This document shows, piece by piece, positions 1 to 64,000 of a stretch of 64,000 nt of DNA. Numbering within the stretch: the stretch's first letter is position 1; each line of letters opens with the position of its first letter. Under the pieces are notes generated by a model. The model did not search any database. It was not told the DNA's origin and saw only the letters and a program-made list of their open reading frames with translations. Location: contig NZ_CP108474.1 in NCBI RefSeq assembly GCF_036226445.1, positions 1,488,001 through 1,552,000 of the forward strand. The letters run 5' to 3'. The position numbers and the translations under genes are program-made. This DNA is from Streptomyces sp. NBC_01255. Lineage in GTDB: Bacteria > Actinomycetota > Actinomycetes > Streptomycetales > Streptomycetaceae.

Positions 1-1
1 A

Positions 2-457
2 CTGCTGCTGTTCTGGTTCGTCCCGATGTTCACCACGAACGTGGCCATCGGCTGGCTCGCCGAGCTGTCCGAGCACTATCCGATGCCCGAGAGCGAGAAG
101 CACCAGGTCCTCCTCACCCGGAACCGACACGGGCGCTTCCTGGAGCAGTTCCTGATCAGCCGTCACAACGACCGCTATCACCTTGTCCACCACATGAACG
201 CCGGCATTCCGCACTGGAACCTCGGGCGCGCCCACCGCGTGCTGCTGCGCGACCCGGTCTACGCCGCTTGGGACGGACTGTGGGCCGGCGCCTTCACCCG
301 GCCCCGCTCGCGCCGCGACAAGGAGACCGTCATCAGTTACGCGGCCAAGTACCGCCAGTGGCGCAAGGACGGCGGTGAACCCGAGACGGCCGAACCCACC
401 TTCGCCCGCGTCATGCTGCTCGCGGCCGCCTCCTCCTCCGCCACCCCGCAGGCGTGA
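2..457 (+). CDS. Fatty acid desaturase family protein (3' part only)
   Basis: The gene enters from the left edge, so only about 151 C-terminal residues are visible. A short hydrophobic run (LLLFWFVP, then TTNVAIGWLAEL) precedes a histidine cluster, HLVHHMNAGIPHWN, which matches the third HxxHH-type box of membrane di-iron fatty acid desaturases. The other two histidine boxes would lie outside the window. Such proteins use O2 and a di-iron centre to desaturate or hydroxylate acyl chains or carrier-bound amino acids. It lies 81 bp upstream of, and co-directional with, a proline-dehydrogenase-like gene and an NRPS operon, so a tailoring role in the same pathway is inferred rather than shown. The family assignment rests on one histidine box and flanking hydrophobicity. 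Confidence 0.7.
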   Translation: MLLFWFVPMFTTNVAIGWLAELSEHYPMPESEKHQVLLTRNRHGRFLEQFLISRHNDRYHLVHHMNAGIPHWNLGRAHRVLLRDPVYAAWDGLWAGAFTRPRSRRDKETVISYAAKYRQWRKDGGEPETAEPTFARVMLLAAASSSATPQA

Positions 458-538
458 CGGGGCAGTTCGCTCCCCTGTCCCCTGCCCCCTCCCCGTATTC
501 CTCCCATGTCCCTCTCAGGGAAAGTTCGAGGTAGCGTC

Positions 539-1507
539 ATGAACTCCGAGCCCTCGCAGCGCGTGCTGCACGAGGCCGCCTCCCGGGGACTGCGTGCCCT
601 GGCCGCCGACGAGCGGTGCCGCAGCGCCTTCACGGCGCCCGGCTCCGTCCTCCAGGACATCCTGTCGCCCGCGGCACGCCGGTACGTACTGGCCGCCGAC
701 CGGGACGAGTTCCTCGGGCACCTCGCGGTACTCCGCGAGAAGTCCTACGGAATCACCGTCGAGTTCGTCGGAGAGGAGAACTCCGACCCCGCCCAGATCG
801 AGCAGGTCGTCCAGGAGTACCTGTCCGTGCTCGCACACGACCCGGTGCCGGGCCAGCTCGGCTTCGACCTGTCCAACGTGGGCCTCACCGTGTCCCGCGA
901 ACTCGCCCTGGAGAACAGCGCCCGGATCGTGGAGGCCGCGGCCGCCAAGGGCTGCGAGGTCGTGCTGAGCATGGAGCGCTCGCCGGCCGTCGACGCGGTG
1001 CTCGGCGTGTATCGGGACCTCGCCGAGCGGTACGAGAACGTCGGCATCACCCTCCAGGCCCATCTGTACCGGAGCGAGCAGGACATCGCGGCGGTCGCCA
1101 GGCCGGGCCGCCGCGTGCGCCTCGTCAAGGGCGCCTTCCAGGAGCCGGCCGATGTCGCCCTCGGCCGCGGTCCGGCGCTCGACGCCCGCTACCTCCGCTT
1201 CGCGGAGCAGCTCGTCGACGCGGGTGTCCGGCTGAGCCTCGCCACCCAGGACCCCGAGATGCTGGCCCAGGCGAAAGCCAGCGGTCTTCTGTCGCGGGTC
1301 GACGAGATCGAGATGCTGCACGGCGTACGTCCCTCCCTGCTGCGCGAATACCGGGACGCCGGATTCGCGTGCCGGATCTACGCGACGTACGGCGAGAACT
1401 GGTGGCTGCACCTGCTGCACCGGCTCGCGGAGCACCCGCCGATGGTGCTCACGGCACTCGCGGACCTCGCCGACCGGGGAGAGCGCACCGTCGGGGCCGG
1501 CTACTAG
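539..1507 (+). CDS. Proline dehydrogenase-like flavoenzyme
   Basis: The 322-residue product looks like a single-domain proline dehydrogenase (PRODH, FAD-dependent beta8-alpha8 barrel). Recognisable pieces are TLQAHLYRSEQDI and RLVKGAF in the barrel core and the C-terminal YGENWWLHLLHRLAEHP, which matches the conserved terminal helix of the family. PRODH oxidises L-proline to pyrroline-5-carboxylate. No P5C dehydrogenase partner is nearby, and the gene sits between a desaturase and an NRPS, so it may act on proline or a derivative in secondary metabolism (inference). I chose ATG 539, preceded by a GAGGT ribosome site, over the in-frame ATG at 506, which has no good site. About 95 bp separate it from the next gene. 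Confidence 0.75.
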   Translation: MNSEPSQRVLHEAASRGLRALAADERCRSAFTAPGSVLQDILSPAARRYVLAADRDEFLGHLAVLREKSYGITVEFVGEENSDPAQIEQVVQEYLSVLAHDPVPGQLGFDLSNVGLTVSRELALENSARIVEAAAAKGCEVVLSMERSPAVDAVLGVYRDLAERYENVGITLQAHLYRSEQDIAAVARPGRRVRLVKGAFQEPADVALGRGPALDARYLRFAEQLVDAGVRLSLATQDPEMLAQAKASGLLSRVDEIEMLHGVRPSLLREYRDAGFACRIYATYGENWWLHLLHRLAEHPPMVLTALADLADRGERTVGAGY

Positions 1508-1603
1508 GGACTGTCGGACAGCCCCCACAGCAGACGTCCGGAAGCCAGGACGTGTCCGGCGATCATGGTCGGACAGGTCGATTCGAGAACGATGGAGCAC
1601 GAA

Positions 1604-2776
1604 ATGGCAGAGCAAGGCGTACGTCAGGCCGAAGACAGGCTCGTTCACCTCAACACGGCGGGCGCCGGGCTGATGCCCGACACCGTCCGCGCGGCCATGG
1701 AGGCCTGCATCGCGCGTGAGGCGGCGATCGGCTGCTACGAGACCGAGGAGTCCCTGGACGACCTGCTGCAGGGCGAGGTCTACCAGCGGCTCGCCCGGGC
1801 GATCGGCGCCCCGGTCGAGGACGTCGCCCTGTTCGACAGCGCGACCCGGGCCTGGTGCGCGGTCGTGCCCAAGCTGCGGCTCGGCCCCGCCGACCGCGTC
1901 TGGGTCACCCCGTACGAGTACGCGGGCAACCTCATCTCCCTGTTCTCCCTGCGCGACCGGACCGGCTGCCGGATCGAGGTCGTCCCCACCCTGCCGGGCG
2001 GCGACCTCGATCTGGAGTGGATGGCCGCACACATCGCCGACGACGTGGCCCTGGTGTCGGTCACCCACATCCCGTCCGGCTGCGGCATCGTCAACCCGGT
2101 GGAGGAGATCGGCCGCATCCTCGCCCCCTACCGCTGCTTCTACGCCGTGGACGCGTGCCAGTCGATCGGCCAGGTCCCGGTCGACGTCTCCCGGATCGGA
2201 TGCCAGCTGCTGACCGGCGCCGGCCGGAAGTTCATGCGGGGTCCGCGCGGCACCGCCTTCGCCTACGTGGCGCCGCGGCTGCGCGAGGCGCTGATCACCG
2301 ACTTCCACGATCTGCACGTGGCGCACGTCGACTCGCCCACCGGCTACCGGGTCACGGACCCGAGCGCCCGCGGCCTGGAGCTCGCCGAGCGCACCACCGC
2401 CGCGGTGGCCGGCCTCAACGCCGCGCTCACTCTCTTCGAGTCGGGCAGCCCCTTCGACCACAAGGACGTGTTCCGGGCGCTGCGCGAGACCGTGGAGCGG
2501 ACCCCCGGCATCGAACTCATCGCCCCTGGAGAGGTGCAGTCGGGCATCGTGTCCTTCCGGCACGCGGACATCCCCGCCGACGAGATCCGACGGCGCCTCG
2601 GCGAGCGGCGTATCAACGTCTGGAAGATCGTCGGCAACCACACCCCGATCTACATGGCCGAACGCGGTGTGGAGACGGCCGTCCGCGCCTCGGTGCACTA
2701 CTACAACACGGTGGAGGAGATCGAGACGTTCGGTCGCGCCCTGCGCGAGATCGTCGGCGCGGGGAGCCGGTCATGA
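1604..2776 (+). CDS. Class V aminotransferase-fold PLP enzyme
   Basis: About 390 residues with the fold-type I, class V layout (cysteine desulfurase, isopenicillin-N epimerase, C-S lyases). The pattern AVDACQSIGQVPVD supplies the Asp that contacts the PLP pyridine nitrogen, and GAGRKFMRGPRGT carries the Schiff-base lysine. The N-terminal LNTAGAGLMP segment is typical of the epimerase/desulfurase-like subgroup. The reaction cannot be assigned: epimerisation, C-S cleavage and transamination-like steps all occur in this family. ATG 1604 follows a GGAG site by five bases; in-frame ATGs at 1565 and 1592 are weaker alternatives. The stop overlaps the NRPS start (ATGA), implying translational coupling and a shared pathway. 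Confidence 0.8.
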   Translation: MAEQGVRQAEDRLVHLNTAGAGLMPDTVRAAMEACIAREAAIGCYETEESLDDLLQGEVYQRLARAIGAPVEDVALFDSATRAWCAVVPKLRLGPADRVWVTPYEYAGNLISLFSLRDRTGCRIEVVPTLPGGDLDLEWMAAHIADDVALVSVTHIPSGCGIVNPVEEIGRILAPYRCFYAVDACQSIGQVPVDVSRIGCQLLTGAGRKFMRGPRGTAFAYVAPRLREALITDFHDLHVAHVDSPTGYRVTDPSARGLELAERTTAAVAGLNAALTLFESGSPFDHKDVFRALRETVERTPGIELIAPGEVQSGIVSFRHADIPADEIRRRLGERRINVWKIVGNHTPIYMAERGVETAVRASVHYYNTVEEIETFGRALREIVGAGSRS

Positions 2777-5700
2777 CGTCGCTGCACGCGGCGGTACGCC
2801 GGCACGCCGAGGCCCGGCCCGGGGCCACCGCTCTGGTGTCCGGCGCCCGCTCGGTCGGCTACGGGGAGCTGGACCGCCGGGCCGACGCCTGGGCGGAGTC
2901 GCTCGCCCGGCAGGGCGTCGGCCCCGGTGAGCTGGTGCCGGTCCTGCTGCCCCGGGGCGTGGACCTGGTCGTCGCGGTCCTGGCGATCCTCAAACTGGGC
3001 TCCGCCTACGCGGTGCTGGACGCGGGATGGCCCGAGCAGCGCATCCGGGAGATCGTCGAGGACCTGGACGCCCGGCTGATCGTGGCGGGCCCCGGGAGTG
3101 CCGGGGTGCCCACGGGGATGCCGGTGTGGTCCGTGGCCGACGCCCCGGCCGGTCTGCCGGGACCGGCCACCGGCTTCCGGCCGGCCGACGTGCAGGAGAC
3201 GGCTCCGGCCTGCGTCTTCTTCACCTCGGGGACGACGGGGAGGCCCAAGGGCGTGGTGGTCCCGCACCGGGCCCTGAGCCGGCTCGTACGCCCCGGCACG
3301 TTCGCCCGGTTCGCGGAGGACACGGTCATGCCGATGGCCGCGGCGCTGCCCTGGGACATGTTCTCGTTCGAACTGTGGGGAGCACTGCTCCGCGGCGGCA
3401 CCGCACTGATCATCGGCGAGCCGTACCTGTCCGCCCAGGCCCTGCGCGAGGGGGTGACCGCGCACGGCGTGAACACCGTGTGGCTGACCAGCAGCCTGTT
3501 CAACATGATCGTGGACGAGGACCCGGACGCCTTCGCCGGGCTGACCCAGCTCATGATCGGCGGGGAGCGCCTCTCCGTCCCGCACGTACGCGCCTTCCTC
3601 CGCCGGCATCCCGGTGTGACGCTGCTCAACGGCTACGGCCCGGCCGAGAACACCGCGCTCTCCACCACCCATCGGATCGTCGAGGGCGACTGCGACCGGT
3701 CCGGCGGCATCCCCGTCGGCCGTCCCGTGCCCGGTACCCGGATCCACCTCCTCGACGGCGAGATCTGCGTCTCGGGCGAGGGCCTCGCCCTGCGCTATCT
3801 CGGCGACCCCGAACTCACCGCGGCGCGCTTCCCCGAGGTGACGGTCGACGGCCGGACCGTACGGGTCTACCGCACCGGCGACCTGGGCGAGTTCGACGAC
3901 GAGGGGGTGCTCCACTACCGCGGCCGCGTCGACCGGCAGGTGAAGATACGCGGCCACCGGGTCGAACCGGCCGAAGTGGAACGGCAGATCGAGCGGCTGC
4001 TGCCCGCCGTCCGGCACTGCCGCGTGGTGGCGCGTCGGGACGACGAGGGTGTCGTCGAGGCGCTGCTCGCCTACTGTGTGCCGCACGTTCCCGGTGACGC
4101 GCTGGAGACCGCCGCCGGGGAGCTGCGCGCGGCCCTCGTGCACTACCAGCGCCCGGAGGCCGTGATCAGCGTCCCTTCGTTCCCCGTGACGGGCAGGGGA
4201 AAGCTGGACGAGCGCGCGCTCCTCGAGCTGGCCCGCGCGCACGCCGCGCCGGCGGAGTCGTGGGACCTCCCGGACCCGTCCGGCACGGAGGAGGACCCCG
4301 ACGTCCGGCGGGTCGCCCGGGTGTTCGCCGGTGTGCTCGGCGTCGACACGGTGCCCCCGGACCTGACCTTCACCGAACTCGGCGGGACCTCCCTGGGTGC
4401 CGGCCGGGTGTGCGCACGGCTGTCCACCGAACTCCGGCGGCCCGTACCGCTGACGCGCATGTACGAGCATGCGACCGCCCGTGCGCTCGCCGCATGGCTG
4501 CGCGACACGGCTGGGACGGAACACACCGACGACGGGACGGCACCGGACGGGGACGTACCGCTCACGCCCATGCAGAGCGTGTATCTGACCCGGCACCTCC
4601 TCGACCCCGACGACCGCTCCGCGCACTGTCTGCTGCTGTGGACCGTCGCGGGGGAACTCGACCTGGACGCCCTCGAAGCGGCGGTCGGGGACGTCCACCG
4701 GCGGCACGAGGTCCTCGGCTCGGCCTATCTGCTCGACCCCGAGCCCGTCTGCCGCCCGGTCGACGCTCCCGGCCCCGTGCTCGAAGTGCTTGCCGCCGCC
4801 CCGAACCGGGAGTCCGCCGTCGAACTCCTGCGGGAGACCCTTGCCGAGCCGCTGGAGATCACCGAGGGGGACGTCTGGCGTACCGTCCTGGTGCCGCTCG
4901 ACGGCGCCTCGCCGACAAGCGGCCATGTCCTCGGCTGCGTCGTGCACCACATCGCCTTCGACGGCGGGTCGGAGTCCATCCTGGCCGCGGACCTCGCCGA
5001 GGCGTACGGGGAGCGTGTCCGCACCGGCCAGGCGTCCGCGCGGCCCAAGGCGCCCACCGCGGCGATGACACACCGGCTACGGACGGATCGGCTCGCCCTT
5101 GCCGATGTGGACAGTCAACGCCAGTGGCTCATCGAGGAGTTGACCGGCGTACCGGAGGTGAACTGGCCGGGGTTCCCCGCAACCGGGGGGAAGGTCCCGC
5201 CGGGCCGGTGCGAGGTGATCCTGGAGAGGGAGAGCGTGGCACGCCTCGACAGGGCGGCCGCCCGGTTCGGGGTCACCCGCTTCACCCTGCTGCTGTCCCG
5301 CTACGGCCGGCTGCTCGCCGACCTGACCGGGGGCGAGGACTTCGCCGTCGGAATTCCGGCCTCCCAGCGTCAGGACGGCGACCTGGAGAGCGCCGTCGGC
5401 TGCCACATCGACATGGCCTGCATCCGGCTGCGCGGTGCCGCCCTGGGCGCGGACCCCGAGGCCGTCGCCGCGACCGCCCGGATCGTCGACCGGAGCTTCG
5501 CCGCCCAGGACCTCGCCTTCGACGAGGTGGTGCGTCTGGTGAACCCGCCCCGCACCGGCCGGGCCCCGCTCTTCCAGACCCTGTTCGTCCTTCAGGACAA
5601 CCCGGTGCCCGAGCTGCCGCTCGACGGTCTGACGACGGAGTTCGTACGGCCGCGTTACCTCGAAGTTCCGCTGGAGGTCCAGACCGAGGTATGGCCGCTG

Positions 5701-5826
5701 GCCGACGGACGGCTGCGGCTGGTCGTCAACCACCGCCCCGACGCCGTGTCGCACGACGTGGCACACAGCCTCGTCAAGGGCCTCGCCGAGCTGCTTCGCA
5801 CCATTCCGTCGGGAGACCGGTCATGA
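2773..5826 (+). CDS. Single-module NRPS, domains A-T-C, no thioesterase
   Basis: 1017 residues. The adenylation domain occupies roughly 1-490, with FFTSGTTGRPKG near residue 150, a selectivity-loop Asp near 195 (PWDMFSFELWG), NGYGPAENT, YRTGDLG and the terminal lysine in PVTGRGKLDE. Aligned by eye to GrsA, the specificity residues read roughly D-M-F-W-M-G-G-A-L-K, which I cannot match to a known substrate. A thiolation domain follows, with FTELGGTSL and Ser540 as the phosphopantetheine site. The C-terminal condensation domain (about 570-1000) has an intact active site, HHIAFDG (His725, His726, Asp730). No TE, reductase or epimerase domain is present. A terminal C domain suggests the loaded amino acid is joined to a separate carrier or a free amine. 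Both ends overlap neighbours by four bases, so it is part of one operon. Confidence 0.9.
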   Translation: MTSLHAAVRRHAEARPGATALVSGARSVGYGELDRRADAWAESLARQGVGPGELVPVLLPRGVDLVVAVLAILKLGSAYAVLDAGWPEQRIREIVEDLDARLIVAGPGSAGVPTGMPVWSVADAPAGLPGPATGFRPADVQETAPACVFFTSGTTGRPKGVVVPHRALSRLVRPGTFARFAEDTVMPMAAALPWDMFSFELWGALLRGGTALIIGEPYLSAQALREGVTAHGVNTVWLTSSLFNMIVDEDPDAFAGLTQLMIGGERLSVPHVRAFLRRHPGVTLLNGYGPAENTALSTTHRIVEGDCDRSGGIPVGRPVPGTRIHLLDGEICVSGEGLALRYLGDPELTAARFPEVTVDGRTVRVYRTGDLGEFDDEGVLHYRGRVDRQVKIRGHRVEPAEVERQIERLLPAVRHCRVVARRDDEGVVEALLAYCVPHVPGDALETAAGELRAALVHYQRPEAVISVPSFPVTGRGKLDERALLELARAHAAPAESWDLPDPSGTEEDPDVRRVARVFAGVLGVDTVPPDLTFTELGGTSLGAGRVCARLSTELRRPVPLTRMYEHATARALAAWLRDTAGTEHTDDGTAPDGDVPLTPMQSVYLTRHLLDPDDRSAHCLLLWTVAGELDLDALEAAVGDVHRRHEVLGSAYLLDPEPVCRPVDAPGPVLEVLAAAPNRESAVELLRETLAEPLEITEGDVWRTVLVPLDGASPTSGHVLGCVVHHIAFDGGSESILAADLAEAYGERVRTGQASARPKAPTAAMTHRLRTDRLALADVDSQRQWLIEELTGVPEVNWPGFPATGGKVPPGRCEVILERESVARLDRAAARFGVTRFTLLLSRYGRLLADLTGGEDFAVGIPASQRQDGDLESAVGCHIDMACIRLRGAALGADPEAVAATARIVDRSFAAQDLAFDEVVRLVNPPRTGRAPLFQTLFVLQDNPVPELPLDGLTTEFVRPRYLEVPLEVQTEVWPLADGRLRLVVNHRPDAVSHDVAHSLVKGLAELLRTIPSGDRS

Positions 5827-7016
5827 TGCCCTCCGTCCTTGATCCGGCCCGTCTGACCGACCCCGGGTTCCACGCGGACGACTCGGCGCACGCCGTGTGG
5901 CGCGCGCTGCGCGAGCACGACCCGATGCACTGGCACGAGCCCACCCGCTACCCGGGCTTCTGGTCCCTCACCCGGTACGAGGACATCCGTGCCGTCAGCC
6001 GCGACGCCCGGGTCTTCAGCTCTGCCCAGGGGATTCTCCTGCGGCCCACCGCGCACGGCACGGACGTGGGCGGCGGCCGGACCTTGGCGCTCACCGACCC
6101 GCCCCGGCACAAGGCGCTGCGCAACCTGGTGGCCGACTGGTTCACGACCCGCTCGGTGCGTGCCCTTGAGGAGTCGATGCGGGAAGCGGTACGGAACGTC
6201 CTGGCGCACGCGATCGAGCTGGAGGAGTGCGACTTCGTCACCGAGGTCGCGGCGCGACTGCCCCTGTACGTCATCTGCGGGCTGATGGGCGTGCCGGACG
6301 AGGAGCAGGAACTACTTTTCTCCCTCACCAAGCTGGCGTTCGCCGCCGGCGAGCCGGAGATCCGCGGCGCCGCCCACCTGCAGATCATGCAGTACTTCAC
6401 CGAGCTCATGTACCAGCGAATGGACAGCCCGGCCGACGATCTGGTGAGCGCCCTGGTGACGGGCCAGATCGACGGGGAGCTGCTCACCGAAGAGGAGGTG
6501 CTGCTCAACTGCGACAACCTGCTCGTGGGCGGCACCGAGAACGTCCGGCTCGCCGTGTCGAGCGGGCTCCGCGTCTTCCTCGACCACTCGGACGACTGGG
6601 AACGTCTTCGTACGGAACGGGAGTTGCTGCCGACGGCGGTCGAGGAGGTACTGCGGTTCACGTCGACCGCCACCCACGTCATGCGCACGGTCACCGAGCC
6701 GGTGCTCCTGCGGGACCAGCGGCTCGACGCGGGCGACCGCGTGGTGCTGTGGATCCCCTCGGCCAACCGCGACGAGCGCGTCTTCACGGACCCGGACCGG
6801 TTCGACATCACGCGCACACCCAACCGCCATCTCGCGCTCGGCGCCGGACAGCACTTCTGCCTCGGCGGGATGCTGGCACGGGCGGAAATGCGGATCTTCT
6901 TCTCCGAACTCCTCGACATGGTGAAGACCGTCGAACAGACGGGCCCGGCCGTCCCGGTGGAGTCCATCGTCGTCAACGGCCTGGAGCACCTCCCGGTCCG
7001 CCTTCGAGCCCGCTGA
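5823..7016 (+). CDS. Cytochrome P450
   Basis: 397 residues, normal for a soluble bacterial P450. The K-helix ExxR motif is in VEEVLRF, and the heme-thiolate signature is LALGAGQHFCLG with the axial cysteine. The I-helix reads LLVGGTENVR: the acidic residue is kept, but the usual following threonine, which helps O2 activation, is asparagine. The start ATG overlaps the NRPS stop (ATGA); a second ATG follows at 5826. As last gene of the operon it probably oxidises the NRPS-bound amino acid or the released product. A redox partner is not visible in the window. The family is certain; the substrate is unknown. Confidence 0.93.
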   Translation: MMPSVLDPARLTDPGFHADDSAHAVWRALREHDPMHWHEPTRYPGFWSLTRYEDIRAVSRDARVFSSAQGILLRPTAHGTDVGGGRTLALTDPPRHKALRNLVADWFTTRSVRALEESMREAVRNVLAHAIELEECDFVTEVAARLPLYVICGLMGVPDEEQELLFSLTKLAFAAGEPEIRGAAHLQIMQYFTELMYQRMDSPADDLVSALVTGQIDGELLTEEEVLLNCDNLLVGGTENVRLAVSSGLRVFLDHSDDWERLRTERELLPTAVEEVLRFTSTATHVMRTVTEPVLLRDQRLDAGDRVVLWIPSANRDERVFTDPDRFDITRTPNRHLALGAGQHFCLGGMLARAEMRIFFSELLDMVKTVEQTGPAVPVESIVVNGLEHLPVRLRAR

Positions 7017-7188
7017 GCACCCGCCCGGTTCGCCTCCGTCGCGATGCTGGACGAGGGAGGCTACGAGATCGTCCGGCGTGACACCACCCGGGCGACCTCA
7101 CCAAACGGCCGGCCGCCCGCGCCGAGACTCCTTGGCGCGCGGAGCCGACAGAACCGGGTAACGCCTTTGCCATCCCCAAAAACGATCA

Positions 7189-7222
7189 AGGGCCCGTTTC
7201 AGATTACTCTGAAACAGGCCCT
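7189..7222 (-). terminator. Rho-independent terminator of tRNA-Pro
   Basis: Two 14-base arms (7189-7202 and 7209-7222) pair with one mismatch around a six-base loop. Read leftward, the stem is followed within about ten bases by a GTTTTT tract. It lies 20 bp beyond the 3' end of the leftward tRNA-Pro gene, so it terminates that transcript. Confidence 0.85.
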
Positions 7223-7241
7223 GACCTGCGACTCTTTCGAG

Positions 7242-7315
<74 letters not shown>

Positions 7316-7894
7316 ATGCCCGTCTGACCTGGGGTTTCCCCTGGCCGAACGCGCATGAGAACGATACCGCACTTTCGACGGTGGTCACGAACCCTTTCCG
7401 GCGCCCGGGCGAGGGCACGCGCCGGGGGTGCGACGCTCACTCTCCGTAACGCTTCCGCGCGCCCCTCAGTGCGCCCGCGCGCCCGTGGGGAGGGGTCCCG
7501 GAGTGGGGAGGGCGGGGGCGAGGCCCGTGTTCACGGGGCAGGGACGGGGTGGGGCGAGTTCCGGAATGCCGCTCCTTTGGTGACGAAGGGGCTCATGTGG
7601 AGATCTCTGGGACCTCATGGCCATATGCCCCCGGATCCGTTGCCGTTGGCATGTGGCAGAAAGATGCCCACGGGGAAGGGACTCCGGATCGGCGGAAGGG
7701 GGCCAACACCACACGAAACACAGTCAGATTCAATCGTCAACAGCTCCCGTTTCGGACAAAAGTCGTGGCGATATTGCTCCGTCCCGGAAAGATCAACACC
7801 ATGAAGAGGTCGGCCTGTTCGGGACGGGACCACTGCCGATGCACCACCTGCTCGATCGACTGGGCGAGCAGGCGTTTCGCAGGGGAGGACTCGA
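7316..7894. other. 579-bp intergenic region
   Basis: It separates the leftward tRNA-Pro from the rightward acyl-CoA dehydrogenase-like gene. It should hold both promoters. I see no convincing coding frame: the open frames lack ribosome sites and recognisable content. An AGGGGAGGA ribosome site at 7881-7889 belongs to the next gene. The stretch around 7650-7810 is less GC-rich than its surroundings, as expected of promoter DNA. Confidence 0.6.
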
Positions 7895-9103
7895 ATGGAC
7901 GGCTACTTCAGCAGTCGACTGCATCATCAGCTCAGGGAGACGGTCCGGGACTTCGCAGAGCGTGAGGTTCGGCCACGGATAGCCGAGATGGAAGCATCTC
8001 GGACAGTCCATCACGAGCTCTCCCGGCTCATCGCCGAGCAGGGCTGGCTAGGCGCGACAATCAGCCAGGAATACGGCGGTATGGGCGCCGGCCATCTCGC
8101 CAAGACGATCATCATCGAGGAGCTCTCCCGGGTCAGCGGCGCGATGGGCGCCATGGTCCAGGCCTCGCAGCTGGGCACCGCCAAGATCGTCCACTTCGGC
8201 AGTGACGAGCAGCGCAAGACCTGGCTCCCGGCCGTCGCGGCCGGTGAGTGCCTGCCGACCATCGCGGTCACCGAGCCCGAGTCCGGCGGTCACGTCCTCG
8301 GCATGAGCGCCAGCGCGGTCCGGGACGGCGACGACTACATCCTCAACGGCAGCAAGGTCTTCGTCGGCAACAGCCACGTGGGCGATCTGCATGGCGTCGT
8401 GGTCAGGACCGGTCCCGGTTCGAAGGGACTCACGGCCTTCCTGGTCGAATCCGATCGCCCCGGGTTCAGGACCGGACCTCAGCAGCCCGCGATGGGTCTC
8501 CACGGCTTCAGCTTCGGCGAGCTGATCTTCGAGAACTGCCGCGTGCCGGCGTCCAACCGCCTCGGCGACGAGGGAGACGGCCTCTCCGTCGCGTACTCCT
8601 CCAGCGTGCTGTACGGGCGGGCCAACCTCACCGCCGTCTCGCTCGGCATCCACCAGGCGATCCTGGAGGAGACCACCCGGTTCGCCTCCGAGCGCATCCG
8701 CTACGGCAAGCCGCTCCACGACCTGCCCACGGTGAAGCTGAAGCTGGGCCAGATGCAGTCCCGGCTGATGACGGCCCGGCTCGCCGCGTACCACGCCGTG
8801 CACCTGCTCGACCAGGGCATGTCCTGCGACGCCGAGCTGATGAACGCGAAGCTCGTCAACGTCGAGTCGGCGATCGACTCCGGACGCAACGCCATGGAGA
8901 TCCACGCCGCCGCCGGCCTCTTCACGGACCGGGCGATCGAGCGGTACCTCCGGGACGCGCACCACATCTTCGCCCCGGCCGGCACCTCCGACATCCAGCT
9001 CCTGCGCCTGGCCGAGGTCGCCCTCGGCCAGGACAAGGGCAGTTGGTCGGAGCGGCTCTCCGAGCTGGTCCGCACCCCGGAGCTCGAACCGGCGCACGCC
9101 TGA
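7895..9103 (+). CDS. Acyl-CoA dehydrogenase-family protein
   Basis: 402 residues with the standard three-part ACAD layout: N-terminal helices (residues 1-125), a central beta domain with the flavin segment TIAVTEPESGGH, and C-terminal helices with ERIRYGKPL and RDAHHIFAPAGTSDIQ. In medium- and short-chain ACADs the last motif usually reads YEGTxEIQ, and its Glu is the catalytic base. Here that position is alanine (PAGTSDIQ), and I see no obvious substitute at the isovaleryl-CoA dehydrogenase position. It may therefore be a divergent biosynthetic oxidase or monooxygenase-like ACAD rather than a beta-oxidation enzyme. ATG 7895 has a strong AGGGGAGGA site. It is monocistronic, bounded by a hairpin terminator on the right. 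Confidence 0.88.
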   Translation: MDGYFSSRLHHQLRETVRDFAEREVRPRIAEMEASRTVHHELSRLIAEQGWLGATISQEYGGMGAGHLAKTIIIEELSRVSGAMGAMVQASQLGTAKIVHFGSDEQRKTWLPAVAAGECLPTIAVTEPESGGHVLGMSASAVRDGDDYILNGSKVFVGNSHVGDLHGVVVRTGPGSKGLTAFLVESDRPGFRTGPQQPAMGLHGFSFGELIFENCRVPASNRLGDEGDGLSVAYSSSVLYGRANLTAVSLGIHQAILEETTRFASERIRYGKPLHDLPTVKLKLGQMQSRLMTARLAAYHAVHLLDQGMSCDAELMNAKLVNVESAIDSGRNAMEIHAAAGLFTDRAIERYLRDAHHIFAPAGTSDIQLLRLAEVALGQDKGSWSERLSELVRTPELEPAHA

Positions 9104-9116
9104 GCGGGCACGGATG

Positions 9117-9165
9117 CGGCCGGGGCCCCGGTACGGCGACATGCGCCGTACCGGGGCCCCGGCCG
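9117..9165. terminator. Perfect 22-bp hairpin, bidirectional terminator
   Basis: Arms 9117-9138 and 9144-9165 are perfectly complementary around a five-base loop (ACATG). The hairpin lies 13 bp after the ACAD-like stop codon and 38 bp beyond the stop of the convergent conservon, so it can end transcripts from both sides. No long T tract follows, as is usual for Streptomyces terminators. Confidence 0.9.
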
Positions 9166-9203
9166 TCTTCCCCGCGGTTCAGGTGCCCTTCCCGCGGTTC
9201 CGG

Positions 9204-9776
9204 TCAGAACATGCCGTCCTCGCGGCGGTGGATCTGCTCCACCAGCTCCGCCGCCATCGCCTTGATCGTCTCCAGTCCGGCGCGCCCCCACGGCCGGACG
9301 TCGGTGTCGACCACGCAGATCGTGCCCAGCGCGACACCGGTACGGTCGATCAGCGGCGCCCCCATGTAGGAGCGGATCCCGATCTCGTCGACGACCGGGT
9401 TCCCCGCGAAGCGCGGGTAGTCGCAGACGTCCTCCAGGACCAGCGCCTTGCGCCGTACGACCACGTGCGGGCAGTAGCCGTGGTCGCGGGCCATGTAGCG
9501 GCCGACGCCACCGGTGTTCGCCGCGGCCGCGCCCAGGTCGCTGCCCGAGTGGGTGCCCTCGGGCGTGTGCAGCCCCGCGAAGAACTGCCGGTTCTCGTCG
9601 ATGAAGTTGACCATCGAGAACGGGGCGCCGGTCACGTCGGCGAGCCGGTGGGCGAACTCGTCGAACGCCGGGTCCGGCCGCTCCCCGAGCCCGAGTTCAC
9701 GGAGCCGCTGGACGCGCGCGGGCGCGTCCTTGTCGATGGGGGTCAGCAGGAGATGACCGGTCGGGTCGTAGGTCAT
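9204..9776 (-). CDS. GAF-domain protein, fifth gene of the conservon
   Basis: 190 residues forming one GAF domain. Features are FSMVNFIDENRQFFAG near the start, then YCPHVVVRRKALVLEDV, SYMGAPL and GTICVVDTDVRPW, all typical of bacterial GAF sensors that bind small molecules or act as protein-interaction modules. It has no kinase, cyclase or HTH domain, so it must signal through partners. Its ATG overlaps the stop of the conservon GTPase gene (ATGA), so it is co-translated with the conservon. Several S. coelicolor conservons carry a P450 as fifth gene; here a GAF protein takes the place. It probably delivers or senses a signal for the membrane kinase/GTPase complex (inference). Confidence 0.9.
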   Translation of the reverse strand: MTYDPTGHLLLTPIDKDAPARVQRLRELGLGERPDPAFDEFAHRLADVTGAPFSMVNFIDENRQFFAGLHTPEGTHSGSDLGAAAANTGGVGRYMARDHGYCPHVVVRRKALVLEDVCDYPRFAGNPVVDEIGIRSYMGAPLIDRTGVALGTICVVDTDVRPWGRAGLETIKAMAAELVEQIHRREDGMF

Positions 9777-10396
9777 GTCGTGGCTCCGAAGCTCGGCACG
9801 GCGGCCGGGATGGTGGTGAGCAGATGCTGGACGAGGGTCAGCAGGGTACGGATGCCGGAGCTGGAGATCCGGGCGTCGCAGACGACGACCGGCACCTCCG
9901 GCTTGAGGTCGAGCGCGGCCCGTACCTCGTCCGGCTCGTAGCGGTAGGCGCCGTCGAACTCGTTGACCGCCACGACGAAGCGGATGCCCCGCCGCTCGAA
10001 GAAGTCCACGGCGGAGAAGCACTCCTGGAGCCTGCGGGTGTCGGCGAGGACGACCGCGCCCAGCGCTCCCTCGGAGAGCTCGTCCCACATGAACCAGAAG
10101 CGCTCCTGCCCGGGGGTGCCGAACAGGTACAGCACATGGCGGTCGTCGAGCGTCATGCGTCCGAAGTCCATGGCCACGGTGGTCGTGGTCTTGGACTCCA
10201 CGCCCTCCAGGCTGTCGGTGGCCGCGCTGACCGAGGTCAGCAGCTCCTCGGTGCTGAGCGGCTCGATCTCGCTGACCGCGCCGACGAAGGTCGTCTTGCC
10301 CACGCCGAACCCGCCCGCCACGAGGATCTTGAGCGCGGTGGGGAAGGGGTCGGTCGCGAAACTCTCGTGGCGCTCAGAGCCGTTGTCGTAGGCCAT
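9773..10396 (-). CDS. cvnD: Conservon small GTPase-like ATP/GTP-binding protein (CvnD family)
   Basis: 207 residues. The P-loop is GGFGVGKTT near residue 30. A switch-II-like DxxG equivalent lies in LFGTPGQERF, and VAVNEFDG takes the place of the NKxD base-recognition motif. This is the MglA/Ras-like family found as the fourth conservon gene; CvnD proteins bind guanine nucleotides and join a membrane complex with the kinase, roadblock and DUF742 partners. ATG 10396 is chosen because the conserved region starts soon after it. The gene overlaps the end of the DUF742 gene by 23 bp and the start of the GAF gene by 4 bp. Confidence 0.95.
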   Translation of the reverse strand: MAYDNGSERHESFATDPFPTALKILVAGGFGVGKTTFVGAVSEIEPLSTEELLTSVSAATDSLEGVESKTTTTVAMDFGRMTLDDRHVLYLFGTPGQERFWFMWDELSEGALGAVVLADTRRLQECFSAVDFFERRGIRFVVAVNEFDGAYRYEPDEVRAALDLKPEVPVVVCDARISSSGIRTLLTLVQHLLTTIPAAVPSFGATT

Positions 10397-10751
10397 CGAG
10401 CACTGCCTCCAGCAAGGAACGGTCGGTTGAATAGGCGTGGAACCGTGGGGCCCGGGCGGTGAGCGCCCCACAGTCCACGAGGTCGGAGAGCAGGACCTTG
10501 GTGACGACGGCCGGCAGCCGTAAGTGCGCCGCGATCTCGGCCACCGAGGTGGGCCCGTCGCACAGCCCGAGTGCCAGGCTGTGCTCGGGGCCCATGTGGG
10601 CCTGCGGGATCGAGCCGGTCGCCATCACCATCGAAAGCAGGTCCAGCGCGGTGCTGGGCTTGGTCCGGCCGCCGCTCACGGTGTACGGCCGGATCAGCCG
10701 GCCTGCCGCGTCGTCGAGCCAGGGCCCTTCCTGGTGGGACGTCACATTCAC
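10374..10751 (-). CDS. cvnC: Conservon DUF742 protein (CvnC family)
   Basis: 125 residues. It matches DUF742 throughout: the RLIRPYTVSGGRTKP segment near the start, a winged-helix-like core (IAAHLRLPAVVTKVLLSDL) and the C-terminal LLEAVLDGLRQRL. The family is the third conservon component and is thought to bridge the GTPase and the kinase. GTG 10751 overlaps the upstream roadblock stop codon (GTGA), giving strict translational coupling. Confidence 0.95.
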   Translation of the reverse strand: MNVTSHQEGPWLDDAAGRLIRPYTVSGGRTKPSTALDLLSMVMATGSIPQAHMGPEHSLALGLCDGPTSVAEIAAHLRLPAVVTKVLLSDLVDCGALTARAPRFHAYSTDRSLLEAVLDGLRQRL

Positions 10752-11182
10752 TGCCCGATGCCACCTGCCGCACCGGCCGCCTGCCGGGCAGGCGTGACCA
10801 GGTACGGCCGGACGCTCTTGACGAGCATCGCCATCTCGTAGCCGAGTACGGCGGCGTCCGCCTCGCGTCCGGCGAGGACGGCCAGGCAGGTGCCCGAACC
10901 CGCGGTGGAGACGAACAGGAGCGTGGAGTCGAGTTCCACGACCACCTGGCGGACCTCGCCGCCGTCGCCGAACCGGGCGCCCGCACTCCGGCCGAGCGAG
11001 TAGAGCCCGGAGGCCAGGGCCGCCATGTGGTCGGCGGCGTCGGGGTCGAGGCCGTGGACGGATTTCACGAGGCCGTCGGAGGAGAGCAGAACCGCGTTGC
11101 GGGTGTAGGGAACCCGCTGGACCAGTCCGCTCAGCAGCCAGTCGAGATCCGAGGAATGGCCGTTCGGCACATTGCTCGCCAT
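10748..11182 (-). CDS. cvnB: Roadblock/LC7-domain protein (CvnB family)
   Basis: 144 residues. The roadblock/LC7 fold is shown by DLDWLLSGLVQRVPYTRNAV, LLSSDGLVKSVHGL and the second half LLFVSTAGSGTCLAVLA. In bacteria such proteins pair with MglA-like GTPases as regulators, as CvnB does with CvnD. ATG 11182 lies six bases after the kinase stop codon, and the 3' end overlaps the DUF742 gene by four bases. Confidence 0.95.
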   Translation of the reverse strand: MASNVPNGHSSDLDWLLSGLVQRVPYTRNAVLLSSDGLVKSVHGLDPDAADHMAALASGLYSLGRSAGARFGDGGEVRQVVVELDSTLLFVSTAGSGTCLAVLAGREADAAVLGYEMAMLVKSVRPYLVTPARQAAGAAGGIGQ

Positions 11183-11188
11183 GGTGAT

Positions 11189-13171
11189 CTACTCCTTGTG
11201 CGCGTCGCCTGGACGCAGCGGTTCGTGGGGGGCGGGCTGGGATTCGGCGAGGCCGATTCCGCGCTGGAAGGCGGCCATCAGACCGGGGTCGTGCAGGGCG
11301 TGCTCCTCGGGCCTGCGGGCCGCGGGCTCGTCGCGCAGCTGCGGGACGAGGTGCTCCTGCGCGCGCCGCTTCGGGAGGAGGGGCCGGCCGGAGGGCTCGG
11401 CACGGGAGGCTTCGGGTGCCGGGGGCAGCAGCGGGGCCTGGTGCTCGGTGCCGACCGACTGCGCCGGTATCGAGGGGGTGGATCCGGCGTCCGCTCGGCC
11501 GTCGACGTGGCCGTTCAGGTGCGTGCTCGTACGGCGGTACGCGAGCGGGTCGGACGACGGGGTCTCCTCGTGGCGGGCGGGGGCCCGCTCCGGGGAGGGT
11601 GCGGGCGCGGCCATCGGCGCGGAGGCCTGGGCGTACGCCGGCACGTGGCCCGCGGCCGGGGCCGAGAGCGGGACCGAGTGGGGTCCCTCGTAGTGCCCGT
11701 CGTGGTGCCCGTCGTGACGGTCGGAGCTCCGGACGTCGGCATGGGACGGCGCGTCGGCGTGGGCCGGGACCTGGACCGGCACCGGAGCCTGGACCGGCTC
11801 GGGGGCGTGGACCGGCTCCGGCTCCGGCGCCTGGGGCTGGGGCTGCATCTGCACCTGACCTTGCGGGACCGCCGGGGAGCCGACGGCCGCGGCGGCCTGG
11901 CGCTCGTGCTGTGCCAGCCCCTCGGGGTCGGCGCCGAGGAGGCCCTGCGGCAGGACGAGGACGGCCTGGACGCCGCCGTAGATGTTCGACTGGAGTCGTA
12001 CGGCGATGCCGTGCCGGCGGGCGAGCGCCGAGACGACGAAGAGGCCGATGCGGCCGTCCTGGAGCAGATGCGCGACGTTGACCTGGTCGGGATCGGAGAG
12101 CAGGGCGTTCATCTTGTTCTGCTCGGTGACGGGCATGCCCAGGCCGCGGTCCTCGACCTCGATCGCCAGGCCGGCCGTGACGTACTGGGCACGCAGCAGC
12201 ACCGTGGTGTGCGGTGCGGAGAACAGCGTCGCGTTCTCGACGAGTTCGGCGAGGAGGTGGATGACGTCGGCCACGGCATGGCCCCGGAGCGTACCGTCGA
12301 TCGGCGGTACGAGCTTCACCCGCGGGTACTGCTCGACCTCGGCGATCGAGGAGCGGAGCACCTCGGTCATGGTGACCGGGTTCGACCACTGGCGGCGGGA
12401 GATGGCGCCACCGAGCACGGCGAGGTTCTCGGCGTGCCGGCGGATGCGGGTGGCCAGGTGGTCGACGTGGAACAGGCCCTTGAGCAGCTCCGGGTCCTCG
12501 ACCTCGTTCTCCAGCTCGTCGAGGAGCTGGATCTCGCGGTGGACGAGGGACTGCAGGCGCCGGGCGAGGTTGACGAAGACCTCGACCTTCTGTTCGTTGC
12601 CGACGCTGCTGGAGAGTCGGGACGCCTGGACGACGGCGGCCACGGCAGCCTCGTGCGAGCGGTTCAACTCCTGTGACAGCAGGTCGAATTCGTCACCCGT
12701 CGCTGCGCCGGACGGCGTCGCGGGGCGGGGCGGGAGGCCCTCACCGCGGCGCAACTGTTCGACGATCGCACGCAGTTCGCTCTGGCCGCGGGCGCTGGAG
12801 CGGCGCAGGGCGTTACAGCGGTCCAGGACCGCTTTGGCCGCCCGGTCGGCGCCGAGCGCCGCGGCGGTCACGGAGGCGACGGTGAGGGCGGCCGCGCCGG
12901 TCAGCGCGGCCCAGAGGCCGGGCGTGGGACTGGCGCCCGTGGAGCGGATGGTGAAGAGGACGGCCGCCGCGCCGCCCAGGGCCACCGCGACGGCGGGGAG
13001 CACGGAGGTGCGCAGGAGTTGGGGGCGTATGCGGGCTTCCGTCGGGAGCGGCGCGGATGTCTGCGCCGGGGGGGTACTGGGGGTGCCGGAGGAGGAGCGG
13101 GCGCCCGACCGGCCGTGCCGCCCGCCCTCGCGTCGATCGGACCGCGAGGCGGGTGCGCGAAGTTGAGACAT
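11189..13171 (-). CDS. cvnA: Conservon membrane sensor kinase-like protein (CvnA family)
   Basis: 660 residues. A charged, Ser/Pro-rich N-terminus is followed by two hydrophobic segments (about 54-72 and 82-106), then a helical DHp-like region (ELNRSHEAAVAAVVQASRL) and an HATPase domain with ELVENATLFSAP (N box), EDRGLGMP (G1) and DGRIGLFVVSALARR (G2). The usual phospho-accepting histidine of two-component kinases is not obvious, and no response regulator is present, as expected for conservons. After residue 430 comes about 230 residues of low-complexity Pro/Ala/Gln/His sequence, probably disordered and perhaps a scaffold for the CvnB-CvnC-CvnD complex. It is first gene of the leftward operon; its promoter lies in 13172-13480. 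Confidence 0.94.
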   Translation of the reverse strand: MSQLRAPASRSDRREGGRHGRSGARSSSGTPSTPPAQTSAPLPTEARIRPQLLRTSVLPAVAVALGGAAAVLFTIRSTGASPTPGLWAALTGAAALTVASVTAAALGADRAAKAVLDRCNALRRSSARGQSELRAIVEQLRRGEGLPPRPATPSGAATGDEFDLLSQELNRSHEAAVAAVVQASRLSSSVGNEQKVEVFVNLARRLQSLVHREIQLLDELENEVEDPELLKGLFHVDHLATRIRRHAENLAVLGGAISRRQWSNPVTMTEVLRSSIAEVEQYPRVKLVPPIDGTLRGHAVADVIHLLAELVENATLFSAPHTTVLLRAQYVTAGLAIEVEDRGLGMPVTEQNKMNALLSDPDQVNVAHLLQDGRIGLFVVSALARRHGIAVRLQSNIYGGVQAVLVLPQGLLGADPEGLAQHERQAAAAVGSPAVPQGQVQMQPQPQAPEPEPVHAPEPVQAPVPVQVPAHADAPSHADVRSSDRHDGHHDGHYEGPHSVPLSAPAAGHVPAYAQASAPMAAPAPSPERAPARHEETPSSDPLAYRRTSTHLNGHVDGRADAGSTPSIPAQSVGTEHQAPLLPPAPEASRAEPSGRPLLPKRRAQEHLVPQLRDEPAARRPEEHALHDPGLMAAFQRGIGLAESQPAPHEPLRPGDAHKE

Positions 13172-13766
13172 GAGTGTCCTTGGTACGTGCCCAGGAATCG
13201 GCGTACTGCGGGTACAGGGGTGGACTACGGGGGTGCTTCAGACGGTTGTTCAGGGGTGTCGTGCGGGAGTGTCGTACGGGGGGTACTGCGAGGGTGCGAT
13301 GAGCCTACCGATGATCACCAACCACACACTGTAGTCGTCAACCGTTCATGTGCGGTGCGCAGTTGGCAAACTTACCCGTAGAGCGGCCCGGTCTGGTATC
13401 GCCCTTCGCACGACAGGCCGAGAAGCGCATGGCCGAAAGTCGACGTCCCGCCTCCCGTGAACCGCGGAGCGGCGGGAACGGAAGAGGGCGGAGGCGCCCG
13501 TACACCTCCGCCCTCTGCGGAAATCGCCCCCTACCGGAATCTCCCGGAAGAGGCGCGAACCGGCCGGCCCGCGCGCGCGTCACGTCGTGCGCGCCGCCTC
13601 CAAGGCCTCCCGGCCGGTGTCCGCGCCGGCCTCCCCGGGCGTCCGTCCGGTACCCGGATTCGCGTTCGCGCTCGATACCGTGACGCGCGGCCCGTGACCG
13701 TCGGTGAGAGCGGAACGTTCCCAGCCACCCGCGGGGGCCTGGGCATCCGGTCGCGCGGCCGTCCGG
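13172..13766. other. 595-bp intergenic region: conservon promoter side and a hairpin
   Basis: The part next to 13172 is the upstream region of the leftward conservon; an AT-richer patch around 13310-13375 is the likeliest promoter zone. A hairpin with perfect 12-base arms (13483-13494 and 13505-13516) lies downstream of the leftward PPOX gene and may terminate it. Between 13520 and 13766 there are open frames on the minus strand, but none has a clear start or recognisable content. Confidence 0.55.
13483..13516. terminator. Hairpin, likely terminator
   Basis: Perfect 12-bp stem (AGAGGGCGGAGG with CCTCCGCCCTCT) and a ten-base loop. It is the only strong stem between the leftward PPOX gene and the conservon, and would isolate the two transcription units. 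It lies 250 bp beyond the PPOX stop, which weakens the link. Confidence 0.6.
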
Positions 13767-14159
13767 CTATCCGTCCAGCCGGATCCGGATGCCCACCGCA
13801 CGCTCGGAGCCGCCGCGCAGCCTGCTGCCGAGCAGTCCGACCCGGGCGACAAGTCCGTACTTGCGCTTCATCAGGCCGGTGTAATGCGCGCTCGCGTCCG
13901 GCGTCAGCACCTCGGCGAAACCGGGCACCGAGGCACCGATCGGTGTGCCCCGCCAGTCGCAGGGGCCGACCGTCACCCGGCCGCTGTTGCGGATCCGCTT
14001 CACCTTGCCGGCGTCCGCGGCGCTCCACACGGCCAGCGTCCGGCCGTCCAGCATCACCCAGACCGGGGTGGGGACCGCTCTGCCGTCTCGGCGAAACGTG
14101 GTGAGGAGGAGGTACTTGCCGGTCGCCAACTCGGCCAGCGCCGCGTCGATATGAGTCAT
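13767..14159 (-). CDS. PPOX-class F420/flavin-dependent oxidoreductase
   Basis: 130 residues with the split-barrel pyridoxamine-oxidase fold: KYLLLTTFRRDGRAVPTPVWV, then LAVWSAADAGKVKRIRNSGRVTVGPCDWRG and a C-terminal RIRLDG strand. Small actinobacterial PPOX proteins of this type often use F420 to reduce unsaturated substrates, but cofactor cannot be read from sequence. The ATG at 14159 lies only nine bases from an operator-like palindrome, so the mRNA has a very short leader. It is divergent from a small membrane protein gene and a TetR gene, the presumed regulator. Confidence 0.85.
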   Translation of the reverse strand: MTHIDAALAELATGKYLLLTTFRRDGRAVPTPVWVMLDGRTLAVWSAADAGKVKRIRNSGRVTVGPCDWRGTPIGASVPGFAEVLTPDASAHYTGLMKRKYGLVARVGLLGSRLRGGSERAVGIRIRLDG

Positions 14160-14167
14160 AGAGCGAG

Positions 14168-14181
14168 ACTAACTGGTTAGT
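14168..14181. promoter_or_regulatory. TetR-type operator candidate
   Basis: ACTAAC-TG-GTTAGT is a perfect six-base inverted repeat with a two-base spacer; further TTAGTTGGTTAG copies follow to 14191. It lies between the divergent PPOX and membrane-protein genes and abuts the PPOX start codon. The nearby TetR gene (14805) is the natural candidate to bind it. Confidence 0.6.
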
Positions 14182-14247
14182 TAGTTGGTTAGACTGCCGC
14201 CGGCAAGCGCCAACCGATGCGAACGACGCAGCTGAAAGGATTCCCGT

Positions 14248-14745
14248 ATGGGGAGATTCGTCTGGACCCTGCTCGCCGGCTTCGCGATCGGCACCCCCGC
14301 AGTCCCCTTCGGCCTCTCGCTCTCCCTGCCCGGCCCGGTCGCTCTGTTCGCGGTGCTCCTCGGCTCCGCCTGCTGTGTGGTCTTCGCGGTGTTCGCCATG
14401 GAACGCGCCCGGTCGCGCTGGCAGTCCTGGCGGGCCCGCCGGAAGTCCTCTGCGCCACGCGCCGGTTCGGCGGCGGAAGCGTCCTCCGACGGCACGGCTG
14501 CGGACGGCCGGCTCTCCGGCGCCGCAGGGCGGCGGGCGCGGCGAGTCCTCGACCGGTACGGCGTGGCAGGCTTCGGCATCGTCGGGCCCGCCCTCTTCGG
14601 CACCTGGGGCTCGTCCCTGCTCGGCGCCGCGCTGGGCATCCCCCGCCGGCGGCTGATCAGCTGGCTGATGGCCGGCGTCACCTTGTGGTGCACGGTCCTG
14701 CTGATCGCGTCGGACGCGGCCTTCGACGCCTTCGGGGCGGGGTGA
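14248..14745 (+). CDS. Small multi-pass membrane protein, Sm_multidrug_ex-like
   Basis: 165 residues. Two hydrophobic segments lie near the N-terminus (TLLAGFAIGTPAVPFG and VALFAVLLGSACCVVFAV), then a basic, Ala/Ser-rich cytoplasmic stretch (50-105), then GVAGFGIVGPALFGTWGSSL and a last segment around WLMAGVTLWCTVLLIA. The GPALFGTWG pattern resembles the small multidrug-export (DedA-like) membrane family, but the match is by eye only. Its function is unknown. It starts 88 bp from the divergent PPOX start across the shared operator and is followed by the TetR gene after 59 bp. Confidence 0.7.
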   Translation: MGRFVWTLLAGFAIGTPAVPFGLSLSLPGPVALFAVLLGSACCVVFAVFAMERARSRWQSWRARRKSSAPRAGSAAEASSDGTAADGRLSGAAGRRARRVLDRYGVAGFGIVGPALFGTWGSSLLGAALGIPRRRLISWLMAGVTLWCTVLLIASDAAFDAFGAG

Positions 14746-14804
14746 CCGGCCGACCGGCGGGGGCGTCCACCACGCCTCGAACCACCTGGTCAGCCGCCGG
14801 TACG

Positions 14805-15380
14805 ATGAACCGCATGTCCCGAGCCGACGCGACCAAGGCCCGCATTCTCCAGGCCGCCACCGACGAGTTTGCGACGCACGGCATCGCCGGAGCCCGGGTG
14901 GACCGCATCGCCAAGGCGGCGGCGGCCAACAAGAACCTCATCTACATCTACTTCTGCAGCAAGGACCAGCTCTTCGACGCGGTCTTCGACGCCCACGTCA
15001 CCCACGGCCTGGACTCGGTCCCCTTCACCCCCGACGACCTCCCCGAGTACGCGGGACGGATCTTCGACTACTGCCAGAAGCGCCCCGAGGTCATCCGGCT
15101 CGCCACCTGGCACCGCCTGGAGCGCGGCGACAGCCACGACCGGGACCCGGCCGTCGCGGCGCCGGCGCGCCACGCGAAGCTGGAGGCGCTTGCCGTGGCC
15201 CAGAGGGAGGGGGGCATCGGCACCGGCTTCTCCCCCGCCGCGCTGCTCACCTTCGTCCTGAGCATCGCCCTCGCCTGGAACCCGACCAACGCCACCGGCA
15301 TGCCCGCCTCCACGATCGAGGCCGAGAGCATCGACGACCGCCGCCGCGCGATCGTCGCGGCCGTGCGCCGCCTCCTGTGA
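14805..15380 (+). CDS. TetR-family transcriptional regulator
   Basis: 191 residues if ATG 14805 is used (188 from ATG 14814). The N-terminal HTH is clear: TKARILQAATDEFATHG, then VDRIAKAAAANKNLIYIYF and SKDQLFDAVF. The C-terminal ligand domain resembles the TetR_C_17-like group. Neither ATG has a strong ribosome site, so a short-leader or leaderless transcript is possible. By position it probably controls the PPOX/membrane-protein pair through the ACTAAC-GTTAGT palindrome. Confidence 0.9.
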   Translation: MNRMSRADATKARILQAATDEFATHGIAGARVDRIAKAAAANKNLIYIYFCSKDQLFDAVFDAHVTHGLDSVPFTPDDLPEYAGRIFDYCQKRPEVIRLATWHRLERGDSHDRDPAVAAPARHAKLEALAVAQREGGIGTGFSPAALLTFVLSIALAWNPTNATGMPASTIEAESIDDRRRAIVAAVRRLL

Positions 15381-15441
15381 CATGAGTACGCGTACCGAGA
15401 GGCCCCGGCTCTCCTCCCACCGGCAGCCGGCCGCCTCGACG

Positions 15442-16419
15442 TCAGCTCGACTCGTCGTAGACCACCGACCAGGGGCGGGGTGGCCCGTCCGGTGAGCGAG
15501 GGCTGTCGTCGAGGTGCGGGGTCGCCGTACGGTCGCGGGTGAACACACCGGCCGCGAGCTCCGCGAAGTGCGGGGCTGCCGGGTGGGCGGACCGGCCGGC
15601 GGGCCAGGCCCCGGTCGTCCGCTGGACCAGGGGGCGGCCCGCCAGCGGCCGCCAGGCGACGCGGGGTTCCTTGCGGGCCACCGGCCCCTGGTCGAAGGCG
15701 ACGCCGTGGCCCGCGTGGACGAGGGCCAGCAGGAACTCGGGGTTGGACGCGTGCCGGAGCCGGCCGGGCACGAAGCCCTCGGCGCGGCAGGTGTCGAGGA
15801 CCCGGTCGTACCAGCCGGGGGCCTGGGCGCGGGGGAAGAGCACCAGGTCGTGGCCGGACAGTTCGGCGAGCGCGACCTCGGGGAGCCGGGCCAGCGGCGA
15901 GGTGCGGGGCAGGACGACGCCGAGTTCCGCGCGCACCTCCGGGCCGAGGCGGAGTTCGGTGGCGTCCACGGGCTGGTGGACGAGGCCGACGTCGAGTCCA
16001 CCGGAGCCGAGCAGCCGCAGCTGTTCCTCGGTGGTGATCTCCTGGAGATCGACGGACAGGCCCGGGGAGTGCTCCGCGCAGGCCGAGAGCAGCGTGGAGA
16101 GCATGGCGACCGTGGTGCCGGGAGGAACGCCCGCGCGCAGGGCGCCCAGGCCGCCGTCCCCGGCGCGGCGGGCCAGCGTCCGAAACCGCTCCTCGCGGGC
16201 CAGGAGTTCGCGGGCCTCGTCCAGCAGCACCATGCCGGCGGCGGTCAGCCGGACCTGGCGGTGGGACCGGTCGAACAGTTCGGCGCCGAGGTCCTTCTCC
16301 AGTCTGCGTACCGCCTGGCTGAGGGGCGGCTGGGCCATGCCGAGCCGGTCGGCGGCCCGGCTGAAGTGCAGCTCGTCGGCGACGACGACGAAGATACGCA
16401 GGTGGCGCAAGAGATCCAC
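15442..16419 (-). CDS. LysR-family transcriptional regulator
   Basis: 325 residues. The winged HTH is at 5-65 (LRIFVVVADELHFSRAADRL, QPPLSQAVRRLEKDLGAELF), and the periplasmic-binding-like effector domain follows (LSVDLQEITTEEQLRLL, DVGLVHQPVDA, FVPGRLRHASNPEFLLALV). The GTG at 16419 is set by the family's usual start about four residues before LRHLR. It is divergent from a serine beta-lactamase-fold gene with only 30 bp between starts, an arrangement like AmpR/ampC, so it probably activates that gene and itself; its binding site must overlap coding DNA. Confidence 0.93.
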   Translation of the reverse strand: MDLLRHLRIFVVVADELHFSRAADRLGMAQPPLSQAVRRLEKDLGAELFDRSHRQVRLTAAGMVLLDEARELLAREERFRTLARRAGDGGLGALRAGVPPGTTVAMLSTLLSACAEHSPGLSVDLQEITTEEQLRLLGSGGLDVGLVHQPVDATELRLGPEVRAELGVVLPRTSPLARLPEVALAELSGHDLVLFPRAQAPGWYDRVLDTCRAEGFVPGRLRHASNPEFLLALVHAGHGVAFDQGPVARKEPRVAWRPLAGRPLVQRTTGAWPAGRSAHPAAPHFAELAAGVFTRDRTATPHLDDSPRSPDGPPRPWSVVYDESS

Positions 16420-16449
16420 AGCCAGGGACCTTACGTGAGGGGCGAACCG

Positions 16450-17343
16450 ATGGTCGAGGAACGGATCCGCGAGGTCTTCGCGGGGGCGGGCGCCGAGGGA
16501 TTGCTGCATGCGGTCCCGGTCGACGGGGGGCCGGACGTCGCGGAGGTGGCCGTCGGCGCGGACGAACCCGTCGTGATCGCCTCGGTCTTCAAGGTGCTGC
16601 TCGTCCTGGAGTTCGCCCGGCAGGTGGCCGCCGGCCAGCTCGACCCCCGTGAGCGGGTAAGGGTCACGGCGGCCGACCGGCTCGGCGGCTGGGGCACCGC
16701 CGGCTGCGCGGACGACGTCGATCTGTCCCTGCGCGATCTGGCGTTCTTCGCGATCTCGGTGAGCGACAACTCGGCGGCGGATCTGCTGCTTGCCCGGGTC
16801 GGCCTGGACACGGTGCGGCTCCTCGCCGAAGAACTCGGGCTCGCCAGGACCCGGATCGTGGGTGGTCCCCGTGACGTACTGGAGTCGATGCTCGCCGAGG
16901 TCGGCGCACGGAACGAGGCGGAGTTCGCCCGCCGGTACCCGGCTCTGCCGGACGATCGCAAGAGACGGCTGAGCGTGCTGGATCCGCGGCGGACCAACGC
17001 CGCCACACCCCGTGAGATCACCCGCCTGCTGCGTCTGGTCTGGCGTGACGAGGCGGGCCCGCCGGAAGCCTGCGCTCAGGTGCGGGAGCTGATGGCCCGC
17101 CAGGCGTTCCGGCACCGGTTGGTGTCGGGGTTCCCCGACGAGGTGACGGTCGCGGCGAAGACCGGAACCCTGCCCGGGCTGCACATGGAGGCGGGGGTCG
17201 TCCGGTATCCCGACGGCGGTCGCTACGCGGTCTCCGTCTTCGCCTCTACGCGGGAGCTGGCCGCCACGCGTCCGGCGGTGGACTCCGCGATCGGCGCCAC
17301 GGCCAGGATCGCCGTCGACTTCCTTCGCAGCAAAGGGCTCTGA
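16450..17343 (+). CDS. Serine beta-lactamase-fold protein (class A-like), no signal peptide
   Basis: 297 residues. All three class A core motifs are present: SVFK (Ser45, Lys48), SDN (105-107) and KTG (237-239). The omega-loop glutamate (ExxLN in true class A enzymes) is not evident: the region around 140-150 reads GGPRDVLESML. The N-terminus (MVEERIREVFAG) is not a Sec or Tat signal, and the alternative GTG 16435 adds only five residues. The protein should therefore be cytoplasmic, unusual for a beta-lactamase. It may be an esterase/amidase-like relative or act on an internal beta-lactam. The ribosome site is GAGGGGC. A LysR gene lies divergent. Confidence 0.85.
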   Translation: MVEERIREVFAGAGAEGLLHAVPVDGGPDVAEVAVGADEPVVIASVFKVLLVLEFARQVAAGQLDPRERVRVTAADRLGGWGTAGCADDVDLSLRDLAFFAISVSDNSAADLLLARVGLDTVRLLAEELGLARTRIVGGPRDVLESMLAEVGARNEAEFARRYPALPDDRKRRLSVLDPRRTNAATPREITRLLRLVWRDEAGPPEACAQVRELMARQAFRHRLVSGFPDEVTVAAKTGTLPGLHMEAGVVRYPDGGRYAVSVFASTRELAATRPAVDSAIGATARIAVDFLRSKGL

Positions 17344-17349
17344 CGTGCA

Positions 17350-17371
17350 CTCATATGCGTACGCATATGAG
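17350..17371. promoter_or_regulatory. Perfect 22-bp palindrome, operator candidate
   Basis: The two 11-base halves (CTCATATGCGT and ACGCATATGAG) are exact reverse complements with no spacer. It lies seven bases after the beta-lactamase-like stop and 55 bp before the Tat-exported hydrolase start, in an AT-richer patch. It lacks a loop and T tract, so a dimeric regulator site is more likely than a terminator. Confidence 0.6.
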
Positions 17372-17426
17372 GACTCCCGAATTTTGATCTTGGACGACGG
17401 GGGCCGCGTCCTGATCTGCTGAGGCC

Positions 17427-18443
17427 ATGAACGACGAGACAGACGCACAGCGCCCGAAGCGGCGCGTCCAGGGATTCGGCCGGCGTACGGTGCTGCGCGG
17501 CGCCGTGCTCGGCGCGGCCGCCCCACTGCTTCCCGCCACCGCCGCCGCGACCACCGCATCCGATGCGGCCACCCACGGGGCCCCGGCGGCCGGTTCGGCC
17601 TCCTTCCGCTGGCTGGGCACCTCCGGCTGGCGCATCGACGTCGACGGCCGGACGGTGCTCTTCGACCCCTACCTCACCCGGTTCAAGACCGGCCTGTTCG
17701 ACGGGGGCTTCAAGCCGGGTACGAAGCTGGAGTCCGACCCCGATCTCGTACGGGAGCACATCGGCCGTCCCGAGATCGTCCTGGTCAGTCACTCCCACTG
17801 GGACCACATCGCGGATGTGCCCCACATCGCCAAGTCCACCGGCGCCCGGGTCGTCGGCACCGAGACCACGTTCCACCTGCTGGTCGCGTTCGGCGTCGAC
17901 CCGGGCCAGATCTCGGTGGTGAAGGGCGGCGAGATACTGGACTTCGGCGGGATCACCGTCGAGGTGGTGTCGAGCCTGCACAGCCGCAACAAGCGGCACG
18001 CCTATTTCGCCCCGGGCACGCTGAACGCGCCGCCCGCGGCGGCCCCGAGGACCATCTCCGACCTGCCGGAGGGCGACACACTCGCCTTCCAGGTGACGAC
18101 GGGGAGCGGCGGCCCTTCGGCGTTCCTGATGGGCGCCAGCGACTTCTCCGAGCGGGCCGTGCAGGGGCTGAGCCCCGATCTCGCCATGGTCGCAGTGCCG
18201 TCCAGCGCCACCACATCCCGCTATGTGCCCCGGCTGCTGAGCGCCCTGGGCCGGCCCGGCGTCGTCGTCCCCGTCCACTGGGACAACTTCGAGGAGCCGC
18301 TGAGCGAACCCCCGCGCCGCGACCCGGTCATGGACCTGGACGCGTTCGTCGCCCAAGTCCACCAGGAGTCTCCGACGAGCCGGATCGTCGTCCCGGACTA
18401 CCGCACGACCTACGGCGGGGACATGCGGCCGAGGAGTCTCTGA
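17427..18443 (+). CDS. Tat-exported metallo-beta-lactamase-fold hydrolase
   Basis: 338 residues. Residues 15-45 form a twin-arginine signal (FGRRTVLRGAVLGAAAPLLP) with cleavage probably near ATAAATTA. The mature part is an MBL-fold enzyme with the zinc motif SHSHWDH near residue 135, the TSGWRIDVDGRTVLFDPY strand at its start, and further metal-site regions GASDFSE and VPVHWDN. It is of the UlaG-like/YtnP-like general type; the substrate is unknown. It probably acts outside the membrane. A perfect palindrome lies 55 bp upstream. Confidence 0.88.
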   Translation: MNDETDAQRPKRRVQGFGRRTVLRGAVLGAAAPLLPATAAATTASDAATHGAPAAGSASFRWLGTSGWRIDVDGRTVLFDPYLTRFKTGLFDGGFKPGTKLESDPDLVREHIGRPEIVLVSHSHWDHIADVPHIAKSTGARVVGTETTFHLLVAFGVDPGQISVVKGGEILDFGGITVEVVSSLHSRNKRHAYFAPGTLNAPPAAAPRTISDLPEGDTLAFQVTTGSGGPSAFLMGASDFSERAVQGLSPDLAMVAVPSSATTSRYVPRLLSALGRPGVVVPVHWDNFEEPLSEPPRRDPVMDLDAFVAQVHQESPTSRIVVPDYRTTYGGDMRPRSL

Positions 18444-18588
18444 CCGCAGCACCGCCCGGCGAACGTCGCCATCACCTCACGGTCGCGGGCGGGATCTGAC
18501 CCACTGGTACGCCCGGGGCCACACCGGCGGCACCGGTCCGGTCGGACCATGGTGCGCGTTCATCGACGAACACAGGGCGCCCCCACTG

Positions 18589-19596
18589 CTACTGCAAGCT
18601 GAGTTGATGGGGGTGGAAGGCGTCTGTGGGGCAGGTGTGGATACGCAGGTAACCGCGCCCCAGGTACACGCCCGTGGGGGTGATGACGTGCCGGTACAGA
18701 TCAGGGCGGCGGTCTTCCGGGGGAGCCCAGCTCTCCGAGGCGGGATCCCACTCGACATGGTGAGCGGTGAGGAGCGGCGGCATAGAGGTGCCGCACACCG
18801 TGCAGTCGACGGTGCGCGGGTCGGTCAGGTGCCAGGTTGCGAAGCCGCCGACCTTCCAACCCGGGGCGAGGGACAGGTCACTGGAGTACTCGGTGGGGAA
18901 GTCCGCTTCCGCCTCCTCTTCGTCCTCGTCGAGGAGCTGCTCCTCCCACGTCGCGACGGCTTCCTGGAGATCCTCGGGGAGCAGGCCGAGGTATTCATGT
19001 TCGACGATCTGCTCGGGGTGGAGCTCGCAGGGCTGGGGAACGCACTCGGGTGAGCCGACGACGAGCGGCTCGGGCTGTTCGCCGAGTACGGCACCGATGT
19101 CCTGGCTGCGGCGCCACTTCAGTACGACGTCGACGCTCGCGTCGGGGCCGTGTGCCTCGAACGGGCACCAGAAGACCTGGAGAAGGTCGTACCCCTCGGG
19201 CCCGGTGAGGTCGGGGATGTCCCGTGCCCACAACTGTGCGCCGGCCAGCATCGGGATGGGGTCCGCGTCGCCGATGCCGGGGTCGTGAAGCCCGTTTCGA
19301 AGGGCGCCGAGGAGAGCGATCTCCTCTTCGGTCTTCTTCCGCCCCTCCGAAGCGGCATGGATACGGCGTGCGAGTCGGACGTCGGCCAGCAGATGCCCGG
19401 TTCCCTTGGGGTGGACGGCGGTGCACATCGGCCAGGGCTCGTCGGCCGGCCACAGCATGGGGCCCGCGACGGAGCTGTCCTGCGTCTTCGGGTCGCCGGG
19501 GCGTGGGTGAAGTCGCGTCGCTGTCCTTCGGAACTCGGCAAGGCCGGGAAAGGGCTCCTCGACATCGGCGGGACGCGGGGGTGTGGTGCGGGGCAT
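18589..19596 (-). CDS. DUF1963-like hypothetical protein
   Basis: 335 residues, acidic, with the feel of the DUF1963/YwqG group: a Trp/Pro-rich early segment (GPMLWPADEPWPMC), a WCPFEAHG block, an acidic run (LDEDEEEAEADFP), the hallmark GWKVGGFATWH, and a late Cys pair VDCTVCGTSM that could bind metal. No catalytic motif is known. ATG 19596 has a GGAG site. It converges on the Tat hydrolase, with 145 bp between. Confidence 0.7.
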   Translation of the reverse strand: MPRTTPPRPADVEEPFPGLAEFRRTATRLHPRPGDPKTQDSSVAGPMLWPADEPWPMCTAVHPKGTGHLLADVRLARRIHAASEGRKKTEEEIALLGALRNGLHDPGIGDADPIPMLAGAQLWARDIPDLTGPEGYDLLQVFWCPFEAHGPDASVDVVLKWRRSQDIGAVLGEQPEPLVVGSPECVPQPCELHPEQIVEHEYLGLLPEDLQEAVATWEEQLLDEDEEEAEADFPTEYSSDLSLAPGWKVGGFATWHLTDPRTVDCTVCGTSMPPLLTAHHVEWDPASESWAPPEDRRPDLYRHVITPTGVYLGRGYLRIHTCPTDAFHPHQLSLQ

Positions 19597-19725
19597 GCGT
19601 TTCTCCGGAACGATTCGTCGTGAGCGCTGGGCCCTGTCTGGTCATTGATCTTGGATGGATCGTCGGGATCGGGCGGCCAGTGAAGTAGTTTTCCAAGGTC
19701 GCGAACCTCAGGGACGGGAGTTGGC

Positions 19726-20163
19726 ATGGAAGCGCAAGGCCCAATCGACTTGATCCACTTGGCGGGCATCGAGGGCAACAGCGTTGTTGTTCGCGTAACA
19801 GGCCAAGAAATCCGCGCATCTCAACATGACCCCGACGTCCTGGTCGGCGAGATCAGTGTCGGAACCAGCTTCGTCGCGGGAAGCCTCAAGACTTGGATCT
19901 TCCCTCAGGACCTCGCGGACTGGGAGACGGCCCTCAACACCCTGGCCGGTGGGGGAAGTACATCCTGGAGGGAGGACAAGAGGGCAACCGAACTGCACAT
20001 TGACCTCGAAGAGGGCCTCGAACGCGCCACGGTTTCGGTTGCCGACCGCTCGATGTCCCTGGCGACCGTGCAGGTCACCATCGAGTTGGCCGACGGCTGG
20101 ATCGAAGACCATCGCGCCCGTCTGGGCAGAGTCCGGCAGGCATGGCCCATGCGACGCAACTGA
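19726..20163 (+). CDS. DUF5959-like hypothetical protein
   Basis: 145 residues. It starts with IDLIHLAGIEGNSVVVRVTG and continues as an all-beta pattern (FVAGSLKTWIFPQDL, TELHIDLEEG, TVQVTIELADG), which I recognise as DUF5959, a small actinobacterial family of unknown function. No signal peptide or catalytic motif is seen. ATG 19726 is preceded by GGGACGGGAG. Its codon use is somewhat less GC-biased than the core genes, in keeping with an accessory locus. Confidence 0.7.
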   Translation: MEAQGPIDLIHLAGIEGNSVVVRVTGQEIRASQHDPDVLVGEISVGTSFVAGSLKTWIFPQDLADWETALNTLAGGGSTSWREDKRATELHIDLEEGLERATVSVADRSMSLATVQVTIELADGWIEDHRARLGRVRQAWPMRRN

Positions 20164-20196
20164 GGAACCCCGCGAAGCCCCCCCCCGCAAGAGAGC

Positions 20197-20320
20197 TCAC
20201 GCGGCGGTGTCGCGCAGCCACAGGACGAGCGAGGCGAGGTGCAGCCCGGCCCCGTAGCGGCCGGCGAGCTTGTCGAACCACGTTGCGACCGCCCGGAACT
20301 GCTTGGGACTCCGGAGGAGC
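20197..20320 (-). pseudogene. IS5-type transposase, C-terminal remnant
   Basis: The minus-strand frame ends RAVATWFDKLAGRYGAGL, HLASLVLWLRDTAA and stop, which is the conserved C-terminus of Streptomyces IS5-family (DDE) transposases. Upstream the frame loses all transposase similarity within about 40 codons, so only the tail survives. No terminal inverted repeats or target duplication could be paired. Confidence 0.75.
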
Positions 20321-20480
20321 GCAAGGCGTTCGACGCCTGAGCACCAACAGATCCGGGGTTTGGGGATCGTCACCGACGACAAGGAAGCCGCAGCGTACTG
20401 GAGGCGCTCATGGCCCTCCAGCAGCTTCCCGGTACCGCCCGGTGCGTGAAGTGACCTGCCCCCAGGCAGGATGCATCCCC

Positions 20481-20933
20481 ATGACGCACGATGACGACGA
20501 CCGGACCACGTTCTTGTTCTACGCCCCGGAGCGCGAGCCGCATGCCTGGGGCCTCGACCTCGCCGGCCTGGGTGAAACCCTGCGGGAAGCATTCACCGAG
20601 GTCCGCTACGAGGTCCGCCAGGACCGCACGCACCAGGGCGAGCCGTACCTCTCCTTCTGGGCGGCAACAGCTGACGGCACCGAGTACGACGGCACCGCCA
20701 CGGTCCACGGGCGGGACTGTGTGATGCTGGCCGACTCCACGGTCGGTGAGGCAGCCCTCTTCCTCCTCTGGCTGCGCGACAGCTGCCTGCCCGCTCCCGA
20801 CCTCGTCCGCTTCAGCAGCGAGCCGGCGGTGGAACGGGGCATCGAGACGGACTGGCGACTGCCTGCCAACGGCGACGCGGCGAGGATGGTCGACGAACTC
20901 CGCCACCACATCGCGGTCGTGGACGGGACCTGA
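20481..20933 (+). CDS. Hypothetical protein, 150 aa
   Basis: The product is acidic and probably soluble, with an opening DDDDR run, a helix around WGLDLAGLGETLREAF, strands around RYEVRQDRTHQGEPYLSFWA, and a late region WRLPANGDAARMVDELR. No signal peptide, membrane segment or motif is seen and I do not recognise the family. Coding bias is strong and consistent, which supports a real gene. ATG 20481 is the first in-frame ATG of the conserved-looking part; the ribosome site is weak. It lies just right of the transposase remnant. Confidence 0.6.
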   Translation: MTHDDDDRTTFLFYAPEREPHAWGLDLAGLGETLREAFTEVRYEVRQDRTHQGEPYLSFWAATADGTEYDGTATVHGRDCVMLADSTVGEAALFLLWLRDSCLPAPDLVRFSSEPAVERGIETDWRLPANGDAARMVDELRHHIAVVDGT

Positions 20934-21024
20934 CTCACACCGGCACAGCGGCCCGGGTGAGCCAGGTCCCACCCGTTGCGCATGGCTATCCGCCGCGCTA
21001 CCACTCCAACAGGAAAAGAGCAGT

Positions 21025-21225
21025 TCAGCAGTCCACGATGCGTGTTCGGACCACGACTCGCGACATTCCCCTCCCAGTCGACAATGGCCTGAACCGCTGT
21101 GCAACAACCGCGCCCTCTCCGCGAGGCGCCCCGTCCAAGGCCTGCAGCACACGATCACATCCGTCAGCCGGGAGACGCGACAGCATCCGCACGGTCTCGG
21201 CAGGATCGTCCCCGGCCGACGTCAC
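21025..21225 (-). CDS. Possible small coupled ORF, 66 aa
   Basis: Its GTG overlaps the stop codon of the upstream metallo-hydrolase gene (GTGA), the arrangement of a translationally coupled gene. The first 36 codons have Streptomyces-like third positions (PAETVRMLSRLPADGCDRVL), but the last 30 are weaker. It could be the decayed N-terminus of a longer gene or chance. No family recognised. Confidence 0.3.
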   Translation of the reverse strand: MTSAGDDPAETVRMLSRLPADGCDRVLQALDGAPRGEGAVVAQRFRPLSTGRGMSRVVVRTRIVDC

Positions 21226-22421
21226 CGCTCGCCCGCGAGATCGAGGTCGTCACTGCGCTTCTCGGGCTCGACCTCGACATGCCGGGGGCGGCGCCACGGG
21301 CGCGCGACCGGACGGGACACCGCCCGCCACCACGACTCCCCGGGCAGCTTCCCCGCAGGCTCGAACGGCTCGCCGGGACGGGGCAACGCCACCGCCTGGC
21401 CGGCCTCCTCGGCCGCGTCCCTCGTCCACTCGCCCGGCTCGGCCCACGGGTGAGGGGCGAGGTTGAACGTGCCCCAGTGGATCGGCAGCATCACGCCGGC
21501 CGCCGCACCGCCCTGGAGGTCCAGATGCGCCCGCATGCCCTCCTCGGGAGTCATGTGGATGTCAGTCCAGAACTCCGAGTAGGCGCCGATCTGGATCATG
21601 GTGGCGTCGAAGGGGCCGTGCGCGGCGCCGATCTCCTCGAAGCCGGAGAAGCAGCCGGTGTCCCCGCTGTGGAAGATCCGGTGCTCGGGGCCCTGGACGA
21701 CCCAGGACGCCCAGAGCGTGTGCTGCCGGTTGCGGATGCCCCGGCCGCAGAAGTGGCGGGCCGGGGTGGCCGTGAGCCGCAGCGCGCCGATCTCGGTGGA
21801 CTCGTTCCAGTCCAGCTCGCGGAGGCGGGAGGCGGCCACGCCCCAGCGCTCCAGGTGTGCGCCGACGCCGAGCGGCACCGCGAAGACGGTGTCGGTGGCC
21901 GCGAGCGCCTTGATCGTCGGCAGGTCGAGGTGGTCGTAGTGGTCGTGCGAGATCACGACGACGTCGACCGGGCCGAGCGCGGCGAGCGGTGCGGGCACCG
22001 GGTGGAGCCGCTTGGGGCCGACGAAGGGGAACGGCGAGCAGCGATCGCCCCAGACCGGGTCGAAGAGGACCCGGTGCCCGTCGATCTCGGCGAGGACGCC
22101 GGAGTGCCCCATCCAGGTGAGGCGCAGCCCGGTGACCGGCGCCTTGGCCAGGTCGGCGACGGTGGTGGGGTGGACGGGGATCGTGCCGGTGGGGGCTCGG
22201 CGCGCGCGTCCTTCCTTCTCGAAGTAGATCTTGGCGAACTCCAGGGTGGAGCCCGAGGGCCCGCGGCGGGCGGGTTCGGGGTTCTGGAAGATCCCGTCCG
22301 CGAAGTTCGGCGAACGGCGGATACGGGCGAGGCGCTCGCCCGCGGGGTCCGCGCCGAAGGACTCGGGGCGCAGCGCGCGCAGCCGGGCCCGTGGCGAACG
22401 GTCGGAGCCGGTACCGGTCAC
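21222..22421 (-). CDS. MBL-fold metallo-hydrolase, NAPE-PLD-like
   Basis: 399 residues. The zinc motif is SHDHYDHLD near residue 157, preceded by LTWMGHSGVLAEIDGHRVLFDP and followed by FHSGDTGCFSGFEEI and MLPIHWGTF, the pattern of the bacterial NAPE-phospholipase-D/RomA-like subgroup. An N-terminal 80-residue extension with SPNFADGIFQNP is also typical of that subgroup. It probably hydrolyses a phosphodiester or lipid substrate in the cytoplasm; the substrate is not predictable. GTG 22421 has a GGAGG site. It is divergent from the amino acid dehydrogenase across a TetR-type operator. Confidence 0.87.
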   Translation of the reverse strand: MTGTGSDRSPRARLRALRPESFGADPAGERLARIRRSPNFADGIFQNPEPARRGPSGSTLEFAKIYFEKEGRARRAPTGTIPVHPTTVADLAKAPVTGLRLTWMGHSGVLAEIDGHRVLFDPVWGDRCSPFPFVGPKRLHPVPAPLAALGPVDVVVISHDHYDHLDLPTIKALAATDTVFAVPLGVGAHLERWGVAASRLRELDWNESTEIGALRLTATPARHFCGRGIRNRQHTLWASWVVQGPEHRIFHSGDTGCFSGFEEIGAAHGPFDATMIQIGAYSEFWTDIHMTPEEGMRAHLDLQGGAAAGVMLPIHWGTFNLAPHPWAEPGEWTRDAAEEAGQAVALPRPGEPFEPAGKLPGESWWRAVSRPVARPWRRPRHVEVEPEKRSDDLDLAGER

Positions 22422-22493
22422 AGGACCTCCTGATCTCTGGGGGTCGTTCCATTATGGGCGGCCCGCGCTCCGAACGGCCGGGGAGACCGGTCA

Positions 22494-22513
22494 TACTGAA
22501 TCGTTGTTCAGTA
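22494..22513. promoter_or_regulatory. TetR-type operator in divergent promoter
   Basis: TACTGAA and TTCAGTA form a perfect seven-base inverted repeat with a six-base spacer. It is 25 bp upstream of the dehydrogenase ATG and 72 bp from the divergent metallo-hydrolase start. The TetR gene immediately downstream of the dehydrogenase is the obvious candidate regulator. Confidence 0.65.
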
Positions 22514-22538
22514 ACAGCCCCTCCCGAGGAGACGCGCG

Positions 22539-23717
22539 ATGAGCCCCACCCCCCTGCTGTCCGTCGACTGGACCGATCACGTGACCGGCCGCCGGGGCCA
22601 CCTGGTCGTCGACCGGCTGGTGCGCGGGGTGGCCAGCGGCGGCCTGCGGATGCGCGAGGGATGCACGGCGGCCGAGGTCGCCGGGCTCGCCCGCGGCATG
22701 ACCATGAAGGAGGCCCTGCACTACGACCCCGAGGCCCGGTACGTCCCGCTGGGCGGCGCGAAGGGCGGCATCGACTGCGACCCCCGCTCCCCGGAGGCGT
22801 ACGGCGTCCTCGTCCGCTACCTGCGGGCCATGCGGCCGTACATCGAGCGGTTCTGGACGACCGGGGAGGACCTGGGGCTCACCCAGGACCTGGTGGACCG
22901 GGCGGCGGCCGAGGCCGGGCTCGTCTCCTCCGTGCAGGCCGTGTACCCGCTCCTGGACGACGAGGCGACGGCCCGGAAGCGGCTCGCCGACGCGTTCGCG
23001 ATCGAGGTCGACGGCATCGGGCTCGACGAGCTGGTCGGCGGCCTCGGAGTGGCCGAGTCCGTGCTCGTCGCCCTCGACCGGGCCGGGCGGGAGTACGCCG
23101 GGACCCGGGTGTCGGTGCAGGGGCTCGGCACGATGGGCGGGGCGACCGCCCGGTTCCTGGCCCGGGCGGGGCTGCGGGTGGTGGCCGTCGCCGATGTCCG
23201 GGGCACGATCGTGAACCCGGACGGCCTCGACGTCGAGACGCTGCTCGCCGCCCGCGACGGCCACGGCACGGTCGACCGCGCCGCCCTGCGGCCCGGCGAC
23301 CGGGAGGAGCCCCGGGACGCCTGGCTCGCCGTGGACGCGGAGGTCCTGGTCCCGGCGGCCGTCTCGTACGCGATCGACACCGGGAACCAGGGTCGGATCA
23401 CGGCCCGCTGGATCGCGGAGGCGGCCAACATGCCGGTCCTGCCGGAGGCCGAGGAGGCCCTCGCCGCGCGCGGGGTGACCGTGCTGCCCGACGTGGTCGT
23501 GAACTCGTGCACCAACGCCTGGTGGTGGTGGACGCTCTTCGGTGACATCGAGGCCGACGCCGAGCAGGCCTTCGGCCGGGTGCGCCGGTCCATGCGGGAG
23601 CTGGTGGGCGGCATGCTGGACCGGGCCGCGGCGGACGGCACGGGCCCGCGCGCCGCGGCGCACGCGCTGGTCGCGGAGCGGCTGCCGGTGATCGCCGAGC
23701 GCTACGGCTGGTACTGA
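22539..23717 (+). CDS. Glu/Leu/Phe/Val dehydrogenase-family enzyme
   Basis: 392 residues. The N-terminal dimerisation/substrate domain has the catalytic region PLGGAKGGIDCDP with the conserved lysine, and the Rossmann domain has GLGTMGG near residue 200 and ANMPVLPEAEEAL. It should oxidatively deaminate a branched or aromatic amino acid with NAD(P)+. It is longer than the usual 360-residue Val/Leu dehydrogenases, with an insert around LVSSVQAVYPLLDDEATARKR. ATG 22539 follows a GAGGAG site. Operator 22494-22513 and the downstream TetR suggest substrate-responsive control. Confidence 0.88.
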   Translation: MSPTPLLSVDWTDHVTGRRGHLVVDRLVRGVASGGLRMREGCTAAEVAGLARGMTMKEALHYDPEARYVPLGGAKGGIDCDPRSPEAYGVLVRYLRAMRPYIERFWTTGEDLGLTQDLVDRAAAEAGLVSSVQAVYPLLDDEATARKRLADAFAIEVDGIGLDELVGGLGVAESVLVALDRAGREYAGTRVSVQGLGTMGGATARFLARAGLRVVAVADVRGTIVNPDGLDVETLLAARDGHGTVDRAALRPGDREEPRDAWLAVDAEVLVPAAVSYAIDTGNQGRITARWIAEAANMPVLPEAEEALAARGVTVLPDVVVNSCTNAWWWWTLFGDIEADAEQAFGRVRRSMRELVGGMLDRAAADGTGPRAAAHALVAERLPVIAERYGWY

Positions 23718-23824
23718 GGCCGGGTGCGGCCAGGGCCTGGTGTCCCGGGCCCGGGACGGCTCCGACCGGTCGGCCGACTCGGTGACGATCATGCCCTTGT
23801 CATGTGCTGTGTAGGCTGCTCGAC

Positions 23825-24535
23825 GTGGCGAGAGTGCGGTTGAGCGTGGCGGAGCGGCGGGACGAGCTGCTGCGGGCCGCCGTCGACCAGATCGAGGCCC
23901 GGGGCGTCACCGCCGTCCGGATCTCCGACGTGGCGTCGGCGCTCGGGGTGAGCAACGCCCTCGTGCTCTACCACTTCTCGACCAAGGAACAGCTGGTCGC
24001 CGCCGCCTTCTCGCACGCGGCCGAGGGCGACCTCGCCCGCCTGCGGCAGCTGCTCGGACGGCGCTCCACGGCGGTGCGGCGACTGCGCGCCGCGGTGCGC
24101 TGGTACGCGCCGACCGGGCAGGCCAAGGGCTGGCGGCTGTGGATCGAGGGATGGGCCGCTTCGCTGCGCGACCCCGAGCTGCGCGAGGTCGCCGCGTCGC
24201 TGGACCGGGAGTGGAAGGCGGCGCTGGCCCGGGTGATCGGGGAGGGGGTCGCGGACGGCGAGTTCCGGTGTCCGGATCCGACCGCGGCGGCCTGGCGGCT
24301 CACCGCGTTCCTCGACGGGCTCGCGGTACAGACGACGGCGTACGCCGGCTCCCTGTCGCGCGCCACGCTGCTGCGGTGGGCGGACGCCGCCCTCGCCCGG
24401 GAGCTGGGCCTGCCCGAGGAGACACGGGACGGCCCGGAGGGCAGCGCACAGGCCCGTGCGGACGGCGCACCGGACGAGGCCCGGGACGGCATCCCCGCGG
24501 CCACGCCGGGCGCGGACGGTCCGCCCGGCGCGTAG
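23825..24535 (+). CDS. TetR-family regulator (BetI-like), probably leaderless
   Basis: 236 residues. HTH: RRDELLRAAVDQIEARG, VRISDVASALGVSNALVLYHF, STKEQLVAAAF. The ligand domain includes WRLWIEGWAASLRDPELREV and an AWRLTAFLDGLAVQT helix typical of the BetI-like C-terminal group. GTG 23825 lies eight bases after TAGGCT (23812-23817), a good -10 hexamer, so the mRNA is probably leaderless; an in-frame upstream start would have to include this promoter. A 40-residue Ala/Gly/Asp-rich tail follows the domain. Predicted target: the operator at 22494-22513. Confidence 0.88.
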   Translation: MARVRLSVAERRDELLRAAVDQIEARGVTAVRISDVASALGVSNALVLYHFSTKEQLVAAAFSHAAEGDLARLRQLLGRRSTAVRRLRAAVRWYAPTGQAKGWRLWIEGWAASLRDPELREVAASLDREWKAALARVIGEGVADGEFRCPDPTAAAWRLTAFLDGLAVQTTAYAGSLSRATLLRWADAALARELGLPEETRDGPEGSAQARADGAPDEARDGIPAATPGADGPPGA

Positions 24536-24594
24536 TGGTTCCGCACGTGGGACGGACCGGACGGACCGGTCGCCACGGCCGGCCCTCTTCGGCC

Positions 24595-25446
24595 TCAGAG
24601 CAGTTCGAAGACCGCCGAGACCGTGACCTGCTCCTCGATCTCTCCGGGAGCCAGCGGGACCCCCGACTCGTCCGCGGGCATCGAGGGGACGGCGCCGTGG
24701 CCGGGGCGCATGGAGTCGCCCTCGCTGAGGGAGACCAGGCGGCCGAGCCGGTGTCCGCTGAGCCGCGCGTGCTGCGAGGCCTTCTCGTACGCGTCCTGGA
24801 AGGCGGCCTCGCGCGCCTTCACCCGCAGCGCCGACGGGTCGGCGACGTCGAAGACGACGCCGTTGATCCGGCCCTCGTCCCCCGTGGCGTCGTTGACGGC
24901 GCCGATGACCTGCCCGGTCCTGTCGAGGTCGCGGACCTTCACGGAGAAGGACTGCCCGGCCTGGTACCCGGTCACCTTGCTCTCCCCCTCGGGGCTCTGC
25001 GTGTACACCGGAGAGAGCGAGAGGCTGTCGGTCCGGATGTCCCGGTCCTCGATCCCCTGCTTGTGCAGCACGTCCAGCAGGGCCTTGGCGGCGGTGCTCT
25101 GCGCGGCCATCGCCTCCTTCGCCGTCTTACGGGTCGCCTCGACCCCGACGGACAGGATCGCCAGGTCCGGTGCGGCGGCCGCCCGGCCGGTCCCGCTGAC
25201 GCTGACCGTGGCGGGCGCGGCCGCCCGGGCCGCGGTGCGGAGGGCGGTCCGGTCGGGCGCGGCGGCCAGGGCGGGGGCGGCCGTGCCGGCGAGCAGCCCG
25301 CCGAGCACGGCGGTGGCGGCGAGCAGACGGGCAGTGCGGGCGGTCGCGGAGGCACGAGCGGTCGCCGCGGTACGAGGGGGCACCGCGATACGGGCGGTCG
25401 GCGCGGTGTGAGCGGTCGTCGCGGTCCGGGGCTGGCGGGTCGTCAC
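24595..25446 (-). CDS. Secreted SIMPL (DUF541) domain protein
   Basis: 283 residues from GTG 25446, which has a GAAGGGA site. Residues 1-70 are a long Thr/Arg/Ala-rich lead ending in a Sec-type hydrophobic core (LLAATAVLGGLLAGTAAPALA). The mature protein is one SIMPL domain: VSVSGTGRAAAAPDLAILSV, DRDIRTDSLSLSPVYTQ and KAREAAFQDAYEKASQHARL. Bacterial SIMPL proteins are exported, form ring oligomers and are linked to stress or channel gating; the exact role is open. It converges on the TetR gene. Confidence 0.88.
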   Translation of the reverse strand: MTTRQPRTATTAHTAPTARIAVPPRTAATARASATARTARLLAATAVLGGLLAGTAAPALAAAPDRTALRTAARAAAPATVSVSGTGRAAAAPDLAILSVGVEATRKTAKEAMAAQSTAAKALLDVLHKQGIEDRDIRTDSLSLSPVYTQSPEGESKVTGYQAGQSFSVKVRDLDRTGQVIGAVNDATGDEGRINGVVFDVADPSALRVKAREAAFQDAYEKASQHARLSGHRLGRLVSLSEGDSMRPGHGAVPSMPADESGVPLAPGEIEEQVTVSAVFELL

Positions 25447-25585
25447 GGGCGGTCCCTTCGGGTTGGGTGCCGGAGCTCCGGCGGGCACATCCCAGCACCC
25501 GTCGCCGCCGCCTCCCGCACGCCACTCCTGACCGGCGGCTCCCTTCACCTCTCCGTACCAGCCGGGCCCGTGCCCCGGGCCCCGC

Positions 25586-26644
25586 TCAGGTCTGGACGAG
25601 CGGCTCGTACGCCTCGGCGGAGAGCCCGAAGGTCCAGGCCACGCCCTCCCGCGCGGTCCGCGTCGAGGGCGGCACCCGCAGCCAGTACGTGCGGTGGCTG
25701 CCGTCCGGTTCGGGGGTGGAGTTGACCACCTCGACCATCACCACGTCCTCGTCGTCGGCCAGTTCGACGCGCCACAGAACGCCCGTCTCGTCGCGGTGCT
25801 GGTGCCGGGCACCCGACTCCGCGAGGTAGCGGTCGTAGCCGTAGTACTCCAGCATCACGCGCCGCAGTTCGGCGTTCTCCTCCGCGCGGATCAGCTCGGG
25901 GGTGAGGCCGGCGAGACCGGCCAGGAAGTCGGCGTCCACCGACATGCCCCGCCAGGCGTGCAGGGCGAAGCCGTCGGGGTAGGCGAGCGCCGGGCCGTCG
26001 CCCCGGTCGAGGCGCCCGGCCTCGTCCCGGTGGAGCTCCACCGGGCGCTCGCAGACCACGGCGACGTTCTCGTAGGGCCACCACCAGCCCGCGTGCCGGG
26101 CGACTGCGGCGAGCCCCGCGAGCCGCTCGCCCCGGCCGTCGAAGGCGGCCAGCCAGGCGGCGTCGTGCTGGCCGAGCACCGCGTCGAACAGCACGAGCCG
26201 CACGGCGGTCGCCTCCCGCGCGGTCCCGTCGGTGACCCGTTCCGCGGCAGCCTCCGTCACCCCGGCCCGGATCCGGTCGGCGAGCTCCCGCGTGAGGTCC
26301 CAGAGCCCCGCGCCGGTCGCCTGCCAGTGCGCCGCCCAGCCCGCGGGTCCGAGCGCGTCGTGGAGGCGTCGCCGCTCCTCGGCCCAGGGCCGGGTGCGCA
26401 CCTCGTCCCGTACCGAACGGCCCGCGCCGTCAAGCCCTCTGACGAGTGCGACGGCCGCGAGCGGCGAGTCCGCCCAGAGCACGCGCGCGGGCTCGGCGAG
26501 CCCCGCCGTGCGGTAGGCGAGCCGGACGCCGGCCTCGGCGGCGGCGCGATCGGCCGGTCCGGTGGCCGCGGCGACGGCCCGCCACGTGTCCTGTGCGGTG
26601 GTGCGGTTCATTCCGGTGTCCCCCAAGTCCTCGTCCTTGACCAT
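25586..26644 (-). CDS. DUF6745-like protein beside the STM4011-4015 operon
   Basis: 352 residues. An Ala/Arg-rich helical N-terminal half is followed by a compact C-terminal domain with ERPVELHRDEAGRLDRGDGP, YPDGFALHAWRGM and LEYYGYDRYL; the DGPA-YPDG-AWRG pattern is the one I associate with DUF6745. No enzyme motif is known. ATG 26644 has a GAGGGG site; ATG 26611 is a possible alternative. It lies 27 bp after the small MYRQGDV gene, forming a two-gene operon divergent from the STM cluster, and is probably functionally linked to it. Confidence 0.75.
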   Translation of the reverse strand: MVKDEDLGDTGMNRTTAQDTWRAVAAATGPADRAAAEAGVRLAYRTAGLAEPARVLWADSPLAAVALVRGLDGAGRSVRDEVRTRPWAEERRRLHDALGPAGWAAHWQATGAGLWDLTRELADRIRAGVTEAAAERVTDGTAREATAVRLVLFDAVLGQHDAAWLAAFDGRGERLAGLAAVARHAGWWWPYENVAVVCERPVELHRDEAGRLDRGDGPALAYPDGFALHAWRGMSVDADFLAGLAGLTPELIRAEENAELRRVMLEYYGYDRYLAESGARHQHRDETGVLWRVELADDEDVVMVEVVNSTPEPDGSHRTYWLRVPPSTRTAREGVAWTFGLSAEAYEPLVQT

Positions 26645-26671
26645 GTCGAGCCCCTCACGTCCGCCGGGCCG

Positions 26672-26998
26672 TCAGTCCGCGACGATCCGGTAGGCGCCGG
26701 GCACGTACTCCCGCTGCCGCACGACCCGGTACCAGCCCTTGGGCAGGGCTATCGGGGCATGCTCCTCGTGCACCACCCGGCCGCCCTCGGGCAGTTCGAG
26801 CAGCAGCGGGCCGAGGGGGCCCGGCTCCCGCACGAGCCGGCCGGGTCCGGGGATGGCGTGGGCGTGCCCGGTCACCTCCCCGAGGGCAAGGACGAGACGG
26901 CCTCTGGCGTCCCTCGGCTCCCCCGCCGCGGCCTTCGCGCGGGCCGGTACGGCCGTCTCCTCGACGGGTGCGATCAGCACGTCTCCCTGCCGGTACAT
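26672..26998 (-). CDS. Small MYRQGDV-type protein of unknown function
   Basis: 108 residues. It opens MYRQGDVLIAPV, continues with VLALGEVTGHAHAIPGPG and closes with EHAPIALPKGWYRVVRQREY, a widespread small beta-rich family in actinobacteria, cyanobacteria and phages that I know only as hypothetical. The GEVTGHAHAI segment with two histidines and the HEEHAPI segment could make a metal or ligand site. ATG 26998 has a strong GGAGGGGAGA site. It is first gene of the divergent pair facing STM4015. Confidence 0.75.
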   Translation of the reverse strand: MYRQGDVLIAPVEETAVPARAKAAAGEPRDARGRLVLALGEVTGHAHAIPGPGRLVREPGPLGPLLLELPEGGRVVHEEHAPIALPKGWYRVVRQREYVPGAYRIVAD

Positions 26999-27198
26999 GG
27001 CTCTCCCCTCCCCGTTCGGCGCGCTTCGCCCGAACACGAGAACGACGCTAGAGGCCGGGTCTGACAATCGGTCCGACCATCGCCCACCGGACAGTCCCTT
27101 GCCCGCCGGCGCGGCCCCGGCGAAGGGCGTTGTCGGTGCCGCTTGGTACAACTCTTGGCATCAGCCGATCAACGTCGTCCGTTGTCTGGAGCACCGTC

Positions 27199-28170
27199 AT
27201 GACCATCGGGAAATACCAGCAGGATTTCCACGGCCTTCCCGTGTTCGACTTCCCGAGTGCCGGCGCGGACGGGACCGCGTCCACCCCGCTGCCGGACGCC
27301 GCCGCCGTCGCCTGGCGGATCTCCGCCCCGACGTACAGCGAGCCCGAGGACGAGCTCTGGGAGCCGCAGTTCGAGCGGTTCCTCAAGACGGTCGACCCCA
27401 CCCAGGTCCGCGCGCTGGTCGTCGGCGGCTGGGACGAGGCGTACGAGGAATCGTCCGCGCCCATCGTCGCGGCGCTGATCGCCGCCCGCGACCGGCTCAC
27501 GGACCTGCGGGCGGTGTTCCTCGGCGACATGACGGGCGAGGACTGTGAGATCTCGTGGATCGTCCAGTCCGACGTGACGCCGCTGCTCGCCGCCTACCCG
27601 GCCCTGCGGGAGTTCGGGGTGCGCGGGGGCTCGGAGCTGGAGTTCCCGCCGATCCGGCACGAGGGCCTGGAGACCCTGGTGGTCGAGACGGGCGGTCTGC
27701 CCGCCGAGGTCGTGCGCGGGATCGCCGGCAGCGAGCTGCCCGCGCTGGAGAACCTCGAACTCTGGCTCGGCACCGACAACTACGGCGGCGACAGCACCAC
27801 CGAGGACCTGGCACCGCTGCTCGCCGGGACGGCCTTCCCCGCCCTGCGCAGCCTGGGACTGTGCAACAGCGTCATCCAGGACGAGGTCGCCGCGGCCGTG
27901 GCCGGCGCCCCGGTCGTCGCCCGGATCGAGCGGCTCGACCTCTCCAAGGGCGTCCTGACGGACGAGGGCGCGGCCGCCCTGCTCGACGGGCAGCCGCTCA
28001 CCCACCTCACCCGCCTCGACCTCTCCCACCACTTCCTGTCGGAGGCGATGAGCGACCGGGTCCGCGCCGCGCTCGCCCCGCACGGCGTCACGGTCGTCCT
28101 CGACGACGCCCAGGAGCCGGAGGACTACGGTGACGGCTCGGTCTACCGGTACGTCGCGGTAGCCGAATGA
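27199..28170 (+). CDS. STM4015-family leucine-rich-repeat protein
   Basis: 323 residues. The N-terminus FHGLPVFDFP and early WRISAPTYSEPEDELWE are family markers. From about residue 110 a series of irregular leucine-rich repeats is visible (LREFGVRGGSELEFP, LETLVVETGGLP, LENLELWLGTDNYGG, IERLDLSKGVLTDEG, LTRLDLSHHFLS). Such solenoids bind proteins, so it may hold a substrate or assemble the other products. ATG 27199 has a modest GGAG site; its stop overlaps the next start (ATGA). It is first gene of the five-gene operon. Confidence 0.88.
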   Translation: MTIGKYQQDFHGLPVFDFPSAGADGTASTPLPDAAAVAWRISAPTYSEPEDELWEPQFERFLKTVDPTQVRALVVGGWDEAYEESSAPIVAALIAARDRLTDLRAVFLGDMTGEDCEISWIVQSDVTPLLAAYPALREFGVRGGSELEFPPIRHEGLETLVVETGGLPAEVVRGIAGSELPALENLELWLGTDNYGGDSTTEDLAPLLAGTAFPALRSLGLCNSVIQDEVAAAVAGAPVVARIERLDLSKGVLTDEGAAALLDGQPLTHLTRLDLSHHFLSEAMSDRVRAALAPHGVTVVLDDAQEPEDYGDGSVYRYVAVAE

Positions 28171-29339
28171 CCCCCGCCCCGCGCCCCGTCGTCGTCGGTG
28201 ATCCGGCGGGCCGCCGTGTCGCGTTCCTCCAGGACGCGCTGCGGACCGCCGGGCTGCCCGGGGCGCGGGTGGTGTCCTGGCCGGACGTGCTGGGCGGCCG
28301 GGCGCGGTTCGCCGCCGGCGAGACCGTACGGATCGACTCGCCCGGTGAGGATCCGGAGGCCGACCGGCTGCTGCGCGGCGTCGACGACCCGGCCCGGGTC
28401 GAGGGTTCGGGCCGCTGGTACGCCCGGTTCACCGCCGCCGTCTCGGAGCTCGCGGAGACCGTCGGAGACGCGGGAGCCGCGCTCGTCGACGACCCCGGCG
28501 AGCTCGCGGTCCTGTTCGACAAACGGCTGAGCCACGGCCGGCTGCGAGCGGCCGGTGTGCCGGTGCCCGACTCGCCGACCTCCGGGCCCGCCGCCCCGGC
28601 CGTGGGCGGCTGGGCGGACCTCCGTTCGCTGCTCGGCGAGGCCGGCCTGCGGCGGGTGTTCGTGAAGCTCGCGCACGGCTCCTCCGCGTCGGGAGTGTTC
28701 GCGGTGGAGACGAACGGCACGGGCAGGATCCAGGCGACCACCTCGGTGGAGCGCGCACCGGACGGACGTCTCTTCAACTCCCTGCGGGTACGGCGCTACA
28801 CGAGCGAGCGGGAGATCGCCTCGATCGTGGACGCCCTCGCCCCCGACGGGCTGCACGTCGAGCGCTGGCTGCCGAAGGCCACCCAGGACGGCCGCGCCGC
28901 CGACCTGCGGGTGGTGGTGATCGACGGCCGGGCCACCCATGCCGTCGTCCGCACCAGCCGCTCCCCGATGACCAATCTGCATCTGGGCGGCGCCCGGGGC
29001 GACCTGGCCGCCGCCCGGGCCGCGATCATCGCGGCCGGCGGGCGGTGGGAGGACGCGCTCGGCGTGTGCGAGCGGGCCGCCGCCGCCTTCCCCGGCACCC
29101 GGTGCGTGGGCGTCGACCTGCTGCCCGCGACCGGCTGGCGCCGCTTCGCGGTGGGCGAGGTCAATGCCTTCGGCGACCTGCTGCCGAGGCTCACGGGTCT
29201 GCCGGGCAGCGGCGCCGAGGGCCTCGACACGTACGCGGCGCAGGTCGCCGCCCACTTCCCCGGCCCACTCTCCTCCGACGCGACCCGCACCCGCCCGTCC
29301 GACGCAGCCCCCCGCACCACAGGAACGAGCACCACGTGA
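28167..29339 (+). CDS. STM4014-family, ATP-grasp-like protein
   Basis: 390 residues. After an N-terminal alpha/beta region (VVVGDPAGRRVAFLQDAL, SWPDVLGG) come elements that look like an ATP-grasp core: a lid/lysine segment RVFVKLAHGSSASGVFAV, the hinge-like LHVERWLPKATQ, DLRVVVIDG, and the metal-site-like WRRFAVGEVNAFGDLL. Such enzymes join a carboxylate to an amine through an acyl phosphate. The assignment to STM4014 is firm by context and length; the ATP-grasp reading is by eye. It overlaps both neighbours by four bases. Confidence 0.85.
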   Translation: MTPAPRPVVVGDPAGRRVAFLQDALRTAGLPGARVVSWPDVLGGRARFAAGETVRIDSPGEDPEADRLLRGVDDPARVEGSGRWYARFTAAVSELAETVGDAGAALVDDPGELAVLFDKRLSHGRLRAAGVPVPDSPTSGPAAPAVGGWADLRSLLGEAGLRRVFVKLAHGSSASGVFAVETNGTGRIQATTSVERAPDGRLFNSLRVRRYTSEREIASIVDALAPDGLHVERWLPKATQDGRAADLRVVVIDGRATHAVVRTSRSPMTNLHLGGARGDLAAARAAIIAAGGRWEDALGVCERAAAAFPGTRCVGVDLLPATGWRRFAVGEVNAFGDLLPRLTGLPGSGAEGLDTYAAQVAAHFPGPLSSDATRTRPSDAAPRTTGTSTT

Positions 29340-30172
29340 ACCAGCCCGACATGAACGCGATCGTCGGCAGCCACGACCTGCTCCTGGTCACCCTCGACAC
29401 GCTGCGGTACGACGTGGCGGCCGAGCTGGCGGCCGAGGGGCGCATCCCGCATCTGGCCCGGCATCTACCCGGCGGCGCCTGGGAGCGGCGGCACGCGCCC
29501 GGCAGCTTCACGTACGCCTCCCACCAGGCGATCTTCGCGGGTTTCCTGCCGACCCCGGCCGCTCCCGGGCCGCACCCCCGGCTCTTCGCGGCCCGTTTCG
29601 CGGGCAGCGAGACGACGGCCGACGGCACTTTCGTCCACGACACCCCGGACCTCGTCTCGGCGCTCGCCGGCGAGGGCTACCGGACGGTCTGCGTCGGCGG
29701 GGTGGGCTTCTTCAACAAGCAGCCGCCGCTCGGCTCCGTACTCCCCGGCCTGTTCCAGGAGAGCCACTGGGAGCCGTCCTTCGGCGTCGCGTCCCCGACC
29801 TCCTTCGCGTCCCAGGTGGACCGCGCCGAGGAGGTCGTCGCCGCGCTCCCCCGCGAGCGCCGGCTCTTCCTCTTCGTCAACGTGTCCGCGCTCCACCAGC
29901 CCAACTGGTTCCACAGCCCGGGGGCGACGCCCGAGGCCGGGGACTCCCGGGCCACACACGCGGCGGCCCTCGAATACGTCGACCGGCACATCGGACGCCT
30001 CTTCGCCGCGATGAGCAGCCGCCGGCCCTGCTTCGCGATCGTCTGCTCGGACCACGGCACCGCGTACGGGGAGGACGGCCACACCGGACACCGGCTCGGC
30101 CACGAGGTCGTGTGGACCGTGCCGTACGCGCAGTTCGTCCTGGACGGCCCCGCGCAGGAGGCGACGGCATGA
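29336..30172 (+). CDS. STM4013/SEN3800-family alkaline-phosphatase-superfamily hydrolase
   Basis: 278 residues from GTG 29336, which overlaps the previous stop (GTGA); ATG 29351 is the alternative. The sulfatase/phosphodiesterase fold is shown by LLLVTLDTLRYDV (first metal aspartate), GSFTYASHQAIFAGF (nucleophile region, where Thr or Ser replaces the sulfatase Cys), and CSDHGTAYGEDGHTGHRLGH (metal Asp-His pair and distal His). It should cleave or transfer a phosphate or sulfate ester. No signal peptide, so it acts in the cytoplasm with the two radical SAM proteins. Confidence 0.88.
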   Translation: MNQPDMNAIVGSHDLLLVTLDTLRYDVAAELAAEGRIPHLARHLPGGAWERRHAPGSFTYASHQAIFAGFLPTPAAPGPHPRLFAARFAGSETTADGTFVHDTPDLVSALAGEGYRTVCVGGVGFFNKQPPLGSVLPGLFQESHWEPSFGVASPTSFASQVDRAEEVVAALPRERRLFLFVNVSALHQPNWFHSPGATPEAGDSRATHAAALEYVDRHIGRLFAAMSSRRPCFAIVCSDHGTAYGEDGHTGHRLGHEVVWTVPYAQFVLDGPAQEATA

Positions 30173-31515
30173 GCGACACCACCACCCCGCGCCCGTACCG
30201 CAGCTACGTCTACGCCTATCCGCACAAGACGGCGTACCGCGCGCTCCCCGACCGGCCGTCCCTCGACGCCCTCTGGGCGGCGGAGCCGAAGGACGCGCTC
30301 TCCCTCTACGCGCACATACCGTTCTGCGAGGTCCGCTGCGGGTTCTGCAATCTCTTCACCCGCATCGGCGCCCCCGACGAGCTGACCACCCGCTACCTCG
30401 ACGCCCTCGACCGCCAGGCCACGGCCGTCCGCGAGGCGCTCGGCGACCCCCGAGGGGACAGCGCTCCCGTGCGGTTCGCCACGGCCGCGTTCGGCGGTGG
30501 CACGCCCACCTTCCTCACCGCCGCCGAGCTGGAGCGGCTCTGCGACATCGCCGAGAAGCGGATGGGGGTCGATCTGCGGGCCGTACCGCTGTCCGTCGAG
30601 ACGTCCCCCGCGACCGCGACCGCCGACCGGCTCACGGTCCTCGCCGAGCGGGGCGCGACCCGCCTCAGCATCGGCGTGCAGAGCTTCGTGGAGGCGGAGG
30701 CGCGGGCGGCGGTCCGGCCGCAGCGGCGCGCGGACGTCGAGGCCGCGCTCGGCAGGATCCGGGACACCGGTGTGCCCGTCCTCAACATCGACCTGATCTA
30801 CGGGATCGACGGCCAGACCGAGGAGTCCTGGCGTTCCTCGCTCGACGCGGCGCTCGCCTGGTGCCCCGAGGAGCTGTACCTCTACCCGCTGTACGTCCGG
30901 CCGCTCACCGGTCTCGGCCGGATCTCCCCCGGGGCCGACCGCGAGTGGGACGAGCGGCGGCTGCGCCTCTACCGGTACGGCCGGGACCACCTCCGCGCGC
31001 ACGGCTACGAGCAGGTGTCGATGCGGATGTTCCGCCGGACGGACGCCGCGCCCCTCGGCCCGGACGACTACGCGTGCCAGACGGACGGGATGATCGGCCT
31101 GGGCTGCGGCGCCCGCTCGTACACCTCGGCGCTGCACTACTCCTTCGACTACGCCGTCGACATGCGCGAGATCCGCTCGATCATCGACGCGTACACGGAG
31201 ACAGAGGACTTCTCCCGCGTCGAGGTCGGCCGGTGGGTCGATGCCGAGGAGGCCCGCCGCCGCCATCTGCTCCAGTCGCTGCTCCAGGCCGAGGGCATGC
31301 CGGTCGCCGGCTACGAGGAGCGGTTCGGCTCCTCCCCGTTCGCGGACTTCCCCGCGGAGCTGGCCCGTTTCGCGTCCCTCGGCTGGCTCGACGAGGACGC
31401 CCCGGCGGGGCTGCTCCGGCTGTCACCGGAGGGGCTCGCGTACTCGGACGGGCTCGGCCCGGAGCTGTTCTCGCCCGACGTGCGGGCCGCCATGGCCGCG
31501 TACGAGCCGAAGTAG
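30169..31515 (+). CDS. STM4012-family radical SAM protein (HemW-like)
   Basis: 448 residues. The cluster motif is HIPFCEVRCGFCNLFT (CxxxCxxC) near residue 50. FGGGTPTFLTAAELERL, VETSPATATADRL, RLSIGVQSF and NIDLIYGIDGQTEESW follow the HemW/HemN barrel, and a HemN_C-like domain fills residues 340-448. HemW proteins bind heme, but paralogues in gene clusters do unrelated radical chemistry. The ATGA overlap with STM4013 and the seven-base gap to STM4011 place it firmly in the operon. Confidence 0.92.
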   Translation: MSDTTTPRPYRSYVYAYPHKTAYRALPDRPSLDALWAAEPKDALSLYAHIPFCEVRCGFCNLFTRIGAPDELTTRYLDALDRQATAVREALGDPRGDSAPVRFATAAFGGGTPTFLTAAELERLCDIAEKRMGVDLRAVPLSVETSPATATADRLTVLAERGATRLSIGVQSFVEAEARAAVRPQRRADVEAALGRIRDTGVPVLNIDLIYGIDGQTEESWRSSLDAALAWCPEELYLYPLYVRPLTGLGRISPGADREWDERRLRLYRYGRDHLRAHGYEQVSMRMFRRTDAAPLGPDDYACQTDGMIGLGCGARSYTSALHYSFDYAVDMREIRSIIDAYTETEDFSRVEVGRWVDAEEARRRHLLQSLLQAEGMPVAGYEERFGSSPFADFPAELARFASLGWLDEDAPAGLLRLSPEGLAYSDGLGPELFSPDVRAAMAAYEPK

Positions 31516-31522
31516 GGAAGCC

Positions 31523-32395
31523 GTGGATCTGACCCTGCTCTACCGCGGCCCGCTCGCCTCCTGCGACTTCGACTGCCCCTACTGCCCCTTCGCCAAACGC
31601 CGGGACAGCCGCGAGCAGCTGCGCGCGGACCGGGCCGCGCTCGACCGGTTCACCGGGTGGGCCGCCGGACAGACCGGCGACCGGCTGCGGATCCTCTTCA
31701 CCCCGTGGGGCGAGGGCCTGGTGCGCTCCTGGTACCGGCGGGCCCTGGTCGACCTGTCACGGCTGCCGCACGTGGAGCGGGTGGCGATCCAGACCAACCT
31801 CAGCTGCCGGACCGACTGGCTGGCGGAGGCGGACCCCGAGACCGTCGCCCTCTGGTGCACGTACCACCCGGGCCAGACGCCGTACGAACGCTTCCTCGGC
31901 AAGTGCCGCGAGCTGGCCGCCCGGGGCATCCGGTTCAGCGTCGGCGTGGTCGGCCTGCCCGAGCACCGTGACGACGCCCGCCGGCTGCGCGCGGCCCTGC
32001 CGCCGCACGTCTACCTCTGGGTGAACGCAGCCGAGGGCCACACGTACACGGACGCGGAGGCCGAGGAGTGGACGGGGATCGACCCGCTCTTCCCCTACAG
32101 CAGACGGCCGCACCGCTCGGCGGGGCTGCCGTGCCGTACCGGCGAGTCGGTGATCTCGGTGGACGGCGAGGGGACCGTGCGGCGCTGCCACTTCGTCAAG
32201 GCCGAGCTGGGGAACCTGTACGACGGTTCGTACCGCGCCGCGCTGCGCCCCCGGGCCTGCCCCCTCGCCGTCTGCGACTGCCACATCGGCTACGTCCATC
32301 TGGAGACGCTGCCGCTGTACGACGTCTTCGCCGGCGGGGTCCTGGAGCGGATCCCGGCCGGCGTCGGCGGCCCCGGCGGTCCTACAGGGGCATGA
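31523..32395 (+). CDS. STM4011-family radical SAM protein
   Basis: 290 residues from GTG 31523 with a GGGAAG site. The SAM cluster motif is SCDFDCPYCPFAK, only about 13 residues from the start, then ILFTPWGEGLVRSWYR, VAIQTNLSC and a C-terminal Cys-rich part (GTVRRCHFVKAELGNLYDG, CPLAVCDCHIGY) that resembles a truncated SPASM/twitch auxiliary-cluster region. SPASM-like enzymes usually modify peptides, so a peptide or protein substrate is plausible. The last 14 bp overlap the convergent SGNH hydrolase gene. Confidence 0.9.
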   Translation: MDLTLLYRGPLASCDFDCPYCPFAKRRDSREQLRADRAALDRFTGWAAGQTGDRLRILFTPWGEGLVRSWYRRALVDLSRLPHVERVAIQTNLSCRTDWLAEADPETVALWCTYHPGQTPYERFLGKCRELAARGIRFSVGVVGLPEHRDDARRLRAALPPHVYLWVNAAEGHTYTDAEAEEWTGIDPLFPYSRRPHRSAGLPCRTGESVISVDGEGTVRRCHFVKAELGNLYDGSYRAALRPRACPLAVCDCHIGYVHLETLPLYDVFAGGVLERIPAGVGGPGGPTGA

Positions 32396-33176
32396 GGTCG
32401 GGGCGCTTCGCCTCGACGTGGTCGCCCGAGCTCTCGCCGCGCAGCCTGCGCCCGATCCAGGGCACGAGGTACTCCTTGGCCCAGTTGAGGTCGTCGCGGC
32501 GGACCTCCAGCGTGCCGCGCGGGGGGCGCGGCGGCCACGGCTGGTCCGGGTCGGCGGGCACCGGCAGGCCGAGGACCTGGGCGGCACGCAGGGCGACGCG
32601 GGTGTGGCCGTCGGGCGAGAGGTGCAGCCGGTCGTCGTCCCAGGCCCGCAGGTCCTGCACGGACTTGAGCGACCACAGGTCGAGGACCGGGCAGTCGTAG
32701 CGGTCCGCGATGGACCGGACGTGGGCCGTGTAGGTGGCGATCTTCCCGCGCAGGTGCCGGAGCACGGGGATGTCACGGGTGTCGAAGCCGGTGGTCACCA
32801 TGACGGTGCCGACGGCGGAGGTCAGGTCGGCGACGGCGCGCTCGAAGCGCTCGGCCACGTCGTCGGGGTCGGTGCCGGGCCGGATGATGTCGTTGCCGCC
32901 GGCACAGAAGGTCACCAGGTCGGGGGCGAGTTCCTTCGCCCGGGGGACCTGTTCCGCCACGATCTGGTCGAGCAGGCGCCCGCGTACGGCCAGGTTGGCG
33001 TAGCGGAAGTCGTCGTGCTCCGGCAGCTCGTCGGCGAGCAGCACCGCGAAGCGGTCCGCCCAGCCGACGTACGTCCCGTCGGGCCCGGGGTCTCCGACGC
33101 CCTCGGTGAAGCTGTCACCGATCGCCGCGTACGACCCGAATGCGTTCTTGTCTCTTGATCTCGAATCGTCTGCCAC
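32382..33176 (-). CDS. SGNH/GDSL-type hydrolase
   Basis: 264 residues. Block I is YAAIGDSFTEGVG (nucleophile Ser), block II gives ANLAVRG, block III CAGGND and block V DDRLHLSPDGH with the catalytic Asp-His pair. No signal peptide, so a cytoplasmic esterase or acyl hydrolase. The last 50 residues (RRDDLNWAKEYLVPWIGRRL) are seen in a common actinobacterial subfamily. It converges with, and overlaps, the STM4011 gene by 14 bp. Confidence 0.92.
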   Translation of the reverse strand: MADDSRSRDKNAFGSYAAIGDSFTEGVGDPGPDGTYVGWADRFAVLLADELPEHDDFRYANLAVRGRLLDQIVAEQVPRAKELAPDLVTFCAGGNDIIRPGTDPDDVAERFERAVADLTSAVGTVMVTTGFDTRDIPVLRHLRGKIATYTAHVRSIADRYDCPVLDLWSLKSVQDLRAWDDDRLHLSPDGHTRVALRAAQVLGLPVPADPDQPWPPRPPRGTLEVRRDDLNWAKEYLVPWIGRRLRGESSGDHVEAKRPDLMPL

Positions 33177-33282
33177 GGGAGCACATCCTTCCCTTTCGGA
33201 TGTGACCTACGCGACCGTAAGGAGGGGTTGACGCAGGGTGACATATGCCACCGATAAAGATTCTCCCAAGCCGGAATACGCC

Positions 33283-33312
33283 GACGGCCCGGCACACATG
33301 TGCCGGGCCGTC
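33283..33312. terminator. Hairpin terminator of the M23 gene
   Basis: Perfect 13-base arms (33283-33295 and 33300-33312) around a four-base loop, 14 bp beyond the stop codon of the leftward M23 peptidase gene. It also lies upstream of the leftward SGNH gene, insulating it. Confidence 0.85.
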
Positions 33313-33326
33313 AGGGAGCGTCCGTG

Positions 33327-34361
33327 TCAGACGGAGACGCCGTGCTGGCGCAGGTAGGCCAGCGGGTCGACGTCGGAGCCGTAGCTCGGGGAGGTGCGGA
33401 TCTCGAAGTGCAGGTGCGGGCCGGTGGAGTTGCCGGTCGAGCCGGAGAGGCCGATCTGCTGGCCGCCGGTGACGGTCTGGCCGGACGAGACGGAGAGGGA
33501 GGAGAGGTGCGCGTACTGCGAGTAGTTGCCGTCGGCGTGCTGGATGACGACCTCGTTGCCGTAGGCGCCGCTCCAGCCGGCGGAGACGACCGTGCCGGCG
33601 CCGACGGCGCGGACGGTGGTGCCGGAGGAGGCGGTGAAGTCGACACCGGTGTGGTAGCCGGAGGACCACATGGAGCCGGAGGCGCGGTACGGGGTGGAGA
33701 AGCCGGCGCTGACGGGGGCGACCCAGCCGGACGCGGAGGTCGAGGCCCCGGACGACTGGGAGGTCTGCGACGACTGCGACGAGGAGGACTCGGCGGAGGC
33801 GGCGGCCGGAGCGGCGGCGCGCTGGCTGCTGCGCGAGGCACGCGAGGAGTCGCCGTTCTTCTCGGAGCTCTGCGTGCTCTCGGGAGCGGCCTTCGGGGCG
33901 GCCTTCGGAGCCGCCTTCGGGGCGGCGGCCTTGGGCGCGGCGCTCTTCGGAGCGGCGGCGGCGGTGTTCTTCGCGCCGAGCGTGAGCTTCATGCCGGGCA
34001 GGATCAGCGAGGGGTTCTCGCCGACGACCTGGCGGTTGTCCGCGTAGAGCTTCTGCCAGCCGCCTGCGAGGTGGTGCTCGGTGGCGATCTTCGACAGGTA
34101 GTCGCCGCTGACGACGGAGTACGTCTTCGGCGCGGCCTTCGCGGCGGCGGTGGGCGCGGCCTGGAGGGCGGCGGGCGCCTTCACCTGAGCGGCGGCGACG
34201 GCCTGGGCGGGGACGGCGGCCGGGGCGGCCTGCTCGGCGGCGTGGGCTCCGGTGGCGCCGAGGAGCGGAAGGGCGACGACGGCGCCTCCCGTACTGGCGA
34301 CGACGAGACCACGCGTGATGGAATTGATCTTGGGACGGCGGTGCTTACCCTTCGCGGGCAT
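33327..34361 (-). CDS. Secreted LysM-M23 peptidoglycan hydrolase
   Basis: 344 residues from ATG 34361 (GGAGAGG site). Residues 1-50 form a signal peptide (basic KGKHRRPKINSITRG, hydrophobic VVASTGGAVVALPLLGATG, cut after AHA). An Ala/Pro linker leads to a LysM domain (TYSVVSGDYLSKIATEHHL, about 85-135), a Lys/Ala/Pro/Ser linker, and an M23 domain with HTGVDFTASSGT and PHLHFEI, the zinc ligands. It cuts peptide cross-links in the wall, probably during growth, sporulation or germination. Expression should be set by the c-di-AMP riboswitch in its 5' leader. Confidence 0.95.
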   Translation of the reverse strand: MPAKGKHRRPKINSITRGLVVASTGGAVVALPLLGATGAHAAEQAAPAAVPAQAVAAAQVKAPAALQAAPTAAAKAAPKTYSVVSGDYLSKIATEHHLAGGWQKLYADNRQVVGENPSLILPGMKLTLGAKNTAAAAPKSAAPKAAAPKAAPKAAPKAAPESTQSSEKNGDSSRASRSSQRAAAPAAASAESSSSQSSQTSQSSGASTSASGWVAPVSAGFSTPYRASGSMWSSGYHTGVDFTASSGTTVRAVGAGTVVSAGWSGAYGNEVVIQHADGNYSQYAHLSSLSVSSGQTVTGGQQIGLSGSTGNSTGPHLHFEIRTSPSYGSDVDPLAYLRQHGVSV

Positions 34362-34377
34362 GGCGAATTCCTCTCCG

Positions 34378-34548
34378 GCGCCTACGAGGTGAGCTGTCGG
34401 GTTCGGACTGGAGATGCCCGGCCGCGTTCTCACGCGGCTTCACCCCGAGCCGTCCTGTTGTCGCGGGACCGGCGTACTTCCTGGGTCCCCCGCTCCTGCC
34501 ACGCATGGGATGAGTGCGGATTCCGGACGGTGGCAGGATTCGGCGGTC
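34378..34548 (-). promoter_or_regulatory. c-di-AMP riboswitch (ydaO/yuaA class)
   Basis: Read leftward, the leader carries the conserved blocks of the ydaO class in order: CCGCCGAATCCTGCCA (34531-34546), GTGGCAGGAGCGGGGGACCC, GGGGTGAAGC followed by a variable stem, CGGGCATCTCC, GAACCCGACAGCTCACCTCG and GTAGGCGCCGG just before the ribosome site. These riboswitches bind cyclic di-AMP and turn genes off; in Streptomyces they precede cell-wall hydrolases, exactly as here. A -10-like TAGCGT lies a short way upstream. Confidence 0.93.
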
Positions 34549-34916
34549 CGACCGGATTGACGGTGACGCTAGACGAGCGGGGTCGGAGCGAACAAGCCGC
34601 AGATTTCCTCCGGCATTACCCGGGCCGCATTCCGGGCGGAATTCCGGTCACCCTCCGTCGATGACGGTCCTTCGATTTCCTTTTTCCGTACGGCAATTGC
34701 CCGGGGCCTTCGGCCACGATCCGTCACATCTATGACCCTGCTCACGCGGCATCGCCCATCTCGCCTGCAACCAGGGCGTGTTCCCCTTAACGCCTCATTT
34801 CGGACAGATCACCCATTCCCGTCCGAGGGGGTGCGCCGACCCCGTCCCACCTGGATGATTGCCCTAGGAACCGATCTCGCATCGGGCCCCCGAACGACGA
34901 CCCCCCAGGAGCATCC
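34549..34916. other. Divergent promoter region
   Basis: 368 bp between the riboswitch and the phosphatase start. It should hold the leftward promoter of the M23 transcript (next to 34549) and the rightward promoter of the phosphatase gene. AT-richer patches at 34668-34700 and 34785-34815 are the likeliest promoter zones. No coding frame is convincing. Confidence 0.5.
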
Positions 34917-35738
34917 GTGACGCAGCAGCTGCCGCAGGTCCCGCCCACCGAAGCGAACGAACCCGAGCTGGCCGAGGTCCGCAACTTCCGGGACGTGGGC
35001 GGCCTGCCGACGACGGACGGGCGCGCCGTGCGGCCCGGACGCCTCTTCCGCAGCGGCCACCTCGCCCACGCCACCGAGACCGACGCCGCCTTCCTCGCCT
35101 CACTGGGCCTGCACACCGTCTTCGACTTCCGCAACGAGGCCGACCGCAAGGTCGAGGGTGCGGACGTCGAGCTCCCCGGCGTGCGAAACGTGAACATACC
35201 CCTCAACGACCCCGCCGACGGCAAGGAGTTCTGGAAGCTGGTGTGCGACGGCGACATCGCGCAGTTGCGGGACATCCTGGGCGACGGCAAGGCGGCGGCC
35301 CGTATGTCCGACTCGTACCGGAAGATGGTGGTCGAGCGGACGTCGGAGCACAGCCGGATCCTGCACTCCATGGCCGAGGAGAGCGTCCCGGCCCTGATGC
35401 ACTGCGCGGCGGGCAAGGACCGCGCCGGCCTCTCCATCGCGATCACGCTGCTCGCCCTCGGCGTCGAGGTCGAGGCGATCGAGGCGGACTACGTGAAGTC
35501 GAACGACCCGCACCGCCGCTACAAGGTGCGCCGCAGCTCCACCGGCGCGGACGCGATGTCGCCCGAGGTGATGGAGCTGCTGAGCCCGCTCTTCGACGCG
35601 CGGGTGGAGTATCTGCGGGGCGCCTTCGAGACGATCGAGGCGACGTGGGGCTCGGTCGAGACCTACCTCACGGAGGGGCTGAAGCTGGCCCCCGAGACCC
35701 GCGAGCGGCTGCGGGAGCGCTTCCTCACGGAGGCGTGA
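34917..35738 (+). CDS. Protein tyrosine/serine phosphatase (PTP_Y_phosphatase3 type)
   Basis: 273 residues from GTG 34917, with CCAGGAGC upstream. NFRDVGGLPTTDGRAVRPGRLFRSG is the family's N-terminal signature (split here across residues 22-45), and the catalytic loop HCAAGKDRAG (Cys-x5-Arg) lies near residue 165. The family includes MptpB-like phosphatases with triple specificity for phospho-Tyr, phospho-Ser/Thr and phosphoinositides. No signal peptide. The gene stands alone. Confidence 0.9.
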   Translation: MTQQLPQVPPTEANEPELAEVRNFRDVGGLPTTDGRAVRPGRLFRSGHLAHATETDAAFLASLGLHTVFDFRNEADRKVEGADVELPGVRNVNIPLNDPADGKEFWKLVCDGDIAQLRDILGDGKAAARMSDSYRKMVVERTSEHSRILHSMAEESVPALMHCAAGKDRAGLSIAITLLALGVEVEAIEADYVKSNDPHRRYKVRRSSTGADAMSPEVMELLSPLFDARVEYLRGAFETIEATWGSVETYLTEGLKLAPETRERLRERFLTEA

Positions 35739-35757
35739 GCCCGCCCGGGGCGCCGCT

Positions 35758-35913
35758 CTACTGGTTCTGCCCGCCGAGCATGAAGAGCAGGTAGAGGAAG
35801 CCGGCGAAGAGGTGCCCGGCGATCAGGTACGCGAAGAGGCGGAGGGCCAGCCCCTTGGGAAACTTGCCTTCCCCGCGCTCTTCACCGGTGACAGGTCGTG
35901 ACTTCTCGGACAT
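35758..35913 (-). CDS. Small single-pass membrane protein (DUF6126-like)
   Basis: 51 residues from ATG 35913 (AAAGGA site); ATG 35940 would add nine. A charged N-terminal half (EKSRPVTGEERGEGKFPKG) is followed by one hydrophobic helix, FAYLIAGHLFAGFLYLLFML, and ends GGQNQ. I associate it with DUF6126. It follows the XRE-cupin regulator by 49 bp on the same strand, matching the regulator-plus-small-membrane-protein pair that I recall at the end of the S. coelicolor hopanoid region. Function unknown. Confidence 0.75.
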   Translation of the reverse strand: MSEKSRPVTGEERGEGKFPKGLALRLFAYLIAGHLFAGFLYLLFMLGGQNQ

Positions 35914-35962
35914 CTCGGTCCTTTTCTGGCGAAGGGGCACGTTCTCACGAGGAGGCGCGGTA

Positions 35963-36592
35963 TCAGCGCCGGTGCGGGGTTCCGTCGCCGAGGCACAGCT
36001 CGGCGACGGGACTCTGCATCAGGGTGTGGACGAAGAGCAGCTCGGCCCCGCCGGGAGTGGCGGCGCCGATGCGGTGCGGGGTCAGCGAGTCGAAGTGCGC
36101 GCTGTCCCCGGGATCGAGGACGTGGACGGCGTCGCCGAGCGCGAGCCGCACCCGCCCCTCCAGGACGTGGATCCACTCCTCGCCGGGGTGGACCCGCACG
36201 ATGTCGGCCCGGGTGGCGTACGGCACGTGGACGCGCAGGCACTGGAGCGCCCGCCCGGCGCCGCCGGCCTGCCGGTAGATCCAGCCGTCGGCCTCGACGG
36301 GTTCGGAGCGGCCGGCCCGGACGACGGGGTCACGCTCGGGCGGAGCCTCGCCGAGGAGCTCGGAGACCGTCGTACCGTAGATACGGGCGAGGCCGAGCAG
36401 CATCGGCAGCGACGGTTGCCGGTTCCCCGTCTCCAGCCGGGAGAGGTGGGCCGGCGAGAGGCCGGCCCGCTGGGCGGCGGCCTCCAGGGTGAGTCCCCGG
36501 CGGCGGCGCAGGGCCCGCAGCTGCGGGGCGACGTCGGGCAGGACGTCGGGGGTGGCGGAGTCCGGGGAGGCTTCCCCGGGGACGTGGTCCAT
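35963..36592 (-). CDS. XRE-family regulator with cupin domain
   Basis: 209 residues. An N-terminal HTH_3 (RRRRGLTLEAAAQRAGLSPA, HLSRLETGNRQPSLPMLLGL, residues 28-80) and a C-terminal cupin_2 domain (VRVHPGEEWIHVLEG, VHVLDPGDSAHFDSLTPHRI, residues 125-195). Such regulators sense a small molecule in the cupin barrel. The upstream 15-bp perfect inverted repeat (36614-36646) lies about 20 bp from the ATG and is probably its autoregulatory site. It is downstream of the hopanoid operon and could control it, although no second copy of the operator was found at 46423-46676. Confidence 0.92.
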   Translation of the reverse strand: MDHVPGEASPDSATPDVLPDVAPQLRALRRRRGLTLEAAAQRAGLSPAHLSRLETGNRQPSLPMLLGLARIYGTTVSELLGEAPPERDPVVRAGRSEPVEADGWIYRQAGGAGRALQCLRVHVPYATRADIVRVHPGEEWIHVLEGRVRLALGDAVHVLDPGDSAHFDSLTPHRIGAATPGGAELLFVHTLMQSPVAELCLGDGTPHRR

Positions 36593-36613
36593 GCGTCCAT
36601 TGCGCCAGGATCA

Positions 36614-36646
36614 TGCCTCTGAGGCAAGTTTCTTGCCTCAGAGGCA
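36614..36646. promoter_or_regulatory. Perfect 15-bp inverted repeat, operator of the XRE-cupin gene
   Basis: Arms 36614-36628 and 36632-36646 are exact complements around TTT. Each arm is itself palindromic (GCCTC-T-GAGGC and GCCTC-A-GAGGC), giving two half-palindromes 20 bp apart, centre to centre, or two helical turns. That suits two HTH dimers on one face. It also sits 21 bp after the aminotransferase stop, so it may double as a terminator. Confidence 0.75.
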
Positions 36647-36667
36647 AAGATCGCGGACTCGTCCGGC

Positions 36668-38053
36668 TCAGCGCTGCGCCACGGCCTGCTTCACCAGGGT
36701 CTTCCCGAAGTCCCACATCAGCCCGCCGCCGCCGTGGGCCTCGTCCATGACCGCCGTGAACGCGGTGACGAACCGGTCCACGTCCGCCTCGTCGATGACC
36801 AGCGGCGGGATCAGTTTGATCACCTCCAGGTGGTCCCCCGAGACCTGGGTGAGGATGTGGTGCCGCTGGAGCAGCGGCACCACGACCATCTGGGCGAAGA
36901 GACCCTTCCGGGCCGCCTGGAGCATGGCCCAGCGGCCGCGCAGCCCCAGCGACGTCGGCCGGCCGAACTCGATCCCGATCATCAGCCCGCGCCCGCGGAC
37001 CTCGTGCAGCAGCTCGTACCGGGGTACGAGCTCCTCGAGGCGGGAGCGGAGCAGCCCGCCGATCCGCCGGACGCGGGCGACCGTGTCCTCGCTCTCCATG
37101 ACCGAGAGGACGGCGAGCCCGGCGGCCATGGCCTGCGCGTTCGATCCGAAGCTCGCCGAGTGGACGAGGACCCGGTCCATGGACGAGTAGACCTTCTTGA
37201 AGATCCAGTCCTTGCCGAGGGTGGCGCCGACCGGCACGTAGCCGCCGGAGAGCGCCTTGGCGACGCAGACCAGGTCCGGTTCGACCCCCGCCTCGTGCTG
37301 GTACGCGTAGAAGTCGCCGGTCCTGCCGAGGCCGGTCTGCACCTCGTCCACGATCAGCAGCGCGCCGTGCCGGTGCAGCAGCTCCTGGGCGGCGAGCAGG
37401 AAGCCGGGCGGCGCCTCCTGGACGCCCTTGCCCTGGATCGGCTCCACGACGAAGGCCGCCACGTCGCCGCGGCGCAGCTCCCGCTCCAGGGCTTCGAGGT
37501 CGCCGAGGGCGATCGCGGTGTCCGGCAGGAGCGGGTCGAAGCCCTCCCGGAAGCCCTGCTCGCCGTTGACCGAGAGCGAGCCGGTGGTGAGCCCGTGGAA
37601 GGCGTGGGCGCAGTAGAGGACCCTGGGCCGCCCGGTGGCGTACCGGGCGAACTTGAGGGCGGTCTCGACGGCCTCGGTGCCGCTGTTGCCGAAGAAGACC
37701 CGGTCGAGGTGGGGGCTGTGGGCGAGGAGGCGTTCGGCGAGCAGCCCCGGCAGGGGCTGGCAGTCGAAGCGGGTGAGGTCGGCGAGCTGGGCGTCCAGGA
37801 CGTCGTGGAGGGCCTTGCGGACGACGGGGTGGTGCCGTCCGAGACCCATCACGCCGAATCCGGCGAGCATGTCGAGGTGGTCGACGCCGTCGGCGTCCCA
37901 GAAGTGGGCACCCTCGGCCCGCTCGTACACCTTGTCGAAGCCGATGGTGTGGAGCATGCGCGGCAGCTGGTGGTTGAGGTGCTTGGCGTGCAGCTCGTAC
38001 CGCTCACCGCCGCGCTCGGCGAGCAGCGCCCGCAGGTCGAACTCACCCTTCAC
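36668..38053 (-). CDS. Class III aminotransferase, probable hopanoid side-chain (HpnO-like)
   Basis: 461 residues. Class III markers: FGNSGTEAVETALKFARYAT, the aspartate in LLIVDEVQTGLGRTG, and the PLP lysine in VCVAKALSGGYVPVGA. The N-terminal HAKHLNHQLPRMLHTIGFDK is typical of the aminotransferases in hopanoid clusters. It should convert a hopanoid aldehyde (from ribosylhopane) to aminobacteriohopanetriol. GTG 38053 starts seven bases after the hpnH stop. In S. coelicolor I recall ispG and dxs between these genes; they are missing here. Confidence 0.88.
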   Translation of the reverse strand: MKGEFDLRALLAERGGERYELHAKHLNHQLPRMLHTIGFDKVYERAEGAHFWDADGVDHLDMLAGFGVMGLGRHHPVVRKALHDVLDAQLADLTRFDCQPLPGLLAERLLAHSPHLDRVFFGNSGTEAVETALKFARYATGRPRVLYCAHAFHGLTTGSLSVNGEQGFREGFDPLLPDTAIALGDLEALERELRRGDVAAFVVEPIQGKGVQEAPPGFLLAAQELLHRHGALLIVDEVQTGLGRTGDFYAYQHEAGVEPDLVCVAKALSGGYVPVGATLGKDWIFKKVYSSMDRVLVHSASFGSNAQAMAAGLAVLSVMESEDTVARVRRIGGLLRSRLEELVPRYELLHEVRGRGLMIGIEFGRPTSLGLRGRWAMLQAARKGLFAQMVVVPLLQRHHILTQVSGDHLEVIKLIPPLVIDEADVDRFVTAFTAVMDEAHGGGGLMWDFGKTLVKQAVAQR

Positions 38054-38060
38054 GAGTCAC

Positions 38061-39083
38061 TCACCCGTTGTTCCCGGAGACGGTCTCCCGGATCGCACGC
38101 AGGGACTCCTTGAGGGAACCCATGGTGGCGAGGACGGCGGTGGGCTCGTAGCCGCAGTGCGCCATGCAATTGGCGCAGCGCGGGTCCTTTCCGCGGCCGT
38201 ACTTGTCCCAGTCGGTGTCCTCGACGAGTTCGCGGTACGTGGGGACGTAGCCGTCGCTCATCAGATAGCAGGGTCGCTGCCAGCCGAAGAGCGAGTAGTT
38301 GGGAATGGCCCAGGCCGTGCAGGGGAAATCGGCCTTTCCCTCGAGGAAGTCCAGGAAGAGCGGCGAGTGGTTGAGACGCCAGCGGCGCCGGTTCCCGCCC
38401 GCGAAGGCCTTCTTGAAGAGCTCGCGGGTCTGCTCGACGCCGAGGAAGTGCTCCTGGTCGGGGGCCTTCTCGTAGGCGTAGGCGGGCGAGATCATCATTT
38501 CGTCGACCTGGAGGTCGTCGTTGAGGTAATTGAGCACCTCGATGATGGTCTGCGGGGTGTCCGTGTTGAAGAAGGTCGAATTGGTGGTGACGCGGAAGCC
38601 GCGCCGCTTGGCCTCCTTGATGGCCGCCACCGCCTCGTCGAACACGCCTTCCTTGGCGACGGATTCGTCGTGCCGCTCGCGCAGGCCGTCGATGTGCACG
38701 GCGAAGGCGAAGTACGGCGAGGGCGTGAACTTGTCCAGCTTCTTGCGGAGCAGCATCGCGTTGGTGCAGAGGAAGACGTACTTCCTCCTGGCCACCAACT
38801 GGCGCACGATCTCGTGGATCTGAGGGTGCATCAGGGGCTCGCCGCCCGCGATGGACACCATGGGGGCGCCTGACTCCAGGACCGCGCCGACCGCTTGCGC
38901 GACCGGCATGCGCTGCTTGAGGACACCCGCCGGGTGCTGGATCTTCCCGCAGCCCTCGCACGCGAGGTTGCAGGCGTAGAGCGGCTCCAGCTCGACGATC
39001 AGCGGGAACTTGTCACGCTTTCGGAGCTTCTGTTCGACGAGGTAGGTCCCGACCCTGATGGACTGACGAAGCGGCATGGCCAT
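38061..39083 (-). CDS. hpnH: Adenosyl-hopene transferase HpnH (radical SAM)
   Basis: 340 residues. The cluster motif YACNLACEGCGK is near residue 35, then VSIAGGEPLMHPQI, FAVHIDGLRERHD and a C-terminal Cys-rich part (DPRCANCMAHCGYEP), all as in HpnH. The enzyme adds a 5'-deoxyadenosyl group to hopene (diploptene), the first side-chain step to C35 hopanoids. ATG 39083 follows GGAGGTGA by nine bases. It lies seven bases from hpnG and the aminotransferase lies seven bases beyond it. Confidence 0.95.
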   Translation of the reverse strand: MAMPLRQSIRVGTYLVEQKLRKRDKFPLIVELEPLYACNLACEGCGKIQHPAGVLKQRMPVAQAVGAVLESGAPMVSIAGGEPLMHPQIHEIVRQLVARRKYVFLCTNAMLLRKKLDKFTPSPYFAFAVHIDGLRERHDESVAKEGVFDEAVAAIKEAKRRGFRVTTNSTFFNTDTPQTIIEVLNYLNDDLQVDEMMISPAYAYEKAPDQEHFLGVEQTRELFKKAFAGGNRRRWRLNHSPLFLDFLEGKADFPCTAWAIPNYSLFGWQRPCYLMSDGYVPTYRELVEDTDWDKYGRGKDPRCANCMAHCGYEPTAVLATMGSLKESLRAIRETVSGNNG

Positions 39084-39090
39084 AACTCGC

Positions 39091-39780
39091 TCACCTCCTG
39101 GGGAGCAGCAAAGAACGGTGCCATTCGAAGAATGCGGGAAGGACGGCACGGAGAACACGGAAGGCCGATATTCCCCCGCGTACCGTGCCGATCCGGACCA
39201 GTTCATGTTCTGGAGCGTCCACGACCACCCGTACGGCCGCAACCGGGCGGGCGTCCGGCCCGCCGCCGAGCCGGCCGGCCTCCCGGGCGGTCCGCAGGGT
39301 CGCCGCGGACTCCATGTCGACGGCGATCGCCCCGGTGGCCCGCAGCGCGACGCGCTCGGGGCCGCGCACCACATGGTCGGAGCCGCTCAGCGGGCCGGTG
39401 TGGACGGTCCGCCCGGGCACCGCCCTGACCAGCGCCTTCACCAGGAGCTCGGTGCCGACGCAGGGGGTCGTGCCCTCGGGGCCGCGGGTCTCCTCGGCGA
39501 CGATCAGGTCCCCCGGGTGCATGCCCGGGGCGAGCCCCGCGCAGAAACCGGAGGCGATGACGGCGGCGTCCGCCCACCGCTCCTCGCCGAGCACCCGGGA
39601 CACCATCCTGCGGGCGTGGGCGGGTCCCATGCCCGTACGCACCACGGTCACCGGGCCGGGGGCGCCCGTGTGGTCCCCGCCGCGCAGGGCGAACCGCTCG
39701 ATGCCGAGCGCACAGGCGATCAGCAGCGGTGGTGCGGCGCCGGGGCGGGCGGCCGGGCCCGGTCCCGGCTCGCGGCCCAT
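39091..39780 (-). CDS. hpnG: Adenosylhopane nucleosidase/phosphorylase HpnG
   Basis: 229 residues of the nucleoside-phosphorylase fold: LLIACALGIERFAL at the start, RTGMGPAHARR, VIASGFCAGLAPGMHPGDLIVAEE and the purine/ribose-binding GAIAVDMESAATLRTA. HpnG removes adenine from adenosylhopane to leave ribosylhopane. Its ATG overlaps the shc stop by one base (TGATG), so translation is coupled to the cyclase. Confidence 0.92.
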   Translation of the reverse strand: MGREPGPGPAARPGAAPPLLIACALGIERFALRGGDHTGAPGPVTVVRTGMGPAHARRMVSRVLGEERWADAAVIASGFCAGLAPGMHPGDLIVAEETRGPEGTTPCVGTELLVKALVRAVPGRTVHTGPLSGSDHVVRGPERVALRATGAIAVDMESAATLRTAREAGRLGGGPDARPVAAVRVVVDAPEHELVRIGTVRGGISAFRVLRAVLPAFFEWHRSLLLPRR

Positions 39781-41783
39781 CAGCGCCCCTTGCCGGGCGA
39801 GGGCTCCCCGTACACGTAGCGCCCGAGCGCCGTGAGCGGGAACACCTGCCGGTAGAGGTGGTAGTTGATGGAGAAGTCCCAGGGGAAACCGGTGCCCGTG
39901 AAGTACGGCTCGTCCCAGGATCCGTCCTCGCGCTGCGTCTCCGTGAGCCAGGCGACACCCCGCCGGACGGGCCCGGAGTCGCGCTCGCCCGCCGCGAGGA
40001 GGGCCAGGAGCGCCCAGGCGGTCTGGGAGGCGGTGGAGGCGCCGCGTCCGATCCACCGCTCGTCCTCGTACGAGCGGAGGTCCTCGCCCCAGCCCCCGTC
40101 CTCGTTCTGTACGGAGCCCAGCCAGGCGACGGCCCGGCGGATCGCCGGGTGGGAGCCGGGCAGCCCCGCGGCGGTGAGGGCCGGGAGCACCGAGCCCGTC
40201 CCGTACACGTGGTTGACGCCCCAGCGGCCGAACCAGGCGCCGTTCGGCTCCTGTTCGGCGAGGAGCCAGTCGATTCCCCGGCGCGTGCGGGGGTTTCGGG
40301 CCTGCCCCTCGAAGGCGAGCATCTCCACCACGTGGGCGGTGACGTCGGCGGACGGCGGGTCGATCACCTCGCCGAAGTCGCAGAACGGCAGCTTGTTGGG
40401 GAACACGCTGGTGTTGTCGGCGTCGAAGGCTCCCCAGGCGCCGTTGCGCGACTGCATGCCGAGCGTCCAGCGCGCACCCCGGGCGATGGCCGCCTCGACC
40501 CGCGCGGGGTCGGGGTGGTCGACCCGGCGCAGGGCGAGGAGGACCTCGGCGGTGTCGTCGATGTCGGGGTAGTTGTCGTTGTGGAACTCGAACGCCCAGC
40601 CGCCCGGCGGGAGTCCGGGGCGGCGCACCGCCCAGTCCCCCTTCCTGGTGATCTCCTCGTCCAGCATCCAGTCGACGGCCTTCACCAGCGCCGGGTGATC
40701 GGGGCGGAGCCCGGCGTCGGCGAGCGCGATGGTGGCGAGACAGGTGTCCCAGACGGGCGACTGGCAGGCCTCGATCATGCGGGAGCCGTCCTCGCCCCAG
40801 ACCGCGAACCGGTCGAGGGACTCCAGGCCGGCGCGCATGACCGGGTGCCCGAGGTCGTAGCCGAGGAGGTGGAGGGCGATGACCGAGTAGACGGCCGGGG
40901 GCTGGATGCCGCCCCAGCAGCCGTCGTTCTCCTGGCGCTCGACGATCCAGCGGGCGGCCACGTTCATGGCGGTCCCGCGCAGCGCGCGCGGAGCGACCCG
41001 GTGGTAGACGTGCAGCGCCTTGTCGAGCCGCTGGAAGATCCCGTCCCAGCCGGTGGCCGGGGCGAGGGGCCGCGGCGGGTTGGGCCGGGCGGGATCGGTG
41101 TGCAGCTCGTCGAGCGGGAAGGGCGCGGGGCGGACCGGGCGCTTCGCGGAGACCACGGTGAGCGGCACGATCGTCTGCCGGGCCCAGCAGCCGAAGTCGT
41201 AGATGTTGAGCGGGAACCACTTCGGCAGGAACAGCAGCTCGGGGGGCAGCTCGGGCAGGTCCTCCCAGCGCCACCAGCCGAAGAGGGCCAGCCAGATCCG
41301 GGTGAAGACCCGGGCGGCGGCCATCCCGCCACGGTCGCGGACCCAGGCGGAGGCGCGGGCCATGTGCGGGGCCTCGGGCGGGTCTCCGGCGAGCCGCAGG
41401 GCCACATAGGCCTCGACCGTCGTGGAGAGGTCGCCGGCTCCGCCGTAGAAGGTGGCCCAGGCACCGTCCTCCCGCTGTTCGCGGCGGATGTGGAGGGCCG
41501 CCGCCCGGAGGGTGTCGGCGTCGAGGATGCCCAGGAACTGGCGGAGGAGCAGGTCCTCGGCGTCCATGGTGACGTTGGTCTCCAGGTCGCCCTTCCACCA
41601 GCCCGACGGGTCCTGGCGGGCGAGCAGGTGCTCGACGGCGCGCTCCGCGGCCCGTGCGGCGCTCTCGTCGAGCGTGTCCCACGCGACGGAGAGCTCCTCC
41701 GGCGCGGCGGTGTCGTGCGTCGTGCTGGCCGCGGCCGCCCGGGGGCCCACGGCCCCGGAGCTTCCGTCGGTCGTCGCTGTCAT
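39780..41783 (-). CDS. shc: Squalene-hopene cyclase
   Basis: 667 residues, usual length. QW repeats are frequent (QDPSGWWKGDL, QREDGAWATF, QENDGCWGGI, QSRNGAWGAFD, QNEDGGWGE, QREDGSWDEP). The catalytic acid motif is DIDDTAE (DxDDTA) near residue 405. It cyclises squalene to hopene and hopanol, as a monotopic membrane dimer. About 108 bp of non-coding DNA separate it from the prenyl synthase gene upstream; the pathway is otherwise gap-free. A Thr/Ser/Ala-rich 30-residue N-terminal lead precedes the first QW motif. Confidence 0.97.
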   Translation of the reverse strand: MTATTDGSSGAVGPRAAAASTTHDTAAPEELSVAWDTLDESAARAAERAVEHLLARQDPSGWWKGDLETNVTMDAEDLLLRQFLGILDADTLRAAALHIRREQREDGAWATFYGGAGDLSTTVEAYVALRLAGDPPEAPHMARASAWVRDRGGMAAARVFTRIWLALFGWWRWEDLPELPPELLFLPKWFPLNIYDFGCWARQTIVPLTVVSAKRPVRPAPFPLDELHTDPARPNPPRPLAPATGWDGIFQRLDKALHVYHRVAPRALRGTAMNVAARWIVERQENDGCWGGIQPPAVYSVIALHLLGYDLGHPVMRAGLESLDRFAVWGEDGSRMIEACQSPVWDTCLATIALADAGLRPDHPALVKAVDWMLDEEITRKGDWAVRRPGLPPGGWAFEFHNDNYPDIDDTAEVLLALRRVDHPDPARVEAAIARGARWTLGMQSRNGAWGAFDADNTSVFPNKLPFCDFGEVIDPPSADVTAHVVEMLAFEGQARNPRTRRGIDWLLAEQEPNGAWFGRWGVNHVYGTGSVLPALTAAGLPGSHPAIRRAVAWLGSVQNEDGGWGEDLRSYEDERWIGRGASTASQTAWALLALLAAGERDSGPVRRGVAWLTETQREDGSWDEPYFTGTGFPWDFSINYHLYRQVFPLTALGRYVYGEPSPGKGR

Positions 41784-41891
41784 GGCTTCCCCTTTGATGC
41801 AGTCGGTTACTTCTGCTCCTGCGGGTCTGCCGTCGGCCGGCGCCGGATGGCACCGGCCGGCGACTGCGAACTCATATGAGGGTGATGGTGA

Positions 41892-42992
41892 TCATCTCTT
41901 CCGTACGACCACGAAATCGGCCAGCGCGGTGAGCTGTTCCCGCACGCGGGCGGGCATGTCCACCTCGTGCAGGGCCTCGATCGCGACGGCGTGCTGGCGG
42001 CGGGCCTCCTGGGAGGTCCACTCGCGTCCTCCGGCCTCCTCGATGAGGGCGGCCCGGAAGGCGAACTCCTCCTCGGAGAAGGTGTCGAAGTCGTTGGACT
42101 TGGCGTCCTCGGCGAGCAGTTCGCCGAGCCGCTCGGAGGCGGTTCCGCCCGCGGCGAGGGCCGCGACGACCGGCAGCGACTTCTTGCGCTGGCGCAGGTC
42201 GCTCCAGGTCTGCTTGCCGGTGGCCTCCGGGTCGCCCCAGATGCCGAGGAGGTCGTCGACGGCCTGGAAGGCGAGGCCGAGGTGGTAGCCGTACTCCTCC
42301 AGCTTGTCGGCGGTGCGGTCGTCGGCCCCGCCGAGGACGGCACCGATGGAGACGGCGCAGGCGAGCAGGGCGCCCGTCTTGTTGCCCTCCATCTCCAGGC
42401 ACTCCTCGACGGTGACCCGCTCGCGGTGCTCGTACGAGATGTCCTGGGCCTGCCCGTCGATGAGCTTGCGGGTGGCCGTGGTGAGCCGGCGGGTCGCCCG
42501 GCCGGCCTCGACGGTGCCGAGTTCGAGCAGCAGCTCGTTGGCGAGGGCGAAGAGGGCGTCGCCGACGAGGATGGCCTGGGCCGGTCCGTGCACCTTCCAC
42601 ACGGTGTCGCGGTGGCGGCGCTGCTCGTCGCCGTCCATCAGGTCGTCGTGGAGCAGCGAGAAGTTGTGGACGAGTTCCACGGCGACGGCGCCGGGGACGC
42701 CGACCTCGGGCGCGGCGCCCGCGGCCTCGGCCGACAGCAGGGCGAGCGCGGGGCGGATCGCCTTGCCGCCGTCGCCGTCGGCAGGGTTGCCGTGGGCGTC
42801 GATCCAGCCGAAGTGGTAGGCGGCCACGGTGTCCATGGGCGCTGCGAGGCGGTCGACGGCCGCTCGCAGTACGGGAGTGGACAGGGTCCGCCCTCGCTCC
42901 AGCAGTGCGGACACGTCCGCGGTGTCGACGGCCGGATTACCCGGCGGCACAGTCGGCACGGTCTCTCCTCTAGTTCCGGTACTCACAGTCAT
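41892..42992 (-). CDS. Trans-prenyl diphosphate synthase (farnesyl diphosphate type)
   Basis: 366 residues. FARM: LLHDDLMDGD; SARM: DDLLGIWGD; substrate-binding GGKAIRPALALLSAE. Chain length cannot be fixed by eye, but the place in the hopanoid operon points to farnesyl diphosphate supply for squalene. A 45-residue N-terminal lead precedes the conserved fold. The start overlaps the hpnE stop by four bases (ATGA). Confidence 0.93.
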   Translation of the reverse strand: MTVSTGTRGETVPTVPPGNPAVDTADVSALLERGRTLSTPVLRAAVDRLAAPMDTVAAYHFGWIDAHGNPADGDGGKAIRPALALLSAEAAGAAPEVGVPGAVAVELVHNFSLLHDDLMDGDEQRRHRDTVWKVHGPAQAILVGDALFALANELLLELGTVEAGRATRRLTTATRKLIDGQAQDISYEHRERVTVEECLEMEGNKTGALLACAVSIGAVLGGADDRTADKLEEYGYHLGLAFQAVDDLLGIWGDPEATGKQTWSDLRQRKKSLPVVAALAAGGTASERLGELLAEDAKSNDFDTFSEEEFAFRAALIEEAGGREWTSQEARRQHAVAIEALHEVDMPARVREQLTALADFVVVRKR

Positions 42993-44389
42993 GCCGCCTC
43001 CTGCAGCGGATGGTCATGACGGCGGCCGAGGGTGGAGAGCGCCGCGCCCGCTGCGCTGAAGCCGCTGCGGACGGCGCCCTCCATGGTCGCGGGCCAGCCG
43101 GTGGCGGTCCAGGATCCGGCCAGGTAGAGGCCGGGGACCCGGGTGCGGGCGCCGGGGCGAAGTCGGCCGACGCCCGGGGAGGGAGCGAACGTGGCCGTCC
43201 GCTCCCTGGTGACGAAGAAGTCGCGGATCCCGGCGCCGCGGGCGGCGGGCAGCAGCCGCTCCAGCTCCGGGAGGTAGCGCTCGCGCAGGACGGCGACGGG
43301 CTCGTCGATCTCGTCCCCGGCGGCGGACTGGGAGACGGCGAGGTACTGGCCGCCGCCCTTCAGTCCCGAGGAGTCGGTGCGGTCGAAGACCCACTGGACC
43401 GGGGAGCCCAGCGCCGTGAAGAAGGGCCGCTTGAGCACCTTGCGGTCGTAGACCACGTGCAGGTTGAGGATGGGCGCGGTCTCGATGTCGAGGAGCCGGT
43501 CGGGATCGTCGAGGGCGCCTTCGGGCAGCAGGGCGTGCGTCTCGTGCTGCGGTACGGCGAGGACGACGGTGTCGGCGTCGAGGGTCTCCCCCGACACCTC
43601 GACCGCCCAACGGCCGTCGTCGGTACGGGAGATCCGCTCGGCCTTGGTGCGCAGCAGGGTGCGGACGCCGAGGGCGTCGAGCTCCTTCGCGGGCCTGGTG
43701 TCGTGGAGTTCGCCGAGCGGGACGTGGGCCCAGCCGATGTCGGCGGCGCCGGGCTCGGAGAGGAGGCCGGTCTTGAAGACCATCGCGGCGAGCCCCATGG
43801 AGGCCTGCGGGGCGGGGGCGTTGAGGGTGGGGATGCCGACGAGGTCCCAGAGGGCCTCGACGGTCCGCGGGGACTGCCCGTGGCGGCCGAGCCAGGTGGC
43901 GAAGTCGATGCCGTCGAGGGCCGGGTCGGCGGGGTCGAGCTTCTTCAGGGCGAGCGCGGCCCGGCCGACGGAGGCACGCTCGGCGAGGGAGAGGTGCGGG
44001 TACGTGGCGAGGCTGCGCGCGAGGTGCAGCGGTACAGGAAGGGCGTCGCGGCGGATCCGGCCGAGCCGGGGGCCGCGCGGGTGCGCGACGTCCAGGACGG
44101 GCACGTCCAGCCGGTCCTGGAGGGGAGCGAGCCGGGCGCCGTCGATCCGGTCGAGGAACCACCGGTAGGCGGTGCAGCAGCGGAGGTACACGTGCTGGCC
44201 GTTGTCGACGGTGAGGTCGCCGCGGCGGAAGGAGAAGGCGAGGCCGCCGAGGCGGGGCCGGCCTTCGAGCAGCGTGACGCGGACGCCGGCGTCCGCGAGC
44301 TGGAGCGCGGCCGTGATCCCGGCGAGCCCGCCGCCGACGACGACGGCGTGCGGCTGCGGGGAGTTCCGCTCGGTTCCTTCGGTCGTCAC
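42989..44389 (-). CDS. hpnE: Hydroxysqualene dehydroxylase HpnE
   Basis: 466 residues. FAD Rossmann motif VVVGGGLAGITAALQLADAG, then RPRLGGLAFSF and VDNGQHVYLRC, ending with GLYLAGSWTATGWPATMEGA. HpnE reduces hydroxysqualene to squalene with FAD. GTG 44389 has a GGAGG site four bases upstream and overlaps the stop of the 39-codon ORF before it (GTGA). Confidence 0.94.
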   Translation of the reverse strand: MTTEGTERNSPQPHAVVVGGGLAGITAALQLADAGVRVTLLEGRPRLGGLAFSFRRGDLTVDNGQHVYLRCCTAYRWFLDRIDGARLAPLQDRLDVPVLDVAHPRGPRLGRIRRDALPVPLHLARSLATYPHLSLAERASVGRAALALKKLDPADPALDGIDFATWLGRHGQSPRTVEALWDLVGIPTLNAPAPQASMGLAAMVFKTGLLSEPGAADIGWAHVPLGELHDTRPAKELDALGVRTLLRTKAERISRTDDGRWAVEVSGETLDADTVVLAVPQHETHALLPEGALDDPDRLLDIETAPILNLHVVYDRKVLKRPFFTALGSPVQWVFDRTDSSGLKGGGQYLAVSQSAAGDEIDEPVAVLRERYLPELERLLPAARGAGIRDFFVTRERTATFAPSPGVGRLRPGARTRVPGLYLAGSWTATGWPATMEGAVRSGFSAAGAALSTLGRRHDHPLQEAA

Positions 44390-44505
44390 ACGGCCTCCGT
44401 TCGGGTCGAGGCGGTCGGCAGGGATACCCCGGGCAGGGGCACCGCAGGCAGGGACGCCGGGGCGGCGCTCCGGGTTGCCTGGCGGGCGGGGGCGTACGGG
44501 CGCAT
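44386..44505 (-). CDS. Small ORF coupled between hpnD and hpnE, 39 aa
   Basis: The ATG at 44505 shares its A with the hpnD stop (TGATG), and its own stop overlaps the hpnE GTG (GTGA). The frame therefore fills the hpnD-hpnE gap exactly, and ribosomes could pass through all three genes. The product is basic and Ala/Pro-rich (ARQATRSAAPASLPAVPLPG), with no membrane segment. I recall a small gene in the same place in S. coelicolor, and the RQATRSAAPASL part resembles DUF6380, though weakly. It may be a real peptide or only a device for translational coupling. Confidence 0.6.
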   Translation of the reverse strand: MRPYAPARQATRSAAPASLPAVPLPGVSLPTASTRTEAV

Positions 44506-45455
44506 CAGGCACGCCTCCTGACGGTACGTCGCGCGATGTGGCGGGTGTCGAGCCCGGAGAGGCCGCGCACGGCGACGTACGCCTTCTCCCGGCCCGGCAG
44601 CGAGACCCGGCCGCGCAGGACGGCCTCGGGGTCGCGCTCGATGCGGTCGAGCAGGCGCCGGTAGATGCCCGCCATGGCCGCGACGCACGCGCCGCTGCGC
44701 CGGTCGAGCATCGGCAGCAGCCGGTAGCCCTCGGCGAACAGGGCGCGGGCGCGCCGTACTTCGAAGTGGACGAGGCCGGCGAAGTCGGCGCCGGGCGGCG
44801 GGGTCTCGCTCCCGAAGCCGTCCCCGCAGCCGAACTTGGCGAGGTCGTCGGCGGGCAGGTAGGTGCGCCCGTTCCCGGCGTCCTCACGGACGTCCCTGAG
44901 GATGTTGGTGAGTTGGAGCGCGAGGCCGAGGGTGTCGGCGTACTCGGGGGCGCGGTCGGCGCCCGGGGCGCCGGGCTGGGTGCCGAAGACGCCGAGCGAG
45001 ATCCGGCCGATCGCGCCGGCGACGCAGCGGCAGTAGACCTTGAGGTCGTCCCAGCTCTCGTAGGTCTCGCCGCGCACGTCCATGAGGACGCCGTCGATGA
45101 GCTCGTCGAGACCGCCGAGCGGGATCGGGAAGCGGCGGGCCGAGTCGGCGAGCGCGACGGCGACGGGGTCGGTGTCGTCCTCGTCGACCCCGCCCGTGCG
45201 GACCCGGTCGAGCAGCGCGCGGGTGGCTTCGAGCCGCTCCCGCTTGGCCTCGACCGGAAGCGTGCCGTCGCCGATGTCGTCGACGCGCCGCGAGAAGGCG
45301 TACAGCGCGGACATCGCCTGCCGCTTCTCGGTCGGCAGCAGCCGGATCCCGTACGCGAAGTTGCGGGCCTGCTGCCCGGTGACCGCCTCGCAGTAGCTGT
45401 AGGCGGCCAGTACGGGTGCGGACGGCTGGAGCTGTCCCTCCACGGTGGCGCTCAC
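44505..45455 (-). CDS. hpnD: Presqualene diphosphate synthase HpnD
   Basis: 316 residues of the squalene/phytoene synthase fold. First Asp-rich motif: FSRRVDDIGDG; second: LTNILRDVREDAGNGRTYLP. FAYGIRLLPTEKRQAM is the HpnD-type N-terminus. It condenses two farnesyl diphosphates to presqualene diphosphate. GTG 45455 overlaps the hpnC stop (GTGA). Confidence 0.94.
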   Translation of the reverse strand: MSATVEGQLQPSAPVLAAYSYCEAVTGQQARNFAYGIRLLPTEKRQAMSALYAFSRRVDDIGDGTLPVEAKRERLEATRALLDRVRTGGVDEDDTDPVAVALADSARRFPIPLGGLDELIDGVLMDVRGETYESWDDLKVYCRCVAGAIGRISLGVFGTQPGAPGADRAPEYADTLGLALQLTNILRDVREDAGNGRTYLPADDLAKFGCGDGFGSETPPPGADFAGLVHFEVRRARALFAEGYRLLPMLDRRSGACVAAMAGIYRRLLDRIERDPEAVLRGRVSLPGREKAYVAVRGLSGLDTRHIARRTVRRRA

Positions 45456-46363
45456 CCCTCTCTCCGCGCCCGGAGCAGAACCGCTCCAGCCTGGCGCATC
45501 AGGCTCGGCTTGGTGGGCCCCGGCGGGCCGGGAAGGACGTCGAATCCGGCGGCGGTGATCGCGTCGAGCGCCGCGAGGCCTCCGGCGGTGAATCCGGTGA
45601 GGAGGAGGCGGAGCCGGCCGTGGACGCTGCCGACGAGCGGGATGCCCGCGTACAGCAGCTCGCGGGCCCGCTCGGCCTCGAAGGCGATCAGGGCGCGCAC
45701 GGAGGCGCCCGCGGTGGGCCGGGCCAGGTCGTCCTCGGTGACGTGGAAGCGCTTGAGGTCCTCGGCGGGCAGATAGATCCGGTCGTTGCCGAGGTCCTCG
45801 GCGACGTCCTGGAGGTGCTCGACGATCTGCAGGGCGGTGCAGATCTCGTCGGAGCGCCGGATCCGCTCCGGGGTGTCGGTGCCGGTGATGGCGAGGACGA
45901 GGCGGCCGACGGGGTTGGCGGAGAGCTCGCAGTACGCGAGGAGGTCGTCGTACGTCTCGTAGCGGCGCACCAGCTGGTCCTGGCGGTTGGCCGCGATCAG
46001 GCCGAGGAAGGGCTCGGGTGTGAGGCCGCACCGCCGGACGGTCGGCTGGAGCGCGCGCAGCAGGGGGTGGCGGGGGGTGCCGTCGAAGACGCGCCGGAGG
46101 TCGGCCTCGAAGGCGTCGAGGAGCGCGACGCGGTCCTCCCCCTCCTCGGGGGTGAGGCCGAGGTGCCGGGCGTCGGCGCCACCGGGGGCGAGGTCGCCGT
46201 CGCCGATGTCGTCGACGAGGCGGGCGTAGCCGTAAACGGCCATGAGGTCGTCGCGCCAGGCACGGGGCAGGAAGAAGGGGGCCACGGGGAAGTTCTCGTC
46301 CGCGGCCTTGCCGAGTGTGGTGCGCGAGGAGGCGTCGGGGCGCACCTGCCGGGGACCCGTCAC
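45452..46363 (-). CDS. hpnC: Hydroxysqualene synthase HpnC
   Basis: 303 residues, same fold as HpnD. ENFPVAPFFLPRAWRDDLMA is the HpnC signature, YGYARLVDDIGDG the first Asp motif and LQDVAEDLGNDRIYLP the second. It turns presqualene diphosphate into hydroxysqualene. GTG 46363 overlaps the stop of a 20-codon leader ORF. It is the first enzyme gene of the leftward hopanoid operon. Confidence 0.94.
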   Translation of the reverse strand: MTGPRQVRPDASSRTTLGKAADENFPVAPFFLPRAWRDDLMAVYGYARLVDDIGDGDLAPGGADARHLGLTPEEGEDRVALLDAFEADLRRVFDGTPRHPLLRALQPTVRRCGLTPEPFLGLIAANRQDQLVRRYETYDDLLAYCELSANPVGRLVLAITGTDTPERIRRSDEICTALQIVEHLQDVAEDLGNDRIYLPAEDLKRFHVTEDDLARPTAGASVRALIAFEAERARELLYAGIPLVGSVHGRLRLLLTGFTAGGLAALDAITAAGFDVLPGPPGPTKPSLMRQAGAVLLRARREG

Positions 46364-46422
46364 TGGGCGCTGCCCGACAAGGGGACGGCGACACCCTCGT
46401 GGAGCTGGAGATTCTGCGTCAT
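46360..46422 (-). CDS. Candidate 20-aa leader peptide coupled to hpnC
   Basis: ATG 46422 opens a 21-codon frame (MTQNLQLHEGVAVPLSGSAQ) whose TGA overlaps the hpnC GTG (GTGA). A GGGAG sequence lies 11 bases upstream of the ATG, rather far for a ribosome site. hpnC itself has no visible site, which makes coupling from this frame attractive. No run of rare or regulatory codons is seen. Confidence 0.5.
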   Translation of the reverse strand: MTQNLQLHEGVAVPLSGSAQ

Positions 46423-46676
46423 GGCCGTCACGACTCCCGTTCTACACTGCCGATCCAATCCATCCTATTTCGGACACGCCGCCTACTCCTGCCCGCCGGG
46501 CCGTCTCCCGGCGACCCGATGGCCGTGGGGTATCGCCCTACTTGCCTCGAAACAGACCGGTCCAGCTTACGTTGTACGACGGCAGTCGTCGTTCCGGGGT
46601 GGCAGGGATCCGGGACTTCATCCGTACGGGTCGCCAACCCTCCTGTACGGAAAGGGAGTTCGAGTCCGGGCGGGAG
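46423..46676 (-). promoter_or_regulatory. Upstream region of the hopanoid operon
   Basis: 254 bp between the TetR stop and the hopanoid leader ORF. Read leftward it contains TAGGAT (46462-46467), a good -10 hexamer, in an AT-richer patch near 46435-46475. No copy of the XRE-cupin inverted repeat is present. No other gene is seen. Confidence 0.45.
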
Positions 46677-47324
46677 TCAGGGAGTGCGGGCGCCGGAGAC
46701 GACCATGGCCAGGGTGGATTCGACGACGTCGTTCCTGCGCTGCGCGGGCAGGCGCCGCAGCGGACCGTCGAGCAGGAGAAGTGACAGGCCGTGCACGGCC
46801 GACCACGCTGCGGCGCCGGCGGCGGGCCGGACGCCGGGGCGGGGTCCGCCGGCCTTGGCGAGGCCTTCAAGGGCCTCCTTGAGCAGGGTGAAGGCGCGGA
46901 TCTCGGGCTCGGGAGCCGGCCGGCCCGAGACCGGCTCGTCGGCTTCGGCGGGGCGGGGGACGCAGAACGCGGCGCGGTAGAGGCCGGGCTGGTCCACGGC
47001 GAAGCCGACGTAGCCCCGGCAGAGGGCGACGAGCCTGCGCTCGGCGGCCAGGGCGGGGTCGTCGGCGCCGGGCTCGCGGGCGGCGGCCCGGTCCATGGAG
47101 TCGGCGAGCAGGCGCTGGGCGTGGAGCTTGACGGTACGGAGCAGTTCGCCCCGCCCGTCGAAGTGCCGGTAGGCGGCGGTGGGCGAGACGCCGACCCGGC
47201 GGGCGGCCTCGCGCAGGACGACCCGCTCGGGCCCGCCGTCGGTGGCCAGGTCGACGGCGGCGCAGATCAGCGCGTTGCGCAGATCGCCGTGGTGGTAGGT
47301 CTTTCCCCCCGAGATCGCTGCCAT
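46677..47324 (-). CDS. TetR-family regulator
   Basis: 215 residues. HTH: YHHGDLRNALICAAVDL, VLREAARRVGVSPTAAYRHF. The C-terminal part has the WHG-like pattern ending AAAWSAVHGLSLLLLDGPLRRL. ATG 47324 lies 17 bp from an imperfect palindrome (47341-47359), which suggests autorepression. It sits between the glycopolymer operon and the hopanoid operon, on the same strand; its targets are unknown. Confidence 0.9.
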   Translation of the reverse strand: MAAISGGKTYHHGDLRNALICAAVDLATDGGPERVVLREAARRVGVSPTAAYRHFDGRGELLRTVKLHAQRLLADSMDRAAAREPGADDPALAAERRLVALCRGYVGFAVDQPGLYRAAFCVPRPAEADEPVSGRPAPEPEIRAFTLLKEALEGLAKAGGPRPGVRPAAGAAAWSAVHGLSLLLLDGPLRRLPAQRRNDVVESTLAMVVSGARTP

Positions 47325-47340
47325 GTCCTCATCCTGCCCG

Positions 47341-47359
47341 ATGTTTACCGCATGAACAT
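47341..47359. promoter_or_regulatory. Imperfect palindrome upstream of the TetR gene
   Basis: ATGTTTA and TGAACAT pair at six of seven positions across a five-base spacer, 17 bp before the TetR start codon. Position and AT-richness suit an autoregulatory operator. Confidence 0.5.
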
Positions 47360-47447
47360 TCCAGGTGGCAGCGCGACGCGCGGAGAAGAAGGGTGCAGGT
47401 GCGTAGCACCTTCCGGCAAGGGTGGTGGTGGGCGACGGGAGGGCGGA

Positions 47448-47481
47448 GGAACCCCTACCGGGTGACTCCGGCAGGGGTTCC
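47448..47481. terminator. Hairpin terminator of the glycopolymer/ABC operon
   Basis: Arms 47448-47461 and 47468-47481 pair over 14 positions with one mismatch around a six-base loop. The hairpin begins 20 bp beyond the ABC ATPase stop codon, at the end of the leftward seven-gene operon. Confidence 0.85.
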
Positions 47482-47500
47482 GTACAGCTCGGGGTGCTCG

Positions 47501-48286
47501 CTAGCGGGCGGTCTCCCGCTCGTACGCCTTGAGGACCTCGTCCGTGGGGCCGTCCATGAGGAGCTGCCCCTTCTCCAGCCAGAGCACCCGGTCGCAGGTG
47601 TCCCGGATGGACTTGTTGCTGTGGCTGACCAGGAAGACCGTGCCGGCCTCCTTGCGCAGCTCGCGGATGCGCTCCTCGGAGCGGATCTGGAACTTGCGGT
47701 CACCCGTCGCGAGGGCCTCGTCGATGAGGAGGACGTCGTGGTTCTTGGCCGCCGCGATGGCGAACCGGAGCCGGGCGCCCATGCCGGAGGAGTACGTGCG
47801 CATCGGCAGGCTGATGAAGTCGCCCTTCTCGTTGATGCCGGAGAAGTCGACGATGCCGTCGTACCGGGCGCGCACCTCCTCACGGCTCATGCCCATGGCG
47901 AGGCCGCCGAGGATGACGTTGCGCTCGCCCGTCAGGTCGTTCATGAGGGCCGCGTTGACGCCCAGGAGGGACGGCTGGCCGTCCGTGTAGACCTTGCCGC
48001 TCTCGGTGGGGAGCAGTCCGGCGACGGCGCGCAGCAGCGTGGACTTGCCGGAGCCGTTGGAGCCGATGAGGCCGATGGCCTCGCCCCGGTAGGCGGTGAA
48101 GGTGACGCCGCGGACGGCGTGGACCTTGCGGACGCCGCGGGTGACCTCGGCCTTGCCGCGGCCGACGATCCGGCTGAGGGCCGCGGTGGCGCTGCCCTTG
48201 CCTCCGCCGCCGGTGTTGACCCGGTAGACGATGTGGACGTCGTCGCAGATGACGGTGGGGACGTTGCTCGGGTTGGGGTCAGCCAC
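47501..48286 (-). CDS. Polysaccharide/teichoic-acid-type ABC exporter, ATPase (TagH/Wzt-like)
   Basis: 261 residues. Walker A GSNGSGKS, signature YSSGMGARLRF, Walker B DVLLIDEALATGD, switch His in VSHSN. The KVHAVRGVTFTAYRGEAIGL lead and absence of a long C-terminal carbohydrate domain fit TagH/RfbE-type ATPases of the short kind. With the permease gene it overlaps by eight bases. It powers export of the polymer made by the upstream genes. Confidence 0.93.
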   Translation of the reverse strand: MADPNPSNVPTVICDDVHIVYRVNTGGGGKGSATAALSRIVGRGKAEVTRGVRKVHAVRGVTFTAYRGEAIGLIGSNGSGKSTLLRAVAGLLPTESGKVYTDGQPSLLGVNAALMNDLTGERNVILGGLAMGMSREEVRARYDGIVDFSGINEKGDFISLPMRTYSSGMGARLRFAIAAAKNHDVLLIDEALATGDRKFQIRSEERIRELRKEAGTVFLVSHSNKSIRDTCDRVLWLEKGQLLMDGPTDEVLKAYERETAR

Positions 48287-49241
48287 GGCCGTACCTCTCC
48301 TCGGCCTTCCAGAAGTAGACGAATCCGCCGGCGCCGACGGCGAGGGCCCAGCCGAGGGCGGTCATCCAGACGTGGTCCGGAAGGTTCTGCGCGCCGTAGC
48401 CGTCGATGAGGGCGAAGCGGATCAGGTCCATGTAGACCGCCGCCGGGTTGTACATGAGGATGTCGGCGATCCAGGCCGGCTTGTCGGCGAGCATCACCGG
48501 GATCGAGAACATGACGCCGGAGGCGTACATCCAGGTCCGCATGATGAACGGCATCAGCTGGGCGAGGTCGGGGGTCTTGGAGCCCATCCTGGCCACGATC
48601 ATGGCGAGTCCCACGTTGAACACGAAGTGCAGGAACAGCGCCGGGATCACCAGCAGCCACCGGAGGGAGGGGTAGCTGCCGAAGGAGAGCACGATCGCCA
48701 CGAGGACGATCATCGAGAACAGCAGCTGCTGGAGCTGCTGGAGCGAGAAGGAGATCGGGAGGCTGGCCCGCGGGAAGTGCAGGGCCCGGACCAGGCCGAG
48801 GTTCCCCGAGATCGCCCGGACGCCGGCCATGACCGAGCTCTGGGTGAAGGTGAACACGAAGATGCCGGTGACCAGGAAGGGGATGTAGACCTCCTTGGTC
48901 ATCCCCTGTCCGGCGCCCAGGATCAGCCCGAAGATCAGGTAGTAGACCAGGGCGTTGAGCAGCGGGGTCGCCACCTGCCACACCTGGCCCAGCTTGGCCT
49001 GGCTGTACTGGGCGGTCAGCTTGGCCGAGGAGAAGGCCAGGATGAAGTGGCGGCGGCTCCACAGCTCGCGTACGTACTCGAACAGCCCGGGCCGGGCGCC
49101 GCTGACCGCGAGACCGTACTTCGCGGCCAGCTCGGCCGGGGCCAGGCCCTCGTCGACGGACGGGGGCGCGCTCGTCGCGACCGCCCCGCCCTGGTGTGTG
49201 TCACTCACAGTCGAAACTTTCGTGTTCAAGATGCGCGGCAC
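48279..49241 (-). CDS. Polysaccharide/teichoic-acid-type ABC exporter, permease (TagG/Wzm-like)
   Basis: 320 residues from GTG 49241; GTG 49208 (VSDTHQGG) is an alternative and neither has a strong ribosome site. An N-terminal cytoplasmic lead with LWSRRHFILAFSSAKLTAQY is followed by six membrane segments (for example LLNALVYYLIFGLILGAG, LLFSMIVLVAIVLSFG, TALGWALAVGAGGFVYF). The QYSQAKLGQVWQVATPLLNA segment is the ABC-2 family hallmark. It exports a lipid-linked glycopolymer with the TagH-like ATPase. Confidence 0.92.
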   Translation of the reverse strand: MPRILNTKVSTVSDTHQGGAVATSAPPSVDEGLAPAELAAKYGLAVSGARPGLFEYVRELWSRRHFILAFSSAKLTAQYSQAKLGQVWQVATPLLNALVYYLIFGLILGAGQGMTKEVYIPFLVTGIFVFTFTQSSVMAGVRAISGNLGLVRALHFPRASLPISFSLQQLQQLLFSMIVLVAIVLSFGSYPSLRWLLVIPALFLHFVFNVGLAMIVARMGSKTPDLAQLMPFIMRTWMYASGVMFSIPVMLADKPAWIADILMYNPAAVYMDLIRFALIDGYGAQNLPDHVWMTALGWALAVGAGGFVYFWKAEERYGRG

Positions 49242-49256
49242 GTCGGTACCACGATG

Positions 49257-50141
49257 TCAGACGACCGGGGGGCGACCCAGCCGGGTCAGCCGCCACACCG
49301 TACGCCACCTCATCGGGCGGCGCGGACCGCAGGGAGTCGCCCACCCTTCGCGGAAACCGCCGAACCACGCCTTGAGCGCGGAGAGCGAAGGCCGACGGGC
49401 CAGGGTGAGCAGCAGCCAGACGCCGAGATACACCGGCACCAGGGGCGCGGGCAGATTGCGACGTGCCAACCACACTCGGTTACGGGCCACGTTGAAGTGG
49501 TACGAGGCGTGGCGGGAAGGCGCTGTAGTGGGGTGCAACAGCACCATGTCGGAACGGTAGTCGATCATCCAGTCGGCGTCGAGCGCGCGCCAGGCGAGAT
49601 CGGTCTCCTCGTGCGCGTAGAAGAACTCCCCCGGGAGTGCGCCCACTTCGGCGAAGACCTTGGTCCGGACGGCGTTGGCGCCGCCGAGGAAGGTCGTCAC
49701 CCGCGAGGAGCGCATCGGGTCGGCGGAGCGCAGCCGCGGCACGTGCCGGCGCTGGGTGACCCCGGTCTCGGGGTCGGCGATGCGGAAGCTGATGATGCCG
49801 AGCCGCGGGTCCGCCGTGAAGGCCTGCCGGACCAGCTCGGCGGTGTCCGTGTGGGCGAGCAGCCCGTCGTCGTCGAGGAAGAGCAGGACGTCGACGTCGG
49901 TGCCGCCCGGCCCGAAGGCCTCGATGCCGACGTTACGGCCGGCGGGGATGCCGAGGTTCTCCGGCAGGTCGACGGTCCGGACCCAGCCGGGCACCCCGGT
50001 GACCGGGGTGCCCTGCCCGACGACGACGACGTCGATGCGGTCGCCCTCCTGCTTGGCGACCGAGTCGATCAGCGCGCGCAGGTCGTCGGGGCGGTTGCCC
50101 ATCGTGATGACGACGGCACCCACCTTGAGCGGAGAACTCAC
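49257..50141 (-). CDS. Family 2 glycosyltransferase
   Basis: 294 residues from GTG 50141. GT-A fold: VGAVVITMGNRPDDLRALI, NLGIPAGRNVGIEAFG, the metal-binding DVLLFLDDDGLL, and FFYAHEETDLAWRALDADW, the late acidic motif of rhamnosyltransferase-like GT2 enzymes. A hydrophobic segment near the C-terminus (LVPVYLGVWLLLTLA) may tether it to the membrane. It lies between the CDP-alcohol transferase and the exporter, so it probably adds a sugar to the polymer. Confidence 0.9.
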   Translation of the reverse strand: MSSPLKVGAVVITMGNRPDDLRALIDSVAKQEGDRIDVVVVGQGTPVTGVPGWVRTVDLPENLGIPAGRNVGIEAFGPGGTDVDVLLFLDDDGLLAHTDTAELVRQAFTADPRLGIISFRIADPETGVTQRRHVPRLRSADPMRSSRVTTFLGGANAVRTKVFAEVGALPGEFFYAHEETDLAWRALDADWMIDYRSDMVLLHPTTAPSRHASYHFNVARNRVWLARRNLPAPLVPVYLGVWLLLTLARRPSLSALKAWFGGFREGWATPCGPRRPMRWRTVWRLTRLGRPPVV

Positions 50142-50149
50142 GGCCGGCC

Positions 50150-50929
50150 TCACTTCAGCCTGCTGGAGACCAGGATCGACACCAGGTGCAGAACGGTCTG
50201 GAGCAGGGCGATGCCGCAGAGGACGGCGACGCCGAGCCGGGAGAAGAAGAGGTCGCCCCGGATCTGGTCCAGGACCGCGAGGGCCAGGATCAGGAAGGAG
50301 GCCTCGATGCCCAGGATCAGCCGGTGGAACTTGAGCGCGGCGGCGGCCTTGCGGGCCAGCGCCATGCCGGAGGAGCGCGGCTCGGCGGCCGCTTCCTTGA
50401 CCGGCGGGAGTCCGCCCTGGTGCCGGGCGACGCCGACGAGGTCGGTCTCCGCCTTGATCAGGATCGCGCCGAGGGCGGCGAGGGTCCCGAGGAAGGCCCA
50501 CAGCCAGTCGATCCGGCCCTCGCCCCACAGGTCGGCGGCGCGCAGGCCGAAGCCGACGAGGACCGCCGCGTCGCACAGGTACGCGCCGACCCGGTCCAGC
50601 CAGACGCCGCTGAGCGAGAACTGCTTCTTCCAGCGGGCGACCTCGCCGTCGACGCAGTCGAGCAGCAGGTACATCTGGACCATCACGACGCCGAGGACGG
50701 CGCCCGTGATGCCCGGCACGAGGAGCGCCGGGGCGGCGAGCACGCCGAAGACGGTCATCAGGTAGGTCAGCTGGTTGGGCGTGACCTTCGTGGTCACCAG
50801 CCGCCGGGTGATCCGCAGCGAGATCTCCCGCATGTACAGGCGGCCGCCCCAGTGCTCACCGCTCCGCCGGTCCTTCACACCCGGGGGGTGGACGACCGGT
50901 CGGAGCTCAGCTACCGATGGCTTTTGCAT
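50150..50929 (-). CDS. CDP-alcohol phosphotransferase-family protein lacking the last motif Asp
   Basis: 259 residues with about six membrane segments. The family signature is DxxDGxxARx8Gx3Dx3D. Here it reads DCVDGEVAR, eight residues, then GVWLDRVGA: the first three aspartates are kept but the fourth, the proposed catalytic base, is alanine. The next Asp comes four residues later (YLCD). The codons are unambiguous. The protein may use another base, be a partner of the second CDP-alcohol transferase in this operon, or have a changed reaction. It overlaps the dehydrogenase gene by 23 bp. Confidence 0.88.
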   Translation of the reverse strand: MQKPSVAELRPVVHPPGVKDRRSGEHWGGRLYMREISLRITRRLVTTKVTPNQLTYLMTVFGVLAAPALLVPGITGAVLGVVMVQMYLLLDCVDGEVARWKKQFSLSGVWLDRVGAYLCDAAVLVGFGLRAADLWGEGRIDWLWAFLGTLAALGAILIKAETDLVGVARHQGGLPPVKEAAAEPRSSGMALARKAAAALKFHRLILGIEASFLILALAVLDQIRGDLFFSRLGVAVLCGIALLQTVLHLVSILVSSRLK

Positions 50930-51968
50930 AGTCGGCGTACGCGTCCCTGATCTCGTCGTCGGACAGGTCGAGGTGTTCCAGGATGGTGAAGCGTCCCGGC
51001 CGGGTCTGCGGGGCGAAGGACACCGCCTGGACGAACTCGTCCACGGAGAAGCCCATCTCCTCCGGCAGCACGGGCAGCCCGTGCCGGCGCAGGGTCTCGA
51101 CCATCAGCGCGGAGCCCTCCTGGGCACCGCGCAGGTGCATGGCGAAGGCCGCGCCGAGACCGCACTGCTCGCCGTGGCTCGCGGCCCGCGTCGGGAAGAG
51201 CAGGTCGAAGGCGTGGCTGATCTCGTGGCAGGCGCCCGAGGAGGGCCGCGTGTCGCCGCTGATGGACATGGCGATGCCGGACATCACCAGGCCCTCGGAG
51301 AGCGTGACGAGGAAGTCGTCGTCGCCCACGCCGCCGGGGTGGCGGAGCACGGCCTCGCCGGCGCTGCGCGCCATGGCGGCCGCGAGACCGTCGACGGGCT
51401 CGCCCGTCTGCACGTGCGACAGCTCCCAGTCCGCGATGGCGGAGAGGTTCGAGATCGCGTCGCCGATGCCGGAGCGGACGAAGCGCACCGGGGCGTCCCG
51501 GATCACGTCGAGGTCGATGACCAGCGCGATCGGGGTCGGCACACCGTACGAGCCGCGCCCGTTGTCGTTGTCCAGGGTGGACACCGGCGAGCAGATGCCG
51601 TCGTGCGAGAGGTTGGTGGCGATGGCCACCAGCGGCAGGCCGACCCGGGCCGCCGCGTACTTCGTCACGTCGATGATCTTGCCGCCGCCGAGGGCGACGA
51701 CGGCGTCGTACCGCTTGCCGCGCATGGCGTCGGCCAGCTTCACGGCCTCGTCGATGGTGCCGCCGGAGACCGGGTACCAGTCCGCGCCCGGGAGCTCGGG
51801 CGCGAACTGGTCACGCAGTTTCAGGCCCGAGCCGCCGCTGATGGCGACGGCGATCTTGCCGTTGCTGGAGATCCGCTGGTCCGCGAGGAGCGCGGACAGG
51901 TCGTCCAGCGCTCCTCGGCGGATGTCGACGACGACCGGCGACGGGATCAGCCGGGTCAGTACTGGCAC
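50907..51968 (-). CDS. Glycerol-1-phosphate dehydrogenase-like (AraM/EgsA family) enzyme
   Basis: 353 residues of the iron-/zinc-dependent dehydrogenase fold. NAD-binding ALGGGKIIDVTKYAA, then NLSHDGICSPVS, SGIGDAISN and metal-binding SGACHEISHAFDLLFP and ASHGEQCGLG. AraM and archaeal EgsA make sn-glycerol-1-phosphate from dihydroxyacetone phosphate; this relative probably makes that or another polyol phosphate for the cytidylyltransferase in the next gene. The start overlaps that gene by 13 bp. Confidence 0.88.
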   Translation of the reverse strand: MPVLTRLIPSPVVVDIRRGALDDLSALLADQRISSNGKIAVAISGGSGLKLRDQFAPELPGADWYPVSGGTIDEAVKLADAMRGKRYDAVVALGGGKIIDVTKYAAARVGLPLVAIATNLSHDGICSPVSTLDNDNGRGSYGVPTPIALVIDLDVIRDAPVRFVRSGIGDAISNLSAIADWELSHVQTGEPVDGLAAAMARSAGEAVLRHPGGVGDDDFLVTLSEGLVMSGIAMSISGDTRPSSGACHEISHAFDLLFPTRAASHGEQCGLGAAFAMHLRGAQEGSALMVETLRRHGLPVLPEEMGFSVDEFVQAVSFAPQTRPGRFTILEHLDLSDDEIRDAYADYAKAIGS

Positions 51969-52693
51969 GCGATCTCACGGCCCTTCGCGAGGTCGTCGTG
52001 GTTGTCGATCTCGACCCACTTGACGTCGCCGATGGGCTCGACGTCGACGGTGAAGCCGCGGTTGACGAGCTCCTGGTAGCCGTCCTCGTAGTACAGGTCG
52101 GGGTCGCGCTCGAAGGTGGCCTTGAGGGCGTCGGCGAGCTCCTCGGCGGCCTCGGCCTCGATCAGCGTGACGCCGATGTACTCGCCGGTGGCGGTGGCCG
52201 GGTCCATCAGCTTGGTGATGCGCTGGACGCCCTTGCCCTCGGCGGTGATGACCTTCATCTCCTCGTCGGCGAGGTTCTTCACCGTGTCGAGGGCGAGGAT
52301 GATCTTCTTGCCGTCGCCGCGGGCGGCGAGCAGCGTCTTCTCGACGGAGACGGGGTGGACGGTGTCGCCGTTGGCGAGGATCACACCGCGCTTGAGGACC
52401 TCACGGGCGCACCACAGGGAGTAGGCGTTGTTCCACTCCTCGGCCTTGTCGTTGTCGACGAGGGTGATGGTGAGGCCGTACTTCGCCTCCAGGGCCTCCT
52501 TGCGGGCGTAGACGGCCTCCTTGCGGTAGCCGACGACGATCGCGACCTCGGTGAGGCCGATCTCGGCGAAGTTCTTCAGCGTCCCGTCGAGGATCGTGGT
52601 CTCGCCGTCGACAGGCACGAGGGCCTTCGGAAGGGTGTCGGTGTAGGGGCGCAGACGGCGTCCGGCACCGGCTGCCAGTACGAGGCCGATCAT
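51956..52693 (-). CDS. Sugar/polyol-phosphate cytidylyltransferase (LicC-like NTP transferase)
   Basis: 245 residues. Nucleotide motif LAAGAGRRLRPYTDTLPKAL, then VAIVVGYRKEAV, the LicC-type DNDKAEEWNNAYSLW, the metal site ILANGDTVHP and the second metal Asp in KWVEIDNHDDL. It would couple CTP to a phosphorylated alcohol, providing the CDP donor for the CDP-alcohol transferases. It overlaps the DUF5941 gene by four bases (ATGA) and the dehydrogenase gene by 13. Confidence 0.9.
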   Translation of the reverse strand: MIGLVLAAGAGRRLRPYTDTLPKALVPVDGETTILDGTLKNFAEIGLTEVAIVVGYRKEAVYARKEALEAKYGLTITLVDNDKAEEWNNAYSLWCAREVLKRGVILANGDTVHPVSVEKTLLAARGDGKKIILALDTVKNLADEEMKVITAEGKGVQRITKLMDPATATGEYIGVTLIEAEAAEELADALKATFERDPDLYYEDGYQELVNRGFTVDVEPIGDVKWVEIDNHDDLAKGREIACQY

Positions 52694-54513
52694 GCTGTTT
52701 CTCCTTCGTCGTGAACGGCGGGTGCTCCGGAGGAGACCCAGAAACGGATGGACTCCACGAGCACCACGAGCGCGACGGCGACCGCGAGGGCGGTCAGTGC
52801 CAGGGTGAAGTCGTCACCGCGGTCCGCCAGGAGGGCGGCGAGAGCGACCACGAGGAGCGTGCGCCCCTCGTGTCCGCCGGTGACGCGCACCAGCCACGTG
52901 GGCGGCGCGCCGGTGCCACCGCGTATGCGGTAGACCGTGTCGTAGTGATGGTAGGCGACCGCCGCGACCAGCCCGAACGCCGCGGGAAGGGCGTGCGCGG
53001 AGTCGGAGCGGGCGGCGAGCACGAGGACGGTGGTGTACTCGGCGGCGCGGAAGAGCGGGGGGACGAGCCAGTCCAGGGCGCCCTTGAGGGGGCGGTGGAC
53101 GGCCGCGCCGGCGAACATCACGTAGAGGGCCGCGGCGACGACGGTCTGCACGTCCCCGAAGGGACGGCCGAGGACGGCGGCGAGCAGCACTCCCGTGGCG
53201 ATCAGCGCGAGGACGAACCCGGGGAGCCTCCCGAGTCCGAGGCCGCCGAAGATCCGGCCCGCGATCCGGGCGAGCGGACCGGAGTCCGCGAGGTCGGCGA
53301 GGGCCTGGGCGGCCCGGTCCGTCCTCTTCGCCTTACGGGTCACGGAGCGCAGGACGCGGCCGGCGGCGGTGTAGCACGCGGCGAACGCGCCGCCGGCGAT
53401 CAGCGCCCAGAAGACGATCCGGGGGCTGGTGAAGGCGGTGAGGACCGCGATCATCGCCCAGCGCTCACCGATCGGCAGGATGATTATCCGGCGGGCCCAG
53501 ACGGTCCAGCCGACACTGTCGAGCCGGCCGGAGAGGGCGGCGGAGGGGCTCTTACTCGCCGCGGCGTCGTAGGTGGCCTCGTAGAACGCGAAGTCCACGA
53601 CGTGCCGGCAGGTCATGAGGACCATGGCGCCGAGCGCGAGGGCCCAGACGTCGTCGCCGTTGCGGGCGGCGCCGAGAGCGAGGCCCGCGTAGAAGGCGTA
53701 CTCCTTGGCGCGGTCGAAGGTCGCGTCGAGCCAGGCGCCGAGCGTCGAGTACTGCAGCGAGTAGCGGGCGATCTGCCCGTCGGTGCAGTCGAGGACGAAG
53801 GAGACGAGGAGGAGGATGCCGGCGGCGACGTAGCCGCCGCGCTCGCCGGTCGCCGCGCAGCCGGCCGCGATCAGCGCGGTGAGCAGCGAGGCGGTGGTGA
53901 CCTGGTTGGGGGTCAGGCCGCGGCGCGCGCACCAGCGGGCGATGTAGCGCGAGTACGGGCTGATGCAGAAGGTGGTGAAGAAGCCGTCCTGGGCCTTGAC
54001 CGCCGAGCGGAGGCGTACGGCTTCCTCGTCGACGGCTGCGACGGCGGCGCGCGCCTCGTGGCGGGCCTCGGCGTCGGCGGGCACGGTGGCGACGAGGGTG
54101 CCGAGCCGGGGCCTGTGCACGGCGACGCCGTCGGCGTCGAGGGCGTCGGCGAGGCTGCCGGTGAGGTCGCCGGCGTCGGCGTCGGCCTCGGCGGACCCCG
54201 CGGGCACGGTCACGGCCGTCACCGCGGTCAGGGCGCGGGCGAGCGCGGGGCGGGCCTCGCTCTGCGCGGAGAGCGCGCCGGTCGTGGCCGCGGCCGGGAA
54301 CCGGGGATCGGTGAGGGCGAGCCGCAGGGCGTGCACATGACCGACGAACCGGGGGTCGACGAGCGCGACGCGCTCGTCCGCCGGGACCGATGCCAGCACG
54401 GTGCCGGTCTCCTCGGCGCCGGTGGCGATCCGGACGTCGAAGCCGAGCGACCGCAGATCAGCGTCGAGCGAGGATCCGGGTGCCGGCGGGCCGGTGAGGA
54501 TGGCGGTCGACAG
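52690..54513 (-). CDS. DUF5941/CDP-alcohol phosphotransferase, probable CTG start
   Basis: 607 residues from CTG 54513. An N-terminal alpha/beta region (STAILTGPPAPGSSLD, RSLGFDVRIATGAEE, 1-150) precedes a CDP-alcohol transferase domain with a complete motif, DCTDGQIARY, then GAWLDATFD, near residue 245. Further membrane segments fill residues 320-600 (DUF5941). The start is decided by an AAGGAG site nine bases upstream and an in-frame TGA just beyond it; no ATG, GTG or TTG lies between. The first GTG, at 54399, would delete part of the N-terminal fold. First gene of the leftward operon. Confidence 0.85.
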   Translation of the reverse strand: MSTAILTGPPAPGSSLDADLRSLGFDVRIATGAEETGTVLASVPADERVALVDPRFVGHVHALRLALTDPRFPAAATTGALSAQSEARPALARALTAVTAVTVPAGSAEADADAGDLTGSLADALDADGVAVHRPRLGTLVATVPADAEARHEARAAVAAVDEEAVRLRSAVKAQDGFFTTFCISPYSRYIARWCARRGLTPNQVTTASLLTALIAAGCAATGERGGYVAAGILLLVSFVLDCTDGQIARYSLQYSTLGAWLDATFDRAKEYAFYAGLALGAARNGDDVWALALGAMVLMTCRHVVDFAFYEATYDAAASKSPSAALSGRLDSVGWTVWARRIIILPIGERWAMIAVLTAFTSPRIVFWALIAGGAFAACYTAAGRVLRSVTRKAKRTDRAAQALADLADSGPLARIAGRIFGGLGLGRLPGFVLALIATGVLLAAVLGRPFGDVQTVVAAALYVMFAGAAVHRPLKGALDWLVPPLFRAAEYTTVLVLAARSDSAHALPAAFGLVAAVAYHHYDTVYRIRGGTGAPPTWLVRVTGGHEGRTLLVVALAALLADRGDDFTLALTALAVAVALVVLVESIRFWVSSGAPAVHDEGETA

Positions 54514-54925
54514 ACGAACTCACTCCTTGGAGCTGACGAGGGGCCTGCGGGCCGTGGCGGCCCGGGGCGCGGTAGTGCGGCCCGGCGCCGGGCGGCGGCA
54601 CGTCGGCTGAGGCTATCGGATGAACGGAGCGTGAGTTCACCGAGGCTTCGCGGGCCGGACTCCCCCGGGCCCACCCATGGCCTCACGGGTGCGAGAGGCC
54701 CTGGGGAGATCGGCCCGGACGGGTGGTGGTCCGGCCCGGGGGTCCCTGGCGGCGCCCGCCGTGCGGGCCCCTGCCGACCAGTTCTCGCCATGGCGGGTTC
54801 GGATCACATATCCGCAGGTCAGAGCATATGACAACGGTGTTCAGTACCGTGTTGCACATACCCCCCACCCGTAGTTCACTTGCCACTTGGGGCAGACGGA
54901 ACGACTCGATTCGGGAGGCCATCTC
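54514..54925. promoter_or_regulatory. Divergent promoter region, glycopolymer operon and cation exporter
   Basis: 412 bp. At the left is the AAGGAG site of the DUF5941 gene. At 54807-54830 the halves CATAT and ATATG lie 23 bp end to end in an AT-rich patch (ATATCCGC to AGCATATGAC), reminiscent of ArsR/SmtB metal-sensor operators, and suit the exporter gene on the right. No regulator gene is adjacent. No coding frame is convincing. Confidence 0.45.
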
Positions 54926-55867
54926 ATGGGGGCAGGACACGACCACGGGCACAGTCACGGCGGAGCGCCCCCCACGGGCACCGCGGGGGCCGCGTACAAG
55001 AACCGGTTGCGGATCGCGCTCGGCATCACGCTCTCCGTGATGGTGATCGAGATCATCGGCGGTGTGGTCGCGGACTCGCTCGCGCTGATCGCCGACGCGG
55101 CCCACATGGCGACGGACGCCGTCGGCCTCGCGATGGCGCTGCTCGCGATCCACTTCGCCAACCGGCCGCCCTCCGGGAACCGCACCTTCGGATTCGCCCG
55201 GGCCGAGATCCTGGCGGCGCTGGCCAACTGTCTGCTGCTGCTCGTCGTCGGCGGTTACGTGCTGTACGAGGCGATCCAGCGGTTCGTCGAGCCCGCCGAG
55301 ACCAAGGGCGGTCTGGCGATCGCCTTCGCCGTGGTCGGCCTGGTGGCCAACATGATCTCCCTCTCCCTGCTCGCCCGGGGCCAGAAGGACAGCCTCAACG
55401 TGCGCGGGGCGTATCTGGAGGTGCTCGCGGACGCGCTCGGTTCGGTGACGGTGATCGTCGCGGCCGGCATCATCATCGCCACGGGCTGGCAGTACGCCGA
55501 CCCGATCGCCTCGATCGTGATCGGCCTGATGATCGTGCCCCGCACGGTCAAGCTGCTGCGCGAGACCCTGGACGTGCTCCTGGAGGCGGCCCCCAAGGGC
55601 GTCGACATGGCAGAGGTACGGGCCCACATACTGGCGCTTCCGGGCGTCGAGGACGTCCACGACCTGCACGCCTGGACGATCACCTCGGGCATGCCGGTGC
55701 TCTCCGCCCACGTCGTGGTGGACCAGGGCGCGCTGGACTCGGTCGGGCACGAGAAGATGCTGCACGACCTCCAGGGGTGCCTGGGCTCCCACTTCGACGT
55801 GGAGCACTGCACCTTCCAGCTGGAGCCCGCCGGGCACGCGCAGCACGAGGCGAAGCTCTGCCTGTGA
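54926..55867 (+). CDS. Cation diffusion facilitator (Zn/Co/Cd-type exporter)
   Basis: 313 residues from ATG 54926 (GGGAGG site). A His-rich N-terminus (GHDHGHSHGG), six membrane segments, the transport site ADAAHMATDAVGL (HxxxD) in helix 2, and VLADALGS in helix 5, then a cytoplasmic domain with VEDVHDLHAWTI and SAHVVVD. Helix 5 has Glu where zinc exporters often have His (LEVLAD), so metal choice is open. It expels divalent metal in exchange for protons. An ArsR-like palindrome lies about 100 bp upstream. Confidence 0.93.
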   Translation: MGAGHDHGHSHGGAPPTGTAGAAYKNRLRIALGITLSVMVIEIIGGVVADSLALIADAAHMATDAVGLAMALLAIHFANRPPSGNRTFGFARAEILAALANCLLLLVVGGYVLYEAIQRFVEPAETKGGLAIAFAVVGLVANMISLSLLARGQKDSLNVRGAYLEVLADALGSVTVIVAAGIIIATGWQYADPIASIVIGLMIVPRTVKLLRETLDVLLEAAPKGVDMAEVRAHILALPGVEDVHDLHAWTITSGMPVLSAHVVVDQGALDSVGHEKMLHDLQGCLGSHFDVEHCTFQLEPAGHAQHEAKLCL

Positions 55868-55923
55868 GATCCCGGGACTGTTAGGATCTTCGGACGTGTA
55901 CGTGTGGAGAGGAGCTGAGGTTG

Positions 55924-55995
55924 ATGACCGTCGCGATGGAGGCTGCCCAGTGCGGCAGCGCCCGGTCCAGCTTCAGCTCCCGGGTCACCGGCTGA
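55924..55995 (+). CDS. Candidate 23-aa peptide between exporter and methyltransferase genes
   Basis: ATG 55924 opens a 24-codon frame (MTVAMEAAQCGSARSSFSSR, then VTG) with GAGG and GGAG sequences just upstream. TAGGAT, a good -10 hexamer, lies about 40 bp before the ATG, so this would be the first frame on the transcript leading to the methyltransferase-GNAT gene 70 bp later. The peptide has one cysteine and is Ser-rich. It could be a leader peptide or chance. Confidence 0.4.
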   Translation: MTVAMEAAQCGSARSSFSSRVTG

Positions 55996-56065
55996 CCTGA
56001 TCCCGGTCTTCCCACCGGTACGTCACGTCGTCGGCCGGGGCCCTCTCACACAAGGGTTTCCCACG

Positions 56066-57358
56066 TTGTCCGACAACGCTTTGTACGACTCCTTCTTCGC
56101 CCTGCACCACGGTCTTCCGCGGCAGGGCCCCGGATCCGACACCACCACCCGTCGGCTGCTCGCGCTCGCGGGCCGGCTTCCGGAGCGTCCGCGCGTGCTC
56201 GACCTGGGCTGCGGCCCGGGCCGTTCCGCGCTGCTCCTGGCGGCCGAGGCCGGCGCCGAGGTGACGGCCGTCGACACCCACGAGCCGTTCCTCGCCGAGC
56301 TGCGGGATTCCGCGGCCGCGCGCGGGCTCGACGGCTCGATCCGCACCGTCGACGCCGACATGGGCGCACTGCCCTTCCCCGACGGCTCCTTCGACCTGGT
56401 CTGGGCCGAGAGCTCGGTCTTCGTGCTCGGCTTCGACCGGGCCCTGGCCGAGTGGCGCAGGCTGCTCGCGCCGGGCGGCACGCTCGTGCTCACCGAGTGC
56501 GTGTGGACCACCGAGGAGCCGGGCCCCGTGGCCCGCGCCTTCTGGGAGGAGCACTACACGCTCCGTACCGTCGCCGGGAACGCGGCGGCGGCGGTCGAGG
56601 CCGGCTACCACGTCGTCGGCACCGTCCCGCAGCCGGAGAGCGACTGGGACGAGTACTACGTCCCGCTCGCCGCGCACGCCGAGGCGGCCGACACCACCGT
56701 GCCCGGCATGGCCGAGGCCGTGGCCGGTGCGCGTACCGAGATCGCCCTGCGGCGCGAGCACGGCGGTGACTACGGCTACGCCGGTTTCGTCCTGCGGCCG
56801 GCCGATCCGCGCTGGGGGTCCCCCCACGCCCCCGGGCGTAGGGGGAGCGTCCGCGAGGAGACCGCCGAGGACGCCCCTGCGGTGTGGAGGGTCGTGTCGG
56901 CGGCCTTCGCGTCGGCGGACCCCCCGTCGGAGGGAGAGGCCGATCTGGTCGACGACCTCCGGCGGGACGCCGACGCCTGGCTGCCCGGTCTGTCGTACGT
57001 GGCGGAGGCCCCGGACGGCTCGATCGCGGCGCACGCCCTGATCACCCGCTGCCGGGTGGGCGGTGCCCCCGCGGCGGCGCTCGCGCCGGTCTCGGTGGCT
57101 CCGGAGTACCAGCGGACGGGGGCCGGGCAGGCCGTCGTCCGGGCGGTGCTCGACGCGGCCCGGCTGCGCGGAGAGGCGCTCGTCCTCGTCCTGGGCCATC
57201 CGGAGTACTACCCACGATTCGGGTTCGTACGGGCGTCCGAGTATGGAATCAAGCCAGGTTTCGAGGTTCCGGACGAGGCCATGATGGCGCTCGTCCTGGA
57301 CGGATCCGTGCCCGTCCCGACGGGCACGCTCGTCTATCCGGCGGCTTTCGGGGTCTGA
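56066..57358 (+). CDS. Methyltransferase-GNAT acetyltransferase fusion
   Basis: 430 residues from TTG 56066, with AAGGG nine bases upstream. Residues 1-245 are a class I SAM methyltransferase (VLDLGCGPGRSALLLA motif I, VTAVDTHEPFL, LPFPDGSFDLVWAESS). Residues 268-430 are a GNAT acetyltransferase (VSVAPEYQRTGAGQAVVRAV acetyl-CoA loop, GHPEYYPRFGFV). The joining segment, DPRWGSPHAPGRRGSVRE, is encoded by a palindromic GC-rich element (56820-56845). The substrates are unknown. The following idi gene starts 151 bp downstream. Confidence 0.88.
   Translation: MSDNALYDSFFALHHGLPRQGPGSDTTTRRLLALAGRLPERPRVLDLGCGPGRSALLLAAEAGAEVTAVDTHEPFLAELRDSAAARGLDGSIRTVDADMGALPFPDGSFDLVWAESSVFVLGFDRALAEWRRLLAPGGTLVLTECVWTTEEPGPVARAFWEEHYTLRTVAGNAAAAVEAGYHVVGTVPQPESDWDEYYVPLAAHAEAADTTVPGMAEAVAGARTEIALRREHGGDYGYAGFVLRPADPRWGSPHAPGRRGSVREETAEDAPAVWRVVSAAFASADPPSEGEADLVDDLRRDADAWLPGLSYVAEAPDGSIAAHALITRCRVGGAPAAALAPVSVAPEYQRTGAGQAVVRAVLDAARLRGEALVLVLGHPEYYPRFGFVRASEYGIKPGFEVPDEAMMALVLDGSVPVPTGTLVYPAAFGV
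56820..56845. repeat. Palindromic GC-rich element inside the fusion linker
   Basis: Arms 56820-56831 and 56834-56845 (CCCCCCACGCCC and GGGCGTAGGGGG) pair with one mismatch around two bases. Elements of this look are common between Streptomyces genes. Here it is read in frame at the junction of two domains. Confidence 0.7.
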
Positions 57359-57509
57359 CGCCCCCTTGAGGTCCCTCCGCTCCCGCCGCGCCGGTGTGCT
57401 CCGGCGCGGCGGGAGCGGCGACGTCCGGCCGACGAAGTGCGGACAAGCCGCTTTTGTACGGCAGACTGGGGTTGCCCCACCGGGCCGAGGACCGAAGCGA
57501 AGGACGGGT

Positions 57510-58130
57510 ATGCCGACCACACCAGCCACAGTGGCTCAGATCTCGCCGGAGATCACGTCGAACGGCGTCCAGCCGTCCGGAGCACCGGCGCCGATCATGC
57601 TCGAACTGGTCGACGAGGACGGGACGACCATCGGCACGGCGGAGAAGCTCGCCGCCCACCAGGCGCCGGGTCAGCTGCACCGCGCCTTCTCCGTCTTCCT
57701 CTTCGACGAGTCCGGCCGGCTGCTGCTCCAGCGCCGGGCGCTCGGCAAGTACCACTCCCCCGGCGTCTGGTCGAACACCTGCTGCGGCCACCCCTACCCG
57801 GGCGAGGCGCCGTTCGCGGCGGCCGCGCGGAGGACCTTCGAGGAGCTCGGCGTCTCGCCGACGCTGCTCGCCGAGGCGGGCACCGTCCGCTACAACCACC
57901 CGGACCCGGCCTCCGGCCTGGTGGAGCAGGAGTTCAACCACCTCTTCGTCGGCCTGGTGCAGGCCGAACCGCGGCCTGACCCCGAGGAGATCGGGGAGAC
58001 CGCGTTCGTGACCGCCGCCGAGCTGGCCGAGCGGCACGCCGCCGCGCCGTTCTCCGCCTGGTTCATGACGGTGCTCGACGCGGCGCGGCCGGCCGTCAGG
58101 GAGCTGACGGGTCCGTCCGGGGGCTGGTGA
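57510..58130 (+). CDS. idi: Isopentenyl-diphosphate delta-isomerase, type I
   Basis: 206 residues, Nudix-like. The catalytic Cys is in SNTCCGHP and the Glu in EQEFNHLFVG; the Nudix-like stretch is AARRTFEELGV. It interconverts IPP and DMAPP, feeding prenyl synthases such as the one in the hopanoid operon 15 kb to the left. ATG 57510 follows AAGGACGGG. The 3' end overlaps the convergent ATPase gene by 35 bp. Confidence 0.95.
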   Translation: MPTTPATVAQISPEITSNGVQPSGAPAPIMLELVDEDGTTIGTAEKLAAHQAPGQLHRAFSVFLFDESGRLLLQRRALGKYHSPGVWSNTCCGHPYPGEAPFAAAARRTFEELGVSPTLLAEAGTVRYNHPDPASGLVEQEFNHLFVGLVQAEPRPDPEEIGETAFVTAAELAERHAAAPFSAWFMTVLDAARPAVRELTGPSGGW

Positions 58131-58653
58131 CCATCGGCTCGTGGGATGCGCCCCCTGGCCCCGGTGCCATCGGGGCCAGGGGCAGCGCCGCCCAGATGAT
58201 CTTGCCGCCGCTCGCCGTGTGCTCGACGTCGCAGGCTCCGCCGGCCTCCTGGGCGACCTCCCGGACCAGGAGCAGTCCGCGGCCCCCGGTCTGCCCGTAG
58301 TCCGCCTCCAGCGCCTTGGGTCGGTACGGGTGGTTGTCCTCGACGGACACCCGGATCCACTCGGGGCCGATCGCGACCTCCACCGCTATCTCCGGGGACA
58401 GCAGCGCCGCGTGCCGCACGGCGTTGGTGACCAGCTCGGAGACGATCAGCAGCAGGCCGTCCATGATCTCCTCATGGACAGGGACTCCCTGGCGGACCAA
58501 CAGGTCGCGTACGGCGTGCCGGGCCTGCGGGACGGAGACGTCGACCGCGGGTGCGGTGAAGCGCCAGACTCCTTCGTAGGACGGTGACCGGGTGGGTACA
58601 CCTCCGTGGGTGTCCACGGTCCGGTTCCCACCCTCGTGCTCGATTCTCGCCAC
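58096..58653 (-). CDS. Anti-sigma-factor-like HATPase (RsbW/SpoIIAB type)
   Basis: 185 residues from GTG 58653. A single HATPase_c_2 domain: VPQARHAVRDLLVRQGV, the N box ELVTNAVRHAALLSP, the G1 box VSVEDNHPYRP and GGRGLLLVREV. Proteins of this abundant Streptomyces family bind sigma factors or anti-anti-sigma partners and may phosphorylate the latter. No partner gene is adjacent. The C-terminal 25 residues are Pro/Gly-rich, encoded opposite the end of idi. Confidence 0.9.
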   Translation of the reverse strand: MARIEHEGGNRTVDTHGGVPTRSPSYEGVWRFTAPAVDVSVPQARHAVRDLLVRQGVPVHEEIMDGLLLIVSELVTNAVRHAALLSPEIAVEVAIGPEWIRVSVEDNHPYRPKALEADYGQTGGRGLLLVREVAQEAGGACDVEHTASGGKIIWAALPLAPMAPGPGGASHEPMVTSPRTDPSAP

Positions 58654-58875
58654 GGATCGAGTCTTGGCAATGCGCGCGGGCGGACCGGCCTACTGACCAG
58701 AAGTCGACACCTATCGGCCACCTTCTGATCGGGTGGGTATGCCAACGTCAGTTGTTCGACTGATCCTGCACGCTTTCTGAAGGCCCCCGACGGCGGGCGT
58801 CCTTCGCCCCGTGGCGTCTCCTCGGGACACCCCTTCCTGATCACGCGTCCGGGTGCGGCGGATAGCATCCGGCCC

Positions 58876-59619
58876 ATGGAGCCGCAGCTGAAGGCCAGCG
58901 TCACGGACGGGGTCGCCACCGTCGTCATCGCCAACCCCGCCAAGCGCAACGCGATGAGCGCCGCCATGTGGCGCGCGCTGCCCGGTGTGCTGGACCGGCT
59001 GGCCGCCGACCACGCGGTGCGGGCCCTGGTCCTGACCGGCGAGGGCGACACCTTCTGCGCCGGGGCGGACATCTCGGCGCTGCGGGAGCCCGGTGACGAG
59101 CAGCAGAGCCTCGCGGTACGGGCCGAGGACGCGCTCGCGGCCTTCCCCAAGCCGACGCTCGCGGCCGTCCGGGGCTTCTGTGTCGGGGGCGGCAGCCAAC
59201 TCGCCGCCGCGTGCGATCTGCGCTTCGCCGAGGAGGGCACCCGCTTCGGGATCACCCCCTCGAAGCTCGGCATCGTCTACCCGTCCTCGTCGACCCGCAG
59301 GCTGACCGCCCTCGTGGGCCCTTCGACGGCCAAGTACCTGTTGTTCTCCGGCGAGTTGATGGACACCGAGCGGGCACTGCGGACCGGGTTCGTGGACGAG
59401 GTCCACCCGGCGGGCGAACTGGACAAGCGGGTGGCCGAGTTCGTCCGGGTCCTCGCCTCGCGCTCGCTGCTGACCCAGGCCGCGGCCAAGGAGTTCGCCG
59501 ACGGGCGGGCGGACCGGGACGCCCACTGGGCGGAGCAGGCGCGCGGCAGCGGCGACACCGCGGAGGGGGTCGCCGCCTTCCTGGAGCGCCGCGCGCCCCG
59601 CTTCACGTACGGACTCTGA
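58876..59619 (+). CDS. Crotonase-family protein lacking both hydratase glutamates
   Basis: 247 residues. The crotonase fold is clear: VVIANPAKRNAMSAAMW, the first oxyanion loop FCAGADISAL, and VRGFCVGGGSQLAAACDLRF. True enoyl-CoA hydratases have Glu in GGGCEL and in the following PE pair. Here they read GGGSQL (Gln) and TPSKLG (Ser), so simple hydration is unlikely; isomerase, decarboxylase or thioesterase-like reactions are options. TAGCAT (58863-58868) ends eight bases before the ATG, so the mRNA is probably leaderless. Confidence 0.88.
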   Translation: MEPQLKASVTDGVATVVIANPAKRNAMSAAMWRALPGVLDRLAADHAVRALVLTGEGDTFCAGADISALREPGDEQQSLAVRAEDALAAFPKPTLAAVRGFCVGGGSQLAAACDLRFAEEGTRFGITPSKLGIVYPSSSTRRLTALVGPSTAKYLLFSGELMDTERALRTGFVDEVHPAGELDKRVAEFVRVLASRSLLTQAAAKEFADGRADRDAHWAEQARGSGDTAEGVAAFLERRAPRFTYGL

Positions 59620-59622
59620 GAG

Positions 59623-60270
59623 TCACCCCTCGGCGGCGGCGCGGGCCTTGTCGCCGCCGCTTCGCCAGTACGCGACGATCTCGGCCGGGGCCTTCTCCGG
59701 GGAGCCCGCGTCGTACGGCGGCTGCGGGTCGTACTCGGTGAGCAGCTGGACCGTCTGGGCGGTCTCGTCGCCGGCGATCCTGCCCAGCAGGTGCAGCGCC
59801 ATGTCGATGCCGGAGGAAACCCCGGCGGCGGTGACGTACTTGCCGTCGAAGACGACCCGCTCGCCGGTGGGCTCGACGCCCAGCGCCTTGAGCTCCTCGT
59901 AGGCCAGCCAGTGCGTCGTCGCTCGGCGGTCCTTGAGCAGGCCCGCCGAGGCGAGGATCAGCGAGCCGGTGCAGACCGAGGTGGTCCAGGCGCTGGTCTC
60001 GTCGGCGGTACGGAGCCAGGCCTGGATCTCCGGGTCGTTCATGGCCTCCCGGGAGTCGGGCCCGCCGGGGACCAGGACGATGTCCGGGCGCGGGACCTCG
60101 GCGAGCGTCTTGTCCGCGACGAGGGCGAGGCTGCCCTGGTCGTTGCGGACGGGACCGGTCTCCTTGGCCACGAAGACGGTCTCTGCGCCGGGGAGGCGGG
60201 CGAGGAGCTCGTACGGTCCGACGGCGTCGAGCGTGGTGAAGCCCGCGTAGAGCAGGACGGCGATCTGCAT
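59623..60270 (-). CDS. DJ-1/PfpI-family protein
   Basis: 215 residues. Class I glutamine-amidotransferase-like fold: IAVLLYAGFTTLDAVGPYEL at the start, VLVPGGPDSRE, and the nucleophile elbow TSVCTGSLILASAG. This layout is closest to isonitrile hydratase (InhA) and the sensor part of GlxA regulators. It lies 35 bp downstream of the GlxA-type regulator, which has the same N-terminal domain; the two may respond to the same compound or come from a duplication. Confidence 0.88.
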   Translation of the reverse strand: MQIAVLLYAGFTTLDAVGPYELLARLPGAETVFVAKETGPVRNDQGSLALVADKTLAEVPRPDIVLVPGGPDSREAMNDPEIQAWLRTADETSAWTTSVCTGSLILASAGLLKDRRATTHWLAYEELKALGVEPTGERVVFDGKYVTAAGVSSGIDMALHLLGRIAGDETAQTVQLLTEYDPQPPYDAGSPEKAPAEIVAYWRSGGDKARAAAEG

Positions 60271-60281
60271 GGTGGTCCCTT

Positions 60282-60329
60282 TCGGTCGATGAGTCGGTCG
60301 ATGGGTCAGTCGATGGGTCGGTCGATGCG
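60282..60329. repeat. Four 12-bp tandem repeats across a stop codon
   Basis: Units TCGGTCGATGAG, TCGGTCGATGGG, TCAGTCGATGGG and TCGGTCGATGCG are in direct tandem. The stop codon of the AraC-type gene (60306-60308) arises in the third unit through one base change, and two units encode its last residues (RIDRPID). Confidence 0.85.
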
Positions 60330-61298
60330 GTGGGCGGGTGCGTGGAAGCGGCGGCGGTAGTCGGCTGGCGCGGTGCCGAGGGCCTTGGTGAAGGCGCGGC
60401 GCATCGCCTCGGACGTGCCGTAGCCCGAGGCGCGGGAGACCTCCTCGACCCCGCGGGTGGTCTCCTCCAGGAGGCGGCGGGCGTGTTCGAGCCGCACCCG
60501 GTCGACGTAGCGGCCGGGGGTCGTACCGGTCTCCGCCCGGAAGGCCCGGGCGAAGTGGCGGGGCGAGAGCCGGGCGCGGGCGGCGAGCGCCTCCACCGAG
60601 AGGTCCCCGCCGGGGTGCTCGGTGATCCACTGCTGGAGGTCGCGCAGCGGCTCCCGGCGGGCGGTCTGGGCGGCCAGCTGGGCGCTGAACTGGGCCTGGT
60701 TGCCGGGGCGGCGCAGAAAGACGACCAGGTGGCGGGCGACGGTGAGGGCCACGTCCCGGCCGAGGTCCTCCTCCACCAGGGCGAGCGCGAGGTCGATACC
60801 GGCGGTGACACCGGCGGAGGTGGAGAGCCGTCCGTCCCGGACGAAGATGGGATCCGGGTCCACCTCGACCTCGGGGTAGCAGCGCGCGAGGTGGTCGCAG
60901 GCGATCCAGTGGGTCGTCACCCGGTGTCCGTCGAGGAGTCCGGCCTCGGCGAGGAGCAGCGCCCCCGTACAGACGGAGACCAGGCGTCCGGCGTCCGGGG
61001 CGTGCGTGCGCAGCCAGTCGATCAGGGCGGGGTCGGGTTCCCGCGTGCCCTCGCCGCCGGGTACGACGAGGGTGTGCGGGGCGCCGTCGGCGACCGCCTC
61101 GGCGAGGGTCGTGTCGGGGAGCAGCCGCAGTCCGCTGTGCGTACGGACCGGTCCGCCGTCCAGGGAGGCGGTGCGGATCGTGTACGTGGAGGGGTCCCCG
61201 GCGGACCGGCCGGCACCGGCGAACACCTCGTAGGGGCCGGTGACGTCGAGGCTCTGCACGCCGTCGAAGAGGACGACGAGTACGGGTCGCTGCGTCAT
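60306..61298 (-). CDS. GlxA-type AraC-family regulator (DJ-1 domain plus HTH)
   Basis: 330 residues from ATG 61298 (GGATGGGGA site). Residues 1-190 form a DJ-1/PfpI-like domain (VLVVLFDGVQSLDVTGPYEV, LVSVCTGALLLAEAG). Residues 230-320 form a double HTH_18 AraC domain (LSVEALAARARLSPRHFARA, GVEEVSRASGYGTSEAMRRAF). The cysteine of the elbow is kept, so the sensor could have catalytic or redox function. It probably controls the DJ-1/PfpI gene after it. Confidence 0.92.
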   Translation of the reverse strand: MTQRPVLVVLFDGVQSLDVTGPYEVFAGAGRSAGDPSTYTIRTASLDGGPVRTHSGLRLLPDTTLAEAVADGAPHTLVVPGGEGTREPDPALIDWLRTHAPDAGRLVSVCTGALLLAEAGLLDGHRVTTHWIACDHLARCYPEVEVDPDPIFVRDGRLSTSAGVTAGIDLALALVEEDLGRDVALTVARHLVVFLRRPGNQAQFSAQLAAQTARREPLRDLQQWITEHPGGDLSVEALAARARLSPRHFARAFRAETGTTPGRYVDRVRLEHARRLLEETTRGVEEVSRASGYGTSEAMRRAFTKALGTAPADYRRRFHAPAHRIDRPID

Positions 61299-61398
61299 GT
61301 CCCCATCCTTGGCGGCTCCGGCGGTGTCGGCAACGACGCGTATCCCACCTTTCCTGCCATCGGGCGGCGGCACGCGTCAGGCCGCCCCTTTCCCGTCG

Positions 61399-61414
61399 TA
61401 CCGACCAGTCGGTA
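61399..61414. promoter_or_regulatory. TetR-type operator over a likely -10 region
   Basis: TACCGAC-CA-GTCGGTA is a perfect seven-base inverted repeat with a two-base spacer. Its right end overlaps TAACCT (61413-61418), a plausible -10 hexamer eight bases before the SCO6745-like start codon. A bound repressor would block the promoter. Confidence 0.65.
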
Positions 61415-61425
61415 ACCTTCGGTCC

Positions 61426-62292
61426 ATGACGACTGCCCTGCCGCCGCGCGCCGGACGCCGCTGCCACAACGCCCTCAACCCGCTGCACTCCACGCTCTAC
61501 TTCTCGCCCGACCTGGACCGCGAGTTCAGCGCCCTCGGCTTCACCGACCAGAGCGCGATGCGGCTCGCCGCGCGGAGCGCCGCGCTCGGCGCGGTGGGCG
61601 CGGGCACGGTCGCGGCGACCTTCTACAACTACAACCACGAGCTGCTCGCCCGGCACCTCCCCGCCGTCTGGGACACCGCCTCCCCCGCCGACGTCCTGGA
61701 CGCGCGGCTGCGCACCGTCGACGCGACCCTGCGCCGGCTCCTGGGCGAGGACACCGTCTCCTCCCCGGAGATGGCCGAGGCCGCGGTGCTCGCCCTGCGC
61801 GCCACGGAGGCCTGCACCCGGCACGCCCGGCCGCTCTACTCGGCCCACGCGGACCTGCCGGTGCCGGAGGCCCCGCACCTCGCCTACTGGTACGCCGCCA
61901 CCCTGCTGCGCGAGCACCGGGGCGACGGCCATCTCGCGGCCCTGCTCACGGTCGGCCTCGACCCCGTCGAGGCCCTCGCCTCCCACACCGCCACCGGCAA
62001 GGGCATGGCCCCGCGCTGGGTGCTCGGCTCGCGAGGCTGGAAGCGCGCCGACTGGGAGGCGGCGACGGAGCGGCTGCGCGGGCGCGGGCTCCTCGACGCC
62101 GACGGCGAGCTCACGGAGGCGGGTACGGCCCTGCGCGACGAACTGGAGCAGCAGACCGACCGGCTGGACGCCGCCCCGTACGAGCACCTCGGCGCGGCGG
62201 GCGTCGAGCGGCTGACCGAGCTGGGGCGCGGCTTCCTGGTCACGGCGGCGGTCGCGGGCGCCTTCCCCGCGGACCTCGTCGGCAAGGGCTGA
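61426..62292 (+). CDS. SCO6745-family protein
   Basis: 288 residues. It starts RRCHNALNPLHSTLYFSPDL and has a helical middle (AMRLAARSAALGAVGAGTVAATFYNYNHELL), a VLGSRGWKRADWEAATERLRGRGLL winged-helix-like element, and ends LTELGRGFLVTAAVAGAFP. I recognise it as the SCO6745 family, which appears to have an HTH-like C-terminal part. Regulatory function is likely but unproven. ATG 61426 has no ribosome site, and a -10-like TAACCT ends eight bases before it, so a leaderless mRNA is probable. Confidence 0.8.
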   Translation: MTTALPPRAGRRCHNALNPLHSTLYFSPDLDREFSALGFTDQSAMRLAARSAALGAVGAGTVAATFYNYNHELLARHLPAVWDTASPADVLDARLRTVDATLRRLLGEDTVSSPEMAEAAVLALRATEACTRHARPLYSAHADLPVPEAPHLAYWYAATLLREHRGDGHLAALLTVGLDPVEALASHTATGKGMAPRWVLGSRGWKRADWEAATERLRGRGLLDADGELTEAGTALRDELEQQTDRLDAAPYEHLGAAGVERLTELGRGFLVTAAVAGAFPADLVGKG

Positions 62293-62429
62293 GCGGGGCC
62301 GAGCAGGGCTGACAAGGGCTGACGCGGGCGCGGGGACGCGCGCGGGACGGGTCGGTTGCCGCATCCGGGTGACCGACCCGGCACAATGCACTCGCAAGCT
62401 TGAGGCACGAGAAGGCGAGTCGGGACACC

Positions 62430-64000
62430 GTGACGACGTCCATCGAAGCAAGGATCGCCGAGGAACTCGGCGTACGCGAGCGACAGGTGAAGGCGGCCGT
62501 CGAGCTGCTCGACGGCGGTTCGACCGTGCCGTTCATCGCGCGCTACCGCAAGGAAGCGACGGAGATGCTCGACGACGCGCAGCTCCGCACCCTGGAGGAG
62601 CGGCTGCGTTATCTGCGCGAGCTGGAGGACCGCCGGTCGGCGATCCTCGACTCGGTACGCGAGCAGGGCAAGCTGACGGAGGAGCTCGAGGCCCGGATCC
62701 GGGCCGCCGACACCAAGGCACGCCTGGAGGACATCTACCTGCCCTTCAAGCCGAAGCGCAGGACGAAGGCCCAGATCGCCCGCGAGGCCGGGCTGACCCC
62801 GCTGGCGGAGGGGCTGCTCGGCGACCCCTCGGTGGAGCCGGCGGCCGCCGCGGCCGCCTTCGTGGACGCCGACAAGGGCGTCGCGGACACCGCCGCGGCC
62901 CTGGAGGGCGCGCGGGCGATCCTCACCGAGAAGTTCTCCGAGGACGCCGACCTGATCGGCGAGCTGCGCGAGCGGATGTGGGGCCGGGGCCGGCTGGCCG
63001 CGAAGGTCAGGGACGGGCAGGAGGAGGCGGGGGCGAAGTTCGCCGACTACTTCGACTTCGCCGAGCCGTTCACGGCGCTGCCCTCGCACCGGGTGCTCGC
63101 CATGCTGCGCGGCGAGAAGGAGGACGTCCTCAGCCTGGACCTGGAGCCGGAGGAGCCGTCCGAGACGCCCGGCCCGTCCTCGTACGAGGGGATCGTCGCG
63201 CACCGCTTCGGCGTGACCGACCGGGGGCGCCCCGGCGACAAGTGGCTCCAGGACACCGTCCGCTGGGCCTGGCGGACCCGCATCCTGGTGCACCTCGGGA
63301 TCGACCTGCGGCTGCGGCTGCGGACCGCCGCCGAGGACGAGGCGGTCCGGGTCTTCGCGGCCAACCTGCGCGACCTGCTGCTCGCCGCGCCGGCCGGCAC
63401 CCGGGCGACGCTCGGTCTCGACCCCGGTTTCCGTACGGGCGTGAAGGTCGCCGTCGTCGACGCCACCGGCAAGGTCGTCGCCACCGACACGATCTACCCG
63501 CACGTCCCCGCCAACAAGTGGGACCAGGCGCTCGACAGGCTGGCGCGCCTCGCGAAGCAGCACGCGGTCGAGCTGGTCGCGATCGGCAACGGCACGGCGT
63601 CCCGGGAGACCGACAAACTGGCGGCCGAACTCCTCGCCAAGCACCCGGAGTTGAACCTGACCAAGGTGATGGTCTCGGAGGCCGGCGCCTCCGTCTACTC
63701 CGCCTCCGCCTTCGGCTCGCAGGAACTCCCCGACCTCGACGTGTCGTTGCGCGGCGCCGTGTCGATCGCGCGGCGGCTCCAGGACCCGCTGGCGGAGCTC
63801 GTGAAGATCGACCCGAAGTCGATCGGCGTCGGCCAGTACCAGCACGACCTGGCGGAGGTGAAGCTCTCGCGCTCGCTGGACGCCGTGGTCGAGGACTGTG
63901 TGAACGGCGTCGGCGTCGACGTCAACACCGCGTCCACGCCGCTGCTTTCGCGGGTCTCCGGGATCAGCGCCGGCCTCGCGGAGAACATCGTCGCGCACCG
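62430..64000 (+). CDS. tex: Tex-family RNA-binding transcription accessory protein (5' part)
   Basis: The gene runs off the right edge; 523 residues are visible. GTG 62430 starts ARIAEELGVRERQVKAAVEL, then LDGGSTVPFIARYRKEATEM, YLPFKPKRRTKAQIAREAGL, the YqgF/RuvC-like domain LGLDPGFRTGVKVAVVD, AIGNGTASRETDKL, VSEAGASVYSASAFG and the helix-hairpin-helix part SIGVGQYQHDL. The C-terminal S1 domain lies outside. Tex proteins bind nucleic acid and help transcription and stress survival. The visible part is intact and typical. Confidence 0.95.
   Translation, partial: MTTSIEARIAEELGVRERQVKAAVELLDGGSTVPFIARYRKEATEMLDDAQLRTLEERLRYLRELEDRRSAILDSVREQGKLTEELEARIRAADTKARLEDIYLPFKPKRRTKAQIAREAGLTPLAEGLLGDPSVEPAAAAAAFVDADKGVADTAAALEGARAILTEKFSEDADLIGELRERMWGRGRLAAKVRDGQEEAGAKFADYFDFAEPFTALPSHRVLAMLRGEKEDVLSLDLEPEEPSETPGPSSYEGIVAHRFGVTDRGRPGDKWLQDTVRWAWRTRILVHLGIDLRLRLRTAAEDEAVRVFAANLRDLLLAAPAGTRATLGLDPGFRTGVKVAVVDATGKVVATDTIYPHVPANKWDQALDRLARLAKQHAVELVAIGNGTASRETDKLAAELLAKHPELNLTKVMVSEAGASVYSASAFGSQELPDLDVSLRGAVSIARRLQDPLAELVKIDPKSIGVGQYQHDLAEVKLSRSLDAVVEDCVNGVGVDVNTASTPLLSRVSGISAGLAENIVAH

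Follow-up and report, generated by a model that had tools for sequence, protein, structure and literature searches.

What do the gene families STM4011 to STM4015 do, whose sole annotation consists of these labels despite a gene order that is kept across bacterial classes? We addressed this question in the window, a 64,000-nucleotide stretch of the Streptomyces sp. NBC_01255 chromosome that carries a seven-gene cassette at positions 25586-32395. The names of the NCBIfam families, which also cover a solved STM4015 homologue (PDB 2RA8), carry no function, and no defined pathway was found in the literature searched, in agreement with the first-pass annotation, which named no defined product; in the portions of the sources available, STM4011-4015 occur as table entries only. 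Queries for SEN3800, 2RA8, Q64V53 and PRK08208 in the same literature matched PRK08208 alone, nothing was found that combined LRR, radical-SAM and ATP-grasp proteins in a C-terminal system, no paper on DUF6745 was found, and LRR and radical-SAM proteins with a RiPP precursor returned, from partial text, an Asgard defence match only. What is new here is that STM4015 looks like a substrate or carrier, and not just a scaffold.

Organization and distribution of the cassette

The five STM genes lie on the forward strand. STM4015 (27199-28170; NF038076, 403 bits against a cut-off of 275) encodes an LRR protein, the predicted substrate or carrier; STM4014 (28167-29339; NCBIfam, 445 bits against 175) a RimK/LysX-type ATP-grasp protein, the predicted ligase; STM4013 (29336-30172; NF038075, 425 bits against 250; PF00884) a metalloenzyme of the alkaline-phosphatase superfamily; STM4012 (30169-31515; NF006067, 640 bits against 380) a HemN-like radical-SAM enzyme; and STM4011 (31523-32395; NF038073, 420 bits against 200) a radical-SAM enzyme whose C-terminal domain is of the auxiliary-cluster (twitch/SPASM-like) type. 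All five products exceed the curated NCBIfam cut-offs. Four-base overlaps (ATGA, GTGA, ATGA) join STM4015, STM4014, STM4013 and STM4012, and STM4011 starts seven bases on. Divergent from these genes, on the reverse strand, are genes for a DUF6745 protein (352 aa; 25586-26644; PF20530, 383 bits against a cut-off of 27) and its partner, a MYRQGDV-family protein (108 aa; 26672-26998) with GHAH and HEEH motifs. Coordinates and NCBIfam scores thus bear out the families, junctions and divergent pair described in the first-pass annotation.

The cassette is a discrete insert, as relatives carry the same flanking genes without it. An SGNH hydrolase gene at 32382-33176 was considered as a further member and rejected, being present in 39 of 41 genomes of the genus and kept at the empty site; the M23 peptidase gene two genes downstream is likewise a flanking host gene that is also present there. 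Cassette copies occur on plasmids in several phyla and, in one genome (G009), at another chromosomal position, and the distribution is patchy; together with the empty site, these copies support the self-contained, mobile unit proposed earlier.

Among the fetched loci, the order 4015-4014-4013-4012-4011 is found again in members of the Actinomycetota, Deinococcota and Bacillota and in Alpha- and Gammaproteobacteria, so that it is kept in five bacterial classes and four phyla. All five genes are present in 106 of the 145 fetched loci, many of which were fetched by means of a cassette gene; the 106 include one broken locus (L029) and one pair with identical STM4015 genes. Of 150 independently drawn Streptomycetaceae genomes, 73 had STM4011 over its cut-off, and every one of these also carried STM4015. 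The grouping is therefore not due to chance, and the genes are found together; the rare co-occurrence that the first-pass annotation had named as counting against its view was not observed. In a scan of genome contigs, the best 80 of 568 confirmed places were all actinobacterial and nearly all Streptomyces and thus added no breadth; the cross-phylum sample was drawn from plasmid records and genome searches. Across 20 loci, STM4013 is 74-86% identical to the window protein versus 42-60% for STM4015 (one piece of a broken STM4015 reaches 64%), indicating that the enzymes are more conserved than STM4015. STM4013-like matches in Agrobacterium (27% identity) were dismissed, as the surroundings were unrelated in the one record opened.

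The C-terminal tail and tandem copies of STM4015

Behind a variable acidic linker (about residues 303-316; 28105-28146, forward strand), recognized by its entropy and by the varying distance between the LRRs and the end of the protein, STM4015 ends in a conserved tail, RYVAVAE (residues 317-323; 28147-28167, forward strand), with the consensus RYVAVxE and with Glu323 as the predicted attachment site. In 145 non-redundant cassette copies, mean entropy is 2.57 bits for linker residues 305-316 versus 0.84 bits for the tail, and the terminal Glu, present in 145 of 145, is the strictest tail position, above the tail middle. The last LRR motif lies 38-58 residues from the C-terminus, and the tail is fixed relative to the C-terminus. 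The AlphaFold2 model has a mean pLDDT of 94.5, and the lower confidence of its last residues (mean pLDDT 79) makes the modelled placement of the tail tentative.

Among the 195 distinct STM4015 proteins of full length, 193 likewise end in Glu; this set left out sequences with less than 85% query coverage, no start codon or contig-end cuts, and thereby L133 and the broken L029. The two exceptions, L027 (Glu to Asp) and L129 (truncated), are both lone copies whose genomes lack STM4011; among the six lone copies of this kind, the tail pattern is kept in three and not in the other three. L133, a divergent lone copy below the cut-off in an enzyme-bearing genome (G018), has lost the tail. In a survey of tails that left out cassette copies below 80 bits and lone copies below 60 bits, a single cassette copy (L092) ends otherwise, in a 590-aa reading frame that is not the gene's own. 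Representatives of other genera end in Glu as well, with the closing residues IYMNAMYTE in Salmonella, WRYPSLTE in Paenibacillus, WRFVALGE in Deinococcus, YRSIAVSE in Methylobacterium, WYYPMITE in Bacteroides and RYCSVAE in a lone Calothrix copy. Conservation of the C-terminus is not in itself distinctive, being shared by DUF6745, MYRQGDV and, in part, STM4012.

A bias in the codons of the tail (TAT for Tyr in 55 of 174 cases versus 85 of 959 in the rest of the gene) looked odd at first and is explained by the position of the copies, nearly all TAT copies preceding STM4014. In 35 of them, the script-assigned STM4014 start lies inside the tail, which gives a 20-base overlap with the end of STM4015, so that the tail DNA of many last copies is under extra constraint. 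The native C-terminus of 2RA8, from Bacteroides fragilis, is also Glu; eight further residues, probably a tag, follow it in the chain, which makes the structure uninformative on modification. A practical rule drawn from the terminal residue is to avoid C-terminal tags on STM4015. A close relative of 2RA8 (L119) carries an N-terminal WGR domain.

In relatives, tandem arrays of up to six STM4015 copies stand beside one enzyme set. At least two full-length copies are present in 54 of the 106 complete loci (52 with two, one with five and one with six), or 57 when pieces are counted too, and the tail is kept in all 64 copies that are followed by another STM4015. Copies within a locus are on average 52% identical, versus 59-60% for positional counterparts (55 two-copy loci). 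The C-terminal Glu tail and the tandem copies favour a carrier or substrate over the scaffold role that the first-pass annotation had given to the LRR protein. In the LRR region, entropy is 1.14 bits in the C-terminal half, which has many invariant positions, and 1.74 bits in the N-terminal half; given this conservation, a repertoire for target recognition is not favoured.

The predicted ligase and the other enzymes

The top profile matches of STM4014 are LysX and RimK, and its top structural matches are ArgX-LysW (3vpb, the best), RimK, LysX and RimK-RpsF. These matches sharpen what had been read as a ligase-like protein to an ATP-grasp fold of the RimK/LysX type, although the score against the curated RimK family TIGR00768 (25.4 bits) is far below the cut-off of 143.4. 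Fold matches also include DcsG and the graspetide ligase PsnB. DxR, TNL and ExN are catalytic residues of ATP-grasp enzymes, and these motifs are intact: D[LVI]R, TNL and [ED]xNxxGD occur in 108 of 108 STM4014 sequences.

STM4013, numbered from the Met at 29351, has invariant D16, T54, D234-H235, H247 and H251 in nine of nine sequences, and its substrate is likely a phosphoester or sulfoester, as judged from these sequences. Of the esterase-like hydrolase suggested previously, the superfamily stands and "esterase" is better restated as a metalloenzyme. The best PDB profile matches of STM4012 are HemN (1olt) and NocN, and PFCxxxCGFCN is found in 105 of 105 distinct sequences. For STM4011, SkfB is the sole PDB profile match at E 0.01, and C14, C18, C21, C204, C222, C246, C251 and C253 are invariant in nine of nine sequences.

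Discussion

We consider it nearly an even call that STM4015 is a carrier whose C-terminal Glu is charged with an amine by STM4014 and that STM4011 and STM4012 modify the tethered group. STM4014 would use ATP to activate the terminal Glu, with Glu323 as the putative acceptor, and would then link an amine, presumably from an amino acid or an amine metabolite; STM4011 and STM4012 would work on the tail-bound group, and STM4013 may move or remove a phospho- or sulfo-group. This is the peptide or protein modification that had been proposed for the locus, and we count that proposal as supported. Besides the tail, the tandem copies and the ligase fold, the contrast in median pI between STM4015 and STM4014 and the likeness of STM4011 to SkfB count in favour of the carrier reading. 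Against it, no attached group was observed, and a carrier has no obvious need of LRRs or of several copies. Also on this side are the conserved C-termini of other cassette proteins, the lone copies that keep the tail in genomes without STM4011 and the one (L133) that lost it in an enzyme-bearing genome, the start-codon constraint on the tail DNA, the likeness of STM4014 to DcsG and PsnB and its low RimK score, its near-neutral pI in some genera, the lower model confidence of the tail, and the lack of an identified release enzyme in the five-gene unit.

The closest known systems, as described in the parts of the papers available, are those in which LysX attaches an amine to the C-terminal Glu of LysW (PMC10433800), RimK adds Glu at the RpsF C-terminus (PMC7343187), and pearlins, in which the carrier polypeptide has a group assembled on its C-terminal end, the tmo system including a radical-SAM enzyme (PMC9303977). 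Our best reading, by analogy, is that the STM4015 system works like LysW carriers or pearlins and is a member of neither. Like LysW/ArgW with LysX/ArgX, STM4015 ends in Glu and is paired with a RimK/LysX-type ATP-grasp protein; unlike LysW/ArgW, it is a roughly 320-aa LRR protein in which the EDWGE ending (motif from the same partial text, PMC10433800) occurs in none of 195 sequences, zinc-binding cysteines are absent (CxxC in 0/195), and the partners are radical-SAM enzymes instead of the LysZ/Y/J/K described there. The GSWGR motif with which LysX/ArgX reads the carrier tail is likewise found in 0 of 108 STM4014 sequences, and the low RimK score and the invariant [ED]xNxxGD distinguish STM4014 from RimK-RpsF. 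The likeness to the pearlins (TglA/TglB, TmoA/TmoB) lies in the group built on a carrier C-terminus and, as in tmo, in the radical-SAM enzyme (PMC9303977, from the part available), whereas the STM4015 carrier is a folded LRR protein, and a tRNA-dependent PEARL ligase, a DUF692 protein and a protease are absent from the family matches of the seven genes. A difference from SkfB and other SPASM/twitch RiPP systems is that no short precursor gene was detected within the five-gene unit at L031-L034, four loci outside the Actinomycetota in which gaps of at most 68 bases leave little room for a hidden one; this, too, counts in favour of the carrier reading. That the locus represents a new carrier chemistry, in which the Glu tail of an LRR protein is charged by a RimK-type ligase and a radical-SAM pair and a phosphatase-superfamily enzyme build the product, seems to us a serious possibility, short of an even chance.

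LRR folds usually bind partners. This, together with the divergence of tandem copies (52% identity within a locus) and the lack of an identified release enzyme in the five-gene unit, would suit a STM4015 that acts, in a permanently modified state, as an effector or receptor, its LRRs binding a partner and its modified tail serving as the working end without release. We regard this as unlikely, if worth some weight: the conserved C-terminal LRR half is more in keeping with a shared docking face than with a target repertoire, and a Pfam family search detected no effector domain in the window STM4015. It is rather improbable that the tail serves only as a docking peptide, bringing the enzymes together on a STM4015 scaffold, the true substrate being a separate metabolite, lipid or RNA. 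A HemN-like STM4012 could act on small molecules, and in one Streptomyces plasmid locus (L035) a STM4013 relative lies beside kinase-like and NUDIX genes, which points to small phosphorylated substrates; nevertheless, the strictest position of the tail is its terminal Glu and not its middle, and STM4014 comes from a family that modifies C-terminal Glu.

The resemblances of STM4011 to SkfB (positions 189-274 of the STM4011 profile align with the C-terminal region of SkfB) and of STM4012 to NocN, and the presence of PsnB among the STM4014 fold matches, are what would be expected of a RiPP with an LRR leader, from which a protease frees a short peptide after modification of tail residues such as Arg-Tyr-Val. 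We give this little credence, as the tail is nearly uniform in arrays and much alike across phyla, unlike diversifying core peptides, and the matches of the seven proteins include no peptidase family, the downstream M23 peptidase belonging to the host flank. The defence role raised in the first-pass annotation is very improbable: the cassette is patchy, mobile and plasmid-borne, and MYRQGDV resembles a phage protein family, but a PADLOC search with the seven proteins yielded a single weak match, of the STM4012 radical-SAM core to PDC-M51A (26.6 bits), their Pfam and NCBIfam matches include no nuclease or pore-forming family, and STM4015 matches in a phage collection were limited to five records, two of them covering at least 80%.

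If the terminal Glu of STM4015 is charged, LRR proteins would join LysW and the pearlin peptides as a third kind of C-terminal carrier. Such carrier chemistry would range from Streptomyces to Salmonella and Bacteroides, and a set of bacterial genes whose function is unknown would become directly testable.

The DUF6745/MYRQGDV pair may have an accessory role in handling or sensing. The pair lies inside the fetched DNA of 93 of the 106 complete loci; Deinococcus and Methylobacterium have it, and the stretches fetched from Salmonella, Paenibacillus and Bacteroides do not. The two genes adjoin in most loci. Of 34 genomes in which STM4011 passes its cut-off, 29 also have a DUF6745 match above its own, versus 5 of 47 others (Fisher), and the phage family that the MYRQGDV protein resembles, phrog_27831, is of unknown function. 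Median pI is 4.46 for STM4015, 9.17 for STM4014 and 5.1-7.2 for the remaining five families, with STM4014 near neutral (6.7-7.6) in Paenibacillus, Bacteroides and one Deinococcus.

STM4015 as a proposed substrate with a conserved C-terminal tail

STM4015, a leucine-rich-repeat (LRR) protein whose structure model has a mean pLDDT of 94.5 and which has a solved relative in Bacteroides fragilis (2RA8), behaves like a substrate. Its last repeats are followed by an acidic linker that varies in both length and sequence and then, at the extreme C-terminus, by a seven-residue tail with the consensus RYVAVxE. Across 145 non-redundant copies from cassettes, the linker averages 2.57 bits of entropy and the tail 0.84, and the final residue is Glu in all 145. 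Glu is also the last residue of 193 of the 195 distinct full-length proteins, from cassettes and lone copies together, and the looser pattern [YF][VTIAP]xxxE is matched by 189; three of the six misfits are lone copies in STM4011-free genomes, and the others are Salmonella and Methylobacterium proteins that keep the final Glu. The tail is fixed to the C-terminus, with the last LRR motif 38 to 58 residues away, and the terminal Glu is kept in Salmonella, Paenibacillus, Deinococcus, Methylobacterium, Bacteroides and Calothrix. Two caveats attach to this conservation: the C-termini of DUF6745 and MYRQGDV are conserved as well, and in many last STM4015 copies the tail is under a further constraint, since its DNA overlaps the STM4014 gene.

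Tandem copies are common. Counting full-length STM4015 genes on the operon strand, 51 of 106 complete loci have one and 52 have two, one locus has five and another six, and the broken locus L029 has none, so that 54/106 carry two or more. The tail is kept in every one of the 64 copies that directly precede another STM4015, 57 of which have zero overlap with the next gene.

Lone copies, which also occur elsewhere in cassette-bearing genomes, offer a comparison. STM4011 scores over its cut-off in 73 of 150 genomes, all 73 of which have STM4015 (list comparison; Fisher's test), and a further 7/150 have STM4015 without an over-cut-off STM4011; in one of these seven, G012, STM4011 is broken into four pieces. 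G012 aside, the tail pattern is broken in the lone copies of three of the six STM4011-free genomes; the ends of the six copies are RHVAVEE (G006), RCTAVGD (G127), no tail (G141), RYTAVDE (G063), RYAAVTE (G023) and RFTAVAE (G132). Where the enzymes are present, 11 of 12 fetched lone copies keep the tail, the exception (L133) being divergent and under the family cut-off. With so few copies, and with draft assemblies among the genomes, this comparison is only suggestive of tail decay in lone copies without the enzymes.

Partner enzymes and a proposed carrier scheme

Two cysteine sets mark the radical-SAM enzyme STM4011: a CxxxCxxC cluster and a second, conserved set, with CxxxxCxC present in 107/107 distinct sequences. 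Its sole PDB profile match is the RiPP enzyme SkfB. STM4012 is HemN-like, with HemN and the methyltransferase NocN as top PDB matches. STM4013 retains the metal-binding residues expected of the alkaline-phosphatase superfamily, together with the expected Thr, which is the nucleophile in that superfamily. A HAD hydrolase is fused to STM4011 on a Bacteroides plasmid (L119), encoded downstream of and overlapping STM4011 in Salmonella, and encoded nearby in Deinococcus taeanensis, an association that hints at phosphate chemistry.

We propose that STM4014, a RimK/LysX-type ATP-grasp protein, likely activates Glu323, the last residue of STM4015 in the window, and attaches an amine; that STM4011 and STM4012 likely alter the tethered group; and that STM4013, with HAD where present, likely handles phosphate or sulfate. 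Multiple STM4015 copies would serve as parallel carriers, and the acceptor, donor and product are those that we infer. Covalent modification of Glu323 seems to us somewhat more likely than not, and the full scheme is tentative, a little short of an even chance.

Such a system would work like LysW carriers and pearlins, which are compared with each other in PMC9303977. STM4015 and STM4014 are not members of the LysW system, however, since EDWGE and CxxC are both absent from STM4015 (0/195) and the ligase feature GSWGR is absent from STM4014 (0/108). Nor is the cassette a pearlin cluster, because neither PEARL nor a protease is among the family matches of its seven genes. The literature searched, mostly excluding subscription papers, yielded no function for the STM4011-STM4015 families.

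A discrete cassette and its distribution

The seven genes at 25586-32395 form a discrete cassette of two divergent units: the minus strand carries DUF6745 and MYRQGDV, and the plus strand STM4015-4014-4013-4012-4011. Gene coordinates bear out the overlaps that the first-pass annotation described in the plus-strand unit. All five STM proteins exceed NCBIfam cut-offs, and DUF6745 exceeds that of Pfam. The window belongs to a Streptomyces genome: among the best 80 of 568 confirmed places, the closest loci are from Streptomyces, with STM4013 identity up to 93%. Genome G450 has flanks ordered as in the window (GDH, TetR and SIMPL on one side; SGNH, M23 and PTP on the other), but there the SIMPL match is separated from the SGNH match by about 130 bases, without the cassette; G440, a genome of the window's genus, holds the entire cassette between these two genes. 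The site is empty in G009 too, where a five-gene version without DUF6745 and MYRQGDV lies some 0.7 Mb away. DUF6745 tracks the cassette (29/34 versus 5/47 genomes; Fisher's test) and is dispensable to it.

STM4015 was found in 80/150 Streptomycetaceae genomes and in 6/296 sampled phylum-wide, five of these six belonging to the window's genus and including the window's own genome. Most of the sequences analysed here come from Streptomycetaceae, with other phyla represented by single plasmid loci. The cassette gene order recurs on plasmid records from Salmonella, Paenibacillus, Deinococcus (three), Methylobacterium and Nonomuraea, a Bacteroides plasmid has 4015-4014-(part of 4013)-4011, and Calothrix has a lone STM4015 within the fetched stretch.

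The Bacteroides finegoldii plasmid (L119:8761-12775) has a WGR domain at the STM4015 N-terminus and lacks most of STM4013 and STM4012 as one stretch. At two loci of genus g2 (L011:14400-16300 and L012:13930-15910), about 2 kb of extra DNA separates STM4013 from STM4012, with one reading frame in L011 that is sigma-factor-like by eye.

Related genes elsewhere

The MYRQGDV protein (26672-26998), which has GHxH and HEEH motifs, matches phrog_27831, a phage family whose function is unknown. A small protein that binds metal in a cupin-like fold is one possibility, the cupin label being our guess. At L146, L147 and L148 there is no STM4015, and a diverged STM4013 (64-66% identity) stands 6 to 8 kb away from DUF6745, which MYRQGDV accompanies at L148; the DUF6745/MYRQGDV pair may thus also work in a second, related system. 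A second STM4013-like subfamily (L035:5860-9306, L037, L145, L152, L153 and L155), about 44-53% identical to the best query, had neither STM4014 nor STM4015 found beside it; at L035, a Streptomyces plasmid, the gene shares an operon with radical-SAM, thymidylate-kinase-like and NUDIX genes. Five records of the phage collection (H28-H32) contain pieces of STM4015: one is a bacterial contig, and the other four are Salmonella/Escherichia phage records, of which two represent a single phage (JD01). The piece stands at the record's start in H30-H32, and the pieces in phage records are probably host DNA, not phage genes.
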